Below, in pieces: positions 1 to 64,000 of a DNA stretch of 64,000 bases (positions are counted from its first letter, which is position 1; each line of letters begins with the position of its first letter). The DNA is taken from NCBI RefSeq assembly GCF_003634105.1, contig NZ_RBIQ01000008.1, forward strand, positions 62,001-126,000. The letters are read 5' to 3'. This DNA comes from Maribacter vaceletii. GTDB taxonomy: Bacteria > Bacteroidota > Bacteroidia > Flavobacteriales > Flavobacteriaceae. Under the pieces are notes generated by a model, which saw nothing but the letters and a program-made list of their open reading frames with translations, ran no database searches and was not told the DNA's origin. The position numbers were made by a program, and so were the translations under genes.

Positions 1-494
1 AAAACAGCTGTTAAGTGTAATTTTTTTCTTTGTTCAGAGGTAACATCGTATATAGAATCTGATATTATATTGGCTAATTTTTTTAAAAGGATATTACTTT
101 CATTATTATTTGCTTCAATACACATAGGTACACTCTTAAAATCTACAGGATAATTTTTTGTAAATGTTTGGAGCGGATAAAAAACCCCATGATTAGGGTG
201 GTCTTGTAATACTTTCATTGGTATACTCCCAGCTGTGTGGGCAACTATACCGTTTTTGTCCTTCAGGAAAGAAGCCACTTCTTCAACAGCAGAATCACTA
301 ACTGCTAGGATATAAAAGTCAGCATTTTTAATATTGTTAAAGTTAGTTTGGGTCTCTGTTTTTTCTTTAAAAAACTCTAAAGCTTTACTGTTTCTGCCTA
401 CTACTTGTGCAATTGTAATATTTGTGTAGCTAGAAAATACATCAAACAAATGTTGTGCAATATTTCCTGTGCCTAAAATTACTATCTGTAACAT
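1..494 (-). CDS. Rossmann-like / DUF2520 domain protein (3' end cut by window)
   Basis: Reading the minus strand from the ATG at 494 gives an open frame to the window edge, about 164 residues. It opens with a dinucleotide-binding pattern (VILGTGNIAQHLF, with GxGxxA/G spacing) and continues into a stretch typical of the DUF2520 (F420/NADP oxidoreductase-like) family, including HTAGSIP and GVFYPLQTF. The family is common in Bacteroidota; its members look like NADP-dependent reductases, but the substrate is not established. The gene is divergent from ccsBA with about 150 bp between them. Only the N-terminal part is visible, so the catalytic C-terminal helices cannot be assessed. Family placement is fairly secure; function is unknown. 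Confidence 0.75.
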   Translation of the reverse strand, partial: MLQIVILGTGNIAQHLFDVFSSYTNITIAQVVGRNSKALEFFKEKTETQTNFNNIKNADFYILAVSDSAVEEVASFLKDKNGIVAHTAGSIPMKVLQDHPNHGVFYPLQTFTKNYPVDFKSVPMCIEANNNESNILLKKLANIISDSIYDVTSEQRKKLHLTAV

Positions 495-643
495 CTTGCT
501 AAATTAAGGATATATTTACTCTTAATAAAGCAAATAATTAGTCAAATAAAACTAAACGTTGTAATTATTTTAACAGTAGTATTGTAAATAATACTCGCAA
601 AAAGGCTGTATTTTTACTGGCTGAAAATTAACTCATTTTTGTA

Positions 644-3600
644 ATGACCAACATACTTAAAAAATTCTTTTTCTCTACACGTTTAATGTCTGTTCTATTT
701 ATTGTATTTGCAACAGCAATGGCATTTGGAACCTTTATAGAAAGTTGGTATAGTACAGAAACCGCAAGAATCTGGATTTATAATACCACATGGTTTGAGG
801 CTATAATGGTGTTTTTTGTAATTAATTTTGTGGGTAATATTTTTAGGTATAAACTTTTAAGAAAAGAAAAATGGCCAGTTTTAGTATTACACCTTTCTTG
901 GATATTAATAATTTTAGGTGCTTTTGTAACTAGGTATATTAGTTTTGAAGGTATGATGCCGATTAGAGAAGGCAATACAGAAAAAGTTTTTTATTCTGAT
1001 AAAACGTATTTAACAGCATTTGTTGATGGGGAAATAAACGGAGAACCTAAAAGAAAGGTTCTTGAAGATGATTTAATTGTAACTCCTGAAGCATTAAAAT
1101 CTAACTTACCTTGGAAATCCGATTATAATAACCAAGATTTTACAATTTCTTATGTAGATTTTATAAAAGGGGCTAAGTTAGGTTTAGTACCAAGTGCTAC
1201 AGGAAATTTCTTTTTAAAGATTGTAGAAGCTGGTAATGGACAAAGGCATGACCATTATTTAGAGAGTGGTAAAGTAGTAAGTATTCATAATGTATTATTT
1301 GCTTTAAATAAAAGTACAGAAGGTGCTATTAATATTTTTGCTAAAGATGGTTCTTATAGTATAAAATCTCCATTTGAAGGTAATTTTATGCGAATGGCAG
1401 ACCAAATGCAAGGTACTGTGGTGAAAGATAGTTTGCAAGAACTACAATTAAGGTCTTTATATAACACAGCAGGCATGCAATTTGTAATTCCAGATCCAAT
1501 TATACAAGGCGAATATGGAGTGGTGCAATTACCAGAAGAAGAAATTACAAAAGCTAGTCAAGATGCTTTAGTTGTAAAAATAGAGAGTAATGGTGAAGTT
1601 GTAGAAAAGAAAATACTTGGAGGGAAAGGAACATCAAACTTTACAGATAAAATAAAAGTAGGAGGTTTAGATTTTGCTTTAGCCTATGGTTCTAAAGTAC
1701 ATGAACTTCCTTTTAGTATAAAACTTAATGATTTTATTGCCGAAAAATACCCAGGAACAGAAAAAGGTTATGCTTCTTTTATGAGTAAAGTTACTATTGA
1801 AGACGAGCGCCCTTTTGATTATAAAATATTTATGAACCATGTATTAGACCATCAAGGGTATCGTTTTTTTCAAGCAAGTTTTGACCCAGATGAAAAAGGA
1901 ACTGTTCTTTCTGTAAATCATGATTTTTGGGGAACTTGGATAACTTATATAGGATATACTCTTTTATATATTGGTTTGTTAGGAACTCTTTTCTTTGGTA
2001 AAACTCGTTTTAGAGATTTAGTAGAAAAGCTAAATAAAATAAAAGCAAAAAAAGCAGCACTTACATTACTATTACTACTAAGTTCTACAGTATCTGTTTT
2101 AAGCCAAGAGCATCATGCAAATGATGGACATAATCATAACAATGAACCCACTATTGCGCAAATAGATTCTGTTTTAATGGCTACTTTGGTTTCTAAAGAA
2201 CACGCTGAAAAATTTGGAAAACTAGTTATACAAGATGAGAGTGGTAGAATGAAACCTATAAATACTTTTTCATCAGAGTTATTAAGAAAACTTAGTTTAA
2301 AGGATACTTATAAAGATTTAAATGCAGACCAAGTATTTTTATCTATGATGATGAATCCTGCTATATGGTATAATACGGAGTTTATTGCTGTAGATAAGAA
2401 AAAACAAAATGATAGTATTAGAAAAACTATAGGGGTAGAAAAGGGCAAGGAATTTGTAAAAGCAACAGATTTTTTTGATGCCAATGGGAATTACAAATTA
2501 GAGCCTTTTTTAGAAGAAGCTACAGGTACAAATAATCCTAACAAGTTTCAGCAAGATATTAAAGATGCAAATATTAGACTTAGCCTATTAAACCAGGCAT
2601 TGAGCGGACAAATTGTAAAAATTTTTCCATTATTAAATGATGAGAATAATAAGTGGATATCTGCAGTAGAATATAGGGGAGGACAATATCAAGTTACCGA
2701 TTCTTTATATGCCAACTTTGTAAAGAATGCGGTTCCTTATTATTTAATGACTTTATCTAAAGCAAAAAAATCTGGTAACTATGCAGAAGCAGATAAGTTA
2801 TTAGATGCTTTTAAACAAAACCAGAAAAATCATGGAGAAGAAGTTTTACCTTCAGATGAAAAGGTTAATGCCGAAGTAATTTATAATAAGCTTAATATTT
2901 TTAATCGCTTATATAGATATTATGCTTTAGTAGGTGTATTAATGTTTTTTACATTGATTTTTCAAATCTTTAAGGATCGAGAAATTTGGAAAATTGGAAT
3001 TTATGCTTTTAAAGGCATAATTGTTATTTTCTTTATGTGGCATACAGCAGGTTTAATAATGCGTTGGTACATATCTGGCCATGCCCCTTGGAGTGATGCT
3101 TATGAAAGTATATTGTACGTTGCTTGGGCTACTATGGCAATGGGATTGTTTTTAGGAAGAAAAAATAATATGACAATTGCAGCTACTGCATTTGTTACTT
3201 CTATGTTATTATGGATAGCGCACCAAAGTTGGGTAGATCCATCTATAGCAAATTTACAACCAGTTTTAGATAGTTATTGGTTAATGATTCATGTTGCTGT
3301 AATTGTTGGTAGTTATGGCCCCTTAACTGTGGGTATGATTTTAGGTGTAGTTTCTTTATTACTTATGGTTTTAACCAATAAGAAGAATAAGAAAAGAATG
3401 GATATTAACTTACAGGAATTAACAATTATTAATGAAATGTCTTTAACTGTAGGTTTAATAATGTTAACAATTGGAAACTTTCTAGGCGGACAATGGGCAA
3501 ATGAAAGCTGGGGGCGTTATTGGGGATGGGACCCAAAAGAAACATGGGCATTAGTATCTATTATGATTTATGCCTTTGTAATACACACAAGGCTAGTTCC

Positions 3601-3823
3601 TGGTTTAAGAGGTAAATGGACTTTTAATTTTTTAAGTGTAGTAGCTTTTGGTTCTATTATGATGACCTATTTTGGAGTAAACTTTTATTTGGTTGGTTTG
3701 CATAGTTATGCTAGTGGAGATCAAGTTATAACCCCAAATTTTATTTATTATACTGTATTTGGAGTTTTTGTTTTAGGAGCAATAAGTTATTGGAGATATA
3801 AAGTAAATTTTAGTAAAAAATAA
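644..3823 (+). CDS. ccsA: Fused cytochrome c biogenesis protein CcsBA (ResB-ResC type)
   Basis: A 1059-residue membrane protein for System II cytochrome c maturation, which exports heme and attaches it to CxxCH apocytochromes on the periplasmic side. The N-terminal part (about 1-455) has ResB-like membrane helices near 13-31, 50-67, 78-96 and 428-450. A second signal-like hydrophobic stretch at about 470-488 is followed by a His-rich segment (490-500) and a roughly 250-residue soluble region. The C-terminal part (from about 765) is CcsA, with the tryptophan-rich heme-handling WWD motif (WGRYWGWDPKETWAL, about 953-967) and conserved periplasmic histidines near 800 and 880. Clients in this window include the di-heme peroxidase and the mono-heme SorB-like protein. 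The fused architecture and the length are usual for Bacteroidota. Confidence 0.92.
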   Translation: MTNILKKFFFSTRLMSVLFIVFATAMAFGTFIESWYSTETARIWIYNTTWFEAIMVFFVINFVGNIFRYKLLRKEKWPVLVLHLSWILIILGAFVTRYISFEGMMPIREGNTEKVFYSDKTYLTAFVDGEINGEPKRKVLEDDLIVTPEALKSNLPWKSDYNNQDFTISYVDFIKGAKLGLVPSATGNFFLKIVEAGNGQRHDHYLESGKVVSIHNVLFALNKSTEGAINIFAKDGSYSIKSPFEGNFMRMADQMQGTVVKDSLQELQLRSLYNTAGMQFVIPDPIIQGEYGVVQLPEEEITKASQDALVVKIESNGEVVEKKILGGKGTSNFTDKIKVGGLDFALAYGSKVHELPFSIKLNDFIAEKYPGTEKGYASFMSKVTIEDERPFDYKIFMNHVLDHQGYRFFQASFDPDEKGTVLSVNHDFWGTWITYIGYTLLYIGLLGTLFFGKTRFRDLVEKLNKIKAKKAALTLLLLLSSTVSVLSQEHHANDGHNHNNEPTIAQIDSVLMATLVSKEHAEKFGKLVIQDESGRMKPINTFSSELLRKLSLKDTYKDLNADQVFLSMMMNPAIWYNTEFIAVDKKKQNDSIRKTIGVEKGKEFVKATDFFDANGNYKLEPFLEEATGTNNPNKFQQDIKDANIRLSLLNQALSGQIVKIFPLLNDENNKWISAVEYRGGQYQVTDSLYANFVKNAVPYYLMTLSKAKKSGNYAEADKLLDAFKQNQKNHGEEVLPSDEKVNAEVIYNKLNIFNRLYRYYALVGVLMFFTLIFQIFKDREIWKIGIYAFKGIIVIFFMWHTAGLIMRWYISGHAPWSDAYESILYVAWATMAMGLFLGRKNNMTIAATAFVTSMLLWIAHQSWVDPSIANLQPVLDSYWLMIHVAVIVGSYGPLTVGMILGVVSLLLMVLTNKKNKKRMDINLQELTIINEMSLTVGLIMLTIGNFLGGQWANESWGRYWGWDPKETWALVSIMIYAFVIHTRLVPGLRGKWTFNFLSVVAFGSIMMTYFGVNFYLVGLHSYASGDQVITPNFIYYTVFGVFVLGAISYWRYKVNFSKK

Positions 3824-3881
3824 TAATAAGAACTGAAAGTTGTTTTTGCTATTACCGACTAGTTTTAAAATATAATAAAGG

Positions 3882-4598
3882 ATGAAATTAGATATTTTAG
3901 TTTTTGGAGCACACCCAGATGATGCAGAGCTAGGGGCAGGGGGTACTATAGCAAAGGCAATTGCTAATGGAAAAAAAGTTGGCATTGTAGATCTAACAAG
4001 AGGAGAGTTGGGAACAAGAGGTTCTGCTGAAATAAGAGATAAAGAAGCTGCTAAGGCTGGAGAAATTTTAGGTGTTGCAGTTCGTGTTAATTTAGGTTTT
4101 GCTGATGGGTTTTTTGTGAATGACAAAGAGCATCAATTACAAATAATAGAACAAATTAGAAGGTATAGCCCAGAAATTGTTTTATGTAATGCTGTAGATG
4201 ATAGGCATATAGATCATGGCAAAGGGAGTAAATTAGTAAGTGATGCTTGTTTTTTAAGTGGTTTAGTAAAAATTGAAACAAAAATAGAAGGTAAAATACA
4301 AGAACCTTGGAGGCCAAAAAATGTATATCATTATATACAATGGAAAAGCTTAACTCCAGATTTTGCTGTAGATATTACTGGCTTTGTAGATATTAAAATG
4401 GAATCTATAAAAGCTTATGCTTCGCAATTTTATGATCCAAATAGTGAAGAGCCAGAGACCCCAATAACAAGCAAGAATTTTTTTGATAGTGTAGATTATA
4501 GAGCAAGAGATTTAGGAAGACTAATAGGTGTTAACCATGCAGAAGGTTTTACAGTAGAAAGAGTAATAGGGGTAGATAATTTAGATGCTATTTTTTAA
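3882..4598 (+). CDS. bshB1: Bacillithiol biosynthesis deacetylase BshB1
   Basis: A 238-residue LmbE/PIG-L-family zinc deacetylase. It removes the acetyl group from GlcNAc-malate to give GlcN-malate, the second step of bacillithiol synthesis. The zinc-site motif AHPDDAELG lies at residues 10-18 and the second ligand region HIDH at 109-112; NHAEGF near the C terminus is also typical of BshB1. The length matches the family. It lies 58 bp after ccsBA on the same strand and may be co-transcribed. Its TAA stop is interleaved with the stop codon of the convergent histidine kinase (4-bp overlap at 4595-4598), so no room remains for a terminator between them. Confidence 0.9.
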   Translation: MKLDILVFGAHPDDAELGAGGTIAKAIANGKKVGIVDLTRGELGTRGSAEIRDKEAAKAGEILGVAVRVNLGFADGFFVNDKEHQLQIIEQIRRYSPEIVLCNAVDDRHIDHGKGSKLVSDACFLSGLVKIETKIEGKIQEPWRPKNVYHYIQWKSLTPDFAVDITGFVDIKMESIKAYASQFYDPNSEEPETPITSKNFFDSVDYRARDLGRLIGVNHAEGFTVERVIGVDNLDAIF

Positions 4599-6685
4599 GC
4601 AATTTGTTTATATTCTTTTTTTGTTTTAGGTACTGTAAAATAAAAGCAAGATCCTTTTCCTAAGGTACTTGTTACCCAAATTTTACCGCCATTTTTTTCT
4701 ACCATTTCTTTACATAAAGAAAGGCCTAATCCCGTACCTTTTTCATTATTGGTACCATAAGTAGTAACATTAGAATTTTTGTTAAAAATTGCGTCCTGCA
4801 TATCAACACTCATACCAACACCAGTATCTTTAACAAAAATTTCCCACGAATTACGTTTTTGCATATGCCCTACAGTTATAGTCCCCTTCTCTGGAGTAAA
4901 TTTAAGAGCGTTACTTATTAAATTTCTAATAACTATGTCTATTTGGTTTTTATCTGCCCAAGAATAGGTTTTAGGTGGTAATTGGTTAATTAATTTTATA
5001 GTTTTTGCATGTGCAGTTTCTGATAGTAAATTAATGTTTTCGGACACTAAATTTTCTAAACATATTTCTGAAGGCTTTAATATTGCACCGTTCATTTGAG
5101 ATTGCCCCCATGAAAGCAAGTTGTTTAGAGTAAAAGATATATGGTCTATATCTAACTTTAATTTTGGAACAAAACCTAAAAACTCTTCTTGGCCTATTTC
5201 TCCATCTTTAAATAGTTTTAATAGCCCTTGAAAGGCACCAATGGGCCCTCTTAAATCGTGCCCTATTATTGAAAATAGCTTGTCTTTTGTAGAATTTATT
5301 TCTCGTAAATTAATTTCTTTTTTCTCTAAATCTTTCTTTTTTGTGTTTAGTTCTAAATTTAAATTCTTTTGTATTTTTTCATTCCTTTTAATAATAAAAG
5401 TTATTATAATAAAAATTAGAAGTATGGATAAAGCATAGTAAACATAATTTTTTTGCTTTGCAATGGCTTTTTCACTGGAAAGTATTAATTCTTCTTTTTG
5501 TCTTTCGTGCTCAATTTTTGTTTTGAGCATTGTTAAACTTGTTTGGTTTTCATTTCTTGATAATGTGTCCGATATTTTTTGATAAAGTTCATGATATGTT
5601 AAAGCCTGAGCATAATCTTTTTTATTTTTATTTATCTTATATAATATTTTTGCGCATTCTTGTATTCCCTCTTTAAATTGTAGTTGGTTTGATAATTTAA
5701 AAGCATTTTGCGCATAAACTTGAGATGTGCTATCCTTTTGTTGCCCTAGGTAAGCTTCAGACATGCCATTTAAGAGACTTATTTTTCCTCTAACATCTTG
5801 TAGTGATTTATGAAGCATTTCACTTTGCTTATACCAATAAAGAGCCCATTTGTATTTATTTTGTTTTAAATAAATTTTGCCCTTTATTTCATACGCATAG
5901 GCAAGCCAATCCATAATTTTCCTTTTCTCAAATATTGCAACACTTTGGTTTATATTAAACATTGCATATTCTAGTTCTCCCATATCTGCATAAGCAGAAG
6001 CCATATTACTCATTGTTTCGGCAGAGAAAACCGGATTTTTTAACTCCTCATTTATTTTTTTTACTTTTTTAAAGAAAAATAAACCTTGCATATAATCTTT
6101 TTGACTTATATAAAGATTAGCTATATTTTCATTTATTATAGATAACATTTTTTTGTTATCAGTAGTAGTTGCTAATTCTTCTGCTTCTAAATATCCACTA
6201 AGTGCCATTGCATAATCCCCTAAATAGGTGTATTCACCAGAAAGATTATTTTGAGAACGTATAATTTTTTTAGAATCTTCTATTTCTTTTGAAACGTTTA
6301 AAGCCTTTTTAAAATACGAAATACCTTTTTTATGAGAACCTTGGTCAGAATAATATATTCCTAAAGAAATTAAAGCGTTAATTTTTCCAGAATTATAATT
6401 TGCTTCATTACTATACTTTAATGCAGTTTTAGATATATGTAATAAACTATCTGTATTATAGTAGCGTAGTTCACTTCCTAATTTATTTAATAAAGAAATG
6501 TATAAAGTGTCTTTTGTACTAAAATCACTTTTTAATTCTGAAGCATATATTACTTTTTCTAGACTATCACGAACTGTTTGTTGTGCGCTTCCAGTTAGAA
6601 TAAATAAGAATAGTACCGTAAATATAATTTTACGGATTACTCGTTGGGGAAAACTGTTCTTTAATTGAGTACAGTTTTTAGTCAT
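4595..6685 (-). CDS. TPR-containing membrane sensor histidine kinase (paralogue 1)
   Basis: A 696-residue protein. It has an N-terminal signal sequence, a periplasmic region of tetratricopeptide-like repeats (about 50-350), one membrane helix at about 413-432, a short coiled coil, then HisKA and HATPase_c domains. The phosphoacceptor His476 lies in GHDLRGPIGAF. The ATP-lid motifs are the N box (NLISNALKFTPEKG), DTGVGM and GTGLGLSLCKEM. There is no receiver domain and no adjacent response regulator. It is a close paralogue of the kinase encoded upstream at 6832-8889. A 20-bp perfect palindrome sits directly before the start codon. The signal sensed is unknown; TPR ectodomains generally bind peptides or proteins. 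Confidence 0.88.
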   Translation of the reverse strand: MTKNCTQLKNSFPQRVIRKIIFTVLFLFILTGSAQQTVRDSLEKVIYASELKSDFSTKDTLYISLLNKLGSELRYYNTDSLLHISKTALKYSNEANYNSGKINALISLGIYYSDQGSHKKGISYFKKALNVSKEIEDSKKIIRSQNNLSGEYTYLGDYAMALSGYLEAEELATTTDNKKMLSIINENIANLYISQKDYMQGLFFFKKVKKINEELKNPVFSAETMSNMASAYADMGELEYAMFNINQSVAIFEKRKIMDWLAYAYEIKGKIYLKQNKYKWALYWYKQSEMLHKSLQDVRGKISLLNGMSEAYLGQQKDSTSQVYAQNAFKLSNQLQFKEGIQECAKILYKINKNKKDYAQALTYHELYQKISDTLSRNENQTSLTMLKTKIEHERQKEELILSSEKAIAKQKNYVYYALSILLIFIIITFIIKRNEKIQKNLNLELNTKKKDLEKKEINLREINSTKDKLFSIIGHDLRGPIGAFQGLLKLFKDGEIGQEEFLGFVPKLKLDIDHISFTLNNLLSWGQSQMNGAILKPSEICLENLVSENINLLSETAHAKTIKLINQLPPKTYSWADKNQIDIVIRNLISNALKFTPEKGTITVGHMQKRNSWEIFVKDTGVGMSVDMQDAIFNKNSNVTTYGTNNEKGTGLGLSLCKEMVEKNGGKIWVTSTLGKGSCFYFTVPKTKKEYKQIA

Positions 6686-6687
6686 GG

Positions 6688-6707
6688 TTTCTTAATATAT
6701 TAAGAAA
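6688..6707. promoter_or_regulatory. 20-bp perfect palindrome directly before kinase 1 start codon
   Basis: The sequence TTTCTTAATATATTAAGAAA is fully self-complementary with 10-bp arms and ends 2 nt upstream of the kinase ATG (6685, minus strand). It could be a dimeric repressor site, or an mRNA structure covering the initiation region. It is very AT-rich, so chance cannot be excluded. Confidence 0.4.
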
Positions 6708-6831
6708 ATAAAATTACCTTGATACACAGTAGTTTGCTAATAAATGTTGTGAAACACTATATTTTGTGTGTTTTATCATGTAAAACGTGCGTTTCGTCGA
6801 TGTTTTGAAGATTTGTAATGTTCTTAAACGT

Positions 6832-8889
6832 TTATTCCTTTTTATAATTAGGAATGCTAAAAGCAAAAGTACTACCCTTATTTTCTTTGCTTTTAACCCA
6901 TATTTTTCCATGGTTTAATTCTATCATTTCTTTACATAAGGATAAACCTAAACCTGTCCCTTTTTCATTAGATGTGCCATAAGTGGAAAAATGTTTACGT
7001 TCGTTAAAAAGCTTATTAATGTCTTCTTTTTTTATCCCTTTACCGGTATCCGTAATATAGATTTGAACTTCTTTATTTGTATGTGCTGTGCTAATTTTAA
7101 TTGAACCACCTATTGGAGTAAATTTAATAGCATTATTTAATATATTTCTAAAAACTAGGTCTATGTGATCCTCATCTGCAAAAGCATTACTGTTTTTTGG
7201 TAATTCTATGGAAACATTTAATTCTTTTTTGTTAATTCTATCAGAAAATAATTTTACATTATTATCTGCAATTTCATTTAAATTTATTTTTTTTGAAAAA
7301 ACTTTAGAACCTTGCATTTGTGTATGCCCCCAAGTTAATAGATTGTTTAATGTAAAATGAATATGTTCTACATCATTTTTTAGCTTAGGTATAAAACGTT
7401 TAATTACAGTTTCTTCTTCAGTTGCTTCTAGTAATTGTTTTAAGGATGTTATAGGTCCTCTTAAATCATGACCTATAATAGAGAATAATTTATCTTTAGT
7501 TGTATTAATTTTTTTTAATTCTTGCTCATTAAATGCTAAGATTTCATTTTTTACTTTTAGAGCTTCACTTAATTTTTTTTGAGTAGTTAAATTTTTAATA
7601 ATTAATGATGCTATAACAAATAAAATAAATAACGTAATTAATGAGAAATAGAGTAAATTCTTTTGCTTATTGACTTTAGTTTTGTTCTCATTAATTAATT
7701 TTCGCTGTTCCTTTTTATGTTGGTTTTCAATATCTAGTAACGCAATACCTATTACTTGCTCATTTTTAGAAAGAGAATCAGACATTTTTTTAAAAAGACG
7801 ATGATATTTTAAAGCATTAGTGTCATCATTTAATTTTTCATATATCAATGACAAATTCTCAGCTGATTTAGATATCCCTATTGGATATCTTATTTCTTCG
7901 GCTAAATTACAGGCTTTAATAGCAAATTCTTTTCCTAGTGCAATATTGTTTTTTTCTATATATAACTTTGCCATAGAATTATATAAATCCATAACACCAA
8001 TGTCATAATTTGTAGAAAGTTGAATAGGTTCACTTTTTTTATACCAAATTAAAGCATCATCATATTTTTTTTCATTTAAAAGAATATCCCCTTTAAGCAT
8101 AAAGGCATAACCTAACCATTCGTATAAATCATTATCCTCTACAATTTTTATCCCTTTGTTAATAGAAGTAGTAGCTTGGCCTAATTTATTTAACCCAATA
8201 TATGCTCTAGTCATATTACACATGGTTATACCTATTGAAGTAGAATCATTTATTTTAGTAGCTAAAACATTTGCTTTATTAAAATATTTAAGGGCTCTAC
8301 GGTATAGTTTTTTGTGACTATACGTGACGGCTATATTTTGATATATAGTAAGTAAGTATTGTTTATTCTCAATTTTTTCTGCTAATATTTTTCCTTTTAA
8401 ATATTCTTTTAATGCTTTAGAGCTGTCTCCAGTATGGTCATATTCAATTGCTAAATGATTACTTATTTCTAATAAAAGGCTTGTATCTTTAGTTTTTAAA
8501 GCAATTTTTTTTGCATTTTTTAAATATTTAAAGACTAATGTATCTTTTCCTTTTTCTAAATAATAGTTACTTAAACCTATGTATGCAAACCCTTTTCCTT
8601 TATCATAATTAATAGAATTGCTATATTCTAAAATGCTATTAGATAAGGTTAGCAAGGTATCTGATGTAGAATACGTATATTCAATTGCTAGCTTATTTAA
8701 TAAGTTAATATAAACAGTATCCTTTACAGTAAAATCTTTTTTGTTCTCTTGTTCTTTAATTAAGTTTAATAAACTATCTTTTTTTATATTATTTATTTGA
8801 GAATAAATACTGGAAGTATTAAAAATAAAAAACCAAAAAAATATTTTTATGTAAAGGAGCGACTTAAGAAAATCTTTTAAGTTATTCAT
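6832..8889 (-). CDS. TPR-containing membrane sensor histidine kinase (paralogue 2)
   Basis: A 685-residue kinase with the same layout as its downstream neighbour: signal sequence, TPR-like ectodomain, membrane helix at about 409-431, coiled coil, HisKA with His474 in GHDLRGPITSL, and HATPase_c with NILNNAIKFTP, DTGKGI and GTGLGLSLCKEM. It is transcribed towards paralogue 1 with a 146-bp gap and no response regulator between them. The pair looks like an old tandem duplication: the catalytic cores are similar and the ectodomains have diverged. The cognate regulator must be encoded elsewhere. The gap of nearly 150 bp, and the palindrome before paralogue 1, suggest separate control. Confidence 0.88.
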   Translation of the reverse strand: MNNLKDFLKSLLYIKIFFWFFIFNTSSIYSQINNIKKDSLLNLIKEQENKKDFTVKDTVYINLLNKLAIEYTYSTSDTLLTLSNSILEYSNSINYDKGKGFAYIGLSNYYLEKGKDTLVFKYLKNAKKIALKTKDTSLLLEISNHLAIEYDHTGDSSKALKEYLKGKILAEKIENKQYLLTIYQNIAVTYSHKKLYRRALKYFNKANVLATKINDSTSIGITMCNMTRAYIGLNKLGQATTSINKGIKIVEDNDLYEWLGYAFMLKGDILLNEKKYDDALIWYKKSEPIQLSTNYDIGVMDLYNSMAKLYIEKNNIALGKEFAIKACNLAEEIRYPIGISKSAENLSLIYEKLNDDTNALKYHRLFKKMSDSLSKNEQVIGIALLDIENQHKKEQRKLINENKTKVNKQKNLLYFSLITLFILFVIASLIIKNLTTQKKLSEALKVKNEILAFNEQELKKINTTKDKLFSIIGHDLRGPITSLKQLLEATEEETVIKRFIPKLKNDVEHIHFTLNNLLTWGHTQMQGSKVFSKKINLNEIADNNVKLFSDRINKKELNVSIELPKNSNAFADEDHIDLVFRNILNNAIKFTPIGGSIKISTAHTNKEVQIYITDTGKGIKKEDINKLFNERKHFSTYGTSNEKGTGLGLSLCKEMIELNHGKIWVKSKENKGSTFAFSIPNYKKE

Positions 8890-9032
8890 TATTAGAATTT
8901 TATGTAATTTTAAAATGATTCAATAAATGCTCCTATAGTATTCACTTATAATATATAGTTATATACCTAACAAGTTAACAATATTAATTAATTATTACTA
9001 GTGCTTTTTCTCATTTTTTTATTTAGTTTATT

Positions 9033-9063
9033 TTGATAGATTAAATAAAAAAAATTATCTTCG
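9033..9063 (+). promoter_or_regulatory. Bacteroidota sigma-A promoter for tRNA-His
   Basis: TTG at 9033-9035, a 20-bp spacer, then TATCTTCG at 9056-9063. The latter matches the -7 consensus TAnnTTTG with one change. The tRNA begins 16 nt after the -7 element. The same layout (TTG-N20-TAnnTTYG) is found before the ferredoxin and lrp genes in this window. Confidence 0.65.
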
Positions 9064-9079
9064 CACTCGCTTACAAATG

Positions 9080-9153
9080 GTGGTTGTAGCTCAGTTGGTT
9101 AGAGCATCGGTTTGTGGTACCGAGGGTCGCGGGTTCGAATCCCGTCTTCCACC
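9080..9153 (+). tRNA. tRNA-His (GTG anticodon)
   Basis: A cloverleaf is readable. The D stem is GCTC/GAGC. The anticodon stem TCGGT/ACCGA encloses loop TTGTGGT with anticodon GTG. The T arm is GCGGG-TTCGAAT-CCCGT. An extra G precedes position 1 at 9079 and position 73 is C, the histidine identity pair G-1:C73. CCA is not encoded. As written, the acceptor stem GTGGTTG/CTTCCAC leaves two adjacent U-U oppositions (5:68 and 6:67). Confidence 0.95.
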
Positions 9154-9161
9154 CTAAAAGC

Positions 9162-9193
9162 AAAAGCCTTATCTTTTTTGATAAGGCTTTTTT
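9162..9193 (+). terminator. Intrinsic terminator after tRNA-His
   Basis: A 12-bp perfect stem (AAAAGCCTTATC / GATAAGGCTTTT) with a 6-nt T loop and a closing T run, 8 nt after the tRNA. Read in reverse it could also serve the end of the M28 peptidase gene's flanking transcripts. Confidence 0.85.
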
Positions 9194-9211
9194 AGTACTA
9201 TAATCTTAAGT

Positions 9212-10771
9212 TTATTTAGTTGTACTATCTACTACTAAACGTTTATCTCTATTGGCTACTTCCCAAGCAGTATAAAAAATTAATCTAGTTCTATTCTCTA
9301 ATAAATCATAATTAATTTTGTCAGGAGTATCGGTTGGTCTATGATAATCATCATGTGTACCATTAAAATAAAAAATAATTGGAATATTATTTTTTGCAAA
9401 ATTATAATGATCACTTCGGTAGTAAAAACGATTTGGGTCATTTTCATCATTATAAGTATAATCTAATTCAATATTAGTGTACTTTTTGTTTACTTCTTCA
9501 GAAAGGTTGTGTAAATCGATACTTAACTTGTCCGACCCAATTAGATAAATATAATTTCTGTCCCCCTCTCTTTTAGGGTCTATTCTACCAATCATATCTA
9601 CATTTAGGTTGGCTACAGTATTTTCTAAGGGAAAAATAGGATCAAAATCTGCATAATATTGTGACCCTAATAACCCTTTTTCTTCACCTGTAACATGTAA
9701 GAAAACAATAGATCTTTTTGGACCTTGTCCTAATTTTTCTGCTTTTTTAAATGCTTCTGCTATTTCTAGGAGTGCTACAGTACCAGAACCATCATCATCT
9801 GCACCATTATTAATTTCCCCTTCTGGGGTTACGCCAATATGATCTAAATGAGAAGAAATAACAATATATTCTTCTGGTTTTTCAGAACCTTTTAATATTG
9901 CAACCACATTTTCAGAATTTAGCGTATTATCTGTACTTGCAACTTCTATTGATAGTGGTTTTTCCAAAATTTTAGGCACATTATTGGTGTCTATTTCTGG
10001 ATAAATATTTTTTGCTAAAAAAGTATCAATAAACAAACTAGCAAATTGTTTTTTAGTTTTATCTATTACTTCCATGCGTCCACTATTGTTTTCTTTCATG
10101 AAATTAAATCTGCTTTTAAATCTATTATAGCTAGTGGAATCATAATAAAGAACCCCTTTGGCTCCTTTATCTAGAGCTATCTTTATTTTTTTGCCTATGG
10201 CTTCAGAGGCATTACTCCAGATAGATTTTTCTTTAGATCCTGATATAATATAATTATCATTATCATCTATTGGTTCTCCAGATTTTAATAAAACAATTTT
10301 GTCTGTTACATCAATATCTTTATAGTCTGAATAATTATCTACTTCTATGCCAAAACCAACATAAGATATAGAGTTAAAATTTAAATTTGCAGCATTAAAG
10401 GTAAGAACGTGTTCGCCTACATTGTAGTCTTTATTGTTAAAAACAATTTTTCCAGATGGTACATTATTAAGTTTTAAGGGAACATTTTGAAAATAATCTC
10501 CATCTTTTTTGGCAGCAGGTATACCAAGTTTTTCATATTCTTTTTTAATATATTCTACTGCTTTTTTTTGTCCAGGTTGCCCTGTTTCTCTCCCTTCGTA
10601 TTCGTCCGAAGCGTAAACGTATAAATGCTCTTTTAATTCATCCTCGGTAATAGAACTAGCAATAGTAGTTACATCTATTTCTTTTACGGATTTAGGTTCT
10701 TCTGTGACAGTTTTTTGCGATGTATTGCAAGCAAAAAAGAGCCCCATTGTAGAAAAAAGTATTTTTTTCAT
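9212..10771 (-). CDS. M28-family zinc aminopeptidase, lipoprotein
   Basis: A 519-residue exported peptidase. The N terminus is a lipoprotein signal (LFFAC, Cys15), so it is probably membrane-anchored in the periplasm or on the surface. The M28 co-catalytic zinc site is visible: HLD at 308-310, GADDDGSG at 323-330, the catalytic EE at 363-364, NVDMIGRID near 390, and a C-terminal HRPTDTPDKI that carries the last histidine ligand. A PA-like insert lies between the N terminus and the peptidase core. The family removes N-terminal residues from peptides, and the specificity is not predictable here. A TATTTTTG element 30 nt upstream is a likely -7 box. Confidence 0.9.
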   Translation of the reverse strand: MKKILFSTMGLFFACNTSQKTVTEEPKSVKEIDVTTIASSITEDELKEHLYVYASDEYEGRETGQPGQKKAVEYIKKEYEKLGIPAAKKDGDYFQNVPLKLNNVPSGKIVFNNKDYNVGEHVLTFNAANLNFNSISYVGFGIEVDNYSDYKDIDVTDKIVLLKSGEPIDDNDNYIISGSKEKSIWSNASEAIGKKIKIALDKGAKGVLYYDSTSYNRFKSRFNFMKENNSGRMEVIDKTKKQFASLFIDTFLAKNIYPEIDTNNVPKILEKPLSIEVASTDNTLNSENVVAILKGSEKPEEYIVISSHLDHIGVTPEGEINNGADDDGSGTVALLEIAEAFKKAEKLGQGPKRSIVFLHVTGEEKGLLGSQYYADFDPIFPLENTVANLNVDMIGRIDPKREGDRNYIYLIGSDKLSIDLHNLSEEVNKKYTNIELDYTYNDENDPNRFYYRSDHYNFAKNNIPIIFYFNGTHDDYHRPTDTPDKINYDLLENRTRLIFYTAWEVANRDKRLVVDSTTK

Positions 10772-10800
10772 ATAGCTATTAAGTTGTAAATTATGTTTTA

Positions 10801-10808
10801 CAAAAATA
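10801..10808 (-). promoter_or_regulatory. Putative -7 element before M28 peptidase
   Basis: Minus-strand TATTTTTG fits TAnnTTTG exactly and lies 30 nt before the start codon. No TTG is found at the expected -33 distance, so this is only a partial promoter match in AT-rich DNA. Confidence 0.35.
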
Positions 10809-10852
10809 CTTAAAAGTTTATGAATTTTTTTGATTCTATTTATTAGCTATTT

Positions 10853-12535
10853 TTAATCTACTAATGATTTAGCTTTTGCTCTTGTTTTTCTATGTTCAAT
10901 TTTTTTAGCTAACCAATCTGGATAATTTGTAGAATCTTCTGCCTCTAAAATAGTTAACTCCTGTCCTGGTTGTGGTTCTCTTAAACTGTCTGCTTCACAA
11001 TTTAGAATAATACTAGCAGTTTCTACTCCAGAATGCGCCGCCCCAGCTACACCGTGTGATAAAATACTAGCACCACATAAGTATAGGTTTTCTATCTCAC
11101 TTTTAGGTTTATAAGAAAATGGACCAATGTGCATTAAACTTTTTTCCGTACCATAGACATTTCCTCTAGTACTATTTACATAATACTCATTTGTAATAGG
11201 TGTACCTAGGTCTTGGTGAATAATATGTTCTCTAATATTTGGAATAGCCTTTTCCAATCCATTAAGCATCTTTTGGGTTAATTTCTCTTTAAACTCTAAA
11301 TATGCTTTTGAACGTTCTTCATTTTCATTCTCAAATTCTTTAAAAGAGTCATAATTTATATAAGTAATAACTTCTAAAGAATGTTCTTTTCCGTTATAAC
11401 TAGATGGGTCTTTAAGTGTTGTACAGCTTATAAACATACCTTCAAAAGCATCATCCTTTAAAATATCTTCCTTCATTAAGCCATCATAAAATTCATCGGC
11501 ATCTTTATCTGGCATTAGCCAAATATTACCAGAGTCTAGACCTGCTTTTTTTACATCTAAATCTACCGTTAAGAAGAGCATTAAAGATGTACAGGAATAT
11601 TTAGTTTTACTAAGCTTCTTTAAAAGTTTTTTACTTAATTTTTCTTCCCCAATAAGTTTTAAATAGGTGATTCCTGGGTCTGCATTAGAAATAATATTCT
11701 TTGCATATAGTTTTTCTCCATTTTCTAATTCTACACCTACCGCTTTTTTAATTTTAGAGTTTTCTTCTAATATAATTTTTTTAACGCCTGTGCTAGTACG
11801 AATTTTACCGTTATGTTTTTTTAAAGCATTTGTTTTGGCTTTTATTAGCGCACCACCACCACCCATAGGGTAGTAACTACCATTAAAATAATGACTCATT
11901 AATGCACAATGAAGCGGAAAAGCTGCTTTTCTTGGTTGTAGCCCGTGGTCTCCACATTGCACGTTAAGTATGTTTTTTAGAAGTGGATCCTTAATATGCC
12001 AGTTTATTACACGTTTAAGACTAAATAAACCATATTTACCCATATGACGTGTACGATATGGAGTAGTTAATTTTTGCCAAAAACCTTTAATATATGGAAG
12101 AGAATATATTTGCGTACTTACATTTTTTACTAAAGTTAAATATTTTTCAATATTCTTTTTTTCTTGCGGGAAACGTTTCGCTAATCGTTCTTTTAATTCT
12201 TCTAGGTTAGAAGGGTAGTCAAATTTTTCATCTCCTATCCAACAGTGTTCATAGGCATCAGGATTCATTCTAAAAAAAACAAGATCGTTTGCTATGCCCA
12301 AACCTTTATATAAATCACTTGTAGATTCTCCTTCTCCTAATAAACCAATATAATGTACTCCAGGAGTAAACCTATGGCCATTTAAATAAAAACTATGACA
12401 CCAACCACCAGGAACGTCATGTTTTTCTAAAACTAAAACTTTTAGTCCTTCTCTAGACAAACATATAGCAGCTGCTAAACCACCTGCTCCAGAACCAATA
12501 ATAATTGTATCCCAGTCTTGTTGCTTTTTTTCCAA
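10853..12535 (-). CDS. FAD-dependent oxidoreductase, retinol saturase / carotenoid isomerase-like
   Basis: A 560-residue flavoprotein of the phytoene-desaturase superfamily. The FAD-binding motif IIIGSGAGGLAAAICL begins at about residue 11, followed by the acidic residue in VLVLEKHDVPGGWCHSF, and a C-terminal FAD segment LYLCGASILSHGVAGAAHSG. It resembles bacterial proteins annotated as all-trans-retinol 13,14-reductase or CrtI-like; the substrate is unknown but probably a polyene or other lipid. The start is TTG at 12535, because an in-frame TAA lies just upstream and the next methionine would remove the FAD motif. The start is 1 nt past the stop of the SGNH hydrolase gene, so translation is probably coupled. 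Confidence 0.82.
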   Translation of the reverse strand: MEKKQQDWDTIIIGSGAGGLAAAICLSREGLKVLVLEKHDVPGGWCHSFYLNGHRFTPGVHYIGLLGEGESTSDLYKGLGIANDLVFFRMNPDAYEHCWIGDEKFDYPSNLEELKERLAKRFPQEKKNIEKYLTLVKNVSTQIYSLPYIKGFWQKLTTPYRTRHMGKYGLFSLKRVINWHIKDPLLKNILNVQCGDHGLQPRKAAFPLHCALMSHYFNGSYYPMGGGGALIKAKTNALKKHNGKIRTSTGVKKIILEENSKIKKAVGVELENGEKLYAKNIISNADPGITYLKLIGEEKLSKKLLKKLSKTKYSCTSLMLFLTVDLDVKKAGLDSGNIWLMPDKDADEFYDGLMKEDILKDDAFEGMFISCTTLKDPSSYNGKEHSLEVITYINYDSFKEFENENEERSKAYLEFKEKLTQKMLNGLEKAIPNIREHIIHQDLGTPITNEYYVNSTRGNVYGTEKSLMHIGPFSYKPKSEIENLYLCGASILSHGVAGAAHSGVETASIILNCEADSLREPQPGQELTILEAEDSTNYPDWLAKKIEHRKTRAKAKSLVD

Positions 12536-12536
12536 A

Positions 12537-13229
12537 TTATTTTTTTAGAGCTTCTTTAATTGCTTCTTCTACTAAAGGTTCCATAACCGCATAACCTTCT
12601 GCAGTTGGGTGTACCTCATCTTTTGCATATTTTTTAGGTAAACCTTTTCTATCATCAACCATAGCAGAAAAATAATCTAAATAAATACAGTCATTTTCAA
12701 GTGCATATTCTTCTATCATTTTATTTAACGAAACAATTTTATTTGCAGGTTTTATTTCTGGACTCCAAGGATATTTATAAGCTGGTAGTGTAGAAGATAG
12801 AATTACTTTAATGTTATTTTCTTTTGCAATTTCGGCCATTCCCTTAATATTATTAACAATCATATTCAGAGTAGATGGGCCTGTATTACCTGCAATATCA
12901 TTTGTGCCAGCTAATAGAACAACAATTTTTGGTTGTAATTCTACAACATCTTGTCTAAATCGAACTAACATTTGCGGTGTAGTTTGCCCGCTAATTCCTC
13001 TATTTATGTATGGTTTGCCTTTAAAAAAATCTGGTCTTTTGTGTAGCCAACCAATAGTAATGGAATTTCCCATAAATACTACTCTGTCCTCATTTTCTAA
13101 AGGAGCTTTAATAGCTTTATTTTCTTTTTGAAAATGTTTTAAATTTGGCCAATCTTCCGTTTGTGCTTTTGCCTTATTTATACCTAAGAATGCTAACATA
13201 ATTACGATAAGAATTTTGGAATTTTTCAT
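12537..13229 (-). CDS. SGNH/GDSL-family esterase
   Basis: A 230-residue secreted hydrolase with an N-terminal signal peptide ending near KAQT. The four SGNH blocks are visible: GNSI with nucleophile Ser56, the glycine block GISGQTTPQM, the Asn block LLAGTNDIAG, and DEVHP carrying the catalytic Asp and His near the C terminus. Such enzymes deacylate sugars, lipids or platelet-activating-factor-like substrates; the substrate here is unknown. It is the middle gene of a coupled three-gene unit: its ATG overlaps the stop of the upstream membrane-protein gene by 4 bp, and its stop is 1 nt from the start of the flavoprotein gene. Confidence 0.87.
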   Translation of the reverse strand: MKNSKILIVIMLAFLGINKAKAQTEDWPNLKHFQKENKAIKAPLENEDRVVFMGNSITIGWLHKRPDFFKGKPYINRGISGQTTPQMLVRFRQDVVELQPKIVVLLAGTNDIAGNTGPSTLNMIVNNIKGMAEIAKENNIKVILSSTLPAYKYPWSPEIKPANKIVSLNKMIEEYALENDCIYLDYFSAMVDDRKGLPKKYAKDEVHPTAEGYAVMEPLVEEAIKEALKK

Positions 13230-13681
13230 GATTCTAAAGCTTTTATTTCCTCTTTGTTTAAGTTTAAATCTGTTTTTATTTTATTTAAAGAAGGTTTTTG
13301 AGAGAATAAATAAGCAATTAAGGAAACAGCAATTACAAGAGGCAAAGCATTTGATGTGGTATAAAAAGCAAACAATGCAAAAATTGCAGGAAGCTCAATA
13401 ATCATAAACTTTACATGAGATGCCGATTTATATTTTTTTAACTTTTCTTCTAAAGATAAGTTAGATGTAATTTTTGACAACATTTTTTTTGATAAAAACT
13501 GACTGCCAAAATAACCAATAATAGCAATAATAGGGACAGCATATAAAAATGGGTTATTAGAGTCTGGTTGGGCTGTTATTTCTGAATTTTGCATATAAGC
13601 TATTACTGCAAAAAGTACTAGACCCAATACTAAAGAAAGGTGAAGAAATTTTAAGGTTTTTAAAAAGGCTTTTGGTTGCAT
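13226..13681 (-). CDS. Small integral membrane protein of unknown function
   Basis: A 151-residue protein with hydrophobic segments at about 13-30, 46-62, 98-108 and 112-128, separated by charged loops. It fits a four-helix (two-hairpin) inner-membrane protein. I do not recognise a named domain. It is the first gene of the unit with the SGNH esterase and flavoprotein: its stop overlaps the esterase ATG by 4 bp, a typical sign of translational coupling. The context suggests a role in a lipid or envelope modification, but this is inference only. Confidence 0.75.
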   Translation of the reverse strand: MQPKAFLKTLKFLHLSLVLGLVLFAVIAYMQNSEITAQPDSNNPFLYAVPIIAIIGYFGSQFLSKKMLSKITSNLSLEEKLKKYKSASHVKFMIIELPAIFALFAFYTTSNALPLVIAVSLIAYLFSQKPSLNKIKTDLNLNKEEIKALES

Positions 13682-13737
13682 ATTTATTTATAATAAAATA
13701 ATTAAACCCCTAAGATAGCTTATAAATACTTATAAAT

Positions 13738-13778
13738 AAAAATAGCCTTACAGGTATGTATTTCTGCAAGGCTATTTT
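13738..13778 (-). terminator. Intrinsic terminator after di-heme peroxidase gene
   Basis: Read on the minus strand: AAAATAGCCTTGCAG, a 10-nt loop, CTGTAAGGCTATTTT (one mismatch), then a T-rich tail. It lies about 18 bp beyond the stop of the peroxidase gene and separates it from the downstream membrane-protein operon. Confidence 0.8.
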
Positions 13779-13795
13779 AGATTTAATAACTTAAT

Positions 13796-15616
13796 TTAAA
13801 TATTTTCTTTAGAAGTATCCGTTAGACTTTTCATAAAAAGAATAAGGTCTTCCTTTTCTGTTTTGGATAAATTTAGCGGGGTAGGAGGTAGTGTTTGTAA
13901 TTCTAAGTCTATTCCTATTCCTGCACCACCACCACGATTATAAAAATCTACAACTTCCTCTAAAGTAGTGTAAACACCATTATGCATATAAGGTGCTGTA
14001 AGTTCAATGTTTCTAACTGTAGGAGTTTTAAAAAAGTGTTTTCTTTCTTCAGTTTTAAAGACGTTATACCTTCCTAAATCTGCGTCTACTATAGCATTAA
14101 TTGTGTCGTTTTTAGTAGGCACCCCTAATAATTCTATTTCTGTATCCTTATATAATGTTGGCAATGTACCATTAAAAACAGGAGCAAAATGGCAAGTTGC
14201 ACACTTAGCTTTACCCATAAATAAATTAAAACCATTAATTTCTTTTTTGGTTAAAGAATTTTCTAGGCCACTAATGTTTTTATCAAACTTAGAGTTAAAT
14301 TTATTTAAGGTTCTAATATATTCAGCAATGGCATTACGTATATTATAGTCAGTTGCCTTACCATTATAAATGCTATCAAAACGAGATTTATAATCAGAAC
14401 TTGTATTTACAGCTTTTTGTAATGTTTCTAAATTTGTATGAAATTCTGTTTCATTATTTACAACAGATACTATTTGGCCTTCTAAACTTCCTGCACTATT
14501 ATCATAAAAAAAACTTTGTTGAAGCGATGCATATGTTAACGTTGGACTATTTCTTAATTGTCCTTTAGGTTTTTTAAGACCATCTGTAAAAGCTTTTTCT
14601 TTGTTATGACATGTAGCACAACTCATAGAGTTATTTATAGATAAACTTTTATCATTGAATAAATCACGTCCTAAAGCAATAACTTCTTTAGAAAATCCTT
14701 TGTTTTTTATATCTGAATAATATTCTGTGTTGAATGTTTTATCAGAAAATAGGGAAGGAGCATCATTATTAAGGGCCAAAGTAAATGGAAATTTAGTATT
14801 CCAGTCTACTACAGTTTCATTAAATAAACGTAATTGTTTGTGCGTGTGATTTTTAATAAAACTATACCTGTTAAATGAATTAAAGTCTTTAGTATCTAGG
14901 CTTTTTATAGTAGATTCAATTTCAGAAACCCAGTTATTATAAAGCTCTTTATTTTCAAATACTGTTTCTAAAATCTTTATATAATCATTTAAAGTACTGT
15001 ATACTTCTTGTGCTTCTGCTAAAGATTGCTCTAAGACAGGGGAATCAAACCCTGTAATTCCTGTTTGCGAAACTCTTAGTATAGCATCTCTAAGTAACCA
15101 AAGAACATGGTGTTCTTTAAAGTACTCTATTTTGGTGTTTTTTTCAATTAGTTTTAATCTATGGTATATAAGTTTAGCGGTTTCTTGTACTTTTTTAATG
15201 TCTAAAGACTCCACTGTATATATAGATTCCTCTAATACTTGAAAGCTTTTAGGATACATTACTTTAATATTAGTAGCATCTTCTTCTTCTACTTTTAAAA
15301 TATTTGGTGCGTTTAAAAACTTATAATTTTCTGCATCAACAAACGCCATCATTGGTTCTACTTGTTTAAATACTTTTCTAGCATTTAAATAATATTTTTC
15401 AAAATCTTTTTTAGAATTACTTTTAGATAAACTGTCTAAATACGATTGGCACGTAATAAGTTTACCTGTATAGTTTTTTTGAAGTTTTTGCCCTATGTTT
15501 AGACGAACCTCTTTAGTGTCTTTTTTTACCTGATTACATGAAATAATAGATAAAGCAAAGAGGCTTATGTAAACATAAACCCCTTTTTTTAATTGTTTTT
15601 TTAAATGCTTAATCAT
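13796..15616 (-). CDS. Di-heme cytochrome c peroxidase / MauG-like lipoprotein
   Basis: A 606-residue exported protein with an N-terminal lipoprotein signal (SIISC). Two CxxCH heme sites are present: CATCH at about 332 and again at about 472, the layout of bacterial cytochrome c peroxidases and MauG-like enzymes. The roughly 300 residues before the first heme form a helical extension without heme motifs, longer than in classical CCPs (about 330-350 residues in total). The role is either peroxide reduction or oxidation of a partner protein. It lies 10 bp downstream of the PhoX-like gene and is almost certainly co-transcribed with it. Heme attachment would depend on CcsBA. Confidence 0.87.
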   Translation of the reverse strand: MIKHLKKQLKKGVYVYISLFALSIISCNQVKKDTKEVRLNIGQKLQKNYTGKLITCQSYLDSLSKSNSKKDFEKYYLNARKVFKQVEPMMAFVDAENYKFLNAPNILKVEEEDATNIKVMYPKSFQVLEESIYTVESLDIKKVQETAKLIYHRLKLIEKNTKIEYFKEHHVLWLLRDAILRVSQTGITGFDSPVLEQSLAEAQEVYSTLNDYIKILETVFENKELYNNWVSEIESTIKSLDTKDFNSFNRYSFIKNHTHKQLRLFNETVVDWNTKFPFTLALNNDAPSLFSDKTFNTEYYSDIKNKGFSKEVIALGRDLFNDKSLSINNSMSCATCHNKEKAFTDGLKKPKGQLRNSPTLTYASLQQSFFYDNSAGSLEGQIVSVVNNETEFHTNLETLQKAVNTSSDYKSRFDSIYNGKATDYNIRNAIAEYIRTLNKFNSKFDKNISGLENSLTKKEINGFNLFMGKAKCATCHFAPVFNGTLPTLYKDTEIELLGVPTKNDTINAIVDADLGRYNVFKTEERKHFFKTPTVRNIELTAPYMHNGVYTTLEEVVDFYNRGGGAGIGIDLELQTLPPTPLNLSKTEKEDLILFMKSLTDTSKENI

Positions 15617-15626
15617 TCAAAAATTA

Positions 15627-17093
15627 TTAGTTAGATAAACCTTTAAGAACAAATAACTGACTACCTTCTTTACGGCTATCTGCTTGTGAATTAGCTAAAG
15701 GATCTGTAAAAGCAGAACCATCTGCAGGCTCCCAGCCATGGTTTTGAGTAATCATAATAAATGTACCTTCCATGCCTAAAGTTTCAGAAACATCAATCAT
15801 ACCTGTAATTTCCCAATTTCTTTCTGTGTTACCTACACCAGCAGCTGCAGCAGCAACTTGATCACACTCTAATACCGTTTTTAATTCTCCTGTATTTAAA
15901 TTGTATTGGTATAATTGAGCATAGTGCGCTTTATCTGCAGTATCAGGATATCCATTAGGATCTTCTTGAATGTATGCATAGTTTTTAGTAACTACAATGT
16001 TATCAGGACTATGGAAAGCTTTTGCTTTACCATCTAATTTATCTCCATCTAAAACACAAGAAATAGTTGCTTTTGTAGGCTCTTCTTTATCTAAAACTAC
16101 TTTGTATATTCTACCGTAAGTAGAACCTTTACCAACAAGACCATCTTTTTTTCTACCAGTAACAGTAATATATAATTCTCTTTGGTTAGCAGCAATACCT
16201 CTTCTCCAGTCAATATCTTCTAATCTAGAGAATCCCATAGCACCTTTTTCTTTAGCTTCAGCATCTAAAAGGTCAATACTTCTTTCTTCCATTTCAATGA
16301 ATTCAGCTTCGTAAGTCTCTCCTTCAGCCATATCCATTTCATATGCTACACCTTCAGTAGTTACTTTTAAAGTATATAATTTTCCATTGTTAAGATCTCC
16401 TTGATCTGCAACATACATACCTAACTGTCCTGAAGGAACTTCATTATCAGAATGGTCATCACCAATAAAAATAACTGTTTTTCCAGGGAAAGCATCTTTT
16501 CCAATTGCAACAGCATTTTCAGTAGACCATTCTCCTAAAGCAGATAATGTAGTAGCTACAGATGCATTAGAAGTACTCTTGTAAGGATCTACAGCAAAAA
16601 CTGCTTTAGAAGATCCACCCCATTCACCACCAGATAAATAAGTTGGTCCAAAACCGTGCTCTTCTGGCGTAATTAAAGAACCAGAACATTGTGCAGTATA
16701 AGCTGTAGCTTCAGCATTAAGAATATATTCTCCTTTAACTGGCTTAAAAGTTTCATCAAAAGTTACTCTAGCAATAGAATAATCTGCTTCAATGTTATTA
16801 ATTAAGGTAAAAGTTCCGTCAGCTTCTTTTAAAAGACCAGCGCCATCCGCCATAGATCCATAAACAAAGTTTGGAGAATCTTGTAATACATCTGGAGAAC
16901 TTAATAAAGAGTATATTTTTAAATCATTAAATTCTGGAGCAACTTTAAAGTAAGCAGGAACAGTAGAGTGGTTTTTTAAAGTTACACCTTCTTTAGGTTC
17001 ACCGTTTCCGCCTCCAGTAAAATCGTCTAATTTGTCACAAGAAGTAGCCGAAACTAAACCTGCTAAAAGCAATACACTTGTAAATTTTTTCAT
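15627..17093 (-). CDS. PhoX/DUF839-like secreted lipoprotein
   Basis: A 488-residue protein with a lipoprotein signal (VSATSC) and a glycine-rich linker. The rest looks like a beta-propeller with scattered motifs reminiscent of PhoX/DUF839 proteins: SGSLITPEEHGFGP, FSRLEDIDWRRG and HSPDNIVVTKN. PhoX enzymes are calcium/iron phosphatases, but I cannot confirm all the metal ligands by eye. Glu and Asp residues in EEH, LED and PDN are candidates. It is followed after 10 bp by a di-heme peroxidase. It is more GC-rich and uses codons more evenly than its neighbours, which suggests high expression. An alternative is a non-enzymatic propeller partner of the peroxidase. Confidence 0.6.
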   Translation of the reverse strand: MKKFTSVLLLAGLVSATSCDKLDDFTGGGNGEPKEGVTLKNHSTVPAYFKVAPEFNDLKIYSLLSSPDVLQDSPNFVYGSMADGAGLLKEADGTFTLINNIEADYSIARVTFDETFKPVKGEYILNAEATAYTAQCSGSLITPEEHGFGPTYLSGGEWGGSSKAVFAVDPYKSTSNASVATTLSALGEWSTENAVAIGKDAFPGKTVIFIGDDHSDNEVPSGQLGMYVADQGDLNNGKLYTLKVTTEGVAYEMDMAEGETYEAEFIEMEERSIDLLDAEAKEKGAMGFSRLEDIDWRRGIAANQRELYITVTGRKKDGLVGKGSTYGRIYKVVLDKEEPTKATISCVLDGDKLDGKAKAFHSPDNIVVTKNYAYIQEDPNGYPDTADKAHYAQLYQYNLNTGELKTVLECDQVAAAAAGVGNTERNWEITGMIDVSETLGMEGTFIMITQNHGWEPADGSAFTDPLANSQADSRKEGSQLFVLKGLSN

Positions 17094-17559
17094 TTTCTTT
17101 AATGTGTTTGTTATGGGTTATATATTCTGGTGTAAAATTAGAAGCAATGGTTTAAGATAGTTTTAACTGAATATTTTGTTTTGTTGTTTTTAATGTTAGG
17201 ATTATTATTATATTGTTATTAATTATAATGATTCTAAATTGATTGCTTTGTATTTGTAACTGTTTGATTTTCATTAATTTAAAATATGTGGTTAATCTTG
17301 TAACTTTAAGTTGTATTTTGTGTTGTTATTCTTAATGTTCGTAGTTAAGTGTCTAGTAGTAGGTATGTTTAAAGACCTATTTTTATTTGTGCAGGTAGTT
17401 TTAATAGTTACGTTTTTTTCTAAAAACAATCCTTAATTTTAGGTTATTCAATTTTTAAAATTTAAACTTTGAATAACCTAAAATTAAGGATAGGTTTATC
17501 TAGTTGGTCTTGTTTAATACTAATTTTCCTGAATTATTTAGAGAACCAAAAACAACAAA
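17094..17559. other. 466-bp divergent intergenic region with a long palindrome
   Basis: No convincing gene is present. The region separates the minus-strand PhoX-like/peroxidase operon from the plus-strand fasciclin gene, so it must hold two promoters. It is AT-rich. The only strong structure is the inverted repeat at 17429-17491. Confidence 0.6.
17429..17491. repeat. Perfect 23-bp inverted repeat (hairpin) upstream of fasciclin gene
   Basis: Arms 17429-17451 and 17469-17491 are exact reverse complements (ATCCTTAATTTTAGGTTATT... and its complement). The 17-nt centre can itself pair in part (TTTAAA / TTTAAA). It lies 68 bp before the fasciclin start, between divergent genes, so it is not an ordinary terminator. 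It may be a leader hairpin, an operator, or a remnant of a small mobile repeat. Confidence 0.8.
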
Positions 17560-19128
17560 ATGAAAACCACCTCACAGTTAAGAAAATTACTATTACTATT
17601 AAGCATTTTTACAATACTATTTTCTTGTAGTAAAAATGATTCTGAAGAAAAAGATGAAGAAATAATAAAAGAAAAATCTACTAAGGAAGAAGAAGAGGAA
17701 ATTGTAGAACAAGTAGCTACATTAAATATTATCGAATCAATTAGTGCTACAGAAGACTTATCATTATTTAAAGCTGCAATTGTAAAAGCTGGCCTAGAAA
17801 GTGAATTTTCTGTTGCTGGCCCATTAACTTTATTTGCGCCTACTAATACTGCAATAGAGGAGTTGTTTACATTACTAGGAAATGATTATAATAGTTTTGA
17901 TGATTTTAATAATTTTATTGAAATTGAATTACTTAAACGTATCATATTATATCATGGTATAGAAAAACAATTGAATTCAGATGCATTATCAGAAGAAACA
18001 ATAGAAACATTATTAGATGGTGATAGTATTAAAATTATAGCTTCTGGTGAAACATTTGTTATTGGTGATGCATCTGAGGTAGATGCTAATTTATTAGAAA
18101 TAGATACTAAAGCAACTAACGGTATAATACACACTATAGATAAAATTTTAATTCCAGCAGAGGTACAAGAGTTTTTAAACAATACAAATGCAACTAATGA
18201 TAAAACAATATCTAAATTAGTACAGGAAAATCAAGATTTTTCACTTTTAAAAGATGCTTTAGAAATTACAGGATTGTTAGATACTTTAAATGAAGACGGA
18301 CCTTATACGGTTTTTGCTCCTACAAATGATTCATTTGGAGGTATATATGCTCTTTTAGGAGCTGGAATTACTTCTTTAGAAGATATAGATACTGCGTTTG
18401 AAATAGATTTACTGCGTGATGTATTATCTTATCATGTATTTGAAGGGGTTATAAAATTTTCTGATATTACTGAAGGGGAAATCGAAACTTTATCTGGAGA
18501 TAATAAAATAAAAATTTCTTCTATAGATAATGGATACGAATTAGTAGATGCAACTACTTTAGGAGCAAATTTTGTTTTAATAGATATACCAGCAAAAAAT
18601 GGAATAATACATACTATAGATAGAGTTTTGTTACCACAATCTGTGATAGATGGTTTAAGTAGCGAAGCCAGTAAAGTATTTGCTGCAGCTTTAAAAAATT
18701 TGGATAATTGTAACATAGCGCATAACCTATTTAAAACATTGCAAAGTAGTCTTGGAGGTTTCTTAGATAAAGAATTTACTTTTTTTATACCTTCTGATGC
18801 AGCATTTATGAAACTTATACAAGAAAAAGGGTATACTTCATTAGAAGAATTTAATACAGCTGAAGATTTAGAAATGTTAAAAAAGATTTTTAAATACCAT
18901 TGTGTAGAAACAGGAAAGTTAATGTCATCTAGCATAATAAATAATGAAAGTCTAGATACAGCGCAAGGGGAAAAAATTACTCTTTTAGTTAATGATAATG
19001 GTATTTATATTAAAGATAAAACAGATGCTTTAGCAAAGATTTCTAAATCTAATAAAGAGGTTTTAAGAGGAGTAATACATGTTATAGATAAGGTATTAGT
19101 TCCAGAAGAGTTAATAGATTTTTTATAG
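17560..19128 (+). CDS. Lipoprotein with three fasciclin (FAS1) domains
   Basis: A 522-residue exported protein with a lipobox (LFSCSKND) followed by a strongly acidic Glu/Lys linker (about 27-50). Three FAS1 domains follow at about 55-200, 212-356 and 370-520. Each has the H1 motif (TLFAPTNTAI, TVFAPTNDSF, TFFIPSDAAF) and ends in a YH...GIIHTIDKVLLP-like H2 region. FAS1 modules mediate adhesion and protein-protein contacts. The third domain is the most divergent. The stop is 1 bp from the stop of the convergent TIGR02757 gene. Confidence 0.9.
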   Translation: MKTTSQLRKLLLLLSIFTILFSCSKNDSEEKDEEIIKEKSTKEEEEEIVEQVATLNIIESISATEDLSLFKAAIVKAGLESEFSVAGPLTLFAPTNTAIEELFTLLGNDYNSFDDFNNFIEIELLKRIILYHGIEKQLNSDALSEETIETLLDGDSIKIIASGETFVIGDASEVDANLLEIDTKATNGIIHTIDKILIPAEVQEFLNNTNATNDKTISKLVQENQDFSLLKDALEITGLLDTLNEDGPYTVFAPTNDSFGGIYALLGAGITSLEDIDTAFEIDLLRDVLSYHVFEGVIKFSDITEGEIETLSGDNKIKISSIDNGYELVDATTLGANFVLIDIPAKNGIIHTIDRVLLPQSVIDGLSSEASKVFAAALKNLDNCNIAHNLFKTLQSSLGGFLDKEFTFFIPSDAAFMKLIQEKGYTSLEEFNTAEDLEMLKKIFKYHCVETGKLMSSSIINNESLDTAQGEKITLLVNDNGIYIKDKTDALAKISKSNKEVLRGVIHVIDKVLVPEELIDFL

Positions 19129-19129
19129 A

Positions 19130-19894
19130 TTAAAATTTTTCAAAAACTCCTAAGCCAAATAAAGCAAAATCATATTTTACGGGGTCTGTAGGGTCTAATT
19201 TTCGTAAAGAGGCATCTAATTCTAAAAGTGCTTTTGCATCATTTTGCTTGCGGTTTAAAAGTTTTAACTTTCTAGCAACATTACCAGAATGCACATCTAA
19301 GGGGCAAGATAAAGAGGAGGTAGGTATGGTTTTCCAAATACCAAAATCTACTCCGGTAGAAGCGTCTCTCACCATCCAACGTAAAAACATATTTATACGC
19401 TTGGCAGCAGAACCTTTTAAAGGGTCAGACACGTGTTTGGTTGTTCTTTTTGGATGTGGAATTTCAAAAAAAACAGATTTAAAACTAGAAATAGCTGGTT
19501 GTAAAGAATTTTCGGTGAGGTTGGTTTTAAAAACAGATTCTAACCCTCCGTTATTTTCATAAATATTGCGTAAACTTTTTATAAAGAACTTTGCATCTTC
19601 ACTATTAAAAGTTCGATGTACAAATGTATTAAAGGCTTTTAAATCTTCTTCTTTATGTTGCATAACAAAATCATGAGGAGAATTTCCCATAATAGTCATC
19701 ATTTGTTTTGCATTTTTTATAATACTTTTTCTGTTTCCCCAAGCTATTGTTGCGGTTAAAAAAGCACTAATTTCTATATCCTCTTTCTTAGAGAAGGTAT
19801 GCGGAATTTGTATGGGGTCACTTTCTATAAAATCTGGTCTATTGTATTGTACAACCTTGGCATCTAAAAAATCTTTAAGTTCTTTTTTAGTCAT
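19130..19894 (-). CDS. TIGR02757 / DUF2400 family protein
   Basis: A 254-residue protein matching the TIGR02757 family by its characteristic segments FLTATIAWGNR, RMFLRWMVRD-like (MFLRWMVRDAS) and CPLDVHSGNVARKL. The family is helical, with a helix-hairpin-helix-like core distantly related to DNA glycosylases, but no activity is established. It is followed upstream on the same strand by the LolD-like ATPase gene, 3 bp away, so the two are co-transcribed. The function is unknown. Confidence 0.82.
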   Translation of the reverse strand: MTKKELKDFLDAKVVQYNRPDFIESDPIQIPHTFSKKEDIEISAFLTATIAWGNRKSIIKNAKQMMTIMGNSPHDFVMQHKEEDLKAFNTFVHRTFNSEDAKFFIKSLRNIYENNGGLESVFKTNLTENSLQPAISSFKSVFFEIPHPKRTTKHVSDPLKGSAAKRINMFLRWMVRDASTGVDFGIWKTIPTSSLSCPLDVHSGNVARKLKLLNRKQNDAKALLELDASLRKLDPTDPVKYDFALFGLGVFEKF

Positions 19895-19897
19895 ACA

Positions 19898-20602
19898 TTA
19901 TTTATCTGCATTCCATTCTTGCCATTCTATAGATTCCTCTTTTTGTGTAAAGTTGCCGTCTACCATAACTAATTTTCTATCAGCTAAGTTTGCTAACTCT
20001 TCATTATGTGTAACAATAACAAAAGTTTGCCCGTATTTTTCTCTTAATTCAAAGAACAACTTGTGTAAATTATCGGCACTTTCAGAGTCTAAATTACCAC
20101 TAGGTTCATCTGCAAAAATTATAGAAGGGTTATTAATTAGGGCTCTGGCAACAGCAACACGTTGTTGTTCTCCTCCAGATAATTCATTTGGTTTGTGATT
20201 ATATCGGTGAGATAACCCTAAAAAGTTTAATAACTCTTTAGCTCTTTTTTCTGCATCTGTTCTATTCGTTTTTTTTATGTATGCAGGAATACAAACATTT
20301 TCTAATGCTGTAAATTCTGGTAGTAACTGGTGAAATTGAAAAATAAAACCAATATGTTCATTTCTAAACTTTGCAAGCTCTTGATCCGTTAAATTAGTAA
20401 CATCTATATTATTAATTAAAAGGCTACTATTTTGTTTATTATATTGCGCATCTAATGTTCCTAATATTTGTAAAAGGGTTGTTTTTCCTGCACCAGATTG
20501 TCCTACAATAGATATAACTTCACTTTTTTTTATGTGTAAATCTACTCCTTTTAAAACCTGAAGTTCTCCATAAAATTTTTGAATATTGGAAGCCTTTATC
20601 AT
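19898..20602 (-). CDS. ABC transporter ATP-binding protein, LolD/MacB type
   Basis: A 234-residue ATPase. It has Walker [10 protein letters not shown] (about 34-42), Q-loop region [16 protein letters not shown], signature [15 protein letters not shown], Walker [15 protein letters not shown] and an H-loop in VTHNEELA. The TALENV and LSGGEQQR features point to the LolD/MacB/FtsE class, which works with FtsX-type permeases. In Bacteroidota it is usually annotated as a lipoprotein-release ATPase. No permease gene is nearby, so the partner is encoded elsewhere. It is first in a two-gene unit with TIGR02757. Confidence 0.87.
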
Positions 20603-20732
20603 CTAATTTTTTTTAACGGGATGAAAGTAAACATTAGCACGGACATACCAAAATATAGAGACAATCAATGGGGTTGTCTTTATATATATGCCAGTAAACA
20701 TACCAAAATACTAGGAATTAATAGAATAGGCA

Positions 20733-20740
20733 TATATTTG
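20733..20740 (+). promoter_or_regulatory. Putative -7 element before folE
   Basis: TATATTTG matches TAnnTTTG exactly, 32 nt before the folE ATG. No clear -33 TTG is seen. Confidence 0.35.
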
Positions 20741-20772
20741 CATAATATTAGGTTTAAAAGATAGTATAAAGC

Positions 20773-21372
20773 ATGTCATCATATAAAAATTTAGAAGAAT
20801 ACGATCAAGAAGTTACAAAAGAAGTACAGGAAAAATATACTTCTATTTTAAACGGAATTGGGGAAGATGTTTCTAGAGAAGGTTTAGTAAAAACTCCAGA
20901 AAGAGCTGCAAAAGCAATGCAGTTTCTTACGCAAGGGTATGATTTAGACCCTGTGAAAATATTAAAGGGAGCCATGTTTAAAGAGGATTATGATGATATG
21001 GTTATTATTAAGGATATAGAATTATATTCTTTATGTGAACACCACATGCTACCTTTTTTTGGAAAAGCGCATATAGCTTATATTCCTAACGGTCATATAG
21101 TTGGGTTAAGTAAAATACCAAGAATTGTGGATGTTTTTGCAAGAAGATTACAAGTGCAAGAAAGGCTAACACATGATATATTAGAGTGCATAAATAATAC
21201 ATTAAAACCACAGGGTGTAGCAGTCGTTATTGAAGCTTCTCATATGTGTATGATGATGCGTGGTGTGCAAAAACAAAATTCTGTTACAACTACATCAGGG
21301 TTTAGAGGACAGTTTGAAAAACAAGAAACTAGAAATGAGTTTCTTAAGCTTATAAGCTCACATTTGTCATAA
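20773..21372 (+). CDS. folE: GTP cyclohydrolase I
   Basis: A 199-residue enzyme that converts GTP to 7,8-dihydroneopterin triphosphate, the first step of tetrahydrofolate synthesis. The zinc ligands are visible: Cys88 and His91 in [14 protein letters not shown], and Cys159 in [28 protein letters not shown] and [11 protein letters not shown] are also typical. The length is normal for the family. It stands alone, with a small membrane-protein gene 48 bp downstream. Confidence 0.96.
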
Positions 21373-21420
21373 TTTGGCATCTTTGTTGCTTTAGTAAGTA
21401 TAGAACACTAAATTATTTAT

Positions 21421-21723
21421 ATGCCTACTAAATCTAATAAAAAAATAAAACACCTTTTTCTAAGCCTTTTGTTTGATGGTATAGGAATGCTTTCTTTTGC
21501 AGTTCCTTTTCTAGGGGATTTCTCAGATGTTATTTGGGCTCCTATTTCTGCTTGGTTAATGATTAAACTTTATAAAGGAAAAATAGGGAAAGCAGCCGGA
21601 GTAGTATCTTTTGTAGAAGAAATAATACCTGGACTAGATGTTATACCAACCTTTACCATAATGTGGTTATATACTTATGTATTTAAAAAATCTAAATTTA
21701 GCAAGATTATAGATGTAGATTAA
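21421..21723 (+). CDS. Small membrane protein, unknown function
   Basis: A 100-residue protein with about three hydrophobic segments: 11-30, 34-46 and 68-88. A charged KGKIGKAAG loop and FVEEIIPGLDVIPT lie between segments. No domain that I can name; similar short proteins are common in flavobacteria. It follows folE by 48 bp on the same strand and may be read with it. Confidence 0.7.
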   Translation: MPTKSNKKIKHLFLSLLFDGIGMLSFAVPFLGDFSDVIWAPISAWLMIKLYKGKIGKAAGVVSFVEEIIPGLDVIPTFTIMWLYTYVFKKSKFSKIIDVD

Positions 21724-21849
21724 TTACTTCATAAAAATGCTTATAATCTAAATTTAAATACTTAGAGGTTTTTCTCAATTTTTTTAAGATTATTTTCATA
21801 TAGATTTACCCATAGGTTATTTGCTAATTCTTATTACAATGTATTAATT

Positions 21850-21900
21850 GTTACAAAAATAGAATTCAAAAATTGTAACTTTACATAAGACAATTTTTGA
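21850..21900. promoter_or_regulatory. Overlapping inverted repeats around the putative sulfite-oxidase promoter
   Basis: An 11-bp perfect inverted repeat (TCAAAAATTGT at 21866-21876, ACAATTTTTGA at 21890-21900) has 13 nt between its arms. Its left arm overlaps a second repeat, GTTACAA (21850-21856) / TTGTAAC (21873-21879). A -7-like TAACTTTA lies at 21876-21883, between the arms of the first repeat. The end is 11 nt before the sulfite-oxidase ATG. This fits an operator, or two competing RNA pairings. Confidence 0.45.
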
Positions 21901-21911
21901 GATAATTAGTA

Positions 21912-23132
21912 ATGAGTAGACGTAAATTTATTAAAAAAGCCACTCTAGGTACTCTAGCAGGTTTAATAGGTGCCGATATTGTTTTTGGAGCTTCAATGCC
22001 AAAAAATTATTTTCCAATTGCTTTACAAGAACCAGATTTATTTCAACTATTTGGTAAAAGTCCAGAAATGACGGTTTTGAATACTAAACCATGGAATATA
22101 GAGGCAAAAGCACATTTGTTAGATGACAAAATTACACCTAATAAAGCTATGTTTTTGCGTAACAATGGGTTACTTCCTGAGAAAATAGATTTAGATAAAT
22201 GGACTCTTACAATAGATGGTGAATCTGTAAAAGAAAAAAAAACATATTCTCTGTCAGAATTAAAATCAAAATTTAAACAATATACCTATCAACTTACATT
22301 GGAATGTGGTGGTAATGGGCGTAGTGAGTTTGATCCTCCTGCAAAAGGTAACCAATGGACTATTGGCGCTGTTTCTTGTGCAAATTGGACAGGAGTACGG
22401 TTAAAAGATGTTCTAGAAGATGCGGGTATTAAAGAAGATGCTGTTTATATAGGATACCACGCAATAGATTCGCATTTAAGTAGGGATCCAAATAAAGAGC
22501 CTATTTCTCGTGGTGCCCCAATGGAAAAAGTAGTACAAGATGAAACTTTGTTAGCTTTTAAAATGAATAATGAGGCTATTCCTTTAGCACATGGGTACCC
22601 GTTACGTTTAATTGCTGGTGGTTGGCCTGCTTCTGTATCTGGAAAATGGATTAATAGAATTAGTATTCGTAATAAAGTACATGATGGTACTAAAATGACG
22701 GGTACAGCATACCGTGTGCCATGTAAACCTGTAGCTCCGGGAGAAAAGGTTAAAGATGAGGATATGTGTATTATAGAATCTATGCCTGTTAAATCATTAA
22801 TTACGTTTCCTAAAACAGGTGCAATAATTAAGGAGAATAAAAAACTACATATTAGGGGACATGCTTGGGCTGGAGAGTTAGAAGTTGCCCAAATGGAGTA
22901 CTCTATAGATTTTGGCGCTACATGGCTAGAATGTGTTATAGATAAACCGGTAAATAGGTTAGCTTGGCAACATTTTAGCGCATCACTTTCTTTTCCCCAA
23001 AAAGGATATTATGAAATATGGGCAAGGGCAACAGACTCTCAAGGAGTAAAGCAACCAATGGTTTTGCCAGGGTGGAACCCAAAAGGGTATCTTAATAACG
23101 CATGTCATAGAATAGCAGTTAAGGTAATTTAA
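21912..23132 (+). CDS. Sulfite oxidase-family molybdoenzyme (SorA/SoxC-like)
   Basis: A 406-residue exported enzyme. A Tat-type signal (SRRKFIKKATLGTLAG) begins at residue 2, as expected for a cofactor-loaded protein. The molybdopterin domain carries the metal-ligand Cys132 in LECGGNGRSEF, followed by GAVSCANWTGVRLKDVL. ISRGAPMEK and HGYPLRLIAGGW are substrate-pocket signatures. The C-terminal dimerisation domain begins near 290 (SLITFPKTGA). The likely reaction is oxidation of sulfite to sulfate, with electrons passed to the cytochrome c encoded 1 bp downstream. SoxC-like sulfane dehydrogenase activity is an alternative, but no other sox genes are nearby. Confidence 0.88.
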   Translation: MSRRKFIKKATLGTLAGLIGADIVFGASMPKNYFPIALQEPDLFQLFGKSPEMTVLNTKPWNIEAKAHLLDDKITPNKAMFLRNNGLLPEKIDLDKWTLTIDGESVKEKKTYSLSELKSKFKQYTYQLTLECGGNGRSEFDPPAKGNQWTIGAVSCANWTGVRLKDVLEDAGIKEDAVYIGYHAIDSHLSRDPNKEPISRGAPMEKVVQDETLLAFKMNNEAIPLAHGYPLRLIAGGWPASVSGKWINRISIRNKVHDGTKMTGTAYRVPCKPVAPGEKVKDEDMCIIESMPVKSLITFPKTGAIIKENKKLHIRGHAWAGELEVAQMEYSIDFGATWLECVIDKPVNRLAWQHFSASLSFPQKGYYEIWARATDSQGVKQPMVLPGWNPKGYLNNACHRIAVKVI

Positions 23133-23133
23133 A

Positions 23134-23613
23134 ATGAAAAATTCAGATTTTAGGATTCAAGTAAAGGCTTTTTATGCGTTTTTATTGGTGTGTATTTCTC
23201 TTTTAGTACTTCTGAGTATTGTTATCTTATTATATAATAGTAACCCAGATATTTTTTATAGTAAAAAGGAAATAGACACTAAAGATTATATAGAAGTAAG
23301 TAAAGATGATAACTACGACAAAATTGAGAATGGAATTCATATAAGAACAGGTTTTAAAGAAGGAGAAGGCTTAATGGAAACTGTAAATAATTGTACTAAT
23401 TGCCATTCTGCTCAATTAGTTATTCAAAATAGGATGAATAAAGAAAGATGGGAAGAAACAATACACTGGATGCAAGAAACCCAAAATTTATGGGATTTAG
23501 GAGATAATGAAGCTATTATAATAAATTATTTGGTTACTAATTATCCACCTGTTAAAAAGGGGAGGAGAACTATTTTGTCTACTGTAGAATGGTATAATTT
23601 AGAGGATGAATAA
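23134..23613 (+). CDS. Membrane-anchored mono-heme cytochrome c (SorB-like)
   Basis: A 159-residue protein with one N-terminal membrane helix (about 12-34) and a single heme motif, CTNCH, at Cys87-Cys90-His91. WEETIHWMQ and IINYLVTNYPP resemble sulfite-oxidase cytochrome partners, with a methionine in the Trp-Met-Gln segment as a candidate sixth ligand. It starts 1 bp after the molybdoenzyme stop, which strongly suggests a SorAB-type sulfite:cytochrome c pair. The partner that re-oxidises it is not in the window. Confidence 0.87.
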   Translation: MKNSDFRIQVKAFYAFLLVCISLLVLLSIVILLYNSNPDIFYSKKEIDTKDYIEVSKDDNYDKIENGIHIRTGFKEGEGLMETVNNCTNCHSAQLVIQNRMNKERWEETIHWMQETQNLWDLGDNEAIIINYLVTNYPPVKKGRRTILSTVEWYNLEDE

Positions 23614-24487
23614 ATACATACTTGGTTTTGGTAATGCAATTGAAGGTAGTATAAACTGGACATGGAAATCTATTTGTTTAGACGTTCCTTGGTATACGAA
23701 TTATTTTTGGGGTTTGTTTGTTATTTCTTTACTAGTTTGGCTTTTAGAAATTGTATTTCCATGGCGCAAAAATCAATCTATTTTTAGGAAAGATTTTTGG
23801 TTAGATGCTTTTTATATGTATTTCAATTTTTTTATATTTTCTATTATAATAAGTGGTTTTTATAAAGTTATAGAGTTATTTTTTTTAGAGTTTAATATTA
23901 CTGTTACTAGTTTAGCAATTTTTAATTTAGATGCTTTTCCTGTCTTGGGAAAACTACTAGTTTTTTTTATAATTCTAGATTTTGTGCAATGGTTTACACA
24001 TATATTATTGCATAAACTTCCTTTGCTTTGGCGTTTTCATAAAATACACCATAGTGTTAAAGAAATGGGATTTGCTGCGCATTTACGTTACCATTGGATG
24101 GAAAATATTTTATATAAACCTTTAAAAACTATTGGGGTGATGTTACTTGGTGGTTTTGAACCAGAGCAAGCTTATATTGTTCACTTTTTTGCTATTATTA
24201 TTGGGCATTTAAATCATTCTAATGTGAAAATTACTTGGGGGCCGTTAAAGTATATTTTTAACAACCCAGTAATGCACTTGTACCATCATGCTTATACTTT
24301 GCCGGAAGGAAAATACGGCGTAAATTTTGGAATTAGTTTAAGTATTTGGGATTATATTTTTAAAACTCATTATATACCAGAATCTGAAGGGAAAATTAGT
24401 TTAGGTTTTAAAGGAGATGAAAAAGTTCCAAGTTCTTTTTTTAGTCAATTAACTTTTGGCTTCAGTAAAGAAAAACAGGCTAAATAA
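23606..24487 (+). CDS. Sterol desaturase / fatty acid hydroxylase family membrane protein (1)
   Basis: A 293-residue integral membrane di-iron protein. Hydrophobic helices lie near 33-52, 75-95 and 110-130. The histidine clusters are HILLH, FHKIHHS, HLNHSN and HLYHHAY, the pattern of the FA_hydroxylase superfamily. It overlaps the cytochrome gene by 8 bp (ATGAATAA), so it belongs to the sulfite-oxidase operon, which is unexpected. The substrate is unknown. The family hydroxylates or desaturates lipids using O2 and an electron donor; in this operon the cytochrome is a possible donor, although this is speculation. Confidence 0.87.
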   Translation: MNKYILGFGNAIEGSINWTWKSICLDVPWYTNYFWGLFVISLLVWLLEIVFPWRKNQSIFRKDFWLDAFYMYFNFFIFSIIISGFYKVIELFFLEFNITVTSLAIFNLDAFPVLGKLLVFFIILDFVQWFTHILLHKLPLLWRFHKIHHSVKEMGFAAHLRYHWMENILYKPLKTIGVMLLGGFEPEQAYIVHFFAIIIGHLNHSNVKITWGPLKYIFNNPVMHLYHHAYTLPEGKYGVNFGISLSIWDYIFKTHYIPESEGKISLGFKGDEKVPSSFFSQLTFGFSKEKQAK

Positions 24488-24496
24488 AATAGTTCT

Positions 24497-24814
24497 TTAT
24501 TTAAACAAAAAGCCTAAACCAAATCTACTAAGCATTTTTTTTTCAAAATTCCAGAAGAATTTAAATTGCCCAAATAACCAGCCAAAAGCAACTAATAAAA
24601 CCTGATAAATTGGAAAAATAATTAAAATACGAAATGTCCAGTATATAAAACCGCCCCACCAAGCTTCTGAAAAGGATTCTCTAACTAATCCAATAGCATT
24701 CAATATAGGTTTTGCTAAAAATACAGCTGAAGAGCCAGTAATAGAGAAAACAATTAGTATAATAATGATAGCAAAATTAGAATCTATTCCCCATCGTTGT
24801 TTCAATTTTTCCAT
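24497..24814 (-). CDS. Small membrane protein, possibly DUF6787 family
   Basis: A 105-residue protein starting MEKLKQRWGI, with hydrophobic segments at about 14-36 and 55-83 and a GQFKFFWNFEKKM tail. The KLK-x-RW start and the GQF-x-FF tail resemble a flavobacterial family that I recall as DUF6787; this assignment is from memory. It ends 10 bp from the stop of the convergent hydroxylase gene. Function unknown. Confidence 0.65.
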   Translation of the reverse strand: MEKLKQRWGIDSNFAIIIILIVFSITGSSAVFLAKPILNAIGLVRESFSEAWWGGFIYWTFRILIIFPIYQVLLVAFGWLFGQFKFFWNFEKKMLSRFGLGFLFK

Positions 24815-24845
24815 AGCGTATTTTAATCGCTTGCAAATATACTTT

Positions 24846-25304
24846 TTAAATACGAGGCATAAAAGGACCTAAGCGTTGATTATATTTTCTTTGGAAATAA
24901 ATAAAGTAATTATATAATTTATAATTTACTTCATAACCATAGTCTATATTATTTTGGTAATTAATTTCAAGCTCATATAAGTTGGGATTATATCTTTGTG
25001 GTTGTAAAACCCTTCTATTCCATTCAGAAACATAAATTTGATTTCTATTTTCTAAATACGTTTGTGAATAAAACCCCTCTGGTCTTGCAGTGCTCTGTAA
25101 CCAAAAATTAAAACCAGGTTCTATTATTATAATATCATATTCTGTAACATCACTAGAGATTGTAATTGTATCTCCTTCTATTTTACTAAAAGAAATTTTC
25201 TCCTCATTAGATATAGAAAGGCTGTTTTTAGAAGTTTTACAATTATTAAAAGTGAGGATGCTAATAATAAGAAAAACACAAATTTTATACGTAAAATTTT
25301 TCAT
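24846..25304 (-). CDS. DUF6146-like lipoprotein
   Basis: A 152-residue exported protein with a lipobox (TFNNCKTSK). The mature part contains EYDIIIIEPGFNFWL and a tyrosine- and asparagine-rich C terminus ending RLGPFMPRI. It looks like the DUF6146 family of Bacteroidota lipoproteins; the assignment is from memory of its conserved YELEINY/NYKLYNYF pattern. It lies 31 bp upstream of the small membrane-protein gene on the same strand. Function unknown. Confidence 0.7.
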   Translation of the reverse strand: MKNFTYKICVFLIISILTFNNCKTSKNSLSISNEEKISFSKIEGDTITISSDVTEYDIIIIEPGFNFWLQSTARPEGFYSQTYLENRNQIYVSEWNRRVLQPQRYNPNLYELEINYQNNIDYGYEVNYKLYNYFIYFQRKYNQRLGPFMPRI

Positions 25305-25414
25305 TTGTTATAAAGTTACTATTTTTTCTAAAACGAATAGTTTTTTTATGGTTTAAACCTTTTTAGATAAGATATTTGTCCAAAAATAAGAGGTTTTTAT
25401 TCCAATTATAATCT

Positions 25415-26722
25415 ATGGACAAAACATTAAATATACCAAAAACAAAAAAACCTAGAGTAATAATAATAGGAGGAGGTTTTGGAGGAGTTTCTATTGCTAA
25501 AGAATTAGTAACTAGGAAAGATTTTCAGATTGTGTTAATTGATAGACAAAATTACCACACTTTTCAACCTTTATTATATCAGGTTTCTACTTCGTCTTTA
25601 GAACCAGAATCTATTGCCTATCCTTTACGTAAAATTGTAAAAAGAGGAAAAAATACATTTTTTAGGATGGCAGAAGTTTTAGAAGTAGATACATCTAAAC
25701 AAGAAATTAAAACCAACATAGGTTCTATTAATTATGATTATTTAGTAATTGCTACAGGAGCGCGAACTAATTTTTTTGGGAATAAAGCTATAGAGCAAAA
25801 TGCTATGCGAATGAAGAGTGTGCCACAGGCTCTAAAATTACGTAGCTTAATGTTAGAAAATCTGGAACAAGCTGTAATTACACCTAATTTAGAAGTAAGA
25901 AAAGAGTTGTTGAATTTTGTTATTGTTGGAGGAGGACCAACAGGAGTAGAACTTGCAGGTGGTATAGCAGAACTTAGAGAAAATGTATTACCAAAAGATT
26001 ATCCAGATATGGATTTTTCTGAAATGGAAATACATCTTATAGAGGGAGCAGATAGAATTTTACCACCTATGAGTGCTGAGGCTAGTAAAAATGCCAAGAA
26101 ATTTTTAGAAAAATTGGGAGTTAAAATTCATTTTAATACTATAGTTACTAATTATGAAAACCACATAGTTTCTACTAATACAAATTTAGAATTAAAAGCA
26201 GCAACATTTGTTTGGTCTGCGGGAGTTACAGGAGCGCCTATTAATGGTATAGGTGGCAATGCTTTAATAGAAAAAGCAAATCGTTATAAAGTAAACGAGT
26301 TTAATCAAGTTTTAGGTTTTGAGAATGTTTTTGCAATAGGAGATATTGCATTAATGCAAACCGAAAAATATGAAAGAGGACTACCAATGGTGGCGCAACC
26401 TGCTATACAACAAGGAAGTCATTTAGGGAAAAACTTACGAGCATTACATAACAAAAAGTCATTAAAAGCTTTTAAATATTTTGACAAAGGTTCTATGGCA
26501 ACTATAGGGCGTAATAAAGCAGTTGTAGATTTAGGGAAATTACGTTTTGGCGGTTTCTTTGCTTGGTTTATTTGGATGTTTATTCATTTAGTTTTCTTAG
26601 TAGGATTTAGAAATAAGGTAGTAACTTTATTTAATTGGGTTTATAATTATATTAATTTTGATAAAGCCTCTCGTTTAATAATTACTCCTTTTAAAGCAAA
26701 GGAAGATACAGATGTTGTTTAA
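25415..26722 (+). CDS. ndh: Type II NADH:quinone oxidoreductase (NDH-2)
   Basis: A 435-residue flavoprotein. It has an FAD motif IIIGGGFGGVSIAKEL at the N terminus, a second nucleotide-binding motif (NADH) FVIVGGGPTGVELAGGIAEL near 170, and the FAD-contact motif VFAIGDIA near 305. QNYHTFQPLLYQVST is the conserved quinone-site segment. A C-terminal amphipathic and hydrophobic region (about 375-420) anchors it to the membrane. It oxidises NADH and reduces menaquinone without pumping protons. Its own promoter is probably just upstream, and it is followed by a strong terminator. Confidence 0.92.
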   Translation: MDKTLNIPKTKKPRVIIIGGGFGGVSIAKELVTRKDFQIVLIDRQNYHTFQPLLYQVSTSSLEPESIAYPLRKIVKRGKNTFFRMAEVLEVDTSKQEIKTNIGSINYDYLVIATGARTNFFGNKAIEQNAMRMKSVPQALKLRSLMLENLEQAVITPNLEVRKELLNFVIVGGGPTGVELAGGIAELRENVLPKDYPDMDFSEMEIHLIEGADRILPPMSAEASKNAKKFLEKLGVKIHFNTIVTNYENHIVSTNTNLELKAATFVWSAGVTGAPINGIGGNALIEKANRYKVNEFNQVLGFENVFAIGDIALMQTEKYERGLPMVAQPAIQQGSHLGKNLRALHNKKSLKAFKYFDKGSMATIGRNKAVVDLGKLRFGGFFAWFIWMFIHLVFLVGFRNKVVTLFNWVYNYINFDKASRLIITPFKAKEDTDVV

Positions 26723-26745
26723 TTTATTATAAAACCTGATGTATA

Positions 26746-26781
26746 AAAAAAATCCGAACAAGTAATTGTTCGGATTTTTTT
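26746..26781. terminator. Bidirectional intrinsic terminator between ndh and DUF937 gene
   Basis: A 14-bp perfect stem AAAAAATCCGAACA / TGTTCGGATTTTTT with a 6-nt loop, flanked by A and T runs. It lies about 20 bp from the stop codons of both convergent genes. Confidence 0.9.
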
Positions 26782-26798
26782 ATCTATTCATATCGGAT

Positions 26799-27437
26799 TT
26801 ATTTTCCAAATAAGCCTCCTAAAAGACCACCAAGTCCTCCTGAACTTTTGTTTCCTCCAAGTACCATTCCTGCTACATCATCTAAAATGCTACCATCACC
26901 ATCAGAATCTAAGAAAGACTCAATTAAAGATTGCTGTTGGCCAGCGTTACTTCCACCGCCTAATAATCCACCAAGAACATCACCAATACCATTAGCATCT
27001 GTAACGTTTTGTTGTTTTGCTTGTTTCCCTAAAACACCCATTAATAATGGAGCAGCAACTTTTAATATATTAGCAACACTACCAGCATCTATTCCAGATT
27101 TTTGGCTTAATGCATTTTGTACTTGTGGCTGTTTGTTACCAAGAATATGACCCAATATACCAGCGCCATCATCCATTACAGATTGGTCTACACCGCCACC
27201 AAATAAACCACCAAGGTTGTCTAAAATACCACCATCGTGTTTGCTAGATAGGGCAGACATAAGTCCTTGTGCTCCTTCTGGAGTTGCAGCATTTCTTTTC
27301 ATAGCTCCCATAAGAACTGGCATAGCCATACTTAATAAGTTTGCAGTACCAGATTCTGATTGTCCAGTTTGTCCAGCAACACCGCTAATTAATTGTTTAC
27401 CCATTGGGCTGTTTAATAAGTCTAATAATCCTGACAT
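26799..27437 (-). CDS. DUF937 domain protein
   Basis: A 212-residue glycine-rich protein with several low-complexity segments (GGLLGGGSNAG, LGGLLGGLFGK). The repeats around MAMPVLMGAMKRN and AAPLLMGVLGKQ are typical of DUF937, a family of unknown function. An SDGDGSILDDV segment looks calcium-binding-like (dockerin/EF-hand type). It is the last gene of the acyl-CoA reductase-serC-serA series, 55 bp after serA. There is no signal peptide. Confidence 0.85.
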   Translation of the reverse strand: MSGLLDLLNSPMGKQLISGVAGQTGQSESGTANLLSMAMPVLMGAMKRNAATPEGAQGLMSALSSKHDGGILDNLGGLFGGGVDQSVMDDGAGILGHILGNKQPQVQNALSQKSGIDAGSVANILKVAAPLLMGVLGKQAKQQNVTDANGIGDVLGGLLGGGSNAGQQQSLIESFLDSDGDGSILDDVAGMVLGGNKSSGGLGGLLGGLFGK

Positions 27438-27492
27438 GTAATAGTTGTTTAATTAATGTTTCAATGTTCTAAATTTAAAGAATAATTAGCTA

Positions 27493-28446
27493 TTATGCTT
27501 TAAATATTTCTATTATTTGCTTTGCAAGTTCCATGCCAATTTTATCTTGTGCTTCTATGGTAGAAGCACCAATATGTGGAGATAATGAAATACTTGGGTG
27601 CATTAAAATTTTAATTTCCGGTGTAGGCTCTGATTCAAAAACATCTAAACCTGCAAAAGAAACTTTTTTGTTTTCTAGCGCTGCAACTAAAGCAACTTCA
27701 TCTACACTACCACCACGAGCAGTATTTATTATACCAACACCGTTTTTCATACTATTAAAATCATTTTTATTTATAGTATACTCTTTTTGGGAGGGTACAT
27801 GTAGCGTAATAAAGTCTGCAGCCTTTAAAACTTCTTCTTTAGGTGTATTAGTTAAAGAAAAAGATATTTTTTGATTGTCAAAAAAACTAATTTCTAAAGA
27901 AGAATTGGGCACAGCTGGGTCATAATAAAGTACATTCATACCTAGGCCAATTGCAATTTTAGCAGTTTCTTGACCTATTCTTCCAAAACCAATTATGCCA
28001 AGAGTTTTTCCACGCAGTTCTAAACCTTTAGCATAGCCTTTTTTTAACTTTTTAAAATTGCTATCTCCTTCTAATGGCATGTTGCGGTTAGCATCATATA
28101 AAAACCTGGAGCCACTTAATAAATGAGCAAAAACTAGTTCTGCTACAGATATAGAAGATGCTTCAGGAGTATTTATTACTTTAACCCCTTTTTTAGTTGC
28201 ATAAGCAACATCAATATTATCTAAACCAATTCCTCCACGACCTATTAATTTTAAGGAAGAACATTGGTCTATAACTTCTTTGGTAACCTTAGTGGCGCTA
28301 CGTACTAATAGTACAGATACCTTTTGTTCATTTATATAGTTAGCCAATTGCTCTTGAGCAACGGTAGTAGTTAATACTTTAAAACCATTAGCTTCTAAAG
28401 TAGATATTCCTGAAGAAGAAATACCATCATTTGCTAATATTGTCAT
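27493..28446 (-). CDS. serA: D-3-phosphoglycerate dehydrogenase (short form)
   Basis: A 317-residue D-2-hydroxyacid dehydrogenase. The NAD motif GIIGFGRIGQETAK lies near 150. The catalytic triad is readable as Arg in NTARGGSVDE (about 236), Glu in FESEPTPE and His in SPHIGAST (about 290). It has no C-terminal ACT domain, so it probably lacks classic serine feedback. It is 27 bp downstream of serC on the same strand, which supports phosphoglycerate dehydrogenase over other 2-hydroxyacid dehydrogenases. Confidence 0.87.
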   Translation of the reverse strand: MTILANDGISSSGISTLEANGFKVLTTTVAQEQLANYINEQKVSVLLVRSATKVTKEVIDQCSSLKLIGRGGIGLDNIDVAYATKKGVKVINTPEASSISVAELVFAHLLSGSRFLYDANRNMPLEGDSNFKKLKKGYAKGLELRGKTLGIIGFGRIGQETAKIAIGLGMNVLYYDPAVPNSSLEISFFDNQKISFSLTNTPKEEVLKAADFITLHVPSQKEYTINKNDFNSMKNGVGIINTARGGSVDEVALVAALENKKVSFAGLDVFESEPTPEIKILMHPSISLSPHIGASTIEAQDKIGMELAKQIIEIFKA

Positions 28447-28473
28447 ATATATTCTATTAAAATAGTTGAGTTA

Positions 28474-29538
28474 TTATCCTTTTCTTTCCATTTCGCTCAT
28501 AACATCTACAAGTACACCTACACTTTCTAAGCTTAGTGCATTGTACATAGAGGCACGGTAACCACCAACAGAACGGTGACCATTTAATCCATTTATACCT
28601 GCTTCTTGTAATAGTTTTTCAAACTCACCTTTTAATTTATCATCCGAAAGATTAAAAGTTGCATTCATATTAGAACGGTCTGCTTTATTTGCATATCCAT
28701 TAAAGACTGGGTTTAGTTCTATTTCTGAATATAATAACTGAGCTTTTTTATCATTAATTTCTTCTATTGCAGAAATTCCACCTAGATTTTTTAACCAATC
28801 TAGAGTTAACATAGAGGTGTATACAGCGAATACAGAAGGCGTGTTAAACATACTCTCCTTGTTAATGTGCACTTGGTAATCTAGCATTGATGGTATTTTA
28901 CGAGTAACTTTCCCTAAAATATCTTGCTTAATAATTACTAGAGTTGCTCCTGCAGGTCCCATGTTTTTTTGTGCCCCTGCATAAATTAAATCGAACTGAG
29001 AAAAATCTAACTGTCTAGAGAAAATGTCAGAACTCATGTCACAAATTAATGGCGCATCTGTTTTTGGAAACTTTTTTATTTGCGTTCCAAAAATAGTATT
29101 GTTTGATGTTAAATGAAGATAATCTAGCCCTTCTGGTACAGTGTACCCTTTTGGAATATATTTAAAGTTTTCATCTTTAGAAGATCCTACTTCCATGACA
29201 TCTCCAAATAATTTAGCTTCTTTAATAGCTTTATCACTCCAGGTTCCTGTATTTAAGTAGCCTGCTTTATTTTCTAATAAGTTATAGGCTGTCATTAAAA
29301 ATTGTGTACTTGCACCACCTTGTAAAAACAATGCTTCATAACCTTGACCTTCTAACCCTAAAAGTTCTAATGCTAAAGACCTTGCTTTTTCCATAACAGC
29401 AACAAAATCTTTGCTTCTATGAGATATTTCTATAAGAGAAAGCCCAGAGCCATTAAAATCCATTACTGCTTCTGAAGCTTGTAATAAAACTTCTTTAGGT
29501 AAAATACATGGGCCTGCACTAAAATTATGTTTTTTCAT
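28474..29538 (-). CDS. serC: Phosphoserine aminotransferase
   Basis: A PLP enzyme that makes 3-phosphoserine from 3-phosphohydroxypyruvate and glutamate. I choose the ATG at 29538, giving 354 residues and the normal start MKKHNFSAGP. An in-frame ATG at 29559 would add seven residues that the family lacks. The PLP lysine lies in AGAQKNMGPAG (about 190); FLQGGASTQF and RASMYNALS at the C terminus are family signatures. It precedes serA, and the two form the serine pathway. serB is not in the window. Confidence 0.94.
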   Translation of the reverse strand: MKKHNFSAGPCILPKEVLLQASEAVMDFNGSGLSLIEISHRSKDFVAVMEKARSLALELLGLEGQGYEALFLQGGASTQFLMTAYNLLENKAGYLNTGTWSDKAIKEAKLFGDVMEVGSSKDENFKYIPKGYTVPEGLDYLHLTSNNTIFGTQIKKFPKTDAPLICDMSSDIFSRQLDFSQFDLIYAGAQKNMGPAGATLVIIKQDILGKVTRKIPSMLDYQVHINKESMFNTPSVFAVYTSMLTLDWLKNLGGISAIEEINDKKAQLLYSEIELNPVFNGYANKADRSNMNATFNLSDDKLKGEFEKLLQEAGINGLNGHRSVGGYRASMYNALSLESVGVLVDVMSEMERKG

Positions 29539-29601
29539 ATTTGTTTTTTTGAGGAGCATAAAAATACTAAGAATATGCTTTATGATTGTCTTGTTTGCGT
29601 A

Positions 29602-30663
29602 CTATATTGATAAAAGAAATTCTACAGTATCTATATGATCTGCATATTCCCATAATTCTGGCATTTGTGTTTTTCCAAATGCTATTTCATTTGTGTAAAA
29701 ATTATTCGCAACAATACATTGTAATTGGTCTTTTTCTTGCTCTAATTTAATTTTTAATTCTTCTAAAGAAGTATAATACTCAAAAAACACCGACGCAATA
29801 GGGGAGCCGTAGTTAGAATCTTCTTTAAGCATTAAAAAACCATTGTCTAGTATTTTAAATTCGCTCATTAAATAAACAGCTTTATTATAGTCGTAATTAT
29901 TAGCGTATTTATTTTGATTTATTATAGGATGAAATTTATAAACTGCTTTATAAAAATCATCAAAATTATAACCTTCTGGGACAAAAAGTTTAGAAACACT
30001 TCTGCACCCTAGACCATAGTAAGTAAATATATCATCTCCCAAAGCAGTTAATTCTTCTGTAGTTTCTTGTCCGGTTAATACAGCAACAGAATTTCTGTTT
30101 TTACGAATAATATTAGGGCCTTTACTAAAATAATGTTCAAAATAACGAGCAGTATTATTACTTCCGGTAGCAATTACAGCATCAAAATTTTCTAACTTTC
30201 CATCGGAAAATATTATGCTTTCTTTGAAAGTAGGTTCGGTATAAATTAAATATTTTGCTATAAAATTAAATAATAATTTATCGTTTGATGATAGCTTAAC
30301 AAGCGCTTTGTTTCCTGTAATTAATACTGTTAAAAAATCATGAAAACCAACTAAAGGAATGTTTCCTGCAAGAATAAGTGCTACGGTTTTAGAGGTGTTT
30401 TTTGATAAATTATAGTCATTTAACCATTTCTCTAAATTGTGTACTGTTAGTAAATGACCCCAACTTTTTATACTTAAAAGAATATTTTCTTGTGTAAACC
30501 ACCCATTATAATGCTTAGCATTATTTACTACTTGTAAAAATTCTTCTTTCCAAGATGTATCATTTTCTAAAGAAACAGCGTTATTATTAACATATTCACA
30601 AAACTCTTGGAAGAATGCTCCAAGTTTAACAAAAGCTTTTAATCTAACCTTATGGTCTATCAT
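29602..30663 (-). CDS. LuxC-like acyl-CoA reductase
   Basis: A 353-residue protein with the LuxC signature ILAGNIPLVGFHDFLTVLI near 97, ALVKLSSNDKLL, and a GLGCRSVSKLFVPEG stretch carrying the catalytic Cys (about 225). LuxC-type enzymes reduce acyl-CoA or acyl groups to aldehydes with NADPH. It is divergent from the ferredoxin gene, with 108 bp between starts, and precedes serC by 63 bp. The flavobacterial role is unclear; the pairing with ferredoxin suggests a redox link. Confidence 0.85.
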   Translation of the reverse strand: MIDHKVRLKAFVKLGAFFQEFCEYVNNNAVSLENDTSWKEEFLQVVNNAKHYNGWFTQENILLSIKSWGHLLTVHNLEKWLNDYNLSKNTSKTVALILAGNIPLVGFHDFLTVLITGNKALVKLSSNDKLLFNFIAKYLIYTEPTFKESIIFSDGKLENFDAVIATGSNNTARYFEHYFSKGPNIIRKNRNSVAVLTGQETTEELTALGDDIFTYYGLGCRSVSKLFVPEGYNFDDFYKAVYKFHPIINQNKYANNYDYNKAVYLMSEFKILDNGFLMLKEDSNYGSPIASVFFEYYTSLEELKIKLEQEKDQLQCIVANNFYTNEIAFGKTQMPELWEYADHIDTVEFLLSI

Positions 30664-30668
30664 TATAT

Positions 30669-30699
30669 TTGTAAAAGATTTTATTTGGTACTAACTTTG
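30669..30699 (+). promoter_or_regulatory. Consensus Bacteroidota promoter for ferredoxin gene
   Basis: TTG at 30669-30671, a 20-bp spacer and a perfect -7 element TAACTTTG at 30692-30699. The ferredoxin ATG follows 73 nt later. The element overlaps the 5' end of the acyl-CoA reductase gene's upstream region. Confidence 0.7.
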
Positions 30700-30771
30700 C
30701 GCAAAAGTATAGATACTGGGTTTTTGAAACAAGTTAAGAGCAATTAAATTCAGGAAGTAAACAAAGATATT

Positions 30772-31125
30772 ATGGCAATTATTATAACAGACGAATGTAT
30801 AAATTGTGGCGCATGTGAGCCAGAATGCCCAAACACTGCTATTTATGAAGGAGCAGATGAATGGAGATATAACGATGGTACTTCTTTAGAGGGGGATGTT
30901 GTTTTACCTAGTGGAAAATCTGTAAATGCAGAAGAAGCCCAAGAGCCAATTAGTGATGAAGTATACTATATAGCTCCGGATAAATGTACAGAATGTATGG
31001 GATTTCATGAAGAACCTCAATGTGCGGCAGTATGCCCTGTAGATTGTTGTATTCCTGATGATGATAACGTAGAGACTGAAGAAATACTTTTAGGAAAACA
31101 AAAATTTATGCACCCTGATGGGTAG
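30772..31125 (+). CDS. 4Fe-4S ferredoxin (two-cluster type)
   Basis: A 117-residue protein. Cluster 1 ligands are in [12 protein letters not shown] (residues 9-20); cluster 2 ligands are in [13 protein letters not shown] and AAVCPVDCC (about 73-95). The second cluster loop is longer than in the standard CxxCxxCxxxCP pattern, as in Alvin-type ferredoxins. A roughly 45-residue acidic insert lies between the clusters. It is a soluble low-potential electron carrier, probably cytoplasmic. It is divergent from the acyl-CoA reductase gene and ends in a strong terminator. Confidence 0.92.
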
Positions 31126-31145
31126 GTAAATTTTAAAATTATTTA

Positions 31146-31180
31146 AAAAGCCCGAACTAAATTTAGTTCGGGCTTTATTA
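31146..31180 (+). terminator. Intrinsic terminator after ferredoxin gene
   Basis: AAAGCCCGAACTAA / TTAGTTCGGGCTTT, a perfect 14-bp stem with a short AT loop, 21 bp after the stop codon. It can also act on the minus strand. Confidence 0.88.
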
Positions 31181-31198
31181 TTGATAATAGACTAATAG

Positions 31199-31229
31199 TA
31201 AAAAAGCTACCCAATTAAGGATAGCTTTT
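31199..31229 (-). terminator. Intrinsic terminator after TonB receptor 1
   Basis: On the minus strand: AAAAGCTA, a 12-nt loop, TAGCTTTT, then a further T run. It lies 37 bp after the receptor stop codon. Confidence 0.7.
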
Positions 31230-31266
31230 AAATAAACAAATGAACTAAAAATATATTTATTATGGC

Positions 31267-33957
31267 TTAAAAGTTAAAACCTAGTTTGGCATAGTAATAT
31301 GATCCTCCGAATCCCATTTGTACAGCTTCCCAGTATCCTCCAGAATCTGTTTCTCCATCATTTTGCTGGTCTGGATATACATTAAATAAGTTATTGCCAC
31401 CAACATTAAGTGTTAAGTTATCCGTTAAATCAAAACCAAGATTTAAATCTACTGTCATTTTAGCTTCAAAAACATCTTCAGTATCTGCAAAATCTATTAA
31501 TACAATCTCACTAAATCTTGTTGCAGCAAGAGAAACATTAAATTTTTCTCTTGTATATCCTAAGTTTAATCCTAGTTTACTGTCAGGAGCAGAGGCTAAC
31601 AAGAAAGATTGGTCTCTATTACTAAAAAAAGTATTTTGGTCTAAATTGCCATTATTAATACTTTTAATATCCATGTTATTAAAATTCCCTGTAAAAGTAG
31701 CAGATACACTACCTTTATCTAAGTGTTTTTTCCAAGCTAATACCACATCTAAACCTGTAGTTTCTGTATCTGCTCCATTAGCAAAAAATTGTGCATTATC
31801 TACATTAGGAAGTTGTGGAGCATCAAACGGACTTGTTAATACAATACGGTCTTTAATATTTATGTAATAACCATCTATAGTTGCATTAAAATTACCAAAA
31901 GAAGCTGTGAAACCTAAACCAGCATTTACTGCTTTTTCTTCATTTAATGCATTAATGCCAAATGAAGCAGTTACAGGACTGTTATTTGGAGATAATAAAG
32001 ATTCTTGTGCAACTCCACCATCAAAACTTGTGAATTTTAAGTTGTAATATATTTGTGCTAATGAGGGAGCTCTAAAACCTGTACTTACAGAACCTCTAAC
32101 ATTAATATTATCGGATGCTTTTAAACGCATTGCTAATTTCCCATTAAGAGTGCTACCAAAATCGCTATAATTCTCATATCTAGCTGCTCCACTTAATAAA
32201 AAGGATTCAGAAAAATCTACTTCTGCATCTGCATATAAAGATAAGTTAGATCTATTACGGTCTACCTCATTTGCTGGACCATATCCTGGGAAACCTTGAG
32301 AACCACCTGGCCTTAAGTTTCCAGTTTCTGGATCTGTTGGCTGCGTTTGTGTAGATGGGTCTGTAATTATAACCCCATTAGTATCAAAAGTACCATAAGC
32401 TGCCTCTTCTCCTGCAAAAATTACAAAATTTTCATTTCTATACTCAGCACCAAAAGCAAAGTTAAGTCCCTCTAGAATTTCATCATAATATTTAGAAAAA
32501 TCTAAATTTAATGTATTCTGACTTAAACTATGGCCACCTGCATCAAAATCCGTTGGAGAAGATTCTTGTAATGAAGCATTTAAGCTTCCTTTAATAAAGT
32601 AATGAAAATTGTTTTTTCCATACGTATTACTAAAATCAACTTTCCAACCGCTATCTAATTCTGTTCTAAAACCTGCAGAAATAGAGTTATCTAGTATAAT
32701 AGATGTAATTCTTGGTGTAAACCCATCTGGGTATATACTAGTAACAATTCTTTCTGTTGGGTTATTTCTTGTAAATGCGTATGCATCGGTATCTCTATAA
32801 TTTCTTCCTCCAAAAGCATATATTTCAGATTTATCAGATACTGGTACAGATGCATTTAACATAAAGTTAAATCCTGTTATAGATGCTTCTCCAAATCCTC
32901 TTCTAAAACTATAGCCAGGTCGTAAGGTTTTGTTTTTATTAATATATTCTGCAGTCATATTAACATAACCACCTTTTTCTCCTAAGGCTATACCATAGTT
33001 TACTCCAGCTTTTACAGAACCACCATCAAAACTTTGATCGCTTCCAATTTGGTTGCCGTCTTTATCTGTATCTAATCTATTTCCGTCTGTATTTGGTGTG
33101 CCATCAGGAAAATCTCCATCTGCATTTGTATTATATGCACCGTAACTAACAAAACCACTTACTTTATCAATATTGTCCTTTAAAACAATATTAATTACAC
33201 CTGCAATTGCATCTGATCCGTACTGTGCAGCAGCACCATCTCTTAAAATTTCTATTCTTTTAATTGCACTGGTAGGTATGGCATTTAAATCGGTTCCTGT
33301 GTTACCTCTACCACGAGTACCAAAAATATTTATTAATGAAGATTGGTGTCTTCTTTTACCATTAATTAAAACTAATGTTTGATCAGGCCCTAAACCACGT
33401 AATGAAGCTGGATCAATATGATCCGCACCATCAGAACCAGATTGCTTATTTGCGTTAAAAGAAGGAGCTGCATATTGTAATAATTGGTTTACTTCTATAC
33501 TACCACTTTGTGTAGCTACATCTGCTACATTTATAACATCTACAGGAACAGAAGAATCTGTAGCTGTTCTTTTTGGACTTCTAGAACCTACAACTTGAAC
33601 TCCGTCTAATTGCATTCCTTCCGATAAGCTTACGTTAAGAGTAGTACTATCTGCAAGTTTCTCAACAGTACCAAAGCCTATATAGCTAAATACAAGAGTT
33701 GCACCTTCTGCTACATTAATAGTATAATTACCATCAAAATCTGTAGTTGTACCATTTGTTGTTCCTTTTTCAACAATATTAACACCACCTAACGGGGTTC
33801 CGCTTTCGTCAGTTACAACACCACTAATAGAGCTTTGAAAAATAGTAGCATTGTAATGCTCTGTAACTATTTTTTTGCCCTCTAAAGAAAGTCCTTTGTT
33901 TGCTGTCATAGCTAGGCTTACAACAAACAATGTTTTTAATCCTCTTTTTAAATTCAT
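31267..33957 (-). CDS. TonB-dependent outer membrane receptor 1 (CarboxypepD type)
   Basis: An 896-residue outer membrane transporter with a signal peptide. A CarboxypepD_reg-like domain (about 42-125) contains GVVTDESGTPLGG and DFDGNYTI, a plug domain (about 140-260) contains [17 protein letters not shown] and [13 protein letters not shown], then a 22-strand barrel ends with an aromatic C terminus (KLGFNF). It has no STN domain, so it probably does not signal. There is no SusD-like lipoprotein next to it, so it is unlikely to be a glycan SusC. It is the last gene of the three-receptor block; substrate unknown. A 77-bp segment is nearly identical to receptor 2. Confidence 0.9.
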   Translation of the reverse strand: MNLKRGLKTLFVVSLAMTANKGLSLEGKKIVTEHYNATIFQSSISGVVTDESGTPLGGVNIVEKGTTNGTTTDFDGNYTINVAEGATLVFSYIGFGTVEKLADSTTLNVSLSEGMQLDGVQVVGSRSPKRTATDSSVPVDVINVADVATQSGSIEVNQLLQYAAPSFNANKQSGSDGADHIDPASLRGLGPDQTLVLINGKRRHQSSLINIFGTRGRGNTGTDLNAIPTSAIKRIEILRDGAAAQYGSDAIAGVINIVLKDNIDKVSGFVSYGAYNTNADGDFPDGTPNTDGNRLDTDKDGNQIGSDQSFDGGSVKAGVNYGIALGEKGGYVNMTAEYINKNKTLRPGYSFRRGFGEASITGFNFMLNASVPVSDKSEIYAFGGRNYRDTDAYAFTRNNPTERIVTSIYPDGFTPRITSIILDNSISAGFRTELDSGWKVDFSNTYGKNNFHYFIKGSLNASLQESSPTDFDAGGHSLSQNTLNLDFSKYYDEILEGLNFAFGAEYRNENFVIFAGEEAAYGTFDTNGVIITDPSTQTQPTDPETGNLRPGGSQGFPGYGPANEVDRNRSNLSLYADAEVDFSESFLLSGAARYENYSDFGSTLNGKLAMRLKASDNINVRGSVSTGFRAPSLAQIYYNLKFTSFDGGVAQESLLSPNNSPVTASFGINALNEEKAVNAGLGFTASFGNFNATIDGYYINIKDRIVLTSPFDAPQLPNVDNAQFFANGADTETTGLDVVLAWKKHLDKGSVSATFTGNFNNMDIKSINNGNLDQNTFFSNRDQSFLLASAPDSKLGLNLGYTREKFNVSLAATRFSEIVLIDFADTEDVFEAKMTVDLNLGFDLTDNLTLNVGGNNLFNVYPDQQNDGETDSGGYWEAVQMGFGGSYYYAKLGFNF

Positions 33958-33991
33958 ATAGTAATTTTTGATTATTAACTATTTAAAAAAC

Positions 33992-34041
33992 AATAACCAC
34001 CCAAAGTGTATAATTGTTAGATTATGATTTGAATGGTTATT
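33992..34041 (-). terminator. Possible weak terminator after TonB receptor 2
   Basis: On the minus strand AATAACCA pairs with TGGTTATT across a 34-nt loop and is followed by GTTTTTT. The long loop makes it weak, so read-through from receptor 2 into receptor 1 is possible. Confidence 0.35.
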
Positions 34042-34064
34042 TTATTATTATCTTAAAATGTATA

Positions 34065-37010
34065 TTAAAATTTAAATGTTACTCCACCATTTACAGTAGT
34101 TCCGTTAAAGCCAAATTGGTTTACTTCCCATGGGTATTTAAAACGACCACCTAAATCAGTAACTACATCTCCTTTAGTGTCTATCTCATCTGGGTAAACA
34201 TCTAAAAGGTTATTTACACCAATATTTGCTGAAATTTTTTCAGAGAAATTGTAATTAATAATTAAGTCTGTAATAACTTTTCCTGCAAATGTTTGATCAT
34301 TAGCTGGGGTAGTAGCATGTTGCCATGTAACTTCTCCAAAATAAGTATTGTTAAGGCTTACCATTAAATCATTTAAATTATAATCTAAACCTAATAATAC
34401 TTTAGATTTTGGTCTAGAAGAAGTAATTCTTGATTGTTCTTTTCTATTAAATATTTCATATCCATTTTGCGCTAATAAAGTTGGAGTATTAATTTGTCCG
34501 TCTATTTTAGTCTCATTGTAGTTTGCAGAAAGTGTAGCTGCTAATGTACCAGCACCTAATTCTATATTTCTATAACTAGCAACTAAATCTACACCAGTAG
34601 TGTTTGTGTTTACTGCATTTACAAAGAACTTTAAACTTGTAATAGAATTATCTGTTAATATTTGTTCTACAGGGTTTGTAGAACTATCATCTCCATCAAA
34701 ACCAATTTCACCAGTGAATAATACTCTATCATCCATTTTTACATTATATAAATCTATAGATAAAGAAAGATTATTTACTGGTTTAAAAGTAATACCAGCA
34801 GAAATATTTTTAGAAGTTTCTGCAGTTAATTGCGGTACACCAAGACCTTCTCTAATTATTGGATCCACATTGTTAAAAGTACCTTGGTTAGAAATTGTTC
34901 CACCAGAAACTAATGTTTGAATGTTACTTAAATAAATTTGATGTAAAGATGGTGCTCTAAAACCTGTACTATAGGAAGCACGAACAGCACCTTTGTTATC
35001 TCCTAATAAATATCTAGAGCTTATTTTCCATGAAGTGTTACTACCAAAATCACTAAAGTCTTCATACCTCAATGCACCGCCAACTAAGAATTTTTCTGTA
35101 ATATCCCATTCTAAATCTCCGTAAACACCTAAGTTATTTCGTGTTGCTTCCACAACATTAGAAGGTTGTAACCCTGGAAATGATTGTGCGCCTCCTGATA
35201 CATAAGAGGCAGGTTCTCCTGCTTTTGCAGTAAAGCGTTCTGATCTATATTCAGTACCAAAACCAATACTTACCTCTCCAAAGTTTCTAGTAAAATCTAA
35301 ATTTCCTAAAGTATTACTAAAAGTGTAACCTCCAACATCAAAAGAAGTAGGGCTACTAGCACCTAAAGCAGGATTTAAACTGTTGTTTACAGTATAATCT
35401 ACAGCATTTCTACCATAAGTTCCACTAACATCCATATTAAACCCTAGTACTTCTGTTTTTATACCAGCAGTAAGGTTATTGTCTCTAATATCCGTATCAA
35501 AACTTGGTTGAAAACCATTGTATTCTTCACTACTATCATGTAATAAATTAAATGGATCTCCTACCCAATATGGAGTTCTGTATAAAGCAAAACTAGTACC
35601 TTTTCTAGCTGTTAAACCTCCAAAAGTGTAAAATTCTCCTTTGTCATTACTAAATGGAACACCTGCATTAAAGAATAAGTCAATATTCTTCATATCAGGT
35701 TGTCCTACTGTCATTCCTAAATCAGGATTATCAGCTAACCAACTTCCCCAAGTAGGGTCATCTGCAGGAACGCCAAATAAATTATCTTCGCCAGGTTCTC
35801 CTGCACGGTTCGTTTTATCTTGTTGGTAATATCCAAAAGTCATATTTAAATACCCTCCATTATCTCCAAGATTAATAGCAGTATTTAAATCTGCGCCAAA
35901 GTTAAAACCGTCTCCTTCGGTTGTTACGCCTGTCTTTAAATTAACTGTAGTGTATTCTACATTTTTCTTTAATATCATGTTAATAACTCCTGCAATTGCA
36001 TCAGAACCATATTGTGCAGAAGCACCATCTCTTAAAACTTCTATTCTTTGGATAGCAGCTGCTGGTATACTTTTTAAATCCACACCAACTTCTCCTTTTC
36101 CTGGAGTATCATTAATATATACTAATGCGCTTTGGTTTTTTCTCTTACCATTTACAAGGACTAAAGTTCTACTTGGTCCTAATCCTCTTAAATCTGCTGG
36201 GTCAAAATGTGCGGTTGCATCAGATACTGTTTGGTTTGTAGAGTTAAAGGAGGGTACTTTATAGGTAAGCATTTTATCTACAGTTGGTTGTCCTGTATTT
36301 CTTAATTCAGATACACCAATATTATCTATAGGTACAGCAGATTCTAAAGCTGTTCTTGGTTTAGAACGGTTACCTACCATTATTACCTCATCTAAAGCTT
36401 CGCCTTCTATTAAAGAAACATTTATGACAGACCTTCCAGTAACAACCTCTTCTTGTGTGCCAAAACCAATATAGCTATATATTAATGTAGCGGCATCTCC
36501 AACTTTAAGTTCATAATTACCATCAAAATCTGTGGTTGTACCATTCGTTGTTCCTTTTTCAACAATATTAACACCACCTAATGGGGTTCCAGATTCATCG
36601 GTAACTTTACCTTTTACAATATTTTGAAATACTGCTAAATTTACTGTTGTATTTGATAAAATTGAAGAAGTATTAGTCGTAGAAACTTTTTTAAGAGTAA
36701 CTCTTTCCGCTTTTTTTCTATAAACTACATAATATTTATTTCCAAGATATTCAAAATCGAATCTAGTATTTTTTTCGAGTTTTGAAATTATCCTATCTAA
36801 AACTGAATATTTGTATTCTTCAGGATTTAATACAGTAGTAGATACTATAGATGGGTTATACGTAAAGAAAACCTCATGTTTAGCACTAATTTCTGTTAAT
36901 AATTCTGTAAGCGTTATTCGCTTATTGCTTTTCTCGGCAGCATTTGCTTTAAAATTTCCAATAATTAGAAATAAAGCAATACCCACAATAGTAAGTCTTG
37001 TCTTGTTCAT
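34065..37010 (-). CDS. TonB-dependent receptor 2 with signalling STN domain
   Basis: A 981-residue FecA-like receptor. After the signal peptide comes an STN domain (about 30-100: ITLTELLTEISAKHEVFFTYN...), the module that contacts a FecR anti-sigma factor. Then come a CarboxypepD-like domain (about 130-210), a plug (about 225-340: [31 protein letters not shown]) and a barrel. It starts 24 bp after the fecR stop, so the two are one transcription unit. This is the receptor most likely to sense the substrate of this locus and to trigger sigma-factor release. Confidence 0.92.
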   Translation of the reverse strand: MNKTRLTIVGIALFLIIGNFKANAAEKSNKRITLTELLTEISAKHEVFFTYNPSIVSTTVLNPEEYKYSVLDRIISKLEKNTRFDFEYLGNKYYVVYRKKAERVTLKKVSTTNTSSILSNTTVNLAVFQNIVKGKVTDESGTPLGGVNIVEKGTTNGTTTDFDGNYELKVGDAATLIYSYIGFGTQEEVVTGRSVINVSLIEGEALDEVIMVGNRSKPRTALESAVPIDNIGVSELRNTGQPTVDKMLTYKVPSFNSTNQTVSDATAHFDPADLRGLGPSRTLVLVNGKRKNQSALVYINDTPGKGEVGVDLKSIPAAAIQRIEVLRDGASAQYGSDAIAGVINMILKKNVEYTTVNLKTGVTTEGDGFNFGADLNTAINLGDNGGYLNMTFGYYQQDKTNRAGEPGEDNLFGVPADDPTWGSWLADNPDLGMTVGQPDMKNIDLFFNAGVPFSNDKGEFYTFGGLTARKGTSFALYRTPYWVGDPFNLLHDSSEEYNGFQPSFDTDIRDNNLTAGIKTEVLGFNMDVSGTYGRNAVDYTVNNSLNPALGASSPTSFDVGGYTFSNTLGNLDFTRNFGEVSIGFGTEYRSERFTAKAGEPASYVSGGAQSFPGLQPSNVVEATRNNLGVYGDLEWDITEKFLVGGALRYEDFSDFGSNTSWKISSRYLLGDNKGAVRASYSTGFRAPSLHQIYLSNIQTLVSGGTISNQGTFNNVDPIIREGLGVPQLTAETSKNISAGITFKPVNNLSLSIDLYNVKMDDRVLFTGEIGFDGDDSSTNPVEQILTDNSITSLKFFVNAVNTNTTGVDLVASYRNIELGAGTLAATLSANYNETKIDGQINTPTLLAQNGYEIFNRKEQSRITSSRPKSKVLLGLDYNLNDLMVSLNNTYFGEVTWQHATTPANDQTFAGKVITDLIINYNFSEKISANIGVNNLLDVYPDEIDTKGDVVTDLGGRFKYPWEVNQFGFNGTTVNGGVTFKF

Positions 37011-37034
37011 AATGTTCTTAATTTAGGTTATTTT

Positions 37035-38039
37035 CTAGTTGTTGTTAGTTATTGTTAATGTATCATTGTTTTGAATAATATTTACGTTTGCAGATTTTTC
37101 TATAGCTGCTAAACAAATTTTTAAATTCTTATTAGGAATACCTCCAGAGATTAATTTTTTTTCTAATTCTTTAGTATCAAAATTTGTTGTAATGCCATAG
37201 GTGTACTCCATGTTTTTCATTACTTCCTTTAAAGTTAAATTGTTAAAAATATAGGTACCATCTCTCCATAAACCATAGGGAACTTGTAGGTTTACTTTTT
37301 TATGAGTTATATTTTCTGTGTTTTTTGAAAAAGAAACAAACTCTCCAGGAATCATTTTTTTAGTAATTCCATTATCTAAAACTAAATGAATAGAGCCTTC
37401 ATCTAAAACAACGTCTGTTTTTTCATCTCTTGTATTTACATGAAACTGGGTTCCGTAAACTTCTACTTTTAAGTCATTTGTAGTTACCCAAAATTTTGCT
37501 TTTGTTGCGGGGATAGGTTTAACTTTAAAATATGCTTCTCCAATTAAGTTTATATCTCTAGAATTTTCTTTATCATAACTAATGGTAGAATTTCCATTTA
37601 AGACTACAGAAGTACCATCTGGTAATGTTAAATTAATAATTTCACCAAATGCGGTTTTATGAACTGTTGTTGTATTGTAATTATATTTATCTAACCCTAT
37701 AAATAGTCCAAAAATCATTAAAATGGAAGCAGCAATACCATAAAATGCAAAGGATTTTTTTTGCTTGTAAAAAGGTAGAACTGGTTTTGTTTTTGATTGA
37801 ATAGTGCCTAATGCTTTTTGTAATTCTATATCAATTTTTTCTTCGGCTATTACTGTCTCTTTAAAACGTATTCCTAAAACAATTGATTTGGCTAATTCTA
37901 TAGTTTCTATTTGTTCAGGGTTATTAGAAATCCATGAATTCCAGTATTGTATGTCATTTCTGTTGCTTTTTTTAATCCAATTAATAAAAGATTGGTCTTT
38001 TATTAAATTGTCTAAAAAATGTTGGTCAATATTTTTCAT
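37035..38039 (-). CDS. FecR-family anti-sigma factor
   Basis: A 334-residue protein. The cytoplasmic N terminus (about 1-95) holds ECF sigma factors, one membrane helix at about 97-116 follows (YGIAASILMIFGLFIGL), then the periplasmic FecR domain (LTLPDGTSVVLNGNSTISYD) and a C-terminal DUF4974-type domain (LTLKEVMKNMEYTYGI) that talks to the STN domain. It is directly upstream of receptor 2. The sigma factor it most plausibly controls is at 41256-41831, on the far side of receptor 3. Confidence 0.9.
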   Translation of the reverse strand: MKNIDQHFLDNLIKDQSFINWIKKSNRNDIQYWNSWISNNPEQIETIELAKSIVLGIRFKETVIAEEKIDIELQKALGTIQSKTKPVLPFYKQKKSFAFYGIAASILMIFGLFIGLDKYNYNTTTVHKTAFGEIINLTLPDGTSVVLNGNSTISYDKENSRDINLIGEAYFKVKPIPATKAKFWVTTNDLKVEVYGTQFHVNTRDEKTDVVLDEGSIHLVLDNGITKKMIPGEFVSFSKNTENITHKKVNLQVPYGLWRDGTYIFNNLTLKEVMKNMEYTYGITTNFDTKELEKKLISGGIPNKNLKICLAAIEKSANVNIIQNNDTLTITNNN

Positions 38040-38139
38040 TAGCTAGCTTTACATACATAAAGAGTGCTAACTTTTAGTTTTATACCCTATTTTTTTAATT
38101 TTTTTTTAATTTTTTAAGAACTTCTTATAATAAAATAAG

Positions 38140-38166
38140 AAAAGCTGCCTGTTAGGGCAGCTTTTT
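38140..38166 (-). terminator. Intrinsic terminator after TonB receptor 3
   Basis: AAAAGCTGCC / GGCAGCTTTT, a perfect 10-bp stem with a 6-nt loop, 22 bp beyond the receptor 3 stop on the minus strand, followed by T-rich sequence. It separates receptor 3 from fecR, so fecR needs its own promoter or read-through. Confidence 0.85.
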
Positions 38167-38187
38167 AAAACTCTTTTCTATTTCTTT

Positions 38188-41103
38188 TTATTTAAGAACT
38201 AGACTTACTCTAGCAAATAAATACCTACCTCCAATACCAAATTGTTGTGCTCTTCTTGACCAATCAAAACGACCACTACTGCGATTGTTAAAAGCGTCAT
38301 CTGCACGATCAGGGTAAACATCTAATAAGTTATTAGCACCTACTGTAAATGTTAATGCGTCTGAAGCTTTATAGCCTACAGATAAATCTGTAACTATTTT
38401 AGTTCCAAAAACTTGTTGATTAGCAACAGTAGTTGTTGCTTCGGTAACTTCTCCAAAGTATACATTTCTTAGAAAAATCATAAACTTATTTGATGTTAAA
38501 CTGTTAGATAAATTTATTTTAGTACGTGGTACAGCTTCTTCTAAATATACTCTACTATCTTCAGGGAAATAAGTATCTACTAAACCAGCATTTCTAAGTA
38601 CTTCAGAAGAGTTTATATCTCCTACTTGTCTAGTTTGGCTAAAAGTACCAGATAAATCAGATTTTAATCTCCAGTTTTCACCTAATTGTGCTTTATGTGT
38701 AACAACAATATCTAATCCTTTAGATTCTGTATCTATTGCATTTGCAAAGAAAGATGCCGCAGTTGCATTTGCTTGACTTAATAAGTTGTCTAACTCAGAA
38801 CCTGTTCCAGGACCTCTAAATTGACCAGTATAAACAACTCTATCATTAATTTTTACAAAATAACCATCTACTGTTATTGTTAGATTAGCATCTGGTAATT
38901 TAGTTGTTAAACCTAAACTTGCGCTACTAGATGTTTCTTCTTTTAATTGTGGAATTCCTAATAATTTAGCAGCTCTACTATCATTTGCAAAAGTACCAAC
39001 TTCTTGTGGGTCCCCGTTTTGATCAAATATTGTTGATGTAGAGTTGAAATTTAATTGGTGCAATGATGGCGCTCTAAAACCTGTATTAAGAGCAGCTCTT
39101 AAATTAAAATTGTCAGAAATTTTATAACGAGTTGCAAGTTTAAAATTAATAGTAGAACCAAAATCACTGTAATCTTCAAAACGTGTTGCAAAACTAGCTA
39201 AGAATTTTTCAGAAAAATCAGCTTCAATATCAAAGTAACCAGCTACACTGCTACGCCCTCTAGATAATTCATTAGAAGGACTAAATCCTGGGAAAACTTG
39301 AGAACCTCCAGGTCTAGAGTTTCCAAAAAAGTCTTCTGATGGACTTTGAGATGCTAAAGTTATTCTTTGTCCATCTGCAGTGTATTGACTGTAAGATGCT
39401 TCTTCACCAGCAAGAATGTCATAATTTTCCACTCTATACTCACCACCAAAAGCAACGTTTACTCCAGCAAGAGCATCTTCATAAAATTTTGAAATATCTA
39501 AATTAGCAGTGTTTTGTGCAAAAGAAAATCCACCTGCATCAAAAACAGTAGGGGAGGAGCCTTGTAATGAGGCATTAAAAGTATTTCCAATTGTATAGAG
39601 GAAAGAATTTTTTCCATAGGTGTTACTAAAATCTACATCCCATTCACCAACTTTACCTTTTATACCTACTGAAATTGATTTATCTTTAATTGTAGAATTA
39701 ATTTCTGGTAAAAAACCATTGATATATGCTGGGGTAAAAGTTCTACTTTGGTTAGGCAATCTATAAAAACCTGCAGAATTTCCTGTCCTAGAGCTAATTC
39801 CGCTAAAAGCATAAAGAGTTGTTCCGTTATCATCTAATGGTAAAGAAAAATTAGCAAAGAAACGTCCTCCTCTTAAAGCAGATTGTCCTACACGCATGTT
39901 ATAGTCACTTCTTTTTTGTCCTCTTGCAGCTAATTCAGAATCTGTAACATCTGCGGAAAGAACACCTCTTAATTCTTCTTTAGTTGTAGCACCATTTAAA
40001 TTTATTCCAGCTTGGTTTGCATAATTTATTACATCATTTACATCATCATCTAATAAATTTGTAATATCATATCCATCTGCGCTTGCAACACGTTCTACAG
40101 TATTGTATGCATTAAAAACGTTTCCTTCCCATTCTTTCATTCTGTTGTAATCTTGCCTAACATCAAAGTCTCCAGAAAAATTTATGAATCCTCCTTTATC
40201 ACCTACAGGTAGCCCATAACTTGCAGAAAAGTTTGTAGTAGCACCATCTACACCTCCTGTTTGGCTATTTGCATTTTTTGCAAAATTTGCTCCTGTTGTT
40301 ACAGTGGTTGTTAATTCATTTACACTAGTATTTAATACAATATTTATAACACCTGCTATTGCATCTGAACCATATTGAGCAGCAGCACCATCTCTTAAAA
40401 CTTCTATTCTTTTAATAGCAGCTGCAGGAATTGCATTTAGATCTGTACCAACACTACCACGTCCAAAAGTTCCGTTAACATTTATTAAAGAGGAAGTGTG
40501 TCTTCTTTTTCCGTTAATTAAAACCAATACTTGGTCTGGACCTAAACCTCTTAATGATGCAGGGTCTATATGATCTGTACCATCTGAAATGGTTTGCGTG
40601 TTTGAAGTAAAAGAAGGGGCAACGTAGTTAAGAATTTGATTAAGATTAACTTGTGGAGCTACTGAGTTTAAGGTTTTAACGTCTATAACATCTACAGGTA
40701 CAGTGCTTTCTGTAGCTGTTCTATTTGGGTTTCTAGACCCAATAACAATTGCTTCAGCTAATTCTACACCAGAAACTAAGGTAATGTTTATTGTTTCATT
40801 GTTTACTGTTTTTTCTTGTGTTGTAAACCCTATATAGGAAATAACTAAAATATCTCCCATAGATGCGTCTAAAGTGTACTTACCATCAAAATCAGTAGTT
40901 GTTCCTTTATTTGTTCCTTTTACAATAATAGAGGCTCCAGGTAAAGGTTCCCCAGCGTCATCTGTAATTATACCAGATATAGCTTGTTGTAAATCTAAAT
41001 TGTGTAAAATTGTTTTATTACTTTTCTTTGATGCTTGACTTTCTATGGCAAGCATAGAGAATAGGCTTAATAATAAAACATTTAAAAGTTTCATTTTTTT
41101 CAT
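38188..41103 (-). CDS. TonB-dependent receptor 3 (CarboxypepD type)
   Basis: A 971-residue outer membrane receptor with a signal peptide. A CarboxypepD-like domain (about 40-120: [28 protein letters not shown]) leads to a plug (about 130-260: [31 protein letters not shown]) and a barrel ending in VSLVLK. It lacks an STN domain. It belongs to the same subfamily as receptors 1 and 2 and is closest to receptor 1 in its plug. It lies 152 bp downstream of the ECF sigma gene and ends in its own terminator. No SusD partner. Substrate unknown. Confidence 0.9.
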
Positions 41104-41255
41104 AATGTAATTGTTTTTGAGAGTTAGATACTGGGTAATAAATATAAGATATTTCTCACAAATATGTAATGTAAAGGGGAAAGAGATTTAAAACAAATTA
41201 TTAGCCCATATATACTATAAGAGAAGTAAATAATTATTTTATACCCTAATTTTAA

Positions 41256-41831
41256 CTAGGAATTTAATATATTTTGAATTAAGCTAGATTCAGATGTGTT
41301 TCTTAGCTTGGTAAAGGCTTTTTGTAAAGTATTTAGAACACTTTGGTAAGTTATATCCATTACTTCTGCTATTTCTTTTGTATTTAAGTCGCTATAATAT
41401 TTTAAATAAATAGCTTCCCTTTCTCTTGCAGATAGAGAATTTAATAATTTTATGAGTATAACAGACTTTAATTTAAACGTTTCTTGTTTTGTACTTAACT
41501 CCTCAATAGATAAAGAAAAATTAGATTCTAGTATGTTAGAATCATCGTAGGAAGTATACTTACGTTCTTTTTTTAAATTGTTTAATAAACTTCTTCTATA
41601 AGATATAAATAAGTAAGCTTTTATATTAGTTACGTTGCCTATAGTGTGCCTATGTTCATGTAAATAAACAAAGAAGCTTTGCAAAGAATCTTCTGTTAGT
41701 TCTGTGTTGCCAGATATTTTTAAGCCATAGTTATGCAACATGGGATAAAAATGCTTAAATAAACTAGAAAAAGCATTTAAATCTCCCTCAATAAATAAAT
41801 ACCACAAAGATTTTTCAGATGAAATTTCCAT
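41256..41831 (-). CDS. ECF-family RNA polymerase sigma factor
   Basis: A 191-residue sigma-70-type factor. It has region 2 (DSLQSFFVYLHEH, NIKAYLFISYRRSLLNNLKKE) and region 4 with a helix-turn-helix (LSAREREAIYLKYYSDL, TKEIAEVMDITYQSVLNTL). It has the layout of Bacteroidota ECF10-type factors regulated by FecR. The membrane anti-sigma partner is encoded about 3.2 kb downstream, after a receptor gene. A perfect -7 element (TATATTTG) lies 23 nt upstream, so the sigma gene itself looks sigma-A dependent. Confidence 0.93.
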   Translation of the reverse strand: MEISSEKSLWYLFIEGDLNAFSSLFKHFYPMLHNYGLKISGNTELTEDSLQSFFVYLHEHRHTIGNVTNIKAYLFISYRRSLLNNLKKERKYTSYDDSNILESNFSLSIEELSTKQETFKLKSVILIKLLNSLSAREREAIYLKYYSDLNTKEIAEVMDITYQSVLNTLQKAFTKLRNTSESSLIQNILNS

Positions 41832-41853
41832 ATGTTTTTGAGTAGTTGTTACT

Positions 41854-41861
41854 CAAATATA
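41854..41861 (-). promoter_or_regulatory. Putative -7 element before ECF sigma gene
   Basis: Minus-strand TATATTTG matches TAnnTTTG exactly, 22 nt before the ATG. Just downstream, GAGTA...TACTC (41840-41854 region) can form a small hairpin in the leader. No clear TTG at -33. Confidence 0.4.
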
Positions 41862-42000
41862 TACTTTTTGTGCGAAAAAAATGAATAATCTGTAATAAAT
41901 TGTAGGGTTTTGTTATAAAAACAATAACACATAATTAAATTTTAGTATTCTTAATAATACCATTGTTAATTTTATCAATATGTATTACAGAAGTAAAAAC

Positions 42001-42008
42001 TATATTTG
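42001..42008 (+). promoter_or_regulatory. Putative -7 element before ychF
   Basis: TATATTTG, an exact TAnnTTTG match, 22 nt before the ychF ATG. No TTG at the expected distance. Confidence 0.4.
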
Positions 42009-42030
42009 CAGCGTTTAAAAATTAATTTAC

Positions 42031-43125
42031 ATGAAAGCAGGTATAGTAGGTCTACCAAACGTAGGAAAATCGACTCTTTTTAATTGTTTGTCAAATGCAA
42101 AAGCACAAAGTGCAAACTTCCCTTTTTGTACTATAGAACCAAACATTGGAGTAGTTAATGTCCCGGATGCTAGACTTCAGAAATTAGAAGAATTAGTAAA
42201 TCCTGAACGTGTGTTGCCTGCTACTGTAGATATTGTAGATATTGCTGGTTTAGTAAAAGGAGCAAGTAAAGGAGAAGGATTAGGGAATCAATTTTTGGGT
42301 AATATTAGAGAAACAGATGCTATTCTCCATGTTTTGCGTTGTTTTGATAATGATAATATTGTGCATGTAGACGGTTCTGTAGACCCTATTAGGGATAAAG
42401 AAACCATAGATATGGAGTTACAGTTAAAAGATTTGGAAGCTGTAGATAAGAAATTAGAAAAAGTAAAAAAAGCTTCTAGGACAGGTAATAAAGATGCGCA
42501 GAAAGAAGAAGCTGTATTGGTAGCTATAAAAACTGGATTAGAATCTGGAATATCTGTTAGAGCAATAGAAATAAGTGAAGATGATAGAACGGAGTTTGTA
42601 AAACCTTTGCAGTTTATTACAGATAAGCCTGTTTTATATGTTTGTAATGTAGATGAAGATGCTGCTGTTTCTGGTAATGCATATGTAGAAAAAGTAAAAG
42701 AAAATGTAGCTGTAGAAAATGCAGAAGTAATTGTATTGGCAGTTGGTACAGAGGCAGATATTACGGAGTTGGAAACGTATGAAGAACGACAAATGTTTTT
42801 AGAAGATTTAGGGTTAGAAGAACCTGGGTCTGCTAAGCTTATACGTGGCGCCTATAAATTATTAAACTTAGAAACGTATTTTACAGCAGGAGAAAAAGAA
42901 GTTCGTGCTTGGACAATACCTGTAGGAGCTACTGCACCACAAGCGGCAGGAGTAATCCATACCGATTTTGAAAAAGGATTTATTAGAGCAGAAGTTATTG
43001 GCTATAATGATTATGCTACTTATGGTAGTGAGGCAAAAGTAAAAGAAGCTGGTAAAATGAGAGTTGAAGGGAAAGAATATATTGTAAAAGATGGCGATGT
43101 TATGCATTTCCGTTTTAATGTATAG
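42031..43125 (+). CDS. ychF: Redox-regulated ATPase YchF (OLA1 family)
   Basis: A 364-residue P-loop protein of the Obg clade. G1 is GLPNVGKST (7-15), and G3 ([20 protein letters not shown]) is typical of YchF. In YchF the G4 motif lacks the usual NKxD, giving ATP preference: here it is CNVDEDA. The C-terminal TGS-like domain ends with [19 protein letters not shown]. It binds ribosomes and modulates stress translation in other bacteria. It is monocistronic with a strong terminator. Confidence 0.95.
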
Positions 43126-43142
43126 TAGTTTATATAATAGAT

Positions 43143-43185
43143 AAAAAAAGGTTTTAAAAACATCTGTTTTTAAAACCTTTTTTTT
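43143..43185 (+). terminator. Intrinsic terminator after ychF
   Basis: A 20-bp perfect stem (arms 43143-43162 and 43165-43184) with a 2-nt loop and terminal T run, 17 bp after the stop codon. Confidence 0.88.
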
Positions 43186-43275
43186 AGTATAAATTATTCT
43201 GTTTATCTATATTGAGCATTGTATTTAGAGCTACTACTTAAAATTAATTTTGCGTAAGTATTCTAATTTTGTACT

Positions 43276-44175
43276 ATGTTTAGAACTTCTTCAAAAACTA
43301 CTATTGGTATTATTTATGCCATTTTTGGAATATTATTATTCTCTGCAAAAGCAGTATTAGTAAAATTGGCTTATAAATATAATGTAGACCATTTAACCTT
43401 ATTGTTGTTTAGAATGGTATTTGCTATACCTTTTTATTTGGTTATAGCATATAAGCAGAAGAATGTGGGTTTTGTTAAAATAAAGCCCAAAGATTATTTT
43501 TGGCTTTTTGTTTTTGGTTTTTTAGGGTATTATTTGGCAAGTCTTTTCGATTTTATTGGCTTGCAATATATTAAAGCTGGTTTAGAAAGAATTATACTTT
43601 TTATATACCCAACCATTGTTGTTTTACTTTCTTGGTTGTTTTTTAATAAAAAAATAACTACCCAACAATCCTTGGCTATTTTTATTACCTATATAGGTGT
43701 TCTAATTACTTTTTGGGATGAAATAGGTTTAGAGGGTTCTTCTGTGTATAAAGGAGCTATATTCATATTTTTAAGTGCAATTACTTATGCTTCTTATTTG
43801 GTGGGTAGTGGTTGGTTAATTCCTAAATTTGGGGTGCTTCGTTTTACTGCAAATGCAATGATAGTGTCTACATTTTGTGTAGTAATTCATTTCTTAATTC
43901 AGGGTAATTATGAAATTTTTAATTATCCAAAAGAGGTATATTTTATTGGTGTTGTTATGGCAGTATTCTGTACACTAATTCCTTCTTTTCTTGTCTCTGC
44001 AGCTATAGAAAAATTAGGAGCAAATACCTTCTCAATTTTTGGAAGCTTAGGTCCGGTTTCTACTATAATTTTAGCTTTTATTTTTTTAGGAGAACATATT
44101 TCATTTCTTCAAGTAGTTGGTATGCTAATTGTAATTGGTGGTGTTTCTATAATTTCAAAGAAAAAAGAGAAATAA
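43276..44175 (+). CDS. EamA/DMT-family transporter
   Basis: A 299-residue integral membrane protein with about ten hydrophobic helices arranged as two EamA repeats. The first contains LLFSAKAVLVKLAY and LFDFIGLQYIKAGLERIILFIYP; the second contains YLVGSGWLIPKFG and LGPVSTIILAFIFLGEHIS. The family exports small metabolites such as amino acids, and the substrate is unknown. It stands alone. The 3' end of the gene overlaps its terminator. Confidence 0.88.
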   Translation: MFRTSSKTTIGIIYAIFGILLFSAKAVLVKLAYKYNVDHLTLLLFRMVFAIPFYLVIAYKQKNVGFVKIKPKDYFWLFVFGFLGYYLASLFDFIGLQYIKAGLERIILFIYPTIVVLLSWLFFNKKITTQQSLAIFITYIGVLITFWDEIGLEGSSVYKGAIFIFLSAITYASYLVGSGWLIPKFGVLRFTANAMIVSTFCVVIHFLIQGNYEIFNYPKEVYFIGVVMAVFCTLIPSFLVSAAIEKLGANTFSIFGSLGPVSTIILAFIFLGEHISFLQVVGMLIVIGGVSIISKKKEK

Positions 44176-44208
44176 ATGGTAAAAAGCTACCTATTTGGTC
44201 TCTTTTTT
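44161..44208 (+). terminator. Terminator overlapping the end of the EamA gene
   Basis: AAAAAAGAGA (44161-44170, within the last codons) pairs with TCTCTTTTTT (44199-44208). Inside it AAAT..GGT pairs with ACC..ATTT. It resembles an intrinsic terminator with an interrupted stem. Confidence 0.5.
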
Positions 44209-44331
44209 GAGTAAAATACCTATTCTATCAACAAAAACTCTTTTTTTATTGTTAATTACTTTAGTGGTTAAGGGTTTTATTTTTTTTAAACTCGTGCTAT
44301 ATTAGCAACACTTTCGAATAAATCACAATAT

Positions 44332-46188
44332 ATGGCAGAAAACACACAATATACCGAAGATAATATACGCTCCCTAGACTGGAAAGAACATATTCGTATG
44401 CGTCCTGGTATGTATATTGGTAAATTGGGTGATGGCTCTTCTGCAGATGACGGTATTTATATTCTTTTAAAAGAAGTTATAGATAACTGTATAGATGAGT
44501 TTGTAATGGGGGCTGGTAAAACCATTGAAATATCTATCAAAGATAAATTGGTAAATGTTAGGGATTATGGTCGTGGAATTCCATTAGGGAAAGTTGTAGA
44601 CGTAGTTTCTAAAATGAATACTGGTGGTAAGTATGATTCTAGAGCCTTTAAAAAATCGGTAGGTTTAAATGGTGTTGGTACCAAAGCGGTAAATGCGTTG
44701 TCTAGTTTTTTTAAAGTACAATCTTCTAGAGATAGTCAATTAAAAACAGCAGAGTTTAGTCAGGGTAATTTAATGCAAGAAGAGGGGCCTTCCGAGACTT
44801 CGCAACGTAAGGGAACAAAAGTATCTTTTATTCCAGATGAGTTAATTTTTAAAAACTTTAAATATCGTAATGAGTATGTAGAACGCATGCTTAAAAATTA
44901 TGTGTATTTAAATCCAGGTTTAACTATTGTTTTTAATGGCGAAAAGTTTCATTCCGAAAACGGACTTAAAGACCTTTTAGAAGATAATAACAATGTAGAG
45001 GATATGTTGTATCCTGTTATTCACTTAAAAGGTAATGATATTGAAGTTGCTATTACGCATAGTAAAACCCAATATAGCGAAGAATATCATTCTTTTGTAA
45101 ACGGACAGAACACCACTCAAGGGGGTACACACCAATCTGCTTTTAGAGAAGCTATTGTTAAGACGGTGCGTGATTTTTATAGCAAAAGTTACGAGGCATC
45201 AGATATACGTAAGTCTATTATTTCGGCAATATCTATAAAAGTAATGGAGCCAGTTTTTGAAAGTCAAACCAAAACAAAACTTGGTTCTACAGATATGGGA
45301 GGAGATTTACCTACCGTACGTACGTATATAAACGATTTTGTTGGTAAATATTTAGATAATTACCTTCATAAAAATACCGAAACTGCAGAGCTTTTACAAC
45401 GGAAAATTGTACAAGCAGAGCGGGAACGCAAAGAACTTTCTGGAATACGAAAATTAGCAAAAGATCGTGCTAAAAAAGCAAGTTTACATAATAAAAAGCT
45501 TAGGGATTGCCGTATACACTTAGGAGATACAAAGAAAGATAGGTGTTTAGAAAGTACACTTTTTATTACCGAAGGAGATTCTGCATCTGGTTCTATTACA
45601 AAATCTAGAGATGTAAATACACAAGCTGTTTTTAGTTTAAAGGGAAAGCCTTTAAATTCTTACGGAATGTCTAAAAAAGTAGTATATGAGAATGAAGAAT
45701 TTAACCTTTTACAAGCTGCACTGAACATAGAGGAATCTATGGAGGATTTACGATATAACAATATTGTAATTGCTACCGATGCCGATGTAGATGGAATGCA
45801 TATTCGTCTTTTATTAATAACTTTCTTTTTGCAGTTTTTTCCAGAGCTAATAAAAGAAAATCATTTGTATATTTTACAAACGCCATTGTTTAGAGTGCGT
45901 AACAAGAAAGAAACTATCTACTGCTATAGCGAAGAAGAGAGGCGAAATGCAATAGATAAATTAACCGGAAAACCAGAAATTACGCGATTTAAAGGTTTGG
46001 GAGAAATATCTCCAGATGAATTTGTGCACTTTATTGGGGATGATATTCGTCTAGAACCTGTAATGTTAGATAAGGCAATGTCTATAGAGAGCTTATTACA
46101 GTTTTATATGGGTAAAAATACACCAGACAGACAAAAGTTTATCATAGAGAATCTTAAGGTAGAGATTGATTTAGTAGAGGAAAAATAA
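44332..46188 (+). CDS. parE: DNA topoisomerase IV subunit B
   Basis: A 618-residue type IIA topoisomerase ATPase subunit. It has the GHKL ATP site ([33 protein letters not shown]), and the TOPRIM motifs EGDSASG near 414 and [13 protein letters not shown] near 482. The C terminus has the PFRV-like [10 protein letters not shown] and [13 protein letters not shown]. It is named ParE rather than GyrB because it is paired with a ParC-like subunit 28 bp downstream; in Bacteroidota, gyrA and gyrB are usually separate loci. It decatenates daughter chromosomes. Confidence 0.9.
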
Positions 46189-46216
46189 TAATAAATAAAA
46201 ATACGCATCTTCTTTT

Positions 46217-48901
46217 ATGGAAGACAACGAAGAACCAAACCAAGAACATATAGAAAACAATGACGATTCCCAAGTGGCCTTAACCAAGGTTACGGGAATG
46301 TATAAAGATTGGTTTTTAGATTATGCTTCTTATGTAATTTTAGAACGTGCAGTACCAGCTATAGAAGATGGTTTTAAACCTGTACAAAGAAGAATTCTAC
46401 ATGCCTTAAAAGAGTTAGATGATGGTCGCTACAACAAAGTAGCGAATGTTGTTGGGCACACCATGCAGTATCACCCGCACGGGGATGCTAGTATTGCAGA
46501 TGCCATGGTACAAATTGGGCAGAAAAATTTACTGATAGATACCCAAGGAAACTGGGGAAATATTTTAACAGGAGATAGAGCAGCAGCCTCTAGGTATATT
46601 GAGGCTAGATTATCTAAATTTGGCTTAGAAGTAGTTTTTAGTCCTAAAATTACAGAATGGCAATTATCTTATGATGGTAGAAAAAAAGAACCAGTAAACC
46701 TTCCGGTTAAGTTTCCTCTTTTATTAGCACAAGGAGCAGAAGGTATTGCAGTAGGATTATCTACAAAAGTATTGCCACATAATTTTAATGAACTTATAGA
46801 CGCATCTATAAAGCATTTAAAAGGTTCCAGATTTACTATTTTTCCAGATTTTTTAACTTCAGGAATTATAGATGTTAGTAATTATAATGACGGACTCCGT
46901 GGTGGAAAAATACGAGTTCGCGCAAAAATATCTCAGTACGATAGTAAAACATTAGTAATAAGTGAGATACCATACGGAACTAATACTTCTTCTTTAATAG
47001 AATCTATCCTTAAAGCAAATGAAAAAGGCAAGATAAAAATTAAAAAAATAGAAGATAATACGGCTGCAGATGTTGAGATTTTGGTGCATTTGCCAAGTGG
47101 TATATCTCCAGATAAAACTATAGATGCATTATACGCTTTTACCTCTTGTGAATCTTCCATTTCTCCGTTAGGTTGTATTATAGAAGACAATAAACCTTTG
47201 TTTATTGGAGTAACAGAAATGCTGAAGCGATCTACAGATTATACTGTAGAATTGTTAAAGAGAGAATTAGAAATTCAATTAAACGAATTAGAAGAACAAT
47301 GGCACTTTTCTTCTTTAGAGCGTATTTTTATTGAAAATCGTATTTATAGAGATATAGAAGAGGAAGAAACCTGGGAAGGTGTAATTTCTGCAATAGATAA
47401 AGGATTAAAACCACACGTTAAACATTTAAAAAGAGCAGTTACCGAGGAAGATATTGTTAGACTTACTGAAATTAGAATAAAACGTATTTCTAAGTTCGAT
47501 ATTGATAAAGCGCAACAATTATTAGATAGTTTAGAAGAACGTATAGCGGAGGTTAAGCATCATCTTGCTCATATTATTGAATTTGCTATAGATTACTTTA
47601 AAAATTTAAAAGCTAAATACGGTAAAGGCAGAGAACGTAAATCTGAAATTAGAGTTTTTGACGATATAGAAGCTACCAAAGTTGTTATTAGAAATACAAA
47701 ACTATATGTAAATAGAGAAGAAGGTTTCTTTGGAACATCGCTTCGTAGAGATGAGTATGTAACAGATTGTAGTGATATTGATGATATTATTGTTTTTACT
47801 AAAGAAGGTAAAATGATGGTATCTAAGGTAGACTCTAAAACTTTTGTAGGTAAAAATATTATTCATGTAGCGGTTTTTAAAAAGAAGGATTCTAGAACCA
47901 CTTATAATATGATTTATAAAGATGGTAAAGGTGGAGCTACATATATTAAAAGGTTTAATGTAACGAGCATGACTCGTGATAAGTTGTACGATTTAACAAC
48001 GGGTAAACCTGGCTCTCAAGTACTATATTATTCGGCCAACCCTAATGGAGAAGCAGAAGTGGCAACTATTAACTTGCGACAAGTTGGTAGTGTTAAAAAA
48101 CTAAAATGGGATATAGATTTTTCTGATGTTCTAATAAAAGGACGTAGCTCTAAAGGAAATATTGTAACCAAATATGCTGTAAAACGTATAGAACTTAAAG
48201 AAAAAGGTGTTTCTACCTTAAAGCCAAGAAAAATTTGGTTTGATGATGTGGTGCGTAGATTAAATGTAGATGGGAGAGGGGAGTTGTTAGGAGAATTTAG
48301 AGGAGACGATTTATTGTTGATTGTAACTCAAAAAGGTATGGTTAAAACCATGTTACCAACCTTAACTTCTCATTTTGAAGACGATATGATAGTTTTAGAA
48401 AAATGGATTCCTAAAAAACCATTATCTGCTGTTTACTGGGATGGTGATAAAGAAAGGTTAGCTGTAAAACGTTTTTTAATAGAACAAGAAAACAGAGAAG
48501 ACCTTATTATTACAGAGCATCCAAAATCTTACTTAGAGTTAATTTCTACAGATTGGAGACCAATGGTAGAGCTTGAGTTTGTGAAGCCAAGGGGGAAAGA
48601 CCCAAAACCTAATGTTACTATAAATTTAGAAGAATTTATTTCTATTAAGGGTATTAAAGCATTAGGAAATCAACTTACTTCAGATAAAGTAAAAAATGTT
48701 AATTCTTTAGAAGCTTTACCATACCAAGAAGAAGAGGAAACTCCAATAAATGAATTGGAAGTTGTAGAAGAACAAGAAAATAAAGAACCAGAGGTTAAGG
48801 AGAAAAAGAGTGAGTCCGAAACAAAAAAAGAAGACCTTTCTACAGAAGATTCTAATGATGATAATGATATTGAGGATGATGGACAAATAACACTTTTTTA
48901 A
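46217..48901 (+). CDS. parC: DNA topoisomerase IV subunit A
   Basis: An 894-residue subunit with the DNA-cleavage tyrosine Tyr127 in RAAASRYIEARL. The winged-helix region KPVQRRILHALKE and YHPHGDASI contains the quinolone-resistance region; GAEGIAVGLSTKVLPHN is a further family signature. A beta-pinwheel C-terminal domain follows (about 500-820). The last 60 residues are acidic and disordered and end in GQITLF. QITLF resembles a sliding-clamp-binding pentapeptide. Translated together with parE (28-bp gap), and followed by mscL after 10 bp. Confidence 0.9.
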   Translation: MEDNEEPNQEHIENNDDSQVALTKVTGMYKDWFLDYASYVILERAVPAIEDGFKPVQRRILHALKELDDGRYNKVANVVGHTMQYHPHGDASIADAMVQIGQKNLLIDTQGNWGNILTGDRAAASRYIEARLSKFGLEVVFSPKITEWQLSYDGRKKEPVNLPVKFPLLLAQGAEGIAVGLSTKVLPHNFNELIDASIKHLKGSRFTIFPDFLTSGIIDVSNYNDGLRGGKIRVRAKISQYDSKTLVISEIPYGTNTSSLIESILKANEKGKIKIKKIEDNTAADVEILVHLPSGISPDKTIDALYAFTSCESSISPLGCIIEDNKPLFIGVTEMLKRSTDYTVELLKRELEIQLNELEEQWHFSSLERIFIENRIYRDIEEEETWEGVISAIDKGLKPHVKHLKRAVTEEDIVRLTEIRIKRISKFDIDKAQQLLDSLEERIAEVKHHLAHIIEFAIDYFKNLKAKYGKGRERKSEIRVFDDIEATKVVIRNTKLYVNREEGFFGTSLRRDEYVTDCSDIDDIIVFTKEGKMMVSKVDSKTFVGKNIIHVAVFKKKDSRTTYNMIYKDGKGGATYIKRFNVTSMTRDKLYDLTTGKPGSQVLYYSANPNGEAEVATINLRQVGSVKKLKWDIDFSDVLIKGRSSKGNIVTKYAVKRIELKEKGVSTLKPRKIWFDDVVRRLNVDGRGELLGEFRGDDLLLIVTQKGMVKTMLPTLTSHFEDDMIVLEKWIPKKPLSAVYWDGDKERLAVKRFLIEQENREDLIITEHPKSYLELISTDWRPMVELEFVKPRGKDPKPNVTINLEEFISIKGIKALGNQLTSDKVKNVNSLEALPYQEEEETPINELEVVEEQENKEPEVKEKKSESETKKEDLSTEDSNDDNDIEDDGQITLF

Positions 48902-48911
48902 TTTCCTGTTT

Positions 48912-49346
48912 ATGAAAAAATTTATTGAAGAGTTTAAAAATTTCGCTGTAAAAGGTAATATGATAGATATGGCTATTGGTATTATTGTGGGAACAGCATT
49001 TAACAAAGTGGTAAATACTTTAGTAAAAAAAATAATAATGCCACCTTTATCTTTATTGTCAGAGGGTGTTACCTTAACCAATAGAAAAATTATTTTGCGA
49101 GAAGGGAATGGAAATGGCATAGAAGAAGTTGCTATTTGGTATGGAGAACTTATAGAAGTTTTAATAGATTTTGGAATTATTTCTCTGACAATTTTCGTGG
49201 TTTTAAAGTTTATAAATCATTTTAAGGATAAGGCAGAAAATCCAGAAGATAAAACAGTAGCAACCCCAAAAGATATAGAACTGTTATCTAAAATGGAGCA
49301 GTTACTAAAAAGGCAAAATGAGATTTTAGAAAAGAATAATAAATAA
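48912..49346 (+). CDS. mscL: Large-conductance mechanosensitive channel
   Basis: A 144-residue protein with the MscL signature at the N terminus (KFIEEFKNFAVKGNMIDMAIGIIVGTAFNKVV), TM1 at about 17-38, a periplasmic loop (about 50-75), TM2 near 78-97 (LIDFGIISLTIFVVLKFI), and a charged cytoplasmic helix. It releases solutes during hypo-osmotic shock. It starts 10 bp after parC and is probably in the same transcript. Confidence 0.93.
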   Translation: MKKFIEEFKNFAVKGNMIDMAIGIIVGTAFNKVVNTLVKKIIMPPLSLLSEGVTLTNRKIILREGNGNGIEEVAIWYGELIEVLIDFGIISLTIFVVLKFINHFKDKAENPEDKTVATPKDIELLSKMEQLLKRQNEILEKNNK

Positions 49347-49406
49347 TAATTATTTAGAAATTATAAATAAAAATAGCCTAAACATTATATCTAAGTATTG
49401 TATAGC

Positions 49407-49414
49407 TATCTTTG
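49407..49414 (+). promoter_or_regulatory. Putative -7 element before hydroxylase 2
   Basis: TATCTTTG, an exact TAnnTTTG match, 20 nt before the start codon; TTA at 49385 is a weak -33 candidate. Confidence 0.4.
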
Positions 49415-49434
49415 AAAAAAAACGTTTTTAATTT

Positions 49435-50391
49435 ATGGATTTAACCAACCCCCTAATATATGGTGTTCCTTGTTTTATAGCATTAATTTTACTAGAAATA
49501 ACCTATAGTCATACCCATGATAATGAAGATTTATATGTGTGGAAAGATTTAATGGCTAGTGGTGCTATGGGAATAGGTTCTGCTATTTTAGGACCGTTAA
49601 TTAAAATTACTGTTTTAATAACTGTTTTTAATTATACCTATGAATTTTTTAATCCTTTAGTAGATGGTGTTCGTACCAATATTATGGGCTATGAGTCTTT
49701 TGGTTATGCTTGGTATGTATTTTTATTATGTCAGTTAGCAGATGACTTTACCTACTATTGGTTCCATAGGGCTAATCATGAAATTAGGTTATTATGGGCA
49801 GCACATATTGTTCACCATTCTTCGGACCACTTTAATTTAGGAACAGCTATTAGAAATGGTTGGTTTACATTATTGTATAAACCTTTCTTTTATATGTGGA
49901 TGCCTGCGGTAGGGTTTCCTGTAGAAGTTGTGGTTTTTGCTTTAGCAATAGAATCTTTTTGGCAATTTCAACTACATTCTAAATATGTGCCTAAAATGGG
50001 CTGGGTAGAAAAAATATTTAACACCCATACTATGCACCAAGTACACCACTCTCAAAATGTGGAGTATTTAGATAAAAACCATGGAGGTTTTTTGAATATT
50101 TTTGATAAAATTTTTGGAACTTGGAAAGAGTTAGATGATGATATTGATGTAAAATTTGGAGTAATACATGCACCAGATTCTTATAATCCTTTAGTAATAC
50201 TGACCCATGAGTTTAAAGATATTTGGAATGACACTAAGAAGTCTCCAAAATTCTCTCATAAGTTAATGTATATTTTTGGGCCTCCAGGCTGGAGCCATGA
50301 CGGCAGTACTATGACTGTTAAACAACAACAACGTTTATTTAAAGACCATAAGAGTACTAGTCCCAATACTAAATTTAGTAGACCAAATTAA
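49435..50391 (+). CDS. Sterol desaturase / fatty acid hydroxylase family membrane protein (2)
   Basis: A 318-residue integral membrane di-iron protein with helices near 8-22, 38-62 and 85-105. The histidine clusters are HRANH, HIVHHS, HSKYVPK and HTMHQVHHSQN. It belongs to the same superfamily as the protein at 23606-24487, but the two are clearly different (different spacing and loop sequences). Eukaryotic and bacterial relatives include sterol and alkylglycerol oxygenases; the substrate is unknown. It has its own promoter-like -7 element and is unlikely to belong to the parE-parC-mscL unit. Confidence 0.87.
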   Translation: MDLTNPLIYGVPCFIALILLEITYSHTHDNEDLYVWKDLMASGAMGIGSAILGPLIKITVLITVFNYTYEFFNPLVDGVRTNIMGYESFGYAWYVFLLCQLADDFTYYWFHRANHEIRLLWAAHIVHHSSDHFNLGTAIRNGWFTLLYKPFFYMWMPAVGFPVEVVVFALAIESFWQFQLHSKYVPKMGWVEKIFNTHTMHQVHHSQNVEYLDKNHGGFLNIFDKIFGTWKELDDDIDVKFGVIHAPDSYNPLVILTHEFKDIWNDTKKSPKFSHKLMYIFGPPGWSHDGSTMTVKQQQRLFKDHKSTSPNTKFSRPN

Positions 50392-50488
50392 AGTATATTT
50401 TTATCTTTATAATTGTATCTTAATCCATAATATATTTTGAGATACTGGTTTTAGTTTTCTAAGTTTATATTCACTTAAAAAAAATAAA

Positions 50489-50998
50489 ATGAAAAGATAT
50501 ATTCCTGTTATACTACTATTTTTTGTTTTTCTAGCTTGTGAAAAAAAGAAGGAACTTAGCTCTGTTGCTACTGAAAATTGGACAAAAAGAGCTGCAAGTA
50601 CATCCGTAAAAGATTCCTTAGAATATGGGAAATCTTATTTGTCTATATATTCTCAAATTTATAGTTTATCGGAGCATAAAAGGCATAACTTAACAGCTAT
50701 GGTGAGTTTAAGAAATACTAGTGATAAAGACACCATATATTTACTTAATTCTAAGTATTTTGATACACATGGAAAGTTAATTAGATCCTATTTTGATTTT
50801 CCTATATACTTAGCTCCTATGGAGACTACAGAAATAATTATAGAAGAAGGAGATGTTTCGGGAGGTACAGGTTCTAATTTTTTAATAGAATGGAAAAAAC
50901 AACAAAAAACTTCAGAACCTTTATTTGAAGCAGTTATGAGTTCTACTCTTGGGCAACAAGGGCTTTCTTTTACAACACAAGCTAAAAGAATAGAGTAA
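50489..50998 (+). CDS. DUF3124 lipoprotein
   Basis: A 169-residue exported protein with a lipobox (FVFLACEKKK). The mature part has the DUF3124 pattern YLSIYSQIYSL, LTAMVSLRNTS and LAPMETTEIIIEE with GGTGSNFLIEW. The family is a small beta-sandwich domain of unknown function found in secreted proteins. It is followed after 4 bp by marC, so the two are probably co-transcribed. Confidence 0.83.
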   Translation: MKRYIPVILLFFVFLACEKKKELSSVATENWTKRAASTSVKDSLEYGKSYLSIYSQIYSLSEHKRHNLTAMVSLRNTSDKDTIYLLNSKYFDTHGKLIRSYFDFPIYLAPMETTEIIIEEGDVSGGTGSNFLIEWKKQQKTSEPLFEAVMSSTLGQQGLSFTTQAKRIE

Positions 50999-51002
50999 TG
51001 TT

Positions 51003-51614
51003 ATGAAAGAAGTAATAACGACTATTTTTTTTCTTTTTGCTGTTATAGACCCAATAGGTTCTGTGCCAGTTTATTTAGAAGCAACAAAAGAATTTGATAA
51101 ATTACATAAAAGGAAAATTGCAATAAGGGCATCTTTAATTGCTTTTGGTATATTGCTCTTTTTTATAGTTATTGGTCAACTAATCCTAGAAGGCATGTCC
51201 GTGTCTTTAGATGCTTTTCAAATTTCCGGGGGTGTAATTCTTTTTCTTTTTGCTCTTACGATGATTTTTGGTGATGGAAAACCAGAAAGAGAAAAAAGTC
51301 AAATATCAGACTATAAGCACGTTACAATTTTTCCTGTAGCAATACCGTCTATGGCATCTCCAGGCGCTATAATGGCAGTTGTAATAATGACAGATAACCA
51401 TATTTATTCCATAGAACAGCAAGTAATTACAACGTTACTTGTTTTTATTGTAATTATTATTACTTCTTTAATTTTATTAGCAGCTAATAGTGTTCAAAAA
51501 CGCATTGGTAGTTACGGTATAACTGTTATAAGTAAAATTATGGGATTAATATTAGCTTCTTATGCCGTTCAAAGTATACTTAGTGGAATAAGTGATTACT
51601 TTATGTTTAAGTAA
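51003..51614 (+). CDS. MarC-family integral membrane protein
   Basis: A 203-residue protein with about six membrane helices. MarC/UPF0056 signatures are present: FAVIDPIGSVPVYLE near the start, ISGGVILFLFALTMIFG, and VAIPSMASPGAIMAVVIM in the middle. The family has no established transport function, although it was once linked with multiple antibiotic resistance. It is read with the DUF3124 lipoprotein gene just upstream. Confidence 0.9.
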   Translation: MKEVITTIFFLFAVIDPIGSVPVYLEATKEFDKLHKRKIAIRASLIAFGILLFFIVIGQLILEGMSVSLDAFQISGGVILFLFALTMIFGDGKPEREKSQISDYKHVTIFPVAIPSMASPGAIMAVVIMTDNHIYSIEQQVITTLLVFIVIIITSLILLAANSVQKRIGSYGITVISKIMGLILASYAVQSILSGISDYFMFK

Positions 51615-51719
51615 TAATTTGGTAATTTTTTTGTTTAAAAAAGGTGTTATTATAATATACAGAAAGTAAGAATTTTCCGTTGTAGTAAACCAATTTCTTT
51701 TTTTTATAAAACCTTTTTA

Positions 51720-52283
51720 ATGAAAAAGTTTACGCTTCTTTTTGTTTTAATTTTAAGTTCTTGTTTGTCTGAAGATAAAATAGATGCATCTAAATATCCT
51801 ATACTTACTACAGTAAAAGAAGTATCTGATATTTATGAAGTAAATTTAGATTTAAGTGGCAAAAGTGAAACTTGTAGTGTGCATAAGTATTTTGATGGTT
51901 CTGTGGAGCTAGAGTATACCTATGATTTAATAGACACAGATAGGTATACCCCTTTATATTATTCTATAATAATTTCTAAAGAACGAAGTGTTAGGGAAGC
52001 AAAAAAAGCGTATCAATTAACTAATGGCGCTTATGATATAGTTACAAGTTCTTTTGGTCAAGGTACAGAGGAAGTGAAAAACATAAACCTTCCTGGGGAT
52101 GATAATTTTTATGCTATTAGAACCTATGATGGCGAACCTAATGGTGTATTGCTTACCATACGTCATGGTAAATATATTTATAACCTTATTACATCTGGTA
52201 TATATACAGACGATCATAGTTTTATTAAAGAGGTTATTCTTCCAGAAATAGAAAATTTAAAGAAATTTAGTATCGTAGAATAA
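51720..52283 (+). CDS. Lipoprotein of unknown function
   Basis: A 187-residue exported protein with a lipobox (LILSSCLSED). The mature domain has strands such as VSDIYEVNLDLSG, VELEYTYDL and GVLLTIRHGKYIYNLIT; no recognised family. It is the first gene of a likely pair with the AlkD-like protein, 29 bp apart. Its ending, LPEIENLKKF, is amphipathic. Confidence 0.72.
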   Translation: MKKFTLLFVLILSSCLSEDKIDASKYPILTTVKEVSDIYEVNLDLSGKSETCSVHKYFDGSVELEYTYDLIDTDRYTPLYYSIIISKERSVREAKKAYQLTNGAYDIVTSSFGQGTEEVKNINLPGDDNFYAIRTYDGEPNGVLLTIRHGKYIYNLITSGIYTDDHSFIKEVILPEIENLKKFSIVE

Positions 52284-52312
52284 ATTTGTACTTTAAGATT
52301 GATATTTTACTA

Positions 52313-53008
52313 ATGGAAGAATATATAAAGAGCCTTGAAAATGAATTTGCTAATAGTGCTAATAGTCTAGTTGCTAAGCATCAAAAAGCGTATATGCGTG
52401 ATCAATTTGATTATTATGGCTTAAAAACTCCAATTAGAAGAGAAATTCAAAAACCTTTTTTAATTACATCTTACCTTCTTCCTAAAGAGGTGTTACCAAA
52501 ATTGGTTAAAATTTTATGGGATAAACCACAAAGAGAGTTTCAGCATTTTGGACAAGAATTAGTGTTTAAATATATAAAAGGCCAAGAATTAGATGATATT
52601 TTACTTTACGAATTTATGATTACTAATAAATCTTGGTGGGATACAGTAGATTTTATTGCAGTTAAACTATTGGGTGCTTATTTTAAAAAATTCCCTGAAA
52701 CTAAAGCTACAACTATTAAAAAGTGGTTGGAGTCTAATAATATTTGGTTACAACGTAGTACTGTACTTTTTCAATTAAAATATAAAAAGGAATTAGATAC
52801 ATTGGTATTGCGTAATACAATTAATAATTTGTTAGGCTCTAAAGAGTTTTTTATAAATAAAGCTATAGGGTGGGTTTTAAGAGAATATAGCAGAACCAAT
52901 CCTAAATGGGTTGAAGAATTTGTAGAGAATACAAATTTAGAGCCATTAAGTAGGAGAGAGGCATTAAGGTTATTGAAAGTAAAATACTCTAGTAAAATGT
53001 TTTACTAG
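52313..53008 (+). CDS. AlkD-like DNA alkylation repair protein
   Basis: A roughly 231-residue all-helical HEAT-repeat protein of the DNA alkylation repair family. WWDTVDFIAVKLLGAYF and INKAIGWVLREYSRTNPKWVEEF are typical of AlkD, which excises alkylated bases without base flipping. The start is taken as the ATG at 52313. A longer frame from a TTG at 52286 is possible but would place the start just after the upstream stop codon. The last six codons and the stop form the left and right arms of a terminator. Confidence 0.88.
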   Translation: MEEYIKSLENEFANSANSLVAKHQKAYMRDQFDYYGLKTPIRREIQKPFLITSYLLPKEVLPKLVKILWDKPQREFQHFGQELVFKYIKGQELDDILLYEFMITNKSWWDTVDFIAVKLLGAYFKKFPETKATTIKKWLESNNIWLQRSTVLFQLKYKKELDTLVLRNTINNLLGSKEFFINKAIGWVLREYSRTNPKWVEEFVENTNLEPLSRREALRLLKVKYSSKMFY

Positions 53009-53019
53009 AGTGTTTTTTT
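52986..53019 (+). terminator. Terminator embedded in the end of the AlkD-like gene
   Basis: ACTCTAGTAAAA (52986-52997) and TTTTACTAGAGT (53000-53011) form a perfect 12-bp stem with a 2-nt loop, followed by G and a T run. The stop TAG (53006-53008) is within the right arm. Confidence 0.85.
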
Positions 53020-53028
53020 ATAAATAGG

Positions 53029-53125
53029 AAACTACCTCAGGACAAGCCCGCGAGGCATTTATTTGGAAACTAATTTTGATTTCGAGGCAAGCCTCGGAGC
53101 ATTTAAATCTCGATTATCGAGTAAA
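53029..53125. repeat. 97-bp dispersed repeat, copy 1 (multi-hairpin element)
   Basis: 92 of 97 positions match the copy at 62950-63046 in the same orientation. Three adjacent imperfect hairpins are visible: CCTC...GGAC-AA-GCCC...GAGG, CGAGGC-AA-GCCTCG (53083-53096) and CTCGAT-T-ATCGAG (53109-53121). It occupies the gap between the convergent AlkD-like and TerC genes, and is more GC-rich than its surroundings. A REP/BIME-like or MITE-like element is likely. Confidence 0.85.
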
Positions 53126-53130
53126 AATTA

Positions 53131-53940
53131 CTATTCCATATTTTTAGGGACTCCTTTTTTATTTTTTTTCATTCTTAAATCAAAAAATTCTACCATTAAA
53201 GAAAAGGCTATAGTGAAGTATAAATATCCTTTTGGTATGGTACCAACTTCATTGTCAAAAACAATTAAATGAGCAAGGTGTGCTGCTTCTGCAATAAGCA
53301 TAAAGCCAATTAATATTAAGAAAGATAATCCAAGTATTTGTATGGAAGGATGACGATTTACGAACTCCCCAACTGGGTTAGCAAATAACATCATTATTAT
53401 TACAGAAACTACCACGGCAACAATCATTAAAATTAATGCATCATTAGGATTTGGAGAAATTCCATTGGTCATTCCTATGGCAGTCAAAATAGAATCAAAA
53501 GAGAAAACAATATTAATAACTGTTATTTGTACTATGGCGTTACTTAATGTTTTTGAACGTGCATTGGTTACCTCTCTTTCATCATGACCTTTATCTTCTA
53601 CTTTTTCATGTATTTCTTTTGTACTCTTATATAGTAGAAATAACCCACCAGCAAAGAGAATTATTGCTTGTCCGCTAATACCGCCAGAAATCCAATCCAA
53701 ATCAATAACCCAGAAAGGTTTTTTCATGGACGTTAGTAAGGATATACCAAAAAGAAGTACAATACGCATAACCATAGCCAATACTAACCCTATGTTGGTT
53801 GCTTTTTTTCTTTGAGCAGGTTCTAATTTTCCTGCAGCAATAGATATGAAAATAATATTATCTATACCTAATACAATTTCTAAAAAGGTTAAGGTTAAAA
53901 GAGCTATCCAAGCATCTGGATTAGAAAAAATTTCAAACAT
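53131..53940 (-). CDS. TerC-family integral membrane protein
   Basis: A 269-residue protein with about seven membrane helices. The signature is near the start, LTLTFLEIVLGIDNIIFISI, with the conserved ExxLxxDN-type acidic cluster, and a second VINIVFSFDSILTAIGM. TerC-like proteins are implicated in metal (manganese, tellurite) homeostasis, but specificity here is unknown. A small lipoprotein gene sits 2 bp upstream on the same strand. Confidence 0.91.
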   Translation of the reverse strand: MFEIFSNPDAWIALLTLTFLEIVLGIDNIIFISIAAGKLEPAQRKKATNIGLVLAMVMRIVLLFGISLLTSMKKPFWVIDLDWISGGISGQAIILFAGGLFLLYKSTKEIHEKVEDKGHDEREVTNARSKTLSNAIVQITVINIVFSFDSILTAIGMTNGISPNPNDALILMIVAVVVSVIIMMLFANPVGEFVNRHPSIQILGLSFLILIGFMLIAEAAHLAHLIVFDNEVGTIPKGYLYFTIAFSLMVEFFDLRMKKNKKGVPKNME

Positions 53941-53942
53941 GG

Positions 53943-54320
53943 TTATTTAGTTTTTGTTGCGGTTCCTGTTCTTACTATTAGTTTTTTATTGGTGTCTTTT
54001 ACTGCATTCTTATATTCAAAAGTATAAGAATTTTTTGTGGTACTCAATATTTTATAATGAATGGCAATATCATTATTTAAATCTTTTAAAACAAATTCAC
54101 AATCATTTAACCACCGTACAGAAGCGCTGTCAATTTTATTATCATAATAATCTACGCTGTAATCTTTATCACGTATAAATTTACCAGTTTTAGTAACTCC
54201 ATTTACTTCATAAGTAAACAAAAATTCTCCGGTTTTAAAGTCGGAACAGTTTCGTTCTGGTTGGTAACAAGAAATTACTGATAATACTAGTAATAGTATA
54301 CAGCTTAACTTTTTTATCAT
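53943..54320 (-). CDS. Small cysteine-containing lipoprotein
   Basis: A 125-residue exported protein with a lipobox (VISCYQPE), then two further cysteines in NCSDFKTG and LNDCEFVL that may form a disulfide. It is a beta-rich domain found in flavobacteria, with no known function that I can state. It is 2 bp upstream of terC, so the two are almost certainly co-transcribed, which suggests a role in the same metal or envelope process. Confidence 0.78.
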   Translation of the reverse strand: MIKKLSCILLLVLSVISCYQPERNCSDFKTGEFLFTYEVNGVTKTGKFIRDKDYSVDYYDNKIDSASVRWLNDCEFVLKDLNNDIAIHYKILSTTKNSYTFEYKNAVKDTNKKLIVRTGTATKTK

Positions 54321-54538
54321 AGTTTAATGAGGTATTTAAATTGATATATCTTTTTGTACGTTTTGGCTTAAGTTTTTATGCATGTAAATTTAGTTAAATA
54401 ATTGATTTTTAAATAATTGCAGTGTGTTTTTAGTTTTACTCTGTTTGAATAATTAATAACATAACAAAAAATACTCTACTGGTTGCAAATGTAATTTATA
54501 TAGATTGTATTTTTACTAATTAAATTTAAGAATTTTAG

Positions 54539-55657
54539 ATGCTATCATCCACAGAATATAAGAGAATAAAAGAGAAATCGGTTACTGGTCGTTATGTAAT
54601 TAATGAACAAATTATCTCTGTTTTAGAAAAATTACCTTCAGAATTTAGTGTTTCCTATATTGGGGATTCTGTCCAAAAAAGAAAAATTTATAGTGTTACT
54701 GTGGGTAATGGTTCTAATAAAATTTTAATGTGGTCTCAGATGCATGGTAACGAATCTACCACTACAAAAGCAGTATTAGATTTATTTAATTATTTACAAG
54801 AAGATACTAAAGAGGTACATGAGATAAAAGCAAATTGTACTTTGCATATTATTCCCATGCTAAATCCAGATGGAGCAGATGCGTATACTAGAATAAATGC
54901 AAATAAGATAGATTTGAATAGAGATGCGCAAAACCAAACGCAACCCGAGAGTACTATTTTAATGGCAGAGTATAAAAAGTTTAAACCTAACTATTGCTTT
55001 AATTTACATGATCAGCGTACTATTTTTAATGTAGGTACAACTAATAAGCCCGCAACAGTTTCTTTTTTAGCTCCTGCACACGATGAAGAAAGAACTATTT
55101 CTACAACTAGAGGAATAAGTATGCAATTAATTGTGGCAATGAATACTGAGTTGCAAAAACTAATTCCAGGGCAAGTTGGTAGGTATGATGATGGGTTTAA
55201 TGCAAATTGTGTTGGAGACACTTTTCAAATGTTACATATTCCTACGATACTTTTTGAATCTGGTCATTATCCTAACGATTATGAAAGGGAAACTACACGA
55301 GAGCTTATATATATATCTTTACTAAAAGCAATTGGAACAATTAGTTTGGGGATTATTACTAATTATAGCCAGAAAGACTATACTGCCATACCAGAAAATG
55401 GAAAACTTTTTTTAGATGTTTTAATAAGTAATGTAGAGGAAATTAATCCAAATTTAGATGCAAATACTGATATAGGTATATTGTTTAAAGAAACCTTAAA
55501 AGATGGTTTTATTGAGTTTGTGCCAACTATAGAGAAGGTTGGAAAATTAAAAAACTCCTATTATGGTCATAAAACGTATAATTGTTTAAAAGATGAAGAG
55601 CTGTTTGTCTTAAAAAAGGAACCTTTTATAGAACTTTTGGAGGAATATATTGCATAA
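54539..55657 (+). CDS. M14-family zinc carboxypeptidase-like protein
   Basis: A 372-residue protein without a visible signal peptide. The zinc ligands fit M14: His69 and Glu72 in MHGNEST, and His157 in FNLHDQR. The catalytic glutamate is likely Glu240 in LFESGHYPNDYERE. NPDGADAYTRINANKIDLNRD carries the arginine for substrate binding. The lack of a signal peptide suggests a cytoplasmic peptidase, perhaps for cell-wall peptides. It is followed at 106 bp by lrp. Confidence 0.87.
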   Translation: MLSSTEYKRIKEKSVTGRYVINEQIISVLEKLPSEFSVSYIGDSVQKRKIYSVTVGNGSNKILMWSQMHGNESTTTKAVLDLFNYLQEDTKEVHEIKANCTLHIIPMLNPDGADAYTRINANKIDLNRDAQNQTQPESTILMAEYKKFKPNYCFNLHDQRTIFNVGTTNKPATVSFLAPAHDEERTISTTRGISMQLIVAMNTELQKLIPGQVGRYDDGFNANCVGDTFQMLHIPTILFESGHYPNDYERETTRELIYISLLKAIGTISLGIITNYSQKDYTAIPENGKLFLDVLISNVEEINPNLDANTDIGILFKETLKDGFIEFVPTIEKVGKLKNSYYGHKTYNCLKDEELFVLKKEPFIELLEEYIA

Positions 55658-55711
55658 TATGATATTTAATTACCTGAACGTTACATTTTTGTTATAATAA
55701 GGCAACTTTTA

Positions 55712-55742
55712 TTGAGTTTTCTATTGTAATTTATTATTTTCG
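55712..55742 (+). promoter_or_regulatory. Bacteroidota promoter for the Lrp gene
   Basis: TTG at 55712-55714, 20-bp spacer, TATTTTCG at 55735-55742, matching TAnnTTTG with one change. The start codon follows 20 nt later. Confidence 0.65.
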
Positions 55743-55762
55743 CATCTAAACTATTTATAACC

Positions 55763-56242
55763 ATGAGCAAAGTTAAGTTAGACGAGATAGATCATCAGAT
55801 TCTAGATATGTTAATAGATAACACTAGAACACCATTTACAGATATAGCAAAGAAATTATTAATATCTGCTGGTACTGTACATGTTAGAGTAAAGAAAATG
55901 GAAGAGGCTGGAATAATAAAAGGTTCCTCTTTAACTATAGATTATGTTAAGTTAGGATATTCTTTTATAGCTTATGTTGGTGTATTCTTAGAAAAAACAC
56001 ACCAGACAAAATTTGTGTTAGAGCGATTAAATGAAATTCCAAATGTAACTGTTGCTCATATTACTACAGGAAAGTTTAATATTTTCTGTAAGATTAGAGC
56101 AAAAGATACTACTCATGCTAAAAATATTATTTTTAAAATTGATGATATTGAGGGAATTAGTAGAACAGAAACAATGATTTCTTTAGAAGAAAGCATTAAT
56201 GATAAAAAACGATTAATGCATAAAATTTTTAATGAATTGTAA
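55763..56242 (+). CDS. Lrp/AsnC-family transcription regulator
   Basis: A 159-residue regulator. The N-terminal helix-turn-helix (LDEIDHQILDMLIDNTRTPFTDIAKKLL... TVHVRVKKMEEAGII) is followed by a RAM/AsnC ligand-binding domain (about 70-145: FIAYVGVFLE, FNIFCKIRAKD). It binds DNA as an octamer or dimer and responds to amino acids. A terminator follows. Targets cannot be told from the sequence. Confidence 0.92.
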   Translation: MSKVKLDEIDHQILDMLIDNTRTPFTDIAKKLLISAGTVHVRVKKMEEAGIIKGSSLTIDYVKLGYSFIAYVGVFLEKTHQTKFVLERLNEIPNVTVAHITTGKFNIFCKIRAKDTTHAKNIIFKIDDIEGISRTETMISLEESINDKKRLMHKIFNEL

Positions 56243-56265
56243 TAGCATTAATTAATAAAAACCTG

Positions 56266-56301
56266 AATCCTAATTGAAATTATTTTAATTAGGATTTTTT
56301 A
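56266..56301 (+). terminator. Intrinsic terminator after the Lrp gene
   Basis: AATCCTAATT / AATTAGGATT, a perfect 10-bp stem with an 11-nt loop followed by a T run. It is 24 bp after the stop and 11 bp before the next start. Confidence 0.8.
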
Positions 56302-56311
56302 TTTAATAAAA

Positions 56312-56827
56312 ATGAAAAAATCGGATTTACAAGAAGCAGCGTATAAAGAGTTTTATGCCACTTATTTAAATGCTATTGAAGATGTAGAACTAATGTCTGA
56401 ACTGCTTAATGGAAAAAAACAGTTTAAAGATTTAGTAGAAACTATAGATGCTACTAAATTATCTTATGCCTATGGTAAGGATAAATGGACAGTGGCAGAA
56501 GTTTTACTACATATTATAGATACAGAAAGAGTTTTTCAATATAGGGCACTATGCTTTTGTAGAAATGATAAAACAGCTTTACCTGGATTTAATGAAAATG
56601 ATTATGCAAAAGAAGTTTCTATTGCGAATAGAAATAAAGAAAACATACTAGAAGAATTCCTTGCTGTAAGAGAATCTACAATTGCGTTGTTTAAAAATGT
56701 TACTAAAAAGCAGTTGCTGCATACAGGTACTGCAAGTAATATACAATGGAGTGTTGGTGGATTAGGCTTTGTTATTTGCGGTCACCAAAAACACCACATG
56801 AAAATTTTAGAAGACAGGTATTTTTAA
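56312..56827 (+). CDS. DinB-family protein
   Basis: A 171-residue four-helix-bundle protein. Three histidines in the right places for a metal site are visible: VLLHIIDTERVF near 70, and GHQKHHMKILEDRY at the C terminus. DinB/YfiT-like proteins include thiol (for example bacillithiol) S-transferases. In view of the bacillithiol gene bshB1 in this window, a thiol-transferase role is plausible but not shown. It lies just after the Lrp terminator. Confidence 0.86.
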   Translation: MKKSDLQEAAYKEFYATYLNAIEDVELMSELLNGKKQFKDLVETIDATKLSYAYGKDKWTVAEVLLHIIDTERVFQYRALCFCRNDKTALPGFNENDYAKEVSIANRNKENILEEFLAVRESTIALFKNVTKKQLLHTGTASNIQWSVGGLGFVICGHQKHHMKILEDRYF

Positions 56828-56828
56828 T

Positions 56829-57155
56829 CTATTCTATTTCATTCTCTAAAGAATCTGAATCTATACCTAATTGAATTTCGGAGGAGTCTACTTCTTCTAA
56901 AACATTTGTAGTATTGGGCTCTAGTTCTTTTTCTACGTTGTCTTCAAAATTTGCAATAAAGTTAGATAAGCTTTTACTAATCTTTACTAAATAAACAGTG
57001 TCTTTTGTTTTTAATTCAACAGTTTCTATAATTTCACCATTTAAATTTTTAAAAATGATAATATCATCATCACCATATCCATGCGGGTATGTTTCAATTA
57101 AAAGAGAAACAAGGCTGTGGTCTAATTTTTTGTAATCTACAAGTTTGCGTAACAT
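56829..57155 (-). CDS. Conserved short protein with acidic tail
   Basis: A 108-residue cytoplasmic protein. The first half (YKKLDHSLVSLLIETYPHGYGDDDIIIFKNLNGEIIE, split here) is well structured, and the C-terminal third is acidic (EVDSSEIQLGIDSDSLENEIE). I recall similar proteins in other flavobacteria but no assigned function. The stop is 1 bp from the stop of the convergent DinB gene. Confidence 0.74.
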   Translation of the reverse strand: MLRKLVDYKKLDHSLVSLLIETYPHGYGDDDIIIFKNLNGEIIETVELKTKDTVYLVKISKSLSNFIANFEDNVEKELEPNTTNVLEEVDSSEIQLGIDSDSLENEIE

Positions 57156-57252
57156 AATGTATAGGTTTGGTTTTTATACTACCGAATCTATATAATTTAT
57201 GCTTTCCTTTTTTTAAAGAGTTGTAAAATGAAGAATTTAGTGTATGAATCTC

Positions 57253-58314
57253 TTATTCTTTGTAGTAAGAAAAAGCTTCGGAAAATAATTCGTCTTTAAT
57301 TTTAATGTCGTAGACAGCTTCGCCAATACTTTTTAGTAAAACAAAATTGATGTTACCATGAGAATTTTTCTTATCAAAAATTAAAAGTTTTAGAATACTT
57401 TTTATTCCTTCCTCTGTAAATTCAATTTTTTTGTATCTACCTAAAAAAGTTTCTTTAATATCTTCTAATTCACTTTTAGGCAGTCCTGTAAGTTTATAGG
57501 ATAAGTATCCTTCTAAAATCATACCAATAGCAATTGCCTCACCATGTAAAAGTGTAGGCAATTCTTCACTCTCTAAATAATGAGACTCTATAGCGTGTCC
57601 TAAAGTGTGGCCGTAATTTAATATTTTACGTAGGTTTTGCTCTGTTGGGTCAATGGTAACAACATCATTCTTAATAATAACAGAATCATGTATGTGCGCT
57701 TCCATTTCTTTATAAGAGGTTATCTTTTTAAGCTCTCCCCAATAGTTTTTGTCTTTAATAAGACCATGTTTTAGCATTTCTGCAAAGCCACTTTCTATTT
57801 GCCTAGCTTCTAAAGTCTGTAAAAATTCTGGAACAATAAGAACCATTTGTGGCTGGTTTATAACTCCAATTTGGTTTTTTAAAGGTCCTAAATCAACACC
57901 AGTTTTACCACCTACAGATGCATCAACCATAGAAAGCAATGTTGTAGGTATATTTATAAAATTAATTCCTCTTTTAAAAGTAGAAGCAACAAAGCCACCT
58001 AAATCTGTTAAAACACCACCTCCTAGGTTAAGAAGAATACTTTTTCTGTCCCCACCAAGTTCCGAAAGCGCGCTCCAAACACCAGTACAGGTTTCTATGT
58101 TTTTATTTTCTTCTCCAGATTCTATTTCTATAATTTCAAACGCATAGTCTCCAGTAATTTGAGACATAAAAGCAGGTAAACAGTGCTCATGCGTATTTTC
58201 ATCTACCATAATAAATATAGTAGAATACGTATGTTCCTCTAAATGCGCATTAAGAGCATTAAAAGCATCCAAATTAAAATGTATAGAATAAGATGTAGTA
58301 GTAATAGATTTCAT
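57253..58314 (-). CDS. aroB: 3-dehydroquinate synthase
   Basis: A 353-residue enzyme of the shikimate pathway that converts DAHP to 3-dehydroquinate using NAD and a metal. The NAD signature is LNLGGGVLTDLGGFVASTFKRG, with the metal-binding GFAEMLKHGLI and the HTLGHAIE motif (zinc ligand). TLLSMVDASVGGKTGVD is also typical. It is divergent from proline dehydrogenase with a 134-bp gap that holds a terminator-like hairpin. Confidence 0.95.
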   Translation of the reverse strand: MKSITTTSYSIHFNLDAFNALNAHLEEHTYSTIFIMVDENTHEHCLPAFMSQITGDYAFEIIEIESGEENKNIETCTGVWSALSELGGDRKSILLNLGGGVLTDLGGFVASTFKRGINFINIPTTLLSMVDASVGGKTGVDLGPLKNQIGVINQPQMVLIVPEFLQTLEARQIESGFAEMLKHGLIKDKNYWGELKKITSYKEMEAHIHDSVIIKNDVVTIDPTEQNLRKILNYGHTLGHAIESHYLESEELPTLLHGEAIAIGMILEGYLSYKLTGLPKSELEDIKETFLGRYKKIEFTEEGIKSILKLLIFDKKNSHGNINFVLLKSIGEAVYDIKIKDELFSEAFSYYKE

Positions 58315-58335
58315 ATTTGCGATTACGTTTCTTTC

Positions 58336-58364
58336 AAAGATTTTTCAAAGAAAAATCTTTTTTT
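58336..58364. repeat. AT-rich inverted repeat between aroB and proline dehydrogenase
   Basis: AAAGATTTTT (58336-58345) and AAAAATCTTT (58351-58360) form a perfect 10-bp stem with a 5-nt loop, followed by T residues. It lies 22-46 nt upstream of the aroB start, in a divergent promoter region. It could be an operator or leader hairpin, or a chance AT-rich feature. Confidence 0.4.
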
Positions 58365-58418
58365 AATAGGGAACAAAATAAAGCTTATTTTAAATGAAAT
58401 GGATGCAAAAAGTGTTAT

Positions 58419-58426
58419 TATATTTG
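58419..58426 (+). promoter_or_regulatory. Putative -7 element before proline dehydrogenase
   Basis: TATATTTG, an exact TAnnTTTG match, 22 nt before the ATG. No clear -33 TTG. Confidence 0.4.
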
Positions 58427-58448
58427 ATGTTGACTAATATTTTAATAA

Positions 58449-59615
58449 ATGAAACAAATTTTTGAGAATACTGCAACGGCATTCGCTTTAAAAACAGATT
58501 CAGAACTAGAAAGAGCTTATTTTCTTTTTAAAATGATTGCAAATGAGCCTCTAGTAAAAATGGGTACAATAATGACAAATTTTGCAATTAAAGCACATTT
58601 ACCAGTAGAAGGATTAATAAGAGCTACTGTTTTTGACCACTTTTGTGGAGGTGTGAATGAAGAAGATTGTTTGCCTGTTGTAGAAAAAATGTGGGGAAAA
58701 GGAGTTTGTTCTGTATTGGATTACTCTGTAGAAGGTAAAGAAGAGGAAGCCACTTTTGATGAAGCCTTAGAAAAGATTTTAAAAATTTTAAATTTTGTAA
58801 AAGAATTAGATTCTATTCCTTTTGCAGTTTTTAAACCTACTGGCTTTGGAAGGTTTGCATTATTCCAAAAAGTATCTAGTAACACAGAGTTAACCACAGA
58901 TGAGAAACTAGAGTGGGAGCGTGTTAAAAAAAGATTTGATGTAGTTTGTAAAAAAGCTTACGACATGGAAGTAGCTTTGTTAATTGATGGGGAAGAAAGT
59001 TGGATGCAAAATGCGGCAGACCAAATGGTAGAAGATATGATGGCAAAATATAATACAGAAAAAGTGGTTGTATTTAACACTCTGCAAATGTATAGATGGG
59101 ACCGTTTGGAGTATTTAGAAGGCTTACATAAAAGAGCTAAAGAGAAAGGTTTTTTTGTAGGTTTAAAAGTAGTACGAGGTGCTTATTTAGAGAAAGAAAA
59201 TACTAGAGCAAAAGAAAAGGGGTACCCAACACCTATTTGCGCTAGTAAAAAAGATACTGATATTAATTTTGATGCAGCAGTTAGCTATATCTTAGATAAT
59301 TTAGATATTATTTCTCTTTTTTGTGGTACACATAATGAGTCTAGTAGTTATGCTTTAATAAAGCTTTTGAAAGATAAAAACATAGAAAAATCGGATACTA
59401 GAGTTTGGTTTGGACAACTCTATGGTATGAGCGATCATATCTCTTTTAATTTAGCAGACGAAGGGTATAATGTTGCTAAATATTTGCCTTTTGGCCCGGT
59501 AAGAGATGTTATGCCGTATTTAATACGTAGGGCAGAAGAAAATACATCTGTAGCAGGGCAAACTACAAGAGAATTAACTTTGTTAAAAGAAGAAAGAAAG
59601 AGAAGGAAAATTTAG
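58449..59615 (+). CDS. Proline dehydrogenase
   Basis: A 388-residue FAD enzyme of the PutA proline-dehydrogenase family. The barrel signatures are visible: LLIDGEESWMQ, VFNTLQMYRWDRLEYL, FVGLKVVRGAYLEKE with the FAD/substrate arginine-glycine pair, and FCGTHNESS; YLPFGPVRDVMPYLIRRAEEN is a further family feature. It oxidises proline to P5C and feeds electrons to the quinone pool. The stop overlaps the stop of the convergent DUF4258 gene by 4 bp. Confidence 0.94.
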   Translation: MKQIFENTATAFALKTDSELERAYFLFKMIANEPLVKMGTIMTNFAIKAHLPVEGLIRATVFDHFCGGVNEEDCLPVVEKMWGKGVCSVLDYSVEGKEEEATFDEALEKILKILNFVKELDSIPFAVFKPTGFGRFALFQKVSSNTELTTDEKLEWERVKKRFDVVCKKAYDMEVALLIDGEESWMQNAADQMVEDMMAKYNTEKVVVFNTLQMYRWDRLEYLEGLHKRAKEKGFFVGLKVVRGAYLEKENTRAKEKGYPTPICASKKDTDINFDAAVSYILDNLDIISLFCGTHNESSSYALIKLLKDKNIEKSDTRVWFGQLYGMSDHISFNLADEGYNVAKYLPFGPVRDVMPYLIRRAEENTSVAGQTTRELTLLKEERKRRKI

Positions 59616-59998
59616 TATTCAATTTTACTTATTTGTGCTTTGTCTTTGCAATTTTTTACTGTTAAAGTAGCTTCTTTTCCGTGTAATTCCCCTTCTATAA
59701 GGTATGTTTTACACGGATTAGATTTAGTATCACTATTACCAAAATCTACATCTCCGTTAATTAAAAAAGTAGCAATATCTGTAGAGTCTAATTCTTTATT
59801 TAAAAATAAGGTACTTATTTCTTCTGAGTAATGTAAAGGTTTAGAACGTATGTCTTTTAATGTTCTACAATTTGGTAAATAACAAAAAGATAAACTAGTA
59901 CCTGTCTCATCCGATTTTTTCTTGAAGAAAAATGTTAAACACACAATGCCTAATGATAGGCCAAATACAAAGTAACCTAAACGCTTTAAAAATGCCAT
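59612..59998 (-). CDS. DUF4258-like single-span membrane protein
   Basis: A 128-residue protein with one N-terminal membrane helix (about 8-25) and a cysteine pair in CYLPNCRTLKDIRSK. The soluble part has the alternating pattern of DUF4258 (HYSEEI, INGDVDFGNSD, YLIEGELHGKEATLTVKNC). It starts 1 bp after the alanine dehydrogenase stop, so the two are co-transcribed. Function unknown. Confidence 0.72.
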   Translation of the reverse strand: MAFLKRLGYFVFGLSLGIVCLTFFFKKKSDETGTSLSFCYLPNCRTLKDIRSKPLHYSEEISTLFLNKELDSTDIATFLINGDVDFGNSDTKSNPCKTYLIEGELHGKEATLTVKNCKDKAQISKIEY

Positions 59999-59999
59999 A

Positions 60000-61199
60000 T
60001 TAAAAAATCAAAAAATTGATGTCGCTATACTGTAAGTCAAACCATTCGCCTACAGATTTATTTGTTAAAATACCGTGGTAAAGATACAGACCATTTCTAA
60101 GACCTTTGTCAAAACGTAAAGAATTTTCTATTCCGCCATCTTCTCCAAGTTTTAGTAAATAAGGAGTAAAAATATTACTAATAGATACCGATGCAGTTTT
60201 TGGGTATCTAGAAGGAATATTAGGAACACCATAATGTACTACACCAAATTTTTCTACTGTAGGTTTATTGTGGCATGTAACCTCACTAGTTTCAAAGCAA
60301 CCACCCATATCTATACTAACATCAATAATTACAGCACCTTTTTTCATGTGTTCTACCATAGTACTAGAAACTACTACAGGTGAGCGGTCTTTTCCTCTAG
60401 TGGCACCAATTGCAACATCACACCTTTTTAATGCTTTTAATAAATTTTTTGGTTGTATTGTAGAAGTATATATGGTCTGATTTAAATTGGTTTGTATATT
60501 TCTAAGCTTGGTAATAGAATTGTCAAAAACTTTAATATTAGCTCCTAAACCAATTGCGGACCTAGCTGCAAATTCGCCAACGGTTCCAGCACCAATAATT
60601 ACAACTTCTACAGGAGGAACGCCACTAATATTACCAAACATTAAACCTTTTCCTTCATTAGTAACCGCCATTAACTCAGAAGCAATTAACACAGATGATA
60701 TTCCAGCAATTTCACTTAAAGAACGTACAGCAGGGTATTTACCATCTTCATCACGAATATACTCAAAAGCAATAGCCGTAATTCTCTTTTTTGCCAATGC
60801 TTCAAAATACCTTTTTTCTTGTATTTTTATTTGTAAAGCAGATATAATAGTTGCTTGCGGATTTAGCATTTCTATTTCTGCTAAAGTTGGTGGCTCCACT
60901 TTTAATAGAAGCGGACAAGAAAATACTTTTTTAGTGTCCTTAGTAATTTCTGCACCAGCATTGGTGTATTCTACATCTGTAAAGTTTGCACCTTCACCAG
61001 CACCAGATTCTATTAAAATTCTATGCCCATTTGCTGTTATAGCATTAACAGCATCTGGAGTTAAACAAATTCTTTTTTCTTGATGTTGATTTTCTTTTGG
61101 TAAGCCTATGAAAAGTTCTCCTTTCTGTTTTAATATTTCTAATGTTTCTTCTTGCGGAAGAAGTTGTTGTTTACTAAAAGGAGAAATTGGTAAATCCAT
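60000..61199 (-). CDS. ald: Alanine dehydrogenase
   Basis: A 399-residue NAD enzyme interconverting alanine and pyruvate plus ammonia. The N-terminal domain starts with FIGLPKENQHQEKRICLTPDAV, including the substrate-binding Arg and Lys; the nucleotide-binding motif VEVVIIGAGTVGEFAARSA is near 205. VHYGVPNIPSRYPKTAS is a family signature. It is somewhat longer than the classic enzyme (about 370 residues) because of an N-terminal extension. It is first in a two-gene unit with DUF4258. Confidence 0.9.
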   Translation of the reverse strand: MDLPISPFSKQQLLPQEETLEILKQKGELFIGLPKENQHQEKRICLTPDAVNAITANGHRILIESGAGEGANFTDVEYTNAGAEITKDTKKVFSCPLLLKVEPPTLAEIEMLNPQATIISALQIKIQEKRYFEALAKKRITAIAFEYIRDEDGKYPAVRSLSEIAGISSVLIASELMAVTNEGKGLMFGNISGVPPVEVVIIGAGTVGEFAARSAIGLGANIKVFDNSITKLRNIQTNLNQTIYTSTIQPKNLLKALKRCDVAIGATRGKDRSPVVVSSTMVEHMKKGAVIIDVSIDMGGCFETSEVTCHNKPTVEKFGVVHYGVPNIPSRYPKTASVSISNIFTPYLLKLGEDGGIENSLRFDKGLRNGLYLYHGILTNKSVGEWFDLQYSDINFLIF

Positions 61200-61234
61200 A
61201 TAAATAAAAGCAATAATATTAATGGTGTTATTAC

Positions 61235-61242
61235 CAAATTTA
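61235..61242 (-). promoter_or_regulatory. Putative -7 element before alanine dehydrogenase
   Basis: Minus-strand TAAATTTG, an exact TAnnTTTG match, 35 nt before the ATG. No -33 TTG at the expected distance. Confidence 0.35.
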
Positions 61243-61368
61243 CAACTTTTAATGCAATAATAAGATAAAGGAAAATCTTAGTGCTTATTGTGGTAGATTA
61301 GTAATAATTTAATGTTCTTTTATTATGTAATTGTTTCTGGTAAATAAGAATATAACTAATTTTGTTTT

Positions 61369-62274
61369 ATGAAAAATTACACCCTCTATTTTTTTGTGTT
61401 TTTATTTTTAAACTTTTTTTCTCCTGTTAATGCTCAGGAAATTAGAATTTTTTCAACGAAAGATTTTGATTTAAAAGACAGCGTGCAAACATGTTTAGTT
61501 AATACTAAATATGGTAAAGAAGAATATGAATTTTTAAAAGATGGACGCTTATCTAAATCAATTACAAGACATAGTGATGCTGATTATTCTATTACGTATT
61601 ATAAATATGAGGAAAAATTTTTAATTGAAAAAAGATTTGAAAACTATAGAGAAAATACTTTTGACCCTAGTACTTCCATTGCTAATATTTATACTATAGA
61701 CAGTACAACAACTTTAAAAATCACAGAAAAAATACTTACGTATTCTAAAGAGTTTTTAGAACAATATGAATATACCTATTCTAAAGAAAAAGTTTTAGAG
61801 AAAATTACAAGAACTAATGATACTGGTATAGATACTACAGTTATTACGTTTACAAATTTTAAAGGAGAAAACACAAAAACGTACAGTTTAAACGGAGAGG
61901 TTATTAAATCTATTAGAACATCAAAAATAAAAAGGAAAAATACTCCAGAACAAAAATTAGTACTCACTAAGACTTTTTTAAATGGTGAAGCAATATCTGC
62001 AGAGGAAGATATAGTTAATCTAAATGGTAAAATAGTTTCTAAGACAAAGTTTTTATTTAATACAGTTAAAAAAGAGTTTGAGCCACAGGAAGTTATACGA
62101 TATGATTATAACGAAAACGATATGCTGATTAAAACGGAGGAGAAATTAGAAGACACTATCACCATAAAAGAATATGTGTACCAATATGATGATGGCGATT
62201 CTGGTAATTGGATTAAACAAATTATTACGCCAGATAATAGCTACAAAACTAGGACTATAACTTACTTTGAATAA
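61369..62274 (+). CDS. Secreted protein of unknown function
   Basis: A 301-residue protein with an N-terminal signal peptide ending NAQ (residues 1-23), then beta-rich repeats of the form 'YEEKFLIEKRFENY', 'YEYTYSKEKVLEKITR', 'YDYNENDMLIKTEEK' and 'YVYQYDDGDSGNW'. These alternate-strand repeats resemble RHS/YD-type or WG-like antiparallel repeats in secreted bacterial proteins, but no named family is clear. Convergent with the downstream hydrolase gene, 5 bp apart. Confidence 0.75.
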   Translation: MKNYTLYFFVFLFLNFFSPVNAQEIRIFSTKDFDLKDSVQTCLVNTKYGKEEYEFLKDGRLSKSITRHSDADYSITYYKYEEKFLIEKRFENYRENTFDPSTSIANIYTIDSTTTLKITEKILTYSKEFLEQYEYTYSKEKVLEKITRTNDTGIDTTVITFTNFKGENTKTYSLNGEVIKSIRTSKIKRKNTPEQKLVLTKTFLNGEAISAEEDIVNLNGKIVSKTKFLFNTVKKEFEPQEVIRYDYNENDMLIKTEEKLEDTITIKEYVYQYDDGDSGNWIKQIITPDNSYKTRTITYFE

Positions 62275-62279
62275 GTAGT

Positions 62280-62924
62280 TTACGCTAAAGATTCTATTAT
62301 TTCTTTTTTAATGGCATGTTCGCCATCATAGACTATTATATTGGCTTTGCCATCTAATAAAAGTTGTATTCTTTTTTCTTCCAAAACTCTTTTGGCTTCT
62401 GTAATATATTCGTCTTTATCCCCAATAAAGAAGGTTATTTTTGTCTTGTTATTTATTAGGTTAGAAAATTTCTCTTTAGTTAATTCTTTAGGTATAATAC
62501 CACCATATAATACTAAATGATTACATTGGATTTTAGAATAACAAACCCATCTGCTAGCAATAGAAACGCCTTGAGAATACCCTAAAATAATAACTTTATG
62601 TTGGTCTGTTATATTTTCTTGTTGGTATACTTTGTTTAAATAATTTAAAACGTTTTGTGTTTCTAAAGTAGTATTTTCTTTAGTGAGCCAACTAGTGCCA
62701 ACACGACGATATTTATTATTTAAGTAATATTTAGAAGGGGCTTGTGGTGCAATTATATAGTTTTCTTCCGGAGGTAAGGAATCAAAATGTTTAATAAAGT
62801 ATCTACTTAAATACCCTATACCATGTAAAACAATCCATATGTTTTTGGTTTTAGTGGTTAAGGAGTTTAGAGTTTCGTAGGTGTTCGTTGTAGTGTAACT
62901 TACTTTTTTTTCTTGATTACTCAT
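62280..62924 (-). CDS. Alpha/beta hydrolase, phospholipase/carboxylesterase type
   Basis: A 214-residue hydrolase. It has the oxyanion-hole segment WIVLHGIGYLSRYF, a nucleophile elbow GYSQG (about 117-121), an acid in FFIGDKDEYI and the histidine in YDGEHAIKKE. The family includes lysophospholipases and carboxylesterases. There is no signal peptide. It diverges from the downstream thioesterase gene, with a dispersed repeat copy in between. Confidence 0.85.
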   Translation of the reverse strand: MSNQEKKVSYTTTNTYETLNSLTTKTKNIWIVLHGIGYLSRYFIKHFDSLPPEENYIIAPQAPSKYYLNNKYRRVGTSWLTKENTTLETQNVLNYLNKVYQQENITDQHKVIILGYSQGVSIASRWVCYSKIQCNHLVLYGGIIPKELTKEKFSNLINNKTKITFFIGDKDEYITEAKRVLEEKRIQLLLDGKANIIVYDGEHAIKKEIIESLA

Positions 62925-62949
62925 TTTGTTATAATAGCTATATTATAGT

Positions 62950-63046
62950 AAACTACCTCAGGGCAAGCCCACGAGGCATTTATTAGGAAACTAATTTTGA
63001 TTTCGAGGCAAGCCTCTGAGTATTTAAATCTCGATTATCGAGTAAA
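62950..63046. repeat. 97-bp dispersed repeat, copy 2 (multi-hairpin element)
   Basis: Matches copy 1 at 92 of 97 positions. Here the first hairpin is the better one, CCTCA-GGGC-AA-GCCC-ACGAGG, and the second is CGAGGC-AA-GCCTC. It lies in the gap between divergent genes (alpha/beta hydrolase and thioesterase), 26 bp from the hydrolase start, so it is not acting as a plain terminator. It is AT-poor compared with its surroundings. Confidence 0.85.
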
Positions 63047-63137
63047 GGTAAAAAACCAAACTTTACTATAAGAGGCCATTCCCTTTTAAACACTTCTTTT
63101 ATTCTTAGCTAATGCTTAATTTTACAAAAAAAAAGGC

Positions 63138-63560
63138 ATGAACGATTATAAAGAAAAGATTCTAACTATTTGTAATGAAAGCTCTAAAAACACACTTATG
63201 GAGACTTTAGAAATTGAATATACAGATGTTGGAGAAGACTTTTTAATTGCAAAAATGCCAGTAAATACTAGAGTCCATCAGCCAGATGGTGTTTTGCATG
63301 GTGGTGCTACTGCAGCTTTAGCGGAAAGTGTTGGGAGTACAGCTTCGTATATTTTTTTAGACGGACAAAACTTTTTTGTGCGTGGTATTGAAATTTCAGC
63401 AAACCATGTAAAGAGTGTAAAAGAAGGCTTTGTATATGCTAAAGCACTTTTAGTACATAAAGGGCGTACTACACAATTATGGGAAATTAAGGTTACAGAT
63501 GATGCTAATAATTTAATATCTGTTTGTAAATTAAGTACCATTGCCTTACCAAGAAAATAA
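63138..63560 (+). CDS. PaaI-type hotdog thioesterase (MenI-like)
   Basis: A 140-residue hotdog-fold enzyme. The catalytic region is HQPDGVLHGGATAALAESVGS, with the Glu and the helix start in the expected place. In the menaquinone pathway this fold hydrolyses 1,4-dihydroxy-2-naphthoyl-CoA (MenI). The next gene, 1 bp downstream, is an isochorismate synthase, which supports that role over phenylacetate degradation. The substrate is not proven by the sequence. Confidence 0.85.
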   Translation: MNDYKEKILTICNESSKNTLMETLEIEYTDVGEDFLIAKMPVNTRVHQPDGVLHGGATAALAESVGSTASYIFLDGQNFFVRGIEISANHVKSVKEGFVYAKALLVHKGRTTQLWEIKVTDDANNLISVCKLSTIALPRK

Positions 63561-63561
63561 T

Positions 63562-64000
63562 ATGCTTGCCCAAATTTTAGATAAAGCAAAACAACAACTG
63601 GAAGTTAACTTGCCTTTTGTTTTATATAGGAAACCTAATAGTACTATGGTACATGCAGGTTATCAATCTACATCTACTGTTTTTAATGTAAATTCCTTTG
63701 ATGAAAAAGGATTTGTTTTTGCTCCTTTTAATAGTGATTCTCCTATTGTATTATTAAAATTTGATGAATTTTTAGAAGAAACTTATGAATCTGTTGCTGT
63801 TGATTCTGAACTGGAAATAGATTATCCTAGTAGTACAGAAGGTAAGGAAATGCATATAGAGTTAGTTAAAAAGGCTATTTCTAAAATTGAGAATACCAAT
63901 TTTAAAAAAGTAGTAGTTTCTAGAAAAATAGAACTAAACTGTACTAAAAACCCTTTTTTACTTTTTAGTTCATTATTGCAAAAGTATGCATCCGCTTTTT
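63562..64000 (+). CDS. menF: Isochorismate synthase (menF-like), 5' part only
   Basis: The reading frame from the ATG at 63562 stays open to the window edge, about 146 residues. The N-terminal domain and the segment FKKVVVSRKIEL are typical of chorismate-binding enzymes of the isochorismate synthase type. It would convert chorismate to isochorismate as the first step of menaquinone synthesis. It begins 1 nt past the thioesterase stop, so the two are read together. The C-terminal catalytic part is outside the window. Confidence 0.8.
   Translation, partial: MLAQILDKAKQQLEVNLPFVLYRKPNSTMVHAGYQSTSTVFNVNSFDEKGFVFAPFNSDSPIVLLKFDEFLEETYESVAVDSELEIDYPSSTEGKEMHIELVKKAISKIENTNFKKVVVSRKIELNCTKNPFLLFSSLLQKYASAF

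Follow-up and report, generated by a model that had tools for sequence, protein, structure and literature searches.

The 64,000-nt window of the Maribacter vaceletii genome analyzed here carries two copies of a short repeat, each in a gap between genes. Copy 1 lies where a DNA-alkylation-repair gene and a TerC gene converge, and copy 2 where the genes for an alpha/beta-hydrolase and a 4HBT thioesterase diverge; the convergent and divergent settings are those given in a preliminary description of this DNA. The pair that it delimited (53029-53125 and 62950-63046) is genuine: the two stretches are identical at 92 of 97 positions, whereas the runner-up ungapped match to copy 1 on either strand of the window reaches 44/97. 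Their GC content (0.42 and 0.39) is likewise higher than that of the 300-bp flanks (0.27-0.33). Aligned M. vaceletii copies, the match to a covariance model, and an empty site for copy 2 place the borders at 53026-53124 and 62947-63045, starting 3 bp further left than first drawn. On the plus strand, copy 1 runs from AGGAA to AGTAA (111.2 bits with the covariance model; borders set via 30 aligned M. vaceletii copies) and copy 2 from AGTAA to AGTAA (115.6 bits; clean empty site). The element is thus 99 bp long, too small for an encoded transposase. A chain of three hairpins, two of them with AA loops on the plus strand, is visible as had been claimed, but some of the consensus pairs are broken in the window copies. 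As single-stranded DNA, copy 1 folds no better than shuffled sequences (z of -0.5 and -1.3), while copy 2 does fold better (-3.0 and -3.7); the z values for RNA folding are -1.1 and -1.9 for copy 1, and -2.7 and -4.1 for copy 2.

The suspicion that the repeat might be abundant proved well founded, as M. vaceletii harbors about 70 copies by covariance model (41 at BLAST level) and not just two. These constitute a mobile family, dispersed over the genome and for the most part intergenic, whose copies occupy gaps of all three kinds (convergent, divergent, and tandem), and the family is present in 50 of the 249 Flavobacteriaceae genomes searched. Searches of a phage collection and a plasmid collection returned no match to the element, and the family did not turn up in the open-licence PMC literature.

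Along the window's minus strand, which we infer to be the TnpA-active strand, the consensus comprises two subterminal hairpins with TT loops in the same orientation, an AATG before each hairpin, and a TTAC at each end. In copy 2, the target TTACT (63041-63045; AGTAA on the plus strand), a putative left-end cleavage site that already exists in the empty site, is abutted by a terminal palindrome, CTCGATAATCGAG (63030-63042). The left-end hairpin (63004-63017; consensus CGAGGC-TT-GCCTCG) follows, and matches almost exactly the left end of an IS200 element in another sampled genome, G147. At the right end, a presumed AATG guide (62977-62980; AATG in 45/63 aligned copies) sits 5' of the foot of a hairpin (62956-62976; consensus CCTCG, a bulged T, a 4-bp upper stem, a TT loop, and CGAGG), beyond which comes TTAC (62948-62951; present in 27 of 30 M. 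vaceletii copies), the likely right-end cleavage tetranucleotide CR; the roles of guide and TTAC are assigned by analogy to IS608 as set out in PMC5934647. The left-end hairpin and terminal palindrome of copy 1 occupy 53083-53096 and 53109-53121, also on the minus strand. In the complete genome G028, another palindrome occupies the terminal-palindrome position.

Aligned copies show that the family has sharp ends. The near-terminal palindromes at the two ends are alike, sharing a GGCAAGCC core, a common orientation, and co-variation, but the ends themselves, AGTAAACTACC and ..TCGAGTAA, are by inspection not reverse complements of each other, so that the element lacks terminal inverted repeats. 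Compensatory changes are frequent, with 37 double-change cells where shuffles give 14.3. Each of the 9 pairs of helix 1, in the right-end hairpin, shows double changes, and one pair of the left-end hairpin is swapped from G-C to C-G in 11/63 sequences. Among 111 loci inspected by eye we also saw ends-only, core-deleted forms of roughly 54 bp with a single hairpin (L186, L096, L122, L144, and L119); no long composites with a 5' unit far from a 3' unit were found above 163 bp. The co-varying hairpins could point to a functional RNA or terminator duplicated for its function, as could the 22 of 29 M. vaceletii copies with a left neighbor that lie downstream of a co-oriented gene. We consider this reading highly improbable: copies occupy convergent, divergent, and tandem gaps alike, they are missing at the orthologous sites of relatives, and no Rfam match covers either window copy, a location of both copies within known structural RNA genes being one of the findings by which the preliminary description would have been refuted.

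Comparison with relatives revealed how the element enters its sites. The copy 2 site is empty in three genomes of the same genus, which cleanly retain a single AGTAAAGG. The joined flanks of six loci were searched and five aligned (L017 was left out because of split matches); at the empty sites of M. vaceletii copies L008 and L009, a single AGTAA was present in 4/5 aligned relatives and 2/2 relatives, respectively. Three same-genus genomes lack copy 1 in the orthologous position, where the flanks have diverged and hold no clean AGTAA, and a clean AGTAA is also lacking at the orthologous sites of L013 (AATAA), L006 (AATAG), and, in genome G004, L008. Insertions are therefore strain- or species-specific, as judged from orthologous sites of relatives, and they place an element that has no terminal inverted repeats next to a fixed target. 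A check for target-site duplications, suggested in the preliminary description, found none: AGTAA is near-constant at both ends, the clean empty sites already have a single one, and it is therefore no variable target duplication. The element is short, non-coding, dispersed, and recently mobile, as a classical MITE of a DDE transposase would be, but its ends are not mutual inverted repeats and its target is fixed, and we give this origin scarcely any credence.

The orientation of copies relative to replication offers a separate line of evidence. In G028, all 17 of 17 young copies lie on the lagging-strand template (p=5e-5). The full G028 set merges 42 rows and 30 covariance-model rows into 49 copies, of which 40 lie on this template with breakpoints set by hand and 39 with breakpoints set automatically. 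Four genomes pooled, excluding M. vaceletii, place 98/138 copies on this template (p=1e-6). The bias is significant in G028 and in G280 (orientation from 40 of 83 matches, those listed; breakpoints again set both ways), and runs in the same direction without significance in M. vaceletii (33/49, p=0.10; from the 62 of 70 matches listed, minus 13 on contigs C4-C8, which have no skew sample), G265 (13/22), and G130 (16/27). Gene direction does not explain the bias in G028, since the left neighbor gene is co-oriented in 5 of the 10 loci that could be located (of 15).

The layout of the element matches the ends of one subfamily of IS200-type Y1 transposases from the same bacterial family. The usable subfamily loci number 23, several of them near-identical copies from G013 and G147 and hence not independent; 14 carry a strict right-end pattern with this layout 3' of tnpA, which is found nowhere in 2 Mb of background. 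The pattern specifies the insertion-sequence tail TTYATT and would miss the element's own tail. Seven more subfamily loci show the right-end pattern by eye, with variant letters. In G147, the IS200 right end has AATG as its guide, together with a CCTCGGGGCTTGCCCCGAGG hairpin and the letters TTTAC (5/5 copies), and the left end (4/4) is nearly equal to the left end of the G028 element. When scored against the element with nhmmer, the insertion-sequence right ends reach 2.4-11.1 bits, inside the background range; background matches without a recognised left end score up to 23 bits, some of them being unflagged copies of the element. The link between the insertion-sequence right ends and the element rests on position and layout. 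Element and transposase subfamily also co-occur above expectation (7/16 vs 43/233, p=0.023), assuming that both surveys took the same 249 genomes, on which the visible handles agree.

Neither M. vaceletii nor G028, whose copies are the youngest seen, yielded a transposase of the matching subfamily, nor did we find an autonomous element with exactly the M. vaceletii type of left end. Among the matches listed, at most 16 per genome, only one (G174) of nine sampled genomes with at least 13 matches has a matching transposase. The sole Y1 gene found by PF01797 search in M. vaceletii codes for an ordinary TnpA of the IS200 type, the ends being different, and its 3.4-kb locus contains no element. It is unlikely that the same element has another mover, either an unrecognised Y1 enzyme (which overlaps our preferred explanation) or a site-specific recombinase with an AGTAA core. 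The scarcity of matching transposases in most high-copy genomes speaks for such a mover, but a Y1 enzyme of IS200 type is indicated by the right-end layout, by the guide rule, and by the direction in which the replichore bias runs, and the same-genus genome G005 retains a decayed subfamily gene at the locus of an element copy (L071/L075).

A REP/BIME (REPIN) family moved by a RAYT, which the preliminary description had proposed alongside a MITE-like family, is very unlikely. Like REP/REPIN sequences with TnpAREP in PMC6006769 and PMC3733652, the element is a short, palindromic, intergenic, high-copy repeat with a link to HUH enzymes, and two same-genus genomes hold genes that we named RAYT-like by inspection (L065 and L066). 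However, the element was not seen in the flanks read around L065 and L066, and PF01797, used to look for the REP-associated tyrosine transposase that had been anticipated, detects no RAYT in M. vaceletii or G028. The GTAG/GTGG tag described in those sources is also absent: 5' of the hairpin foot, where GT[AG]G would be expected, the consensus reads AATG (minus strand) or ACTA/ATTT (plus strand). Moreover, both hairpins of an insertion unit point the same way instead of being inverted relative to each other, and insertions of the whole element are observed. An abundant, dispersed, mobile family is thus what remains of the earlier classification, which otherwise fits neither REP/BIME nor, given the fixed target and ends that are not inverted repeats, a classical MITE.

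Instead, each repeat is very probably a gene-less, non-autonomous IS200/IS605-type transposable element (PATE), moved as single-stranded DNA by a Y1 enzyme acting in trans. Along the minus strand, TTAC is followed by the terminal palindrome, a first AATG, the left hairpin, a short core, a second AATG, the right hairpin, and a final TTAC. Both hairpins would be bound by a Y1 (HUH) transposase provided in trans, and the AATG that precedes each of them on its 5' side would act as a guide by pairing with the TTAC at each end. The element would leave its site in single-stranded form and enter the lagging-strand template 3' of a TTAC(T). Movement as single-stranded DNA during replication with a borrowed enzyme is the most likely course, and the combined data suggest a trans-acting transposase and single-strand pathway with later loss of the enzyme from the M. 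vaceletii genome.

This scheme parallels IS608 and the IS200/IS605 family as presented in PMC5934647 and PMC6006769: insertion takes place 3' of TTAC, one strand carries subterminal hairpins with a guide tetranucleotide 5' of the hairpin, and there is a +1 base preference and a lagging-strand template bias. Unlike IS608, the present element has no tnpA gene. The IS608 cleavage sites CL and CR differ (TTAC and TCAA; guides AAAG and GAAT) according to the same sources, and the guide/cleavage pairs of the different subfamilies (AATG/TTAC, AATA/TTAT, AATT/TTAA, and GATA/TCAT), whose cut sites are putative, fit the scheme of PMC5934647. Guide and cleavage letters thus appear, from sequence comparison, to differ together between subfamilies. 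Single copies within the family show no such co-variation (right end of 63 aligned copies: AATG+TTAC 37, AATA+TTAC 3, AATG+TTAT 3; left guide: AATG 45, AATA 14), so the guide rule rests on the comparison between subfamilies. Three insertion-sequence ends strain the rule (right ends of L464 and L251, with G.T; left end of L477), and the left-end guide of the M. vaceletii type stands 3 nt away from a 6-bp stem.

The closest parallels are the PATEs of Haloquadratum walsbyi, which, in PMC3119063, similarly have no terminal inverted repeats, similar near-terminal palindromes at both ends, no target duplication, and a target of 4-5 bp on the 5' side. Their ends, too, are related to those of IS605-type elements, core-deleted forms of 52 bp exist, and small mobile repeats are inserted into the palindromes. 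In contrast to that account, the present element is bacterial (Flavobacteriaceae), has a core of only about 30 bp, bears an extra palindrome abutting the target, and, in the M. vaceletii consensus, has identical guides and cleavage sites at both ends. A PATE-like sequence of Halanaerobium hydrogeniformans, described in PMC7290912, is also an ends-only IS605 derivative, but is a single copy of about 271 nt as opposed to dozens of 99-bp copies here; a leading/lagging preference was not seen in that organism (10/22 tnpA).

More tentatively, and with less than even confidence, we propose that this PATE lineage, found in about one-fifth of sampled Flavobacteriaceae genera, re-programs its target by exchanging both its guide letters (AATG/TTAC to AATA/TTAT) and a replaceable terminal palindrome, and that it persists on borrowed transposases that come and go, far outliving them. 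On this view the palindrome in contact with the target would add a new component to the complex that carries out single-strand transposition. If the PATE reading as such is true, it accounts for a high-copy repeat across Flavobacteriaceae, and a non-autonomous family thrives where no matching enzyme was found, including on one complete chromosome with near-identical copies. The family would supply candidate natural variants of the IS608-type DNA guide code, and the orientation of the element may serve as a marker of replication direction.

The repeat has the features of a PATE, a gene-less non-autonomous element of the IS200/IS605 type, that we tested for; the REP features and the MITE features that we tested are absent, and neither the REP/BIME-type nor the MITE-like reading of the preliminary description is supported. 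The repeat pair itself is real: the two window copies agree at 92 of 97 positions, no other ungapped match anywhere in the window exceeds 44 of 97, and both copies exceed their flanks in GC content, as had been claimed. When 30 own-genome copies were aligned with their flanks, the ends proved sharp, with AGTAA at either side; together with a 63-copy covariance model this set the borders of copy 1 at 53026-53124 and of copy 2 at 62947-63045. Their neighbors agree with the gap types first described, copy 1 lying in a convergent gap between a DNA-alkylation-repair gene and a TerC gene and copy 2 in a divergent gap between an alpha/beta-hydrolase gene and a 4HBT thioesterase gene. A weak model match at 21738-21825 (minus strand, E 0.0047) is possibly a decayed copy.

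The suspected abundance was borne out. A BLAST-level search of the Maribacter vaceletii genome (3.89 Mb, 15 contigs) scored 40 of its 85 candidates and found at least 41 matches, and the covariance model found at least 70 copies at E <= 0.01 among the best 150 of 3334 candidates, 62 of these 70 entering further analysis. Related flavobacteria, where the preliminary description had suggested looking, carry it as well: 50 of 249 same-family genomes (47 of 235 genera) have a match at E <= 1e-6. The exact 23-mer of its 3' end matched at least 111 stretches in the genome collection, the genera among the matches listed including Maribacter, Aquimarina, Salegentibacter, Leeuwenhoekiella, Arenibacter and Mesonia.

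Copy 2 is missing in three same-genus genomes, which have a single AGTAAAGG at the orthologous place. Intact empty sites with one AGTAA also face own-genome copies L008 (in four of five aligned relatives, with G004 diverged) and L009 (in two of two). At such clean sites AGTAA was there before insertion as the target, and the far end of the element carries the matching motif; it is not a variable target-site duplication of the kind considered earlier. Some other sites read differently, AATAA opposite L013 and AATAG opposite L006, or have diverged, as in two relatives at L025 (two more keep only a terminal-hairpin remnant) and in the flanks of the three relatives that lack copy 1. GTAA follows an A in 29 of the 30 own copies and in 86 of the 98 other copies, resembling the +1 base preferences that IS608 and ISDra2 are reported to have. 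Terminal palindromes also stand alone, apparently left behind by internal deletion, at the L025 orthologues in G002 and G007, and the short matches in G003, G004, G013 and G024 are of the same kind. At L118 (minus strand, about 7481-7555 of the reversed locus) a tandem pair with one common AGTAA looks as if one element had inserted at the other's end.

Double changes occur in 9 of 9 pairs of the right-end hairpin (helix 1) and 3 of 6 pairs of the left-end hairpin (helix 2). All helix pairs together hold 37 double-change cells versus 14.3 in shuffles, eleven of them due to a single G-C to C-G swap possibly inherited within one lineage; paired cells reach 88.9%, where shuffling gives 86.1% and sliding 28 to 41%. 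Covariation in the terminal palindrome (helix 3) is uninterpretable because the 3'-end sequences of many rows were picked by exact match to it; the elements of genome G028 have a different palindrome sequence at the same position. By eye, small GC-rich palindromes lie within element hairpins at L188, L189, L145, L161, L137, L172, L133, L151, L129 and L197 and beside, not within, the hairpin at L128, and a small palindrome lies inside that of L276; they are reminiscent of the Haloquadratum SMR-A repeats, which invade PATE palindromes. A further hairpin of similar layout, unassigned to a family, stands in G013 (L070, about 996-1021).

For IS608, PMC5934647 gives cleavage/guide tetranucleotides of TTAC/AAAG (left) and TCAA/GAAT (right). 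From these letters we propose a scheme that pairs position 1 of either tetranucleotide with position 2 of the other and joins the two fourth positions; all these pairs are Watson-Crick at both ends. The scheme fits our consensus at both ends (guide/cleavage AATG/TTAC), the left (AATA/TTAT) and right (AATG/TTAC) ends of both the G028 element and an IS of genome G147, the main TnpA subfamily described below (left AATT/TTAA, right GATA/TCAT) and the right end of L240 (AATA/TTAT), the putative cut sites of G028, G147 and the other IS being placed from flank divergence rather than from empty sites. Exceptions are the right ends of L464 and L251 (GATA/TTAT) and the left end of L477 (AATA/TTAA). Among 63 aligned copies, right-end guide/cleavage letters are AATG/TTAC in 37, AATA/TTAC in three and AATG/TTAT in three, the remainder scattered, and the left guide is AATG in 45 and AATA in 14; copy-by-copy covariation of guide and cleavage letters is absent in this set. 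The discordant letters may be later mutations, or the guide rule may be looser than proposed.

PMC6006769 and PMC7290912 describe the lagging-strand template as the place where members of the IS200/IS605 group insert. We placed origin and terminus from GC skew, sampled in 20 stretches of 20 kb, and scored an inferred active strand on leading-strand sequence as lagging-strand template. All 17 young G028 copies (15 full-length, 96-100% identical to the query copy, plus two interrupted) fall on this template (p=5e-5). Among copies listed, so do 39 of 49 in G028, 30 of 40 in G280 and, not significant alone, 13 of 22 in G265 and 16 of 27 in G130, pooling to 98 of 138 (p=1e-6); the M. vaceletii genome, outside this pool, shows no significant bias (33/49, p=0.10). 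The left neighbor gene is co-oriented with the element at 5 of 10 located G028 loci, so the orientation of genes does not account for the G028 bias.

A PF01797 search of the M. vaceletii genome, bearing on the REP-associated transposase suggested earlier, returned one Y1 gene, an ordinary IS200 TnpA with ends unrelated to the element. RAYT-like genes occur in two same-genus genomes (L065 in G003, L066 in G001), and no element was seen in those of their flanks that were read. In G013 the element's 5' unit, used as query, matched the right ends of a different IS200 TnpA subfamily. This subfamily occurs in 16 of 249 genomes; a larger draw, made at a different cut-off, gave 19 of 397. Its right ends and the minus-strand element have a common layout: CCYCG, a bulged base, a 4-bp stem, a TT loop, CGRGG and TAGTTYAY. 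Of 23 usable loci, not all independent, 14 have it by strict pattern, seven more by eye with variant letters, and L249 and L255 lack it; the strict pattern had no match in 2 Mb of background, and raw match scores against the element are low. The G147 IS has AATG, a hairpin and TTTAC at its right end in 5/5 copies, the G of AATG starting GCCTCGGGGCTTGCCCCGAGG, and a left end (4/4 copies) that is almost the same as its counterpart in the G028 elements. Element and subfamily co-occur in seven genomes (p=0.023); among the nine genomes with at least 13 element matches, counted up to 16 per genome (G000, G002, G028, G110, G130, G174, G191, G208 and G265), only G174 has the enzyme. It is end similarity that points to this subfamily as the candidate source of the transposase moving the element.

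In our classification the element forms a new Flavobacteriaceae family of PATEs. In M. vaceletii, 28 of 30 copies do not overlap ORFs of at least 80 codons, and in 7 of 30 the upstream ORF takes its TAA stop codon from the AGTAA. Judging from these ORF positions, a stop codon supplied in this way could render element insertions harmless.
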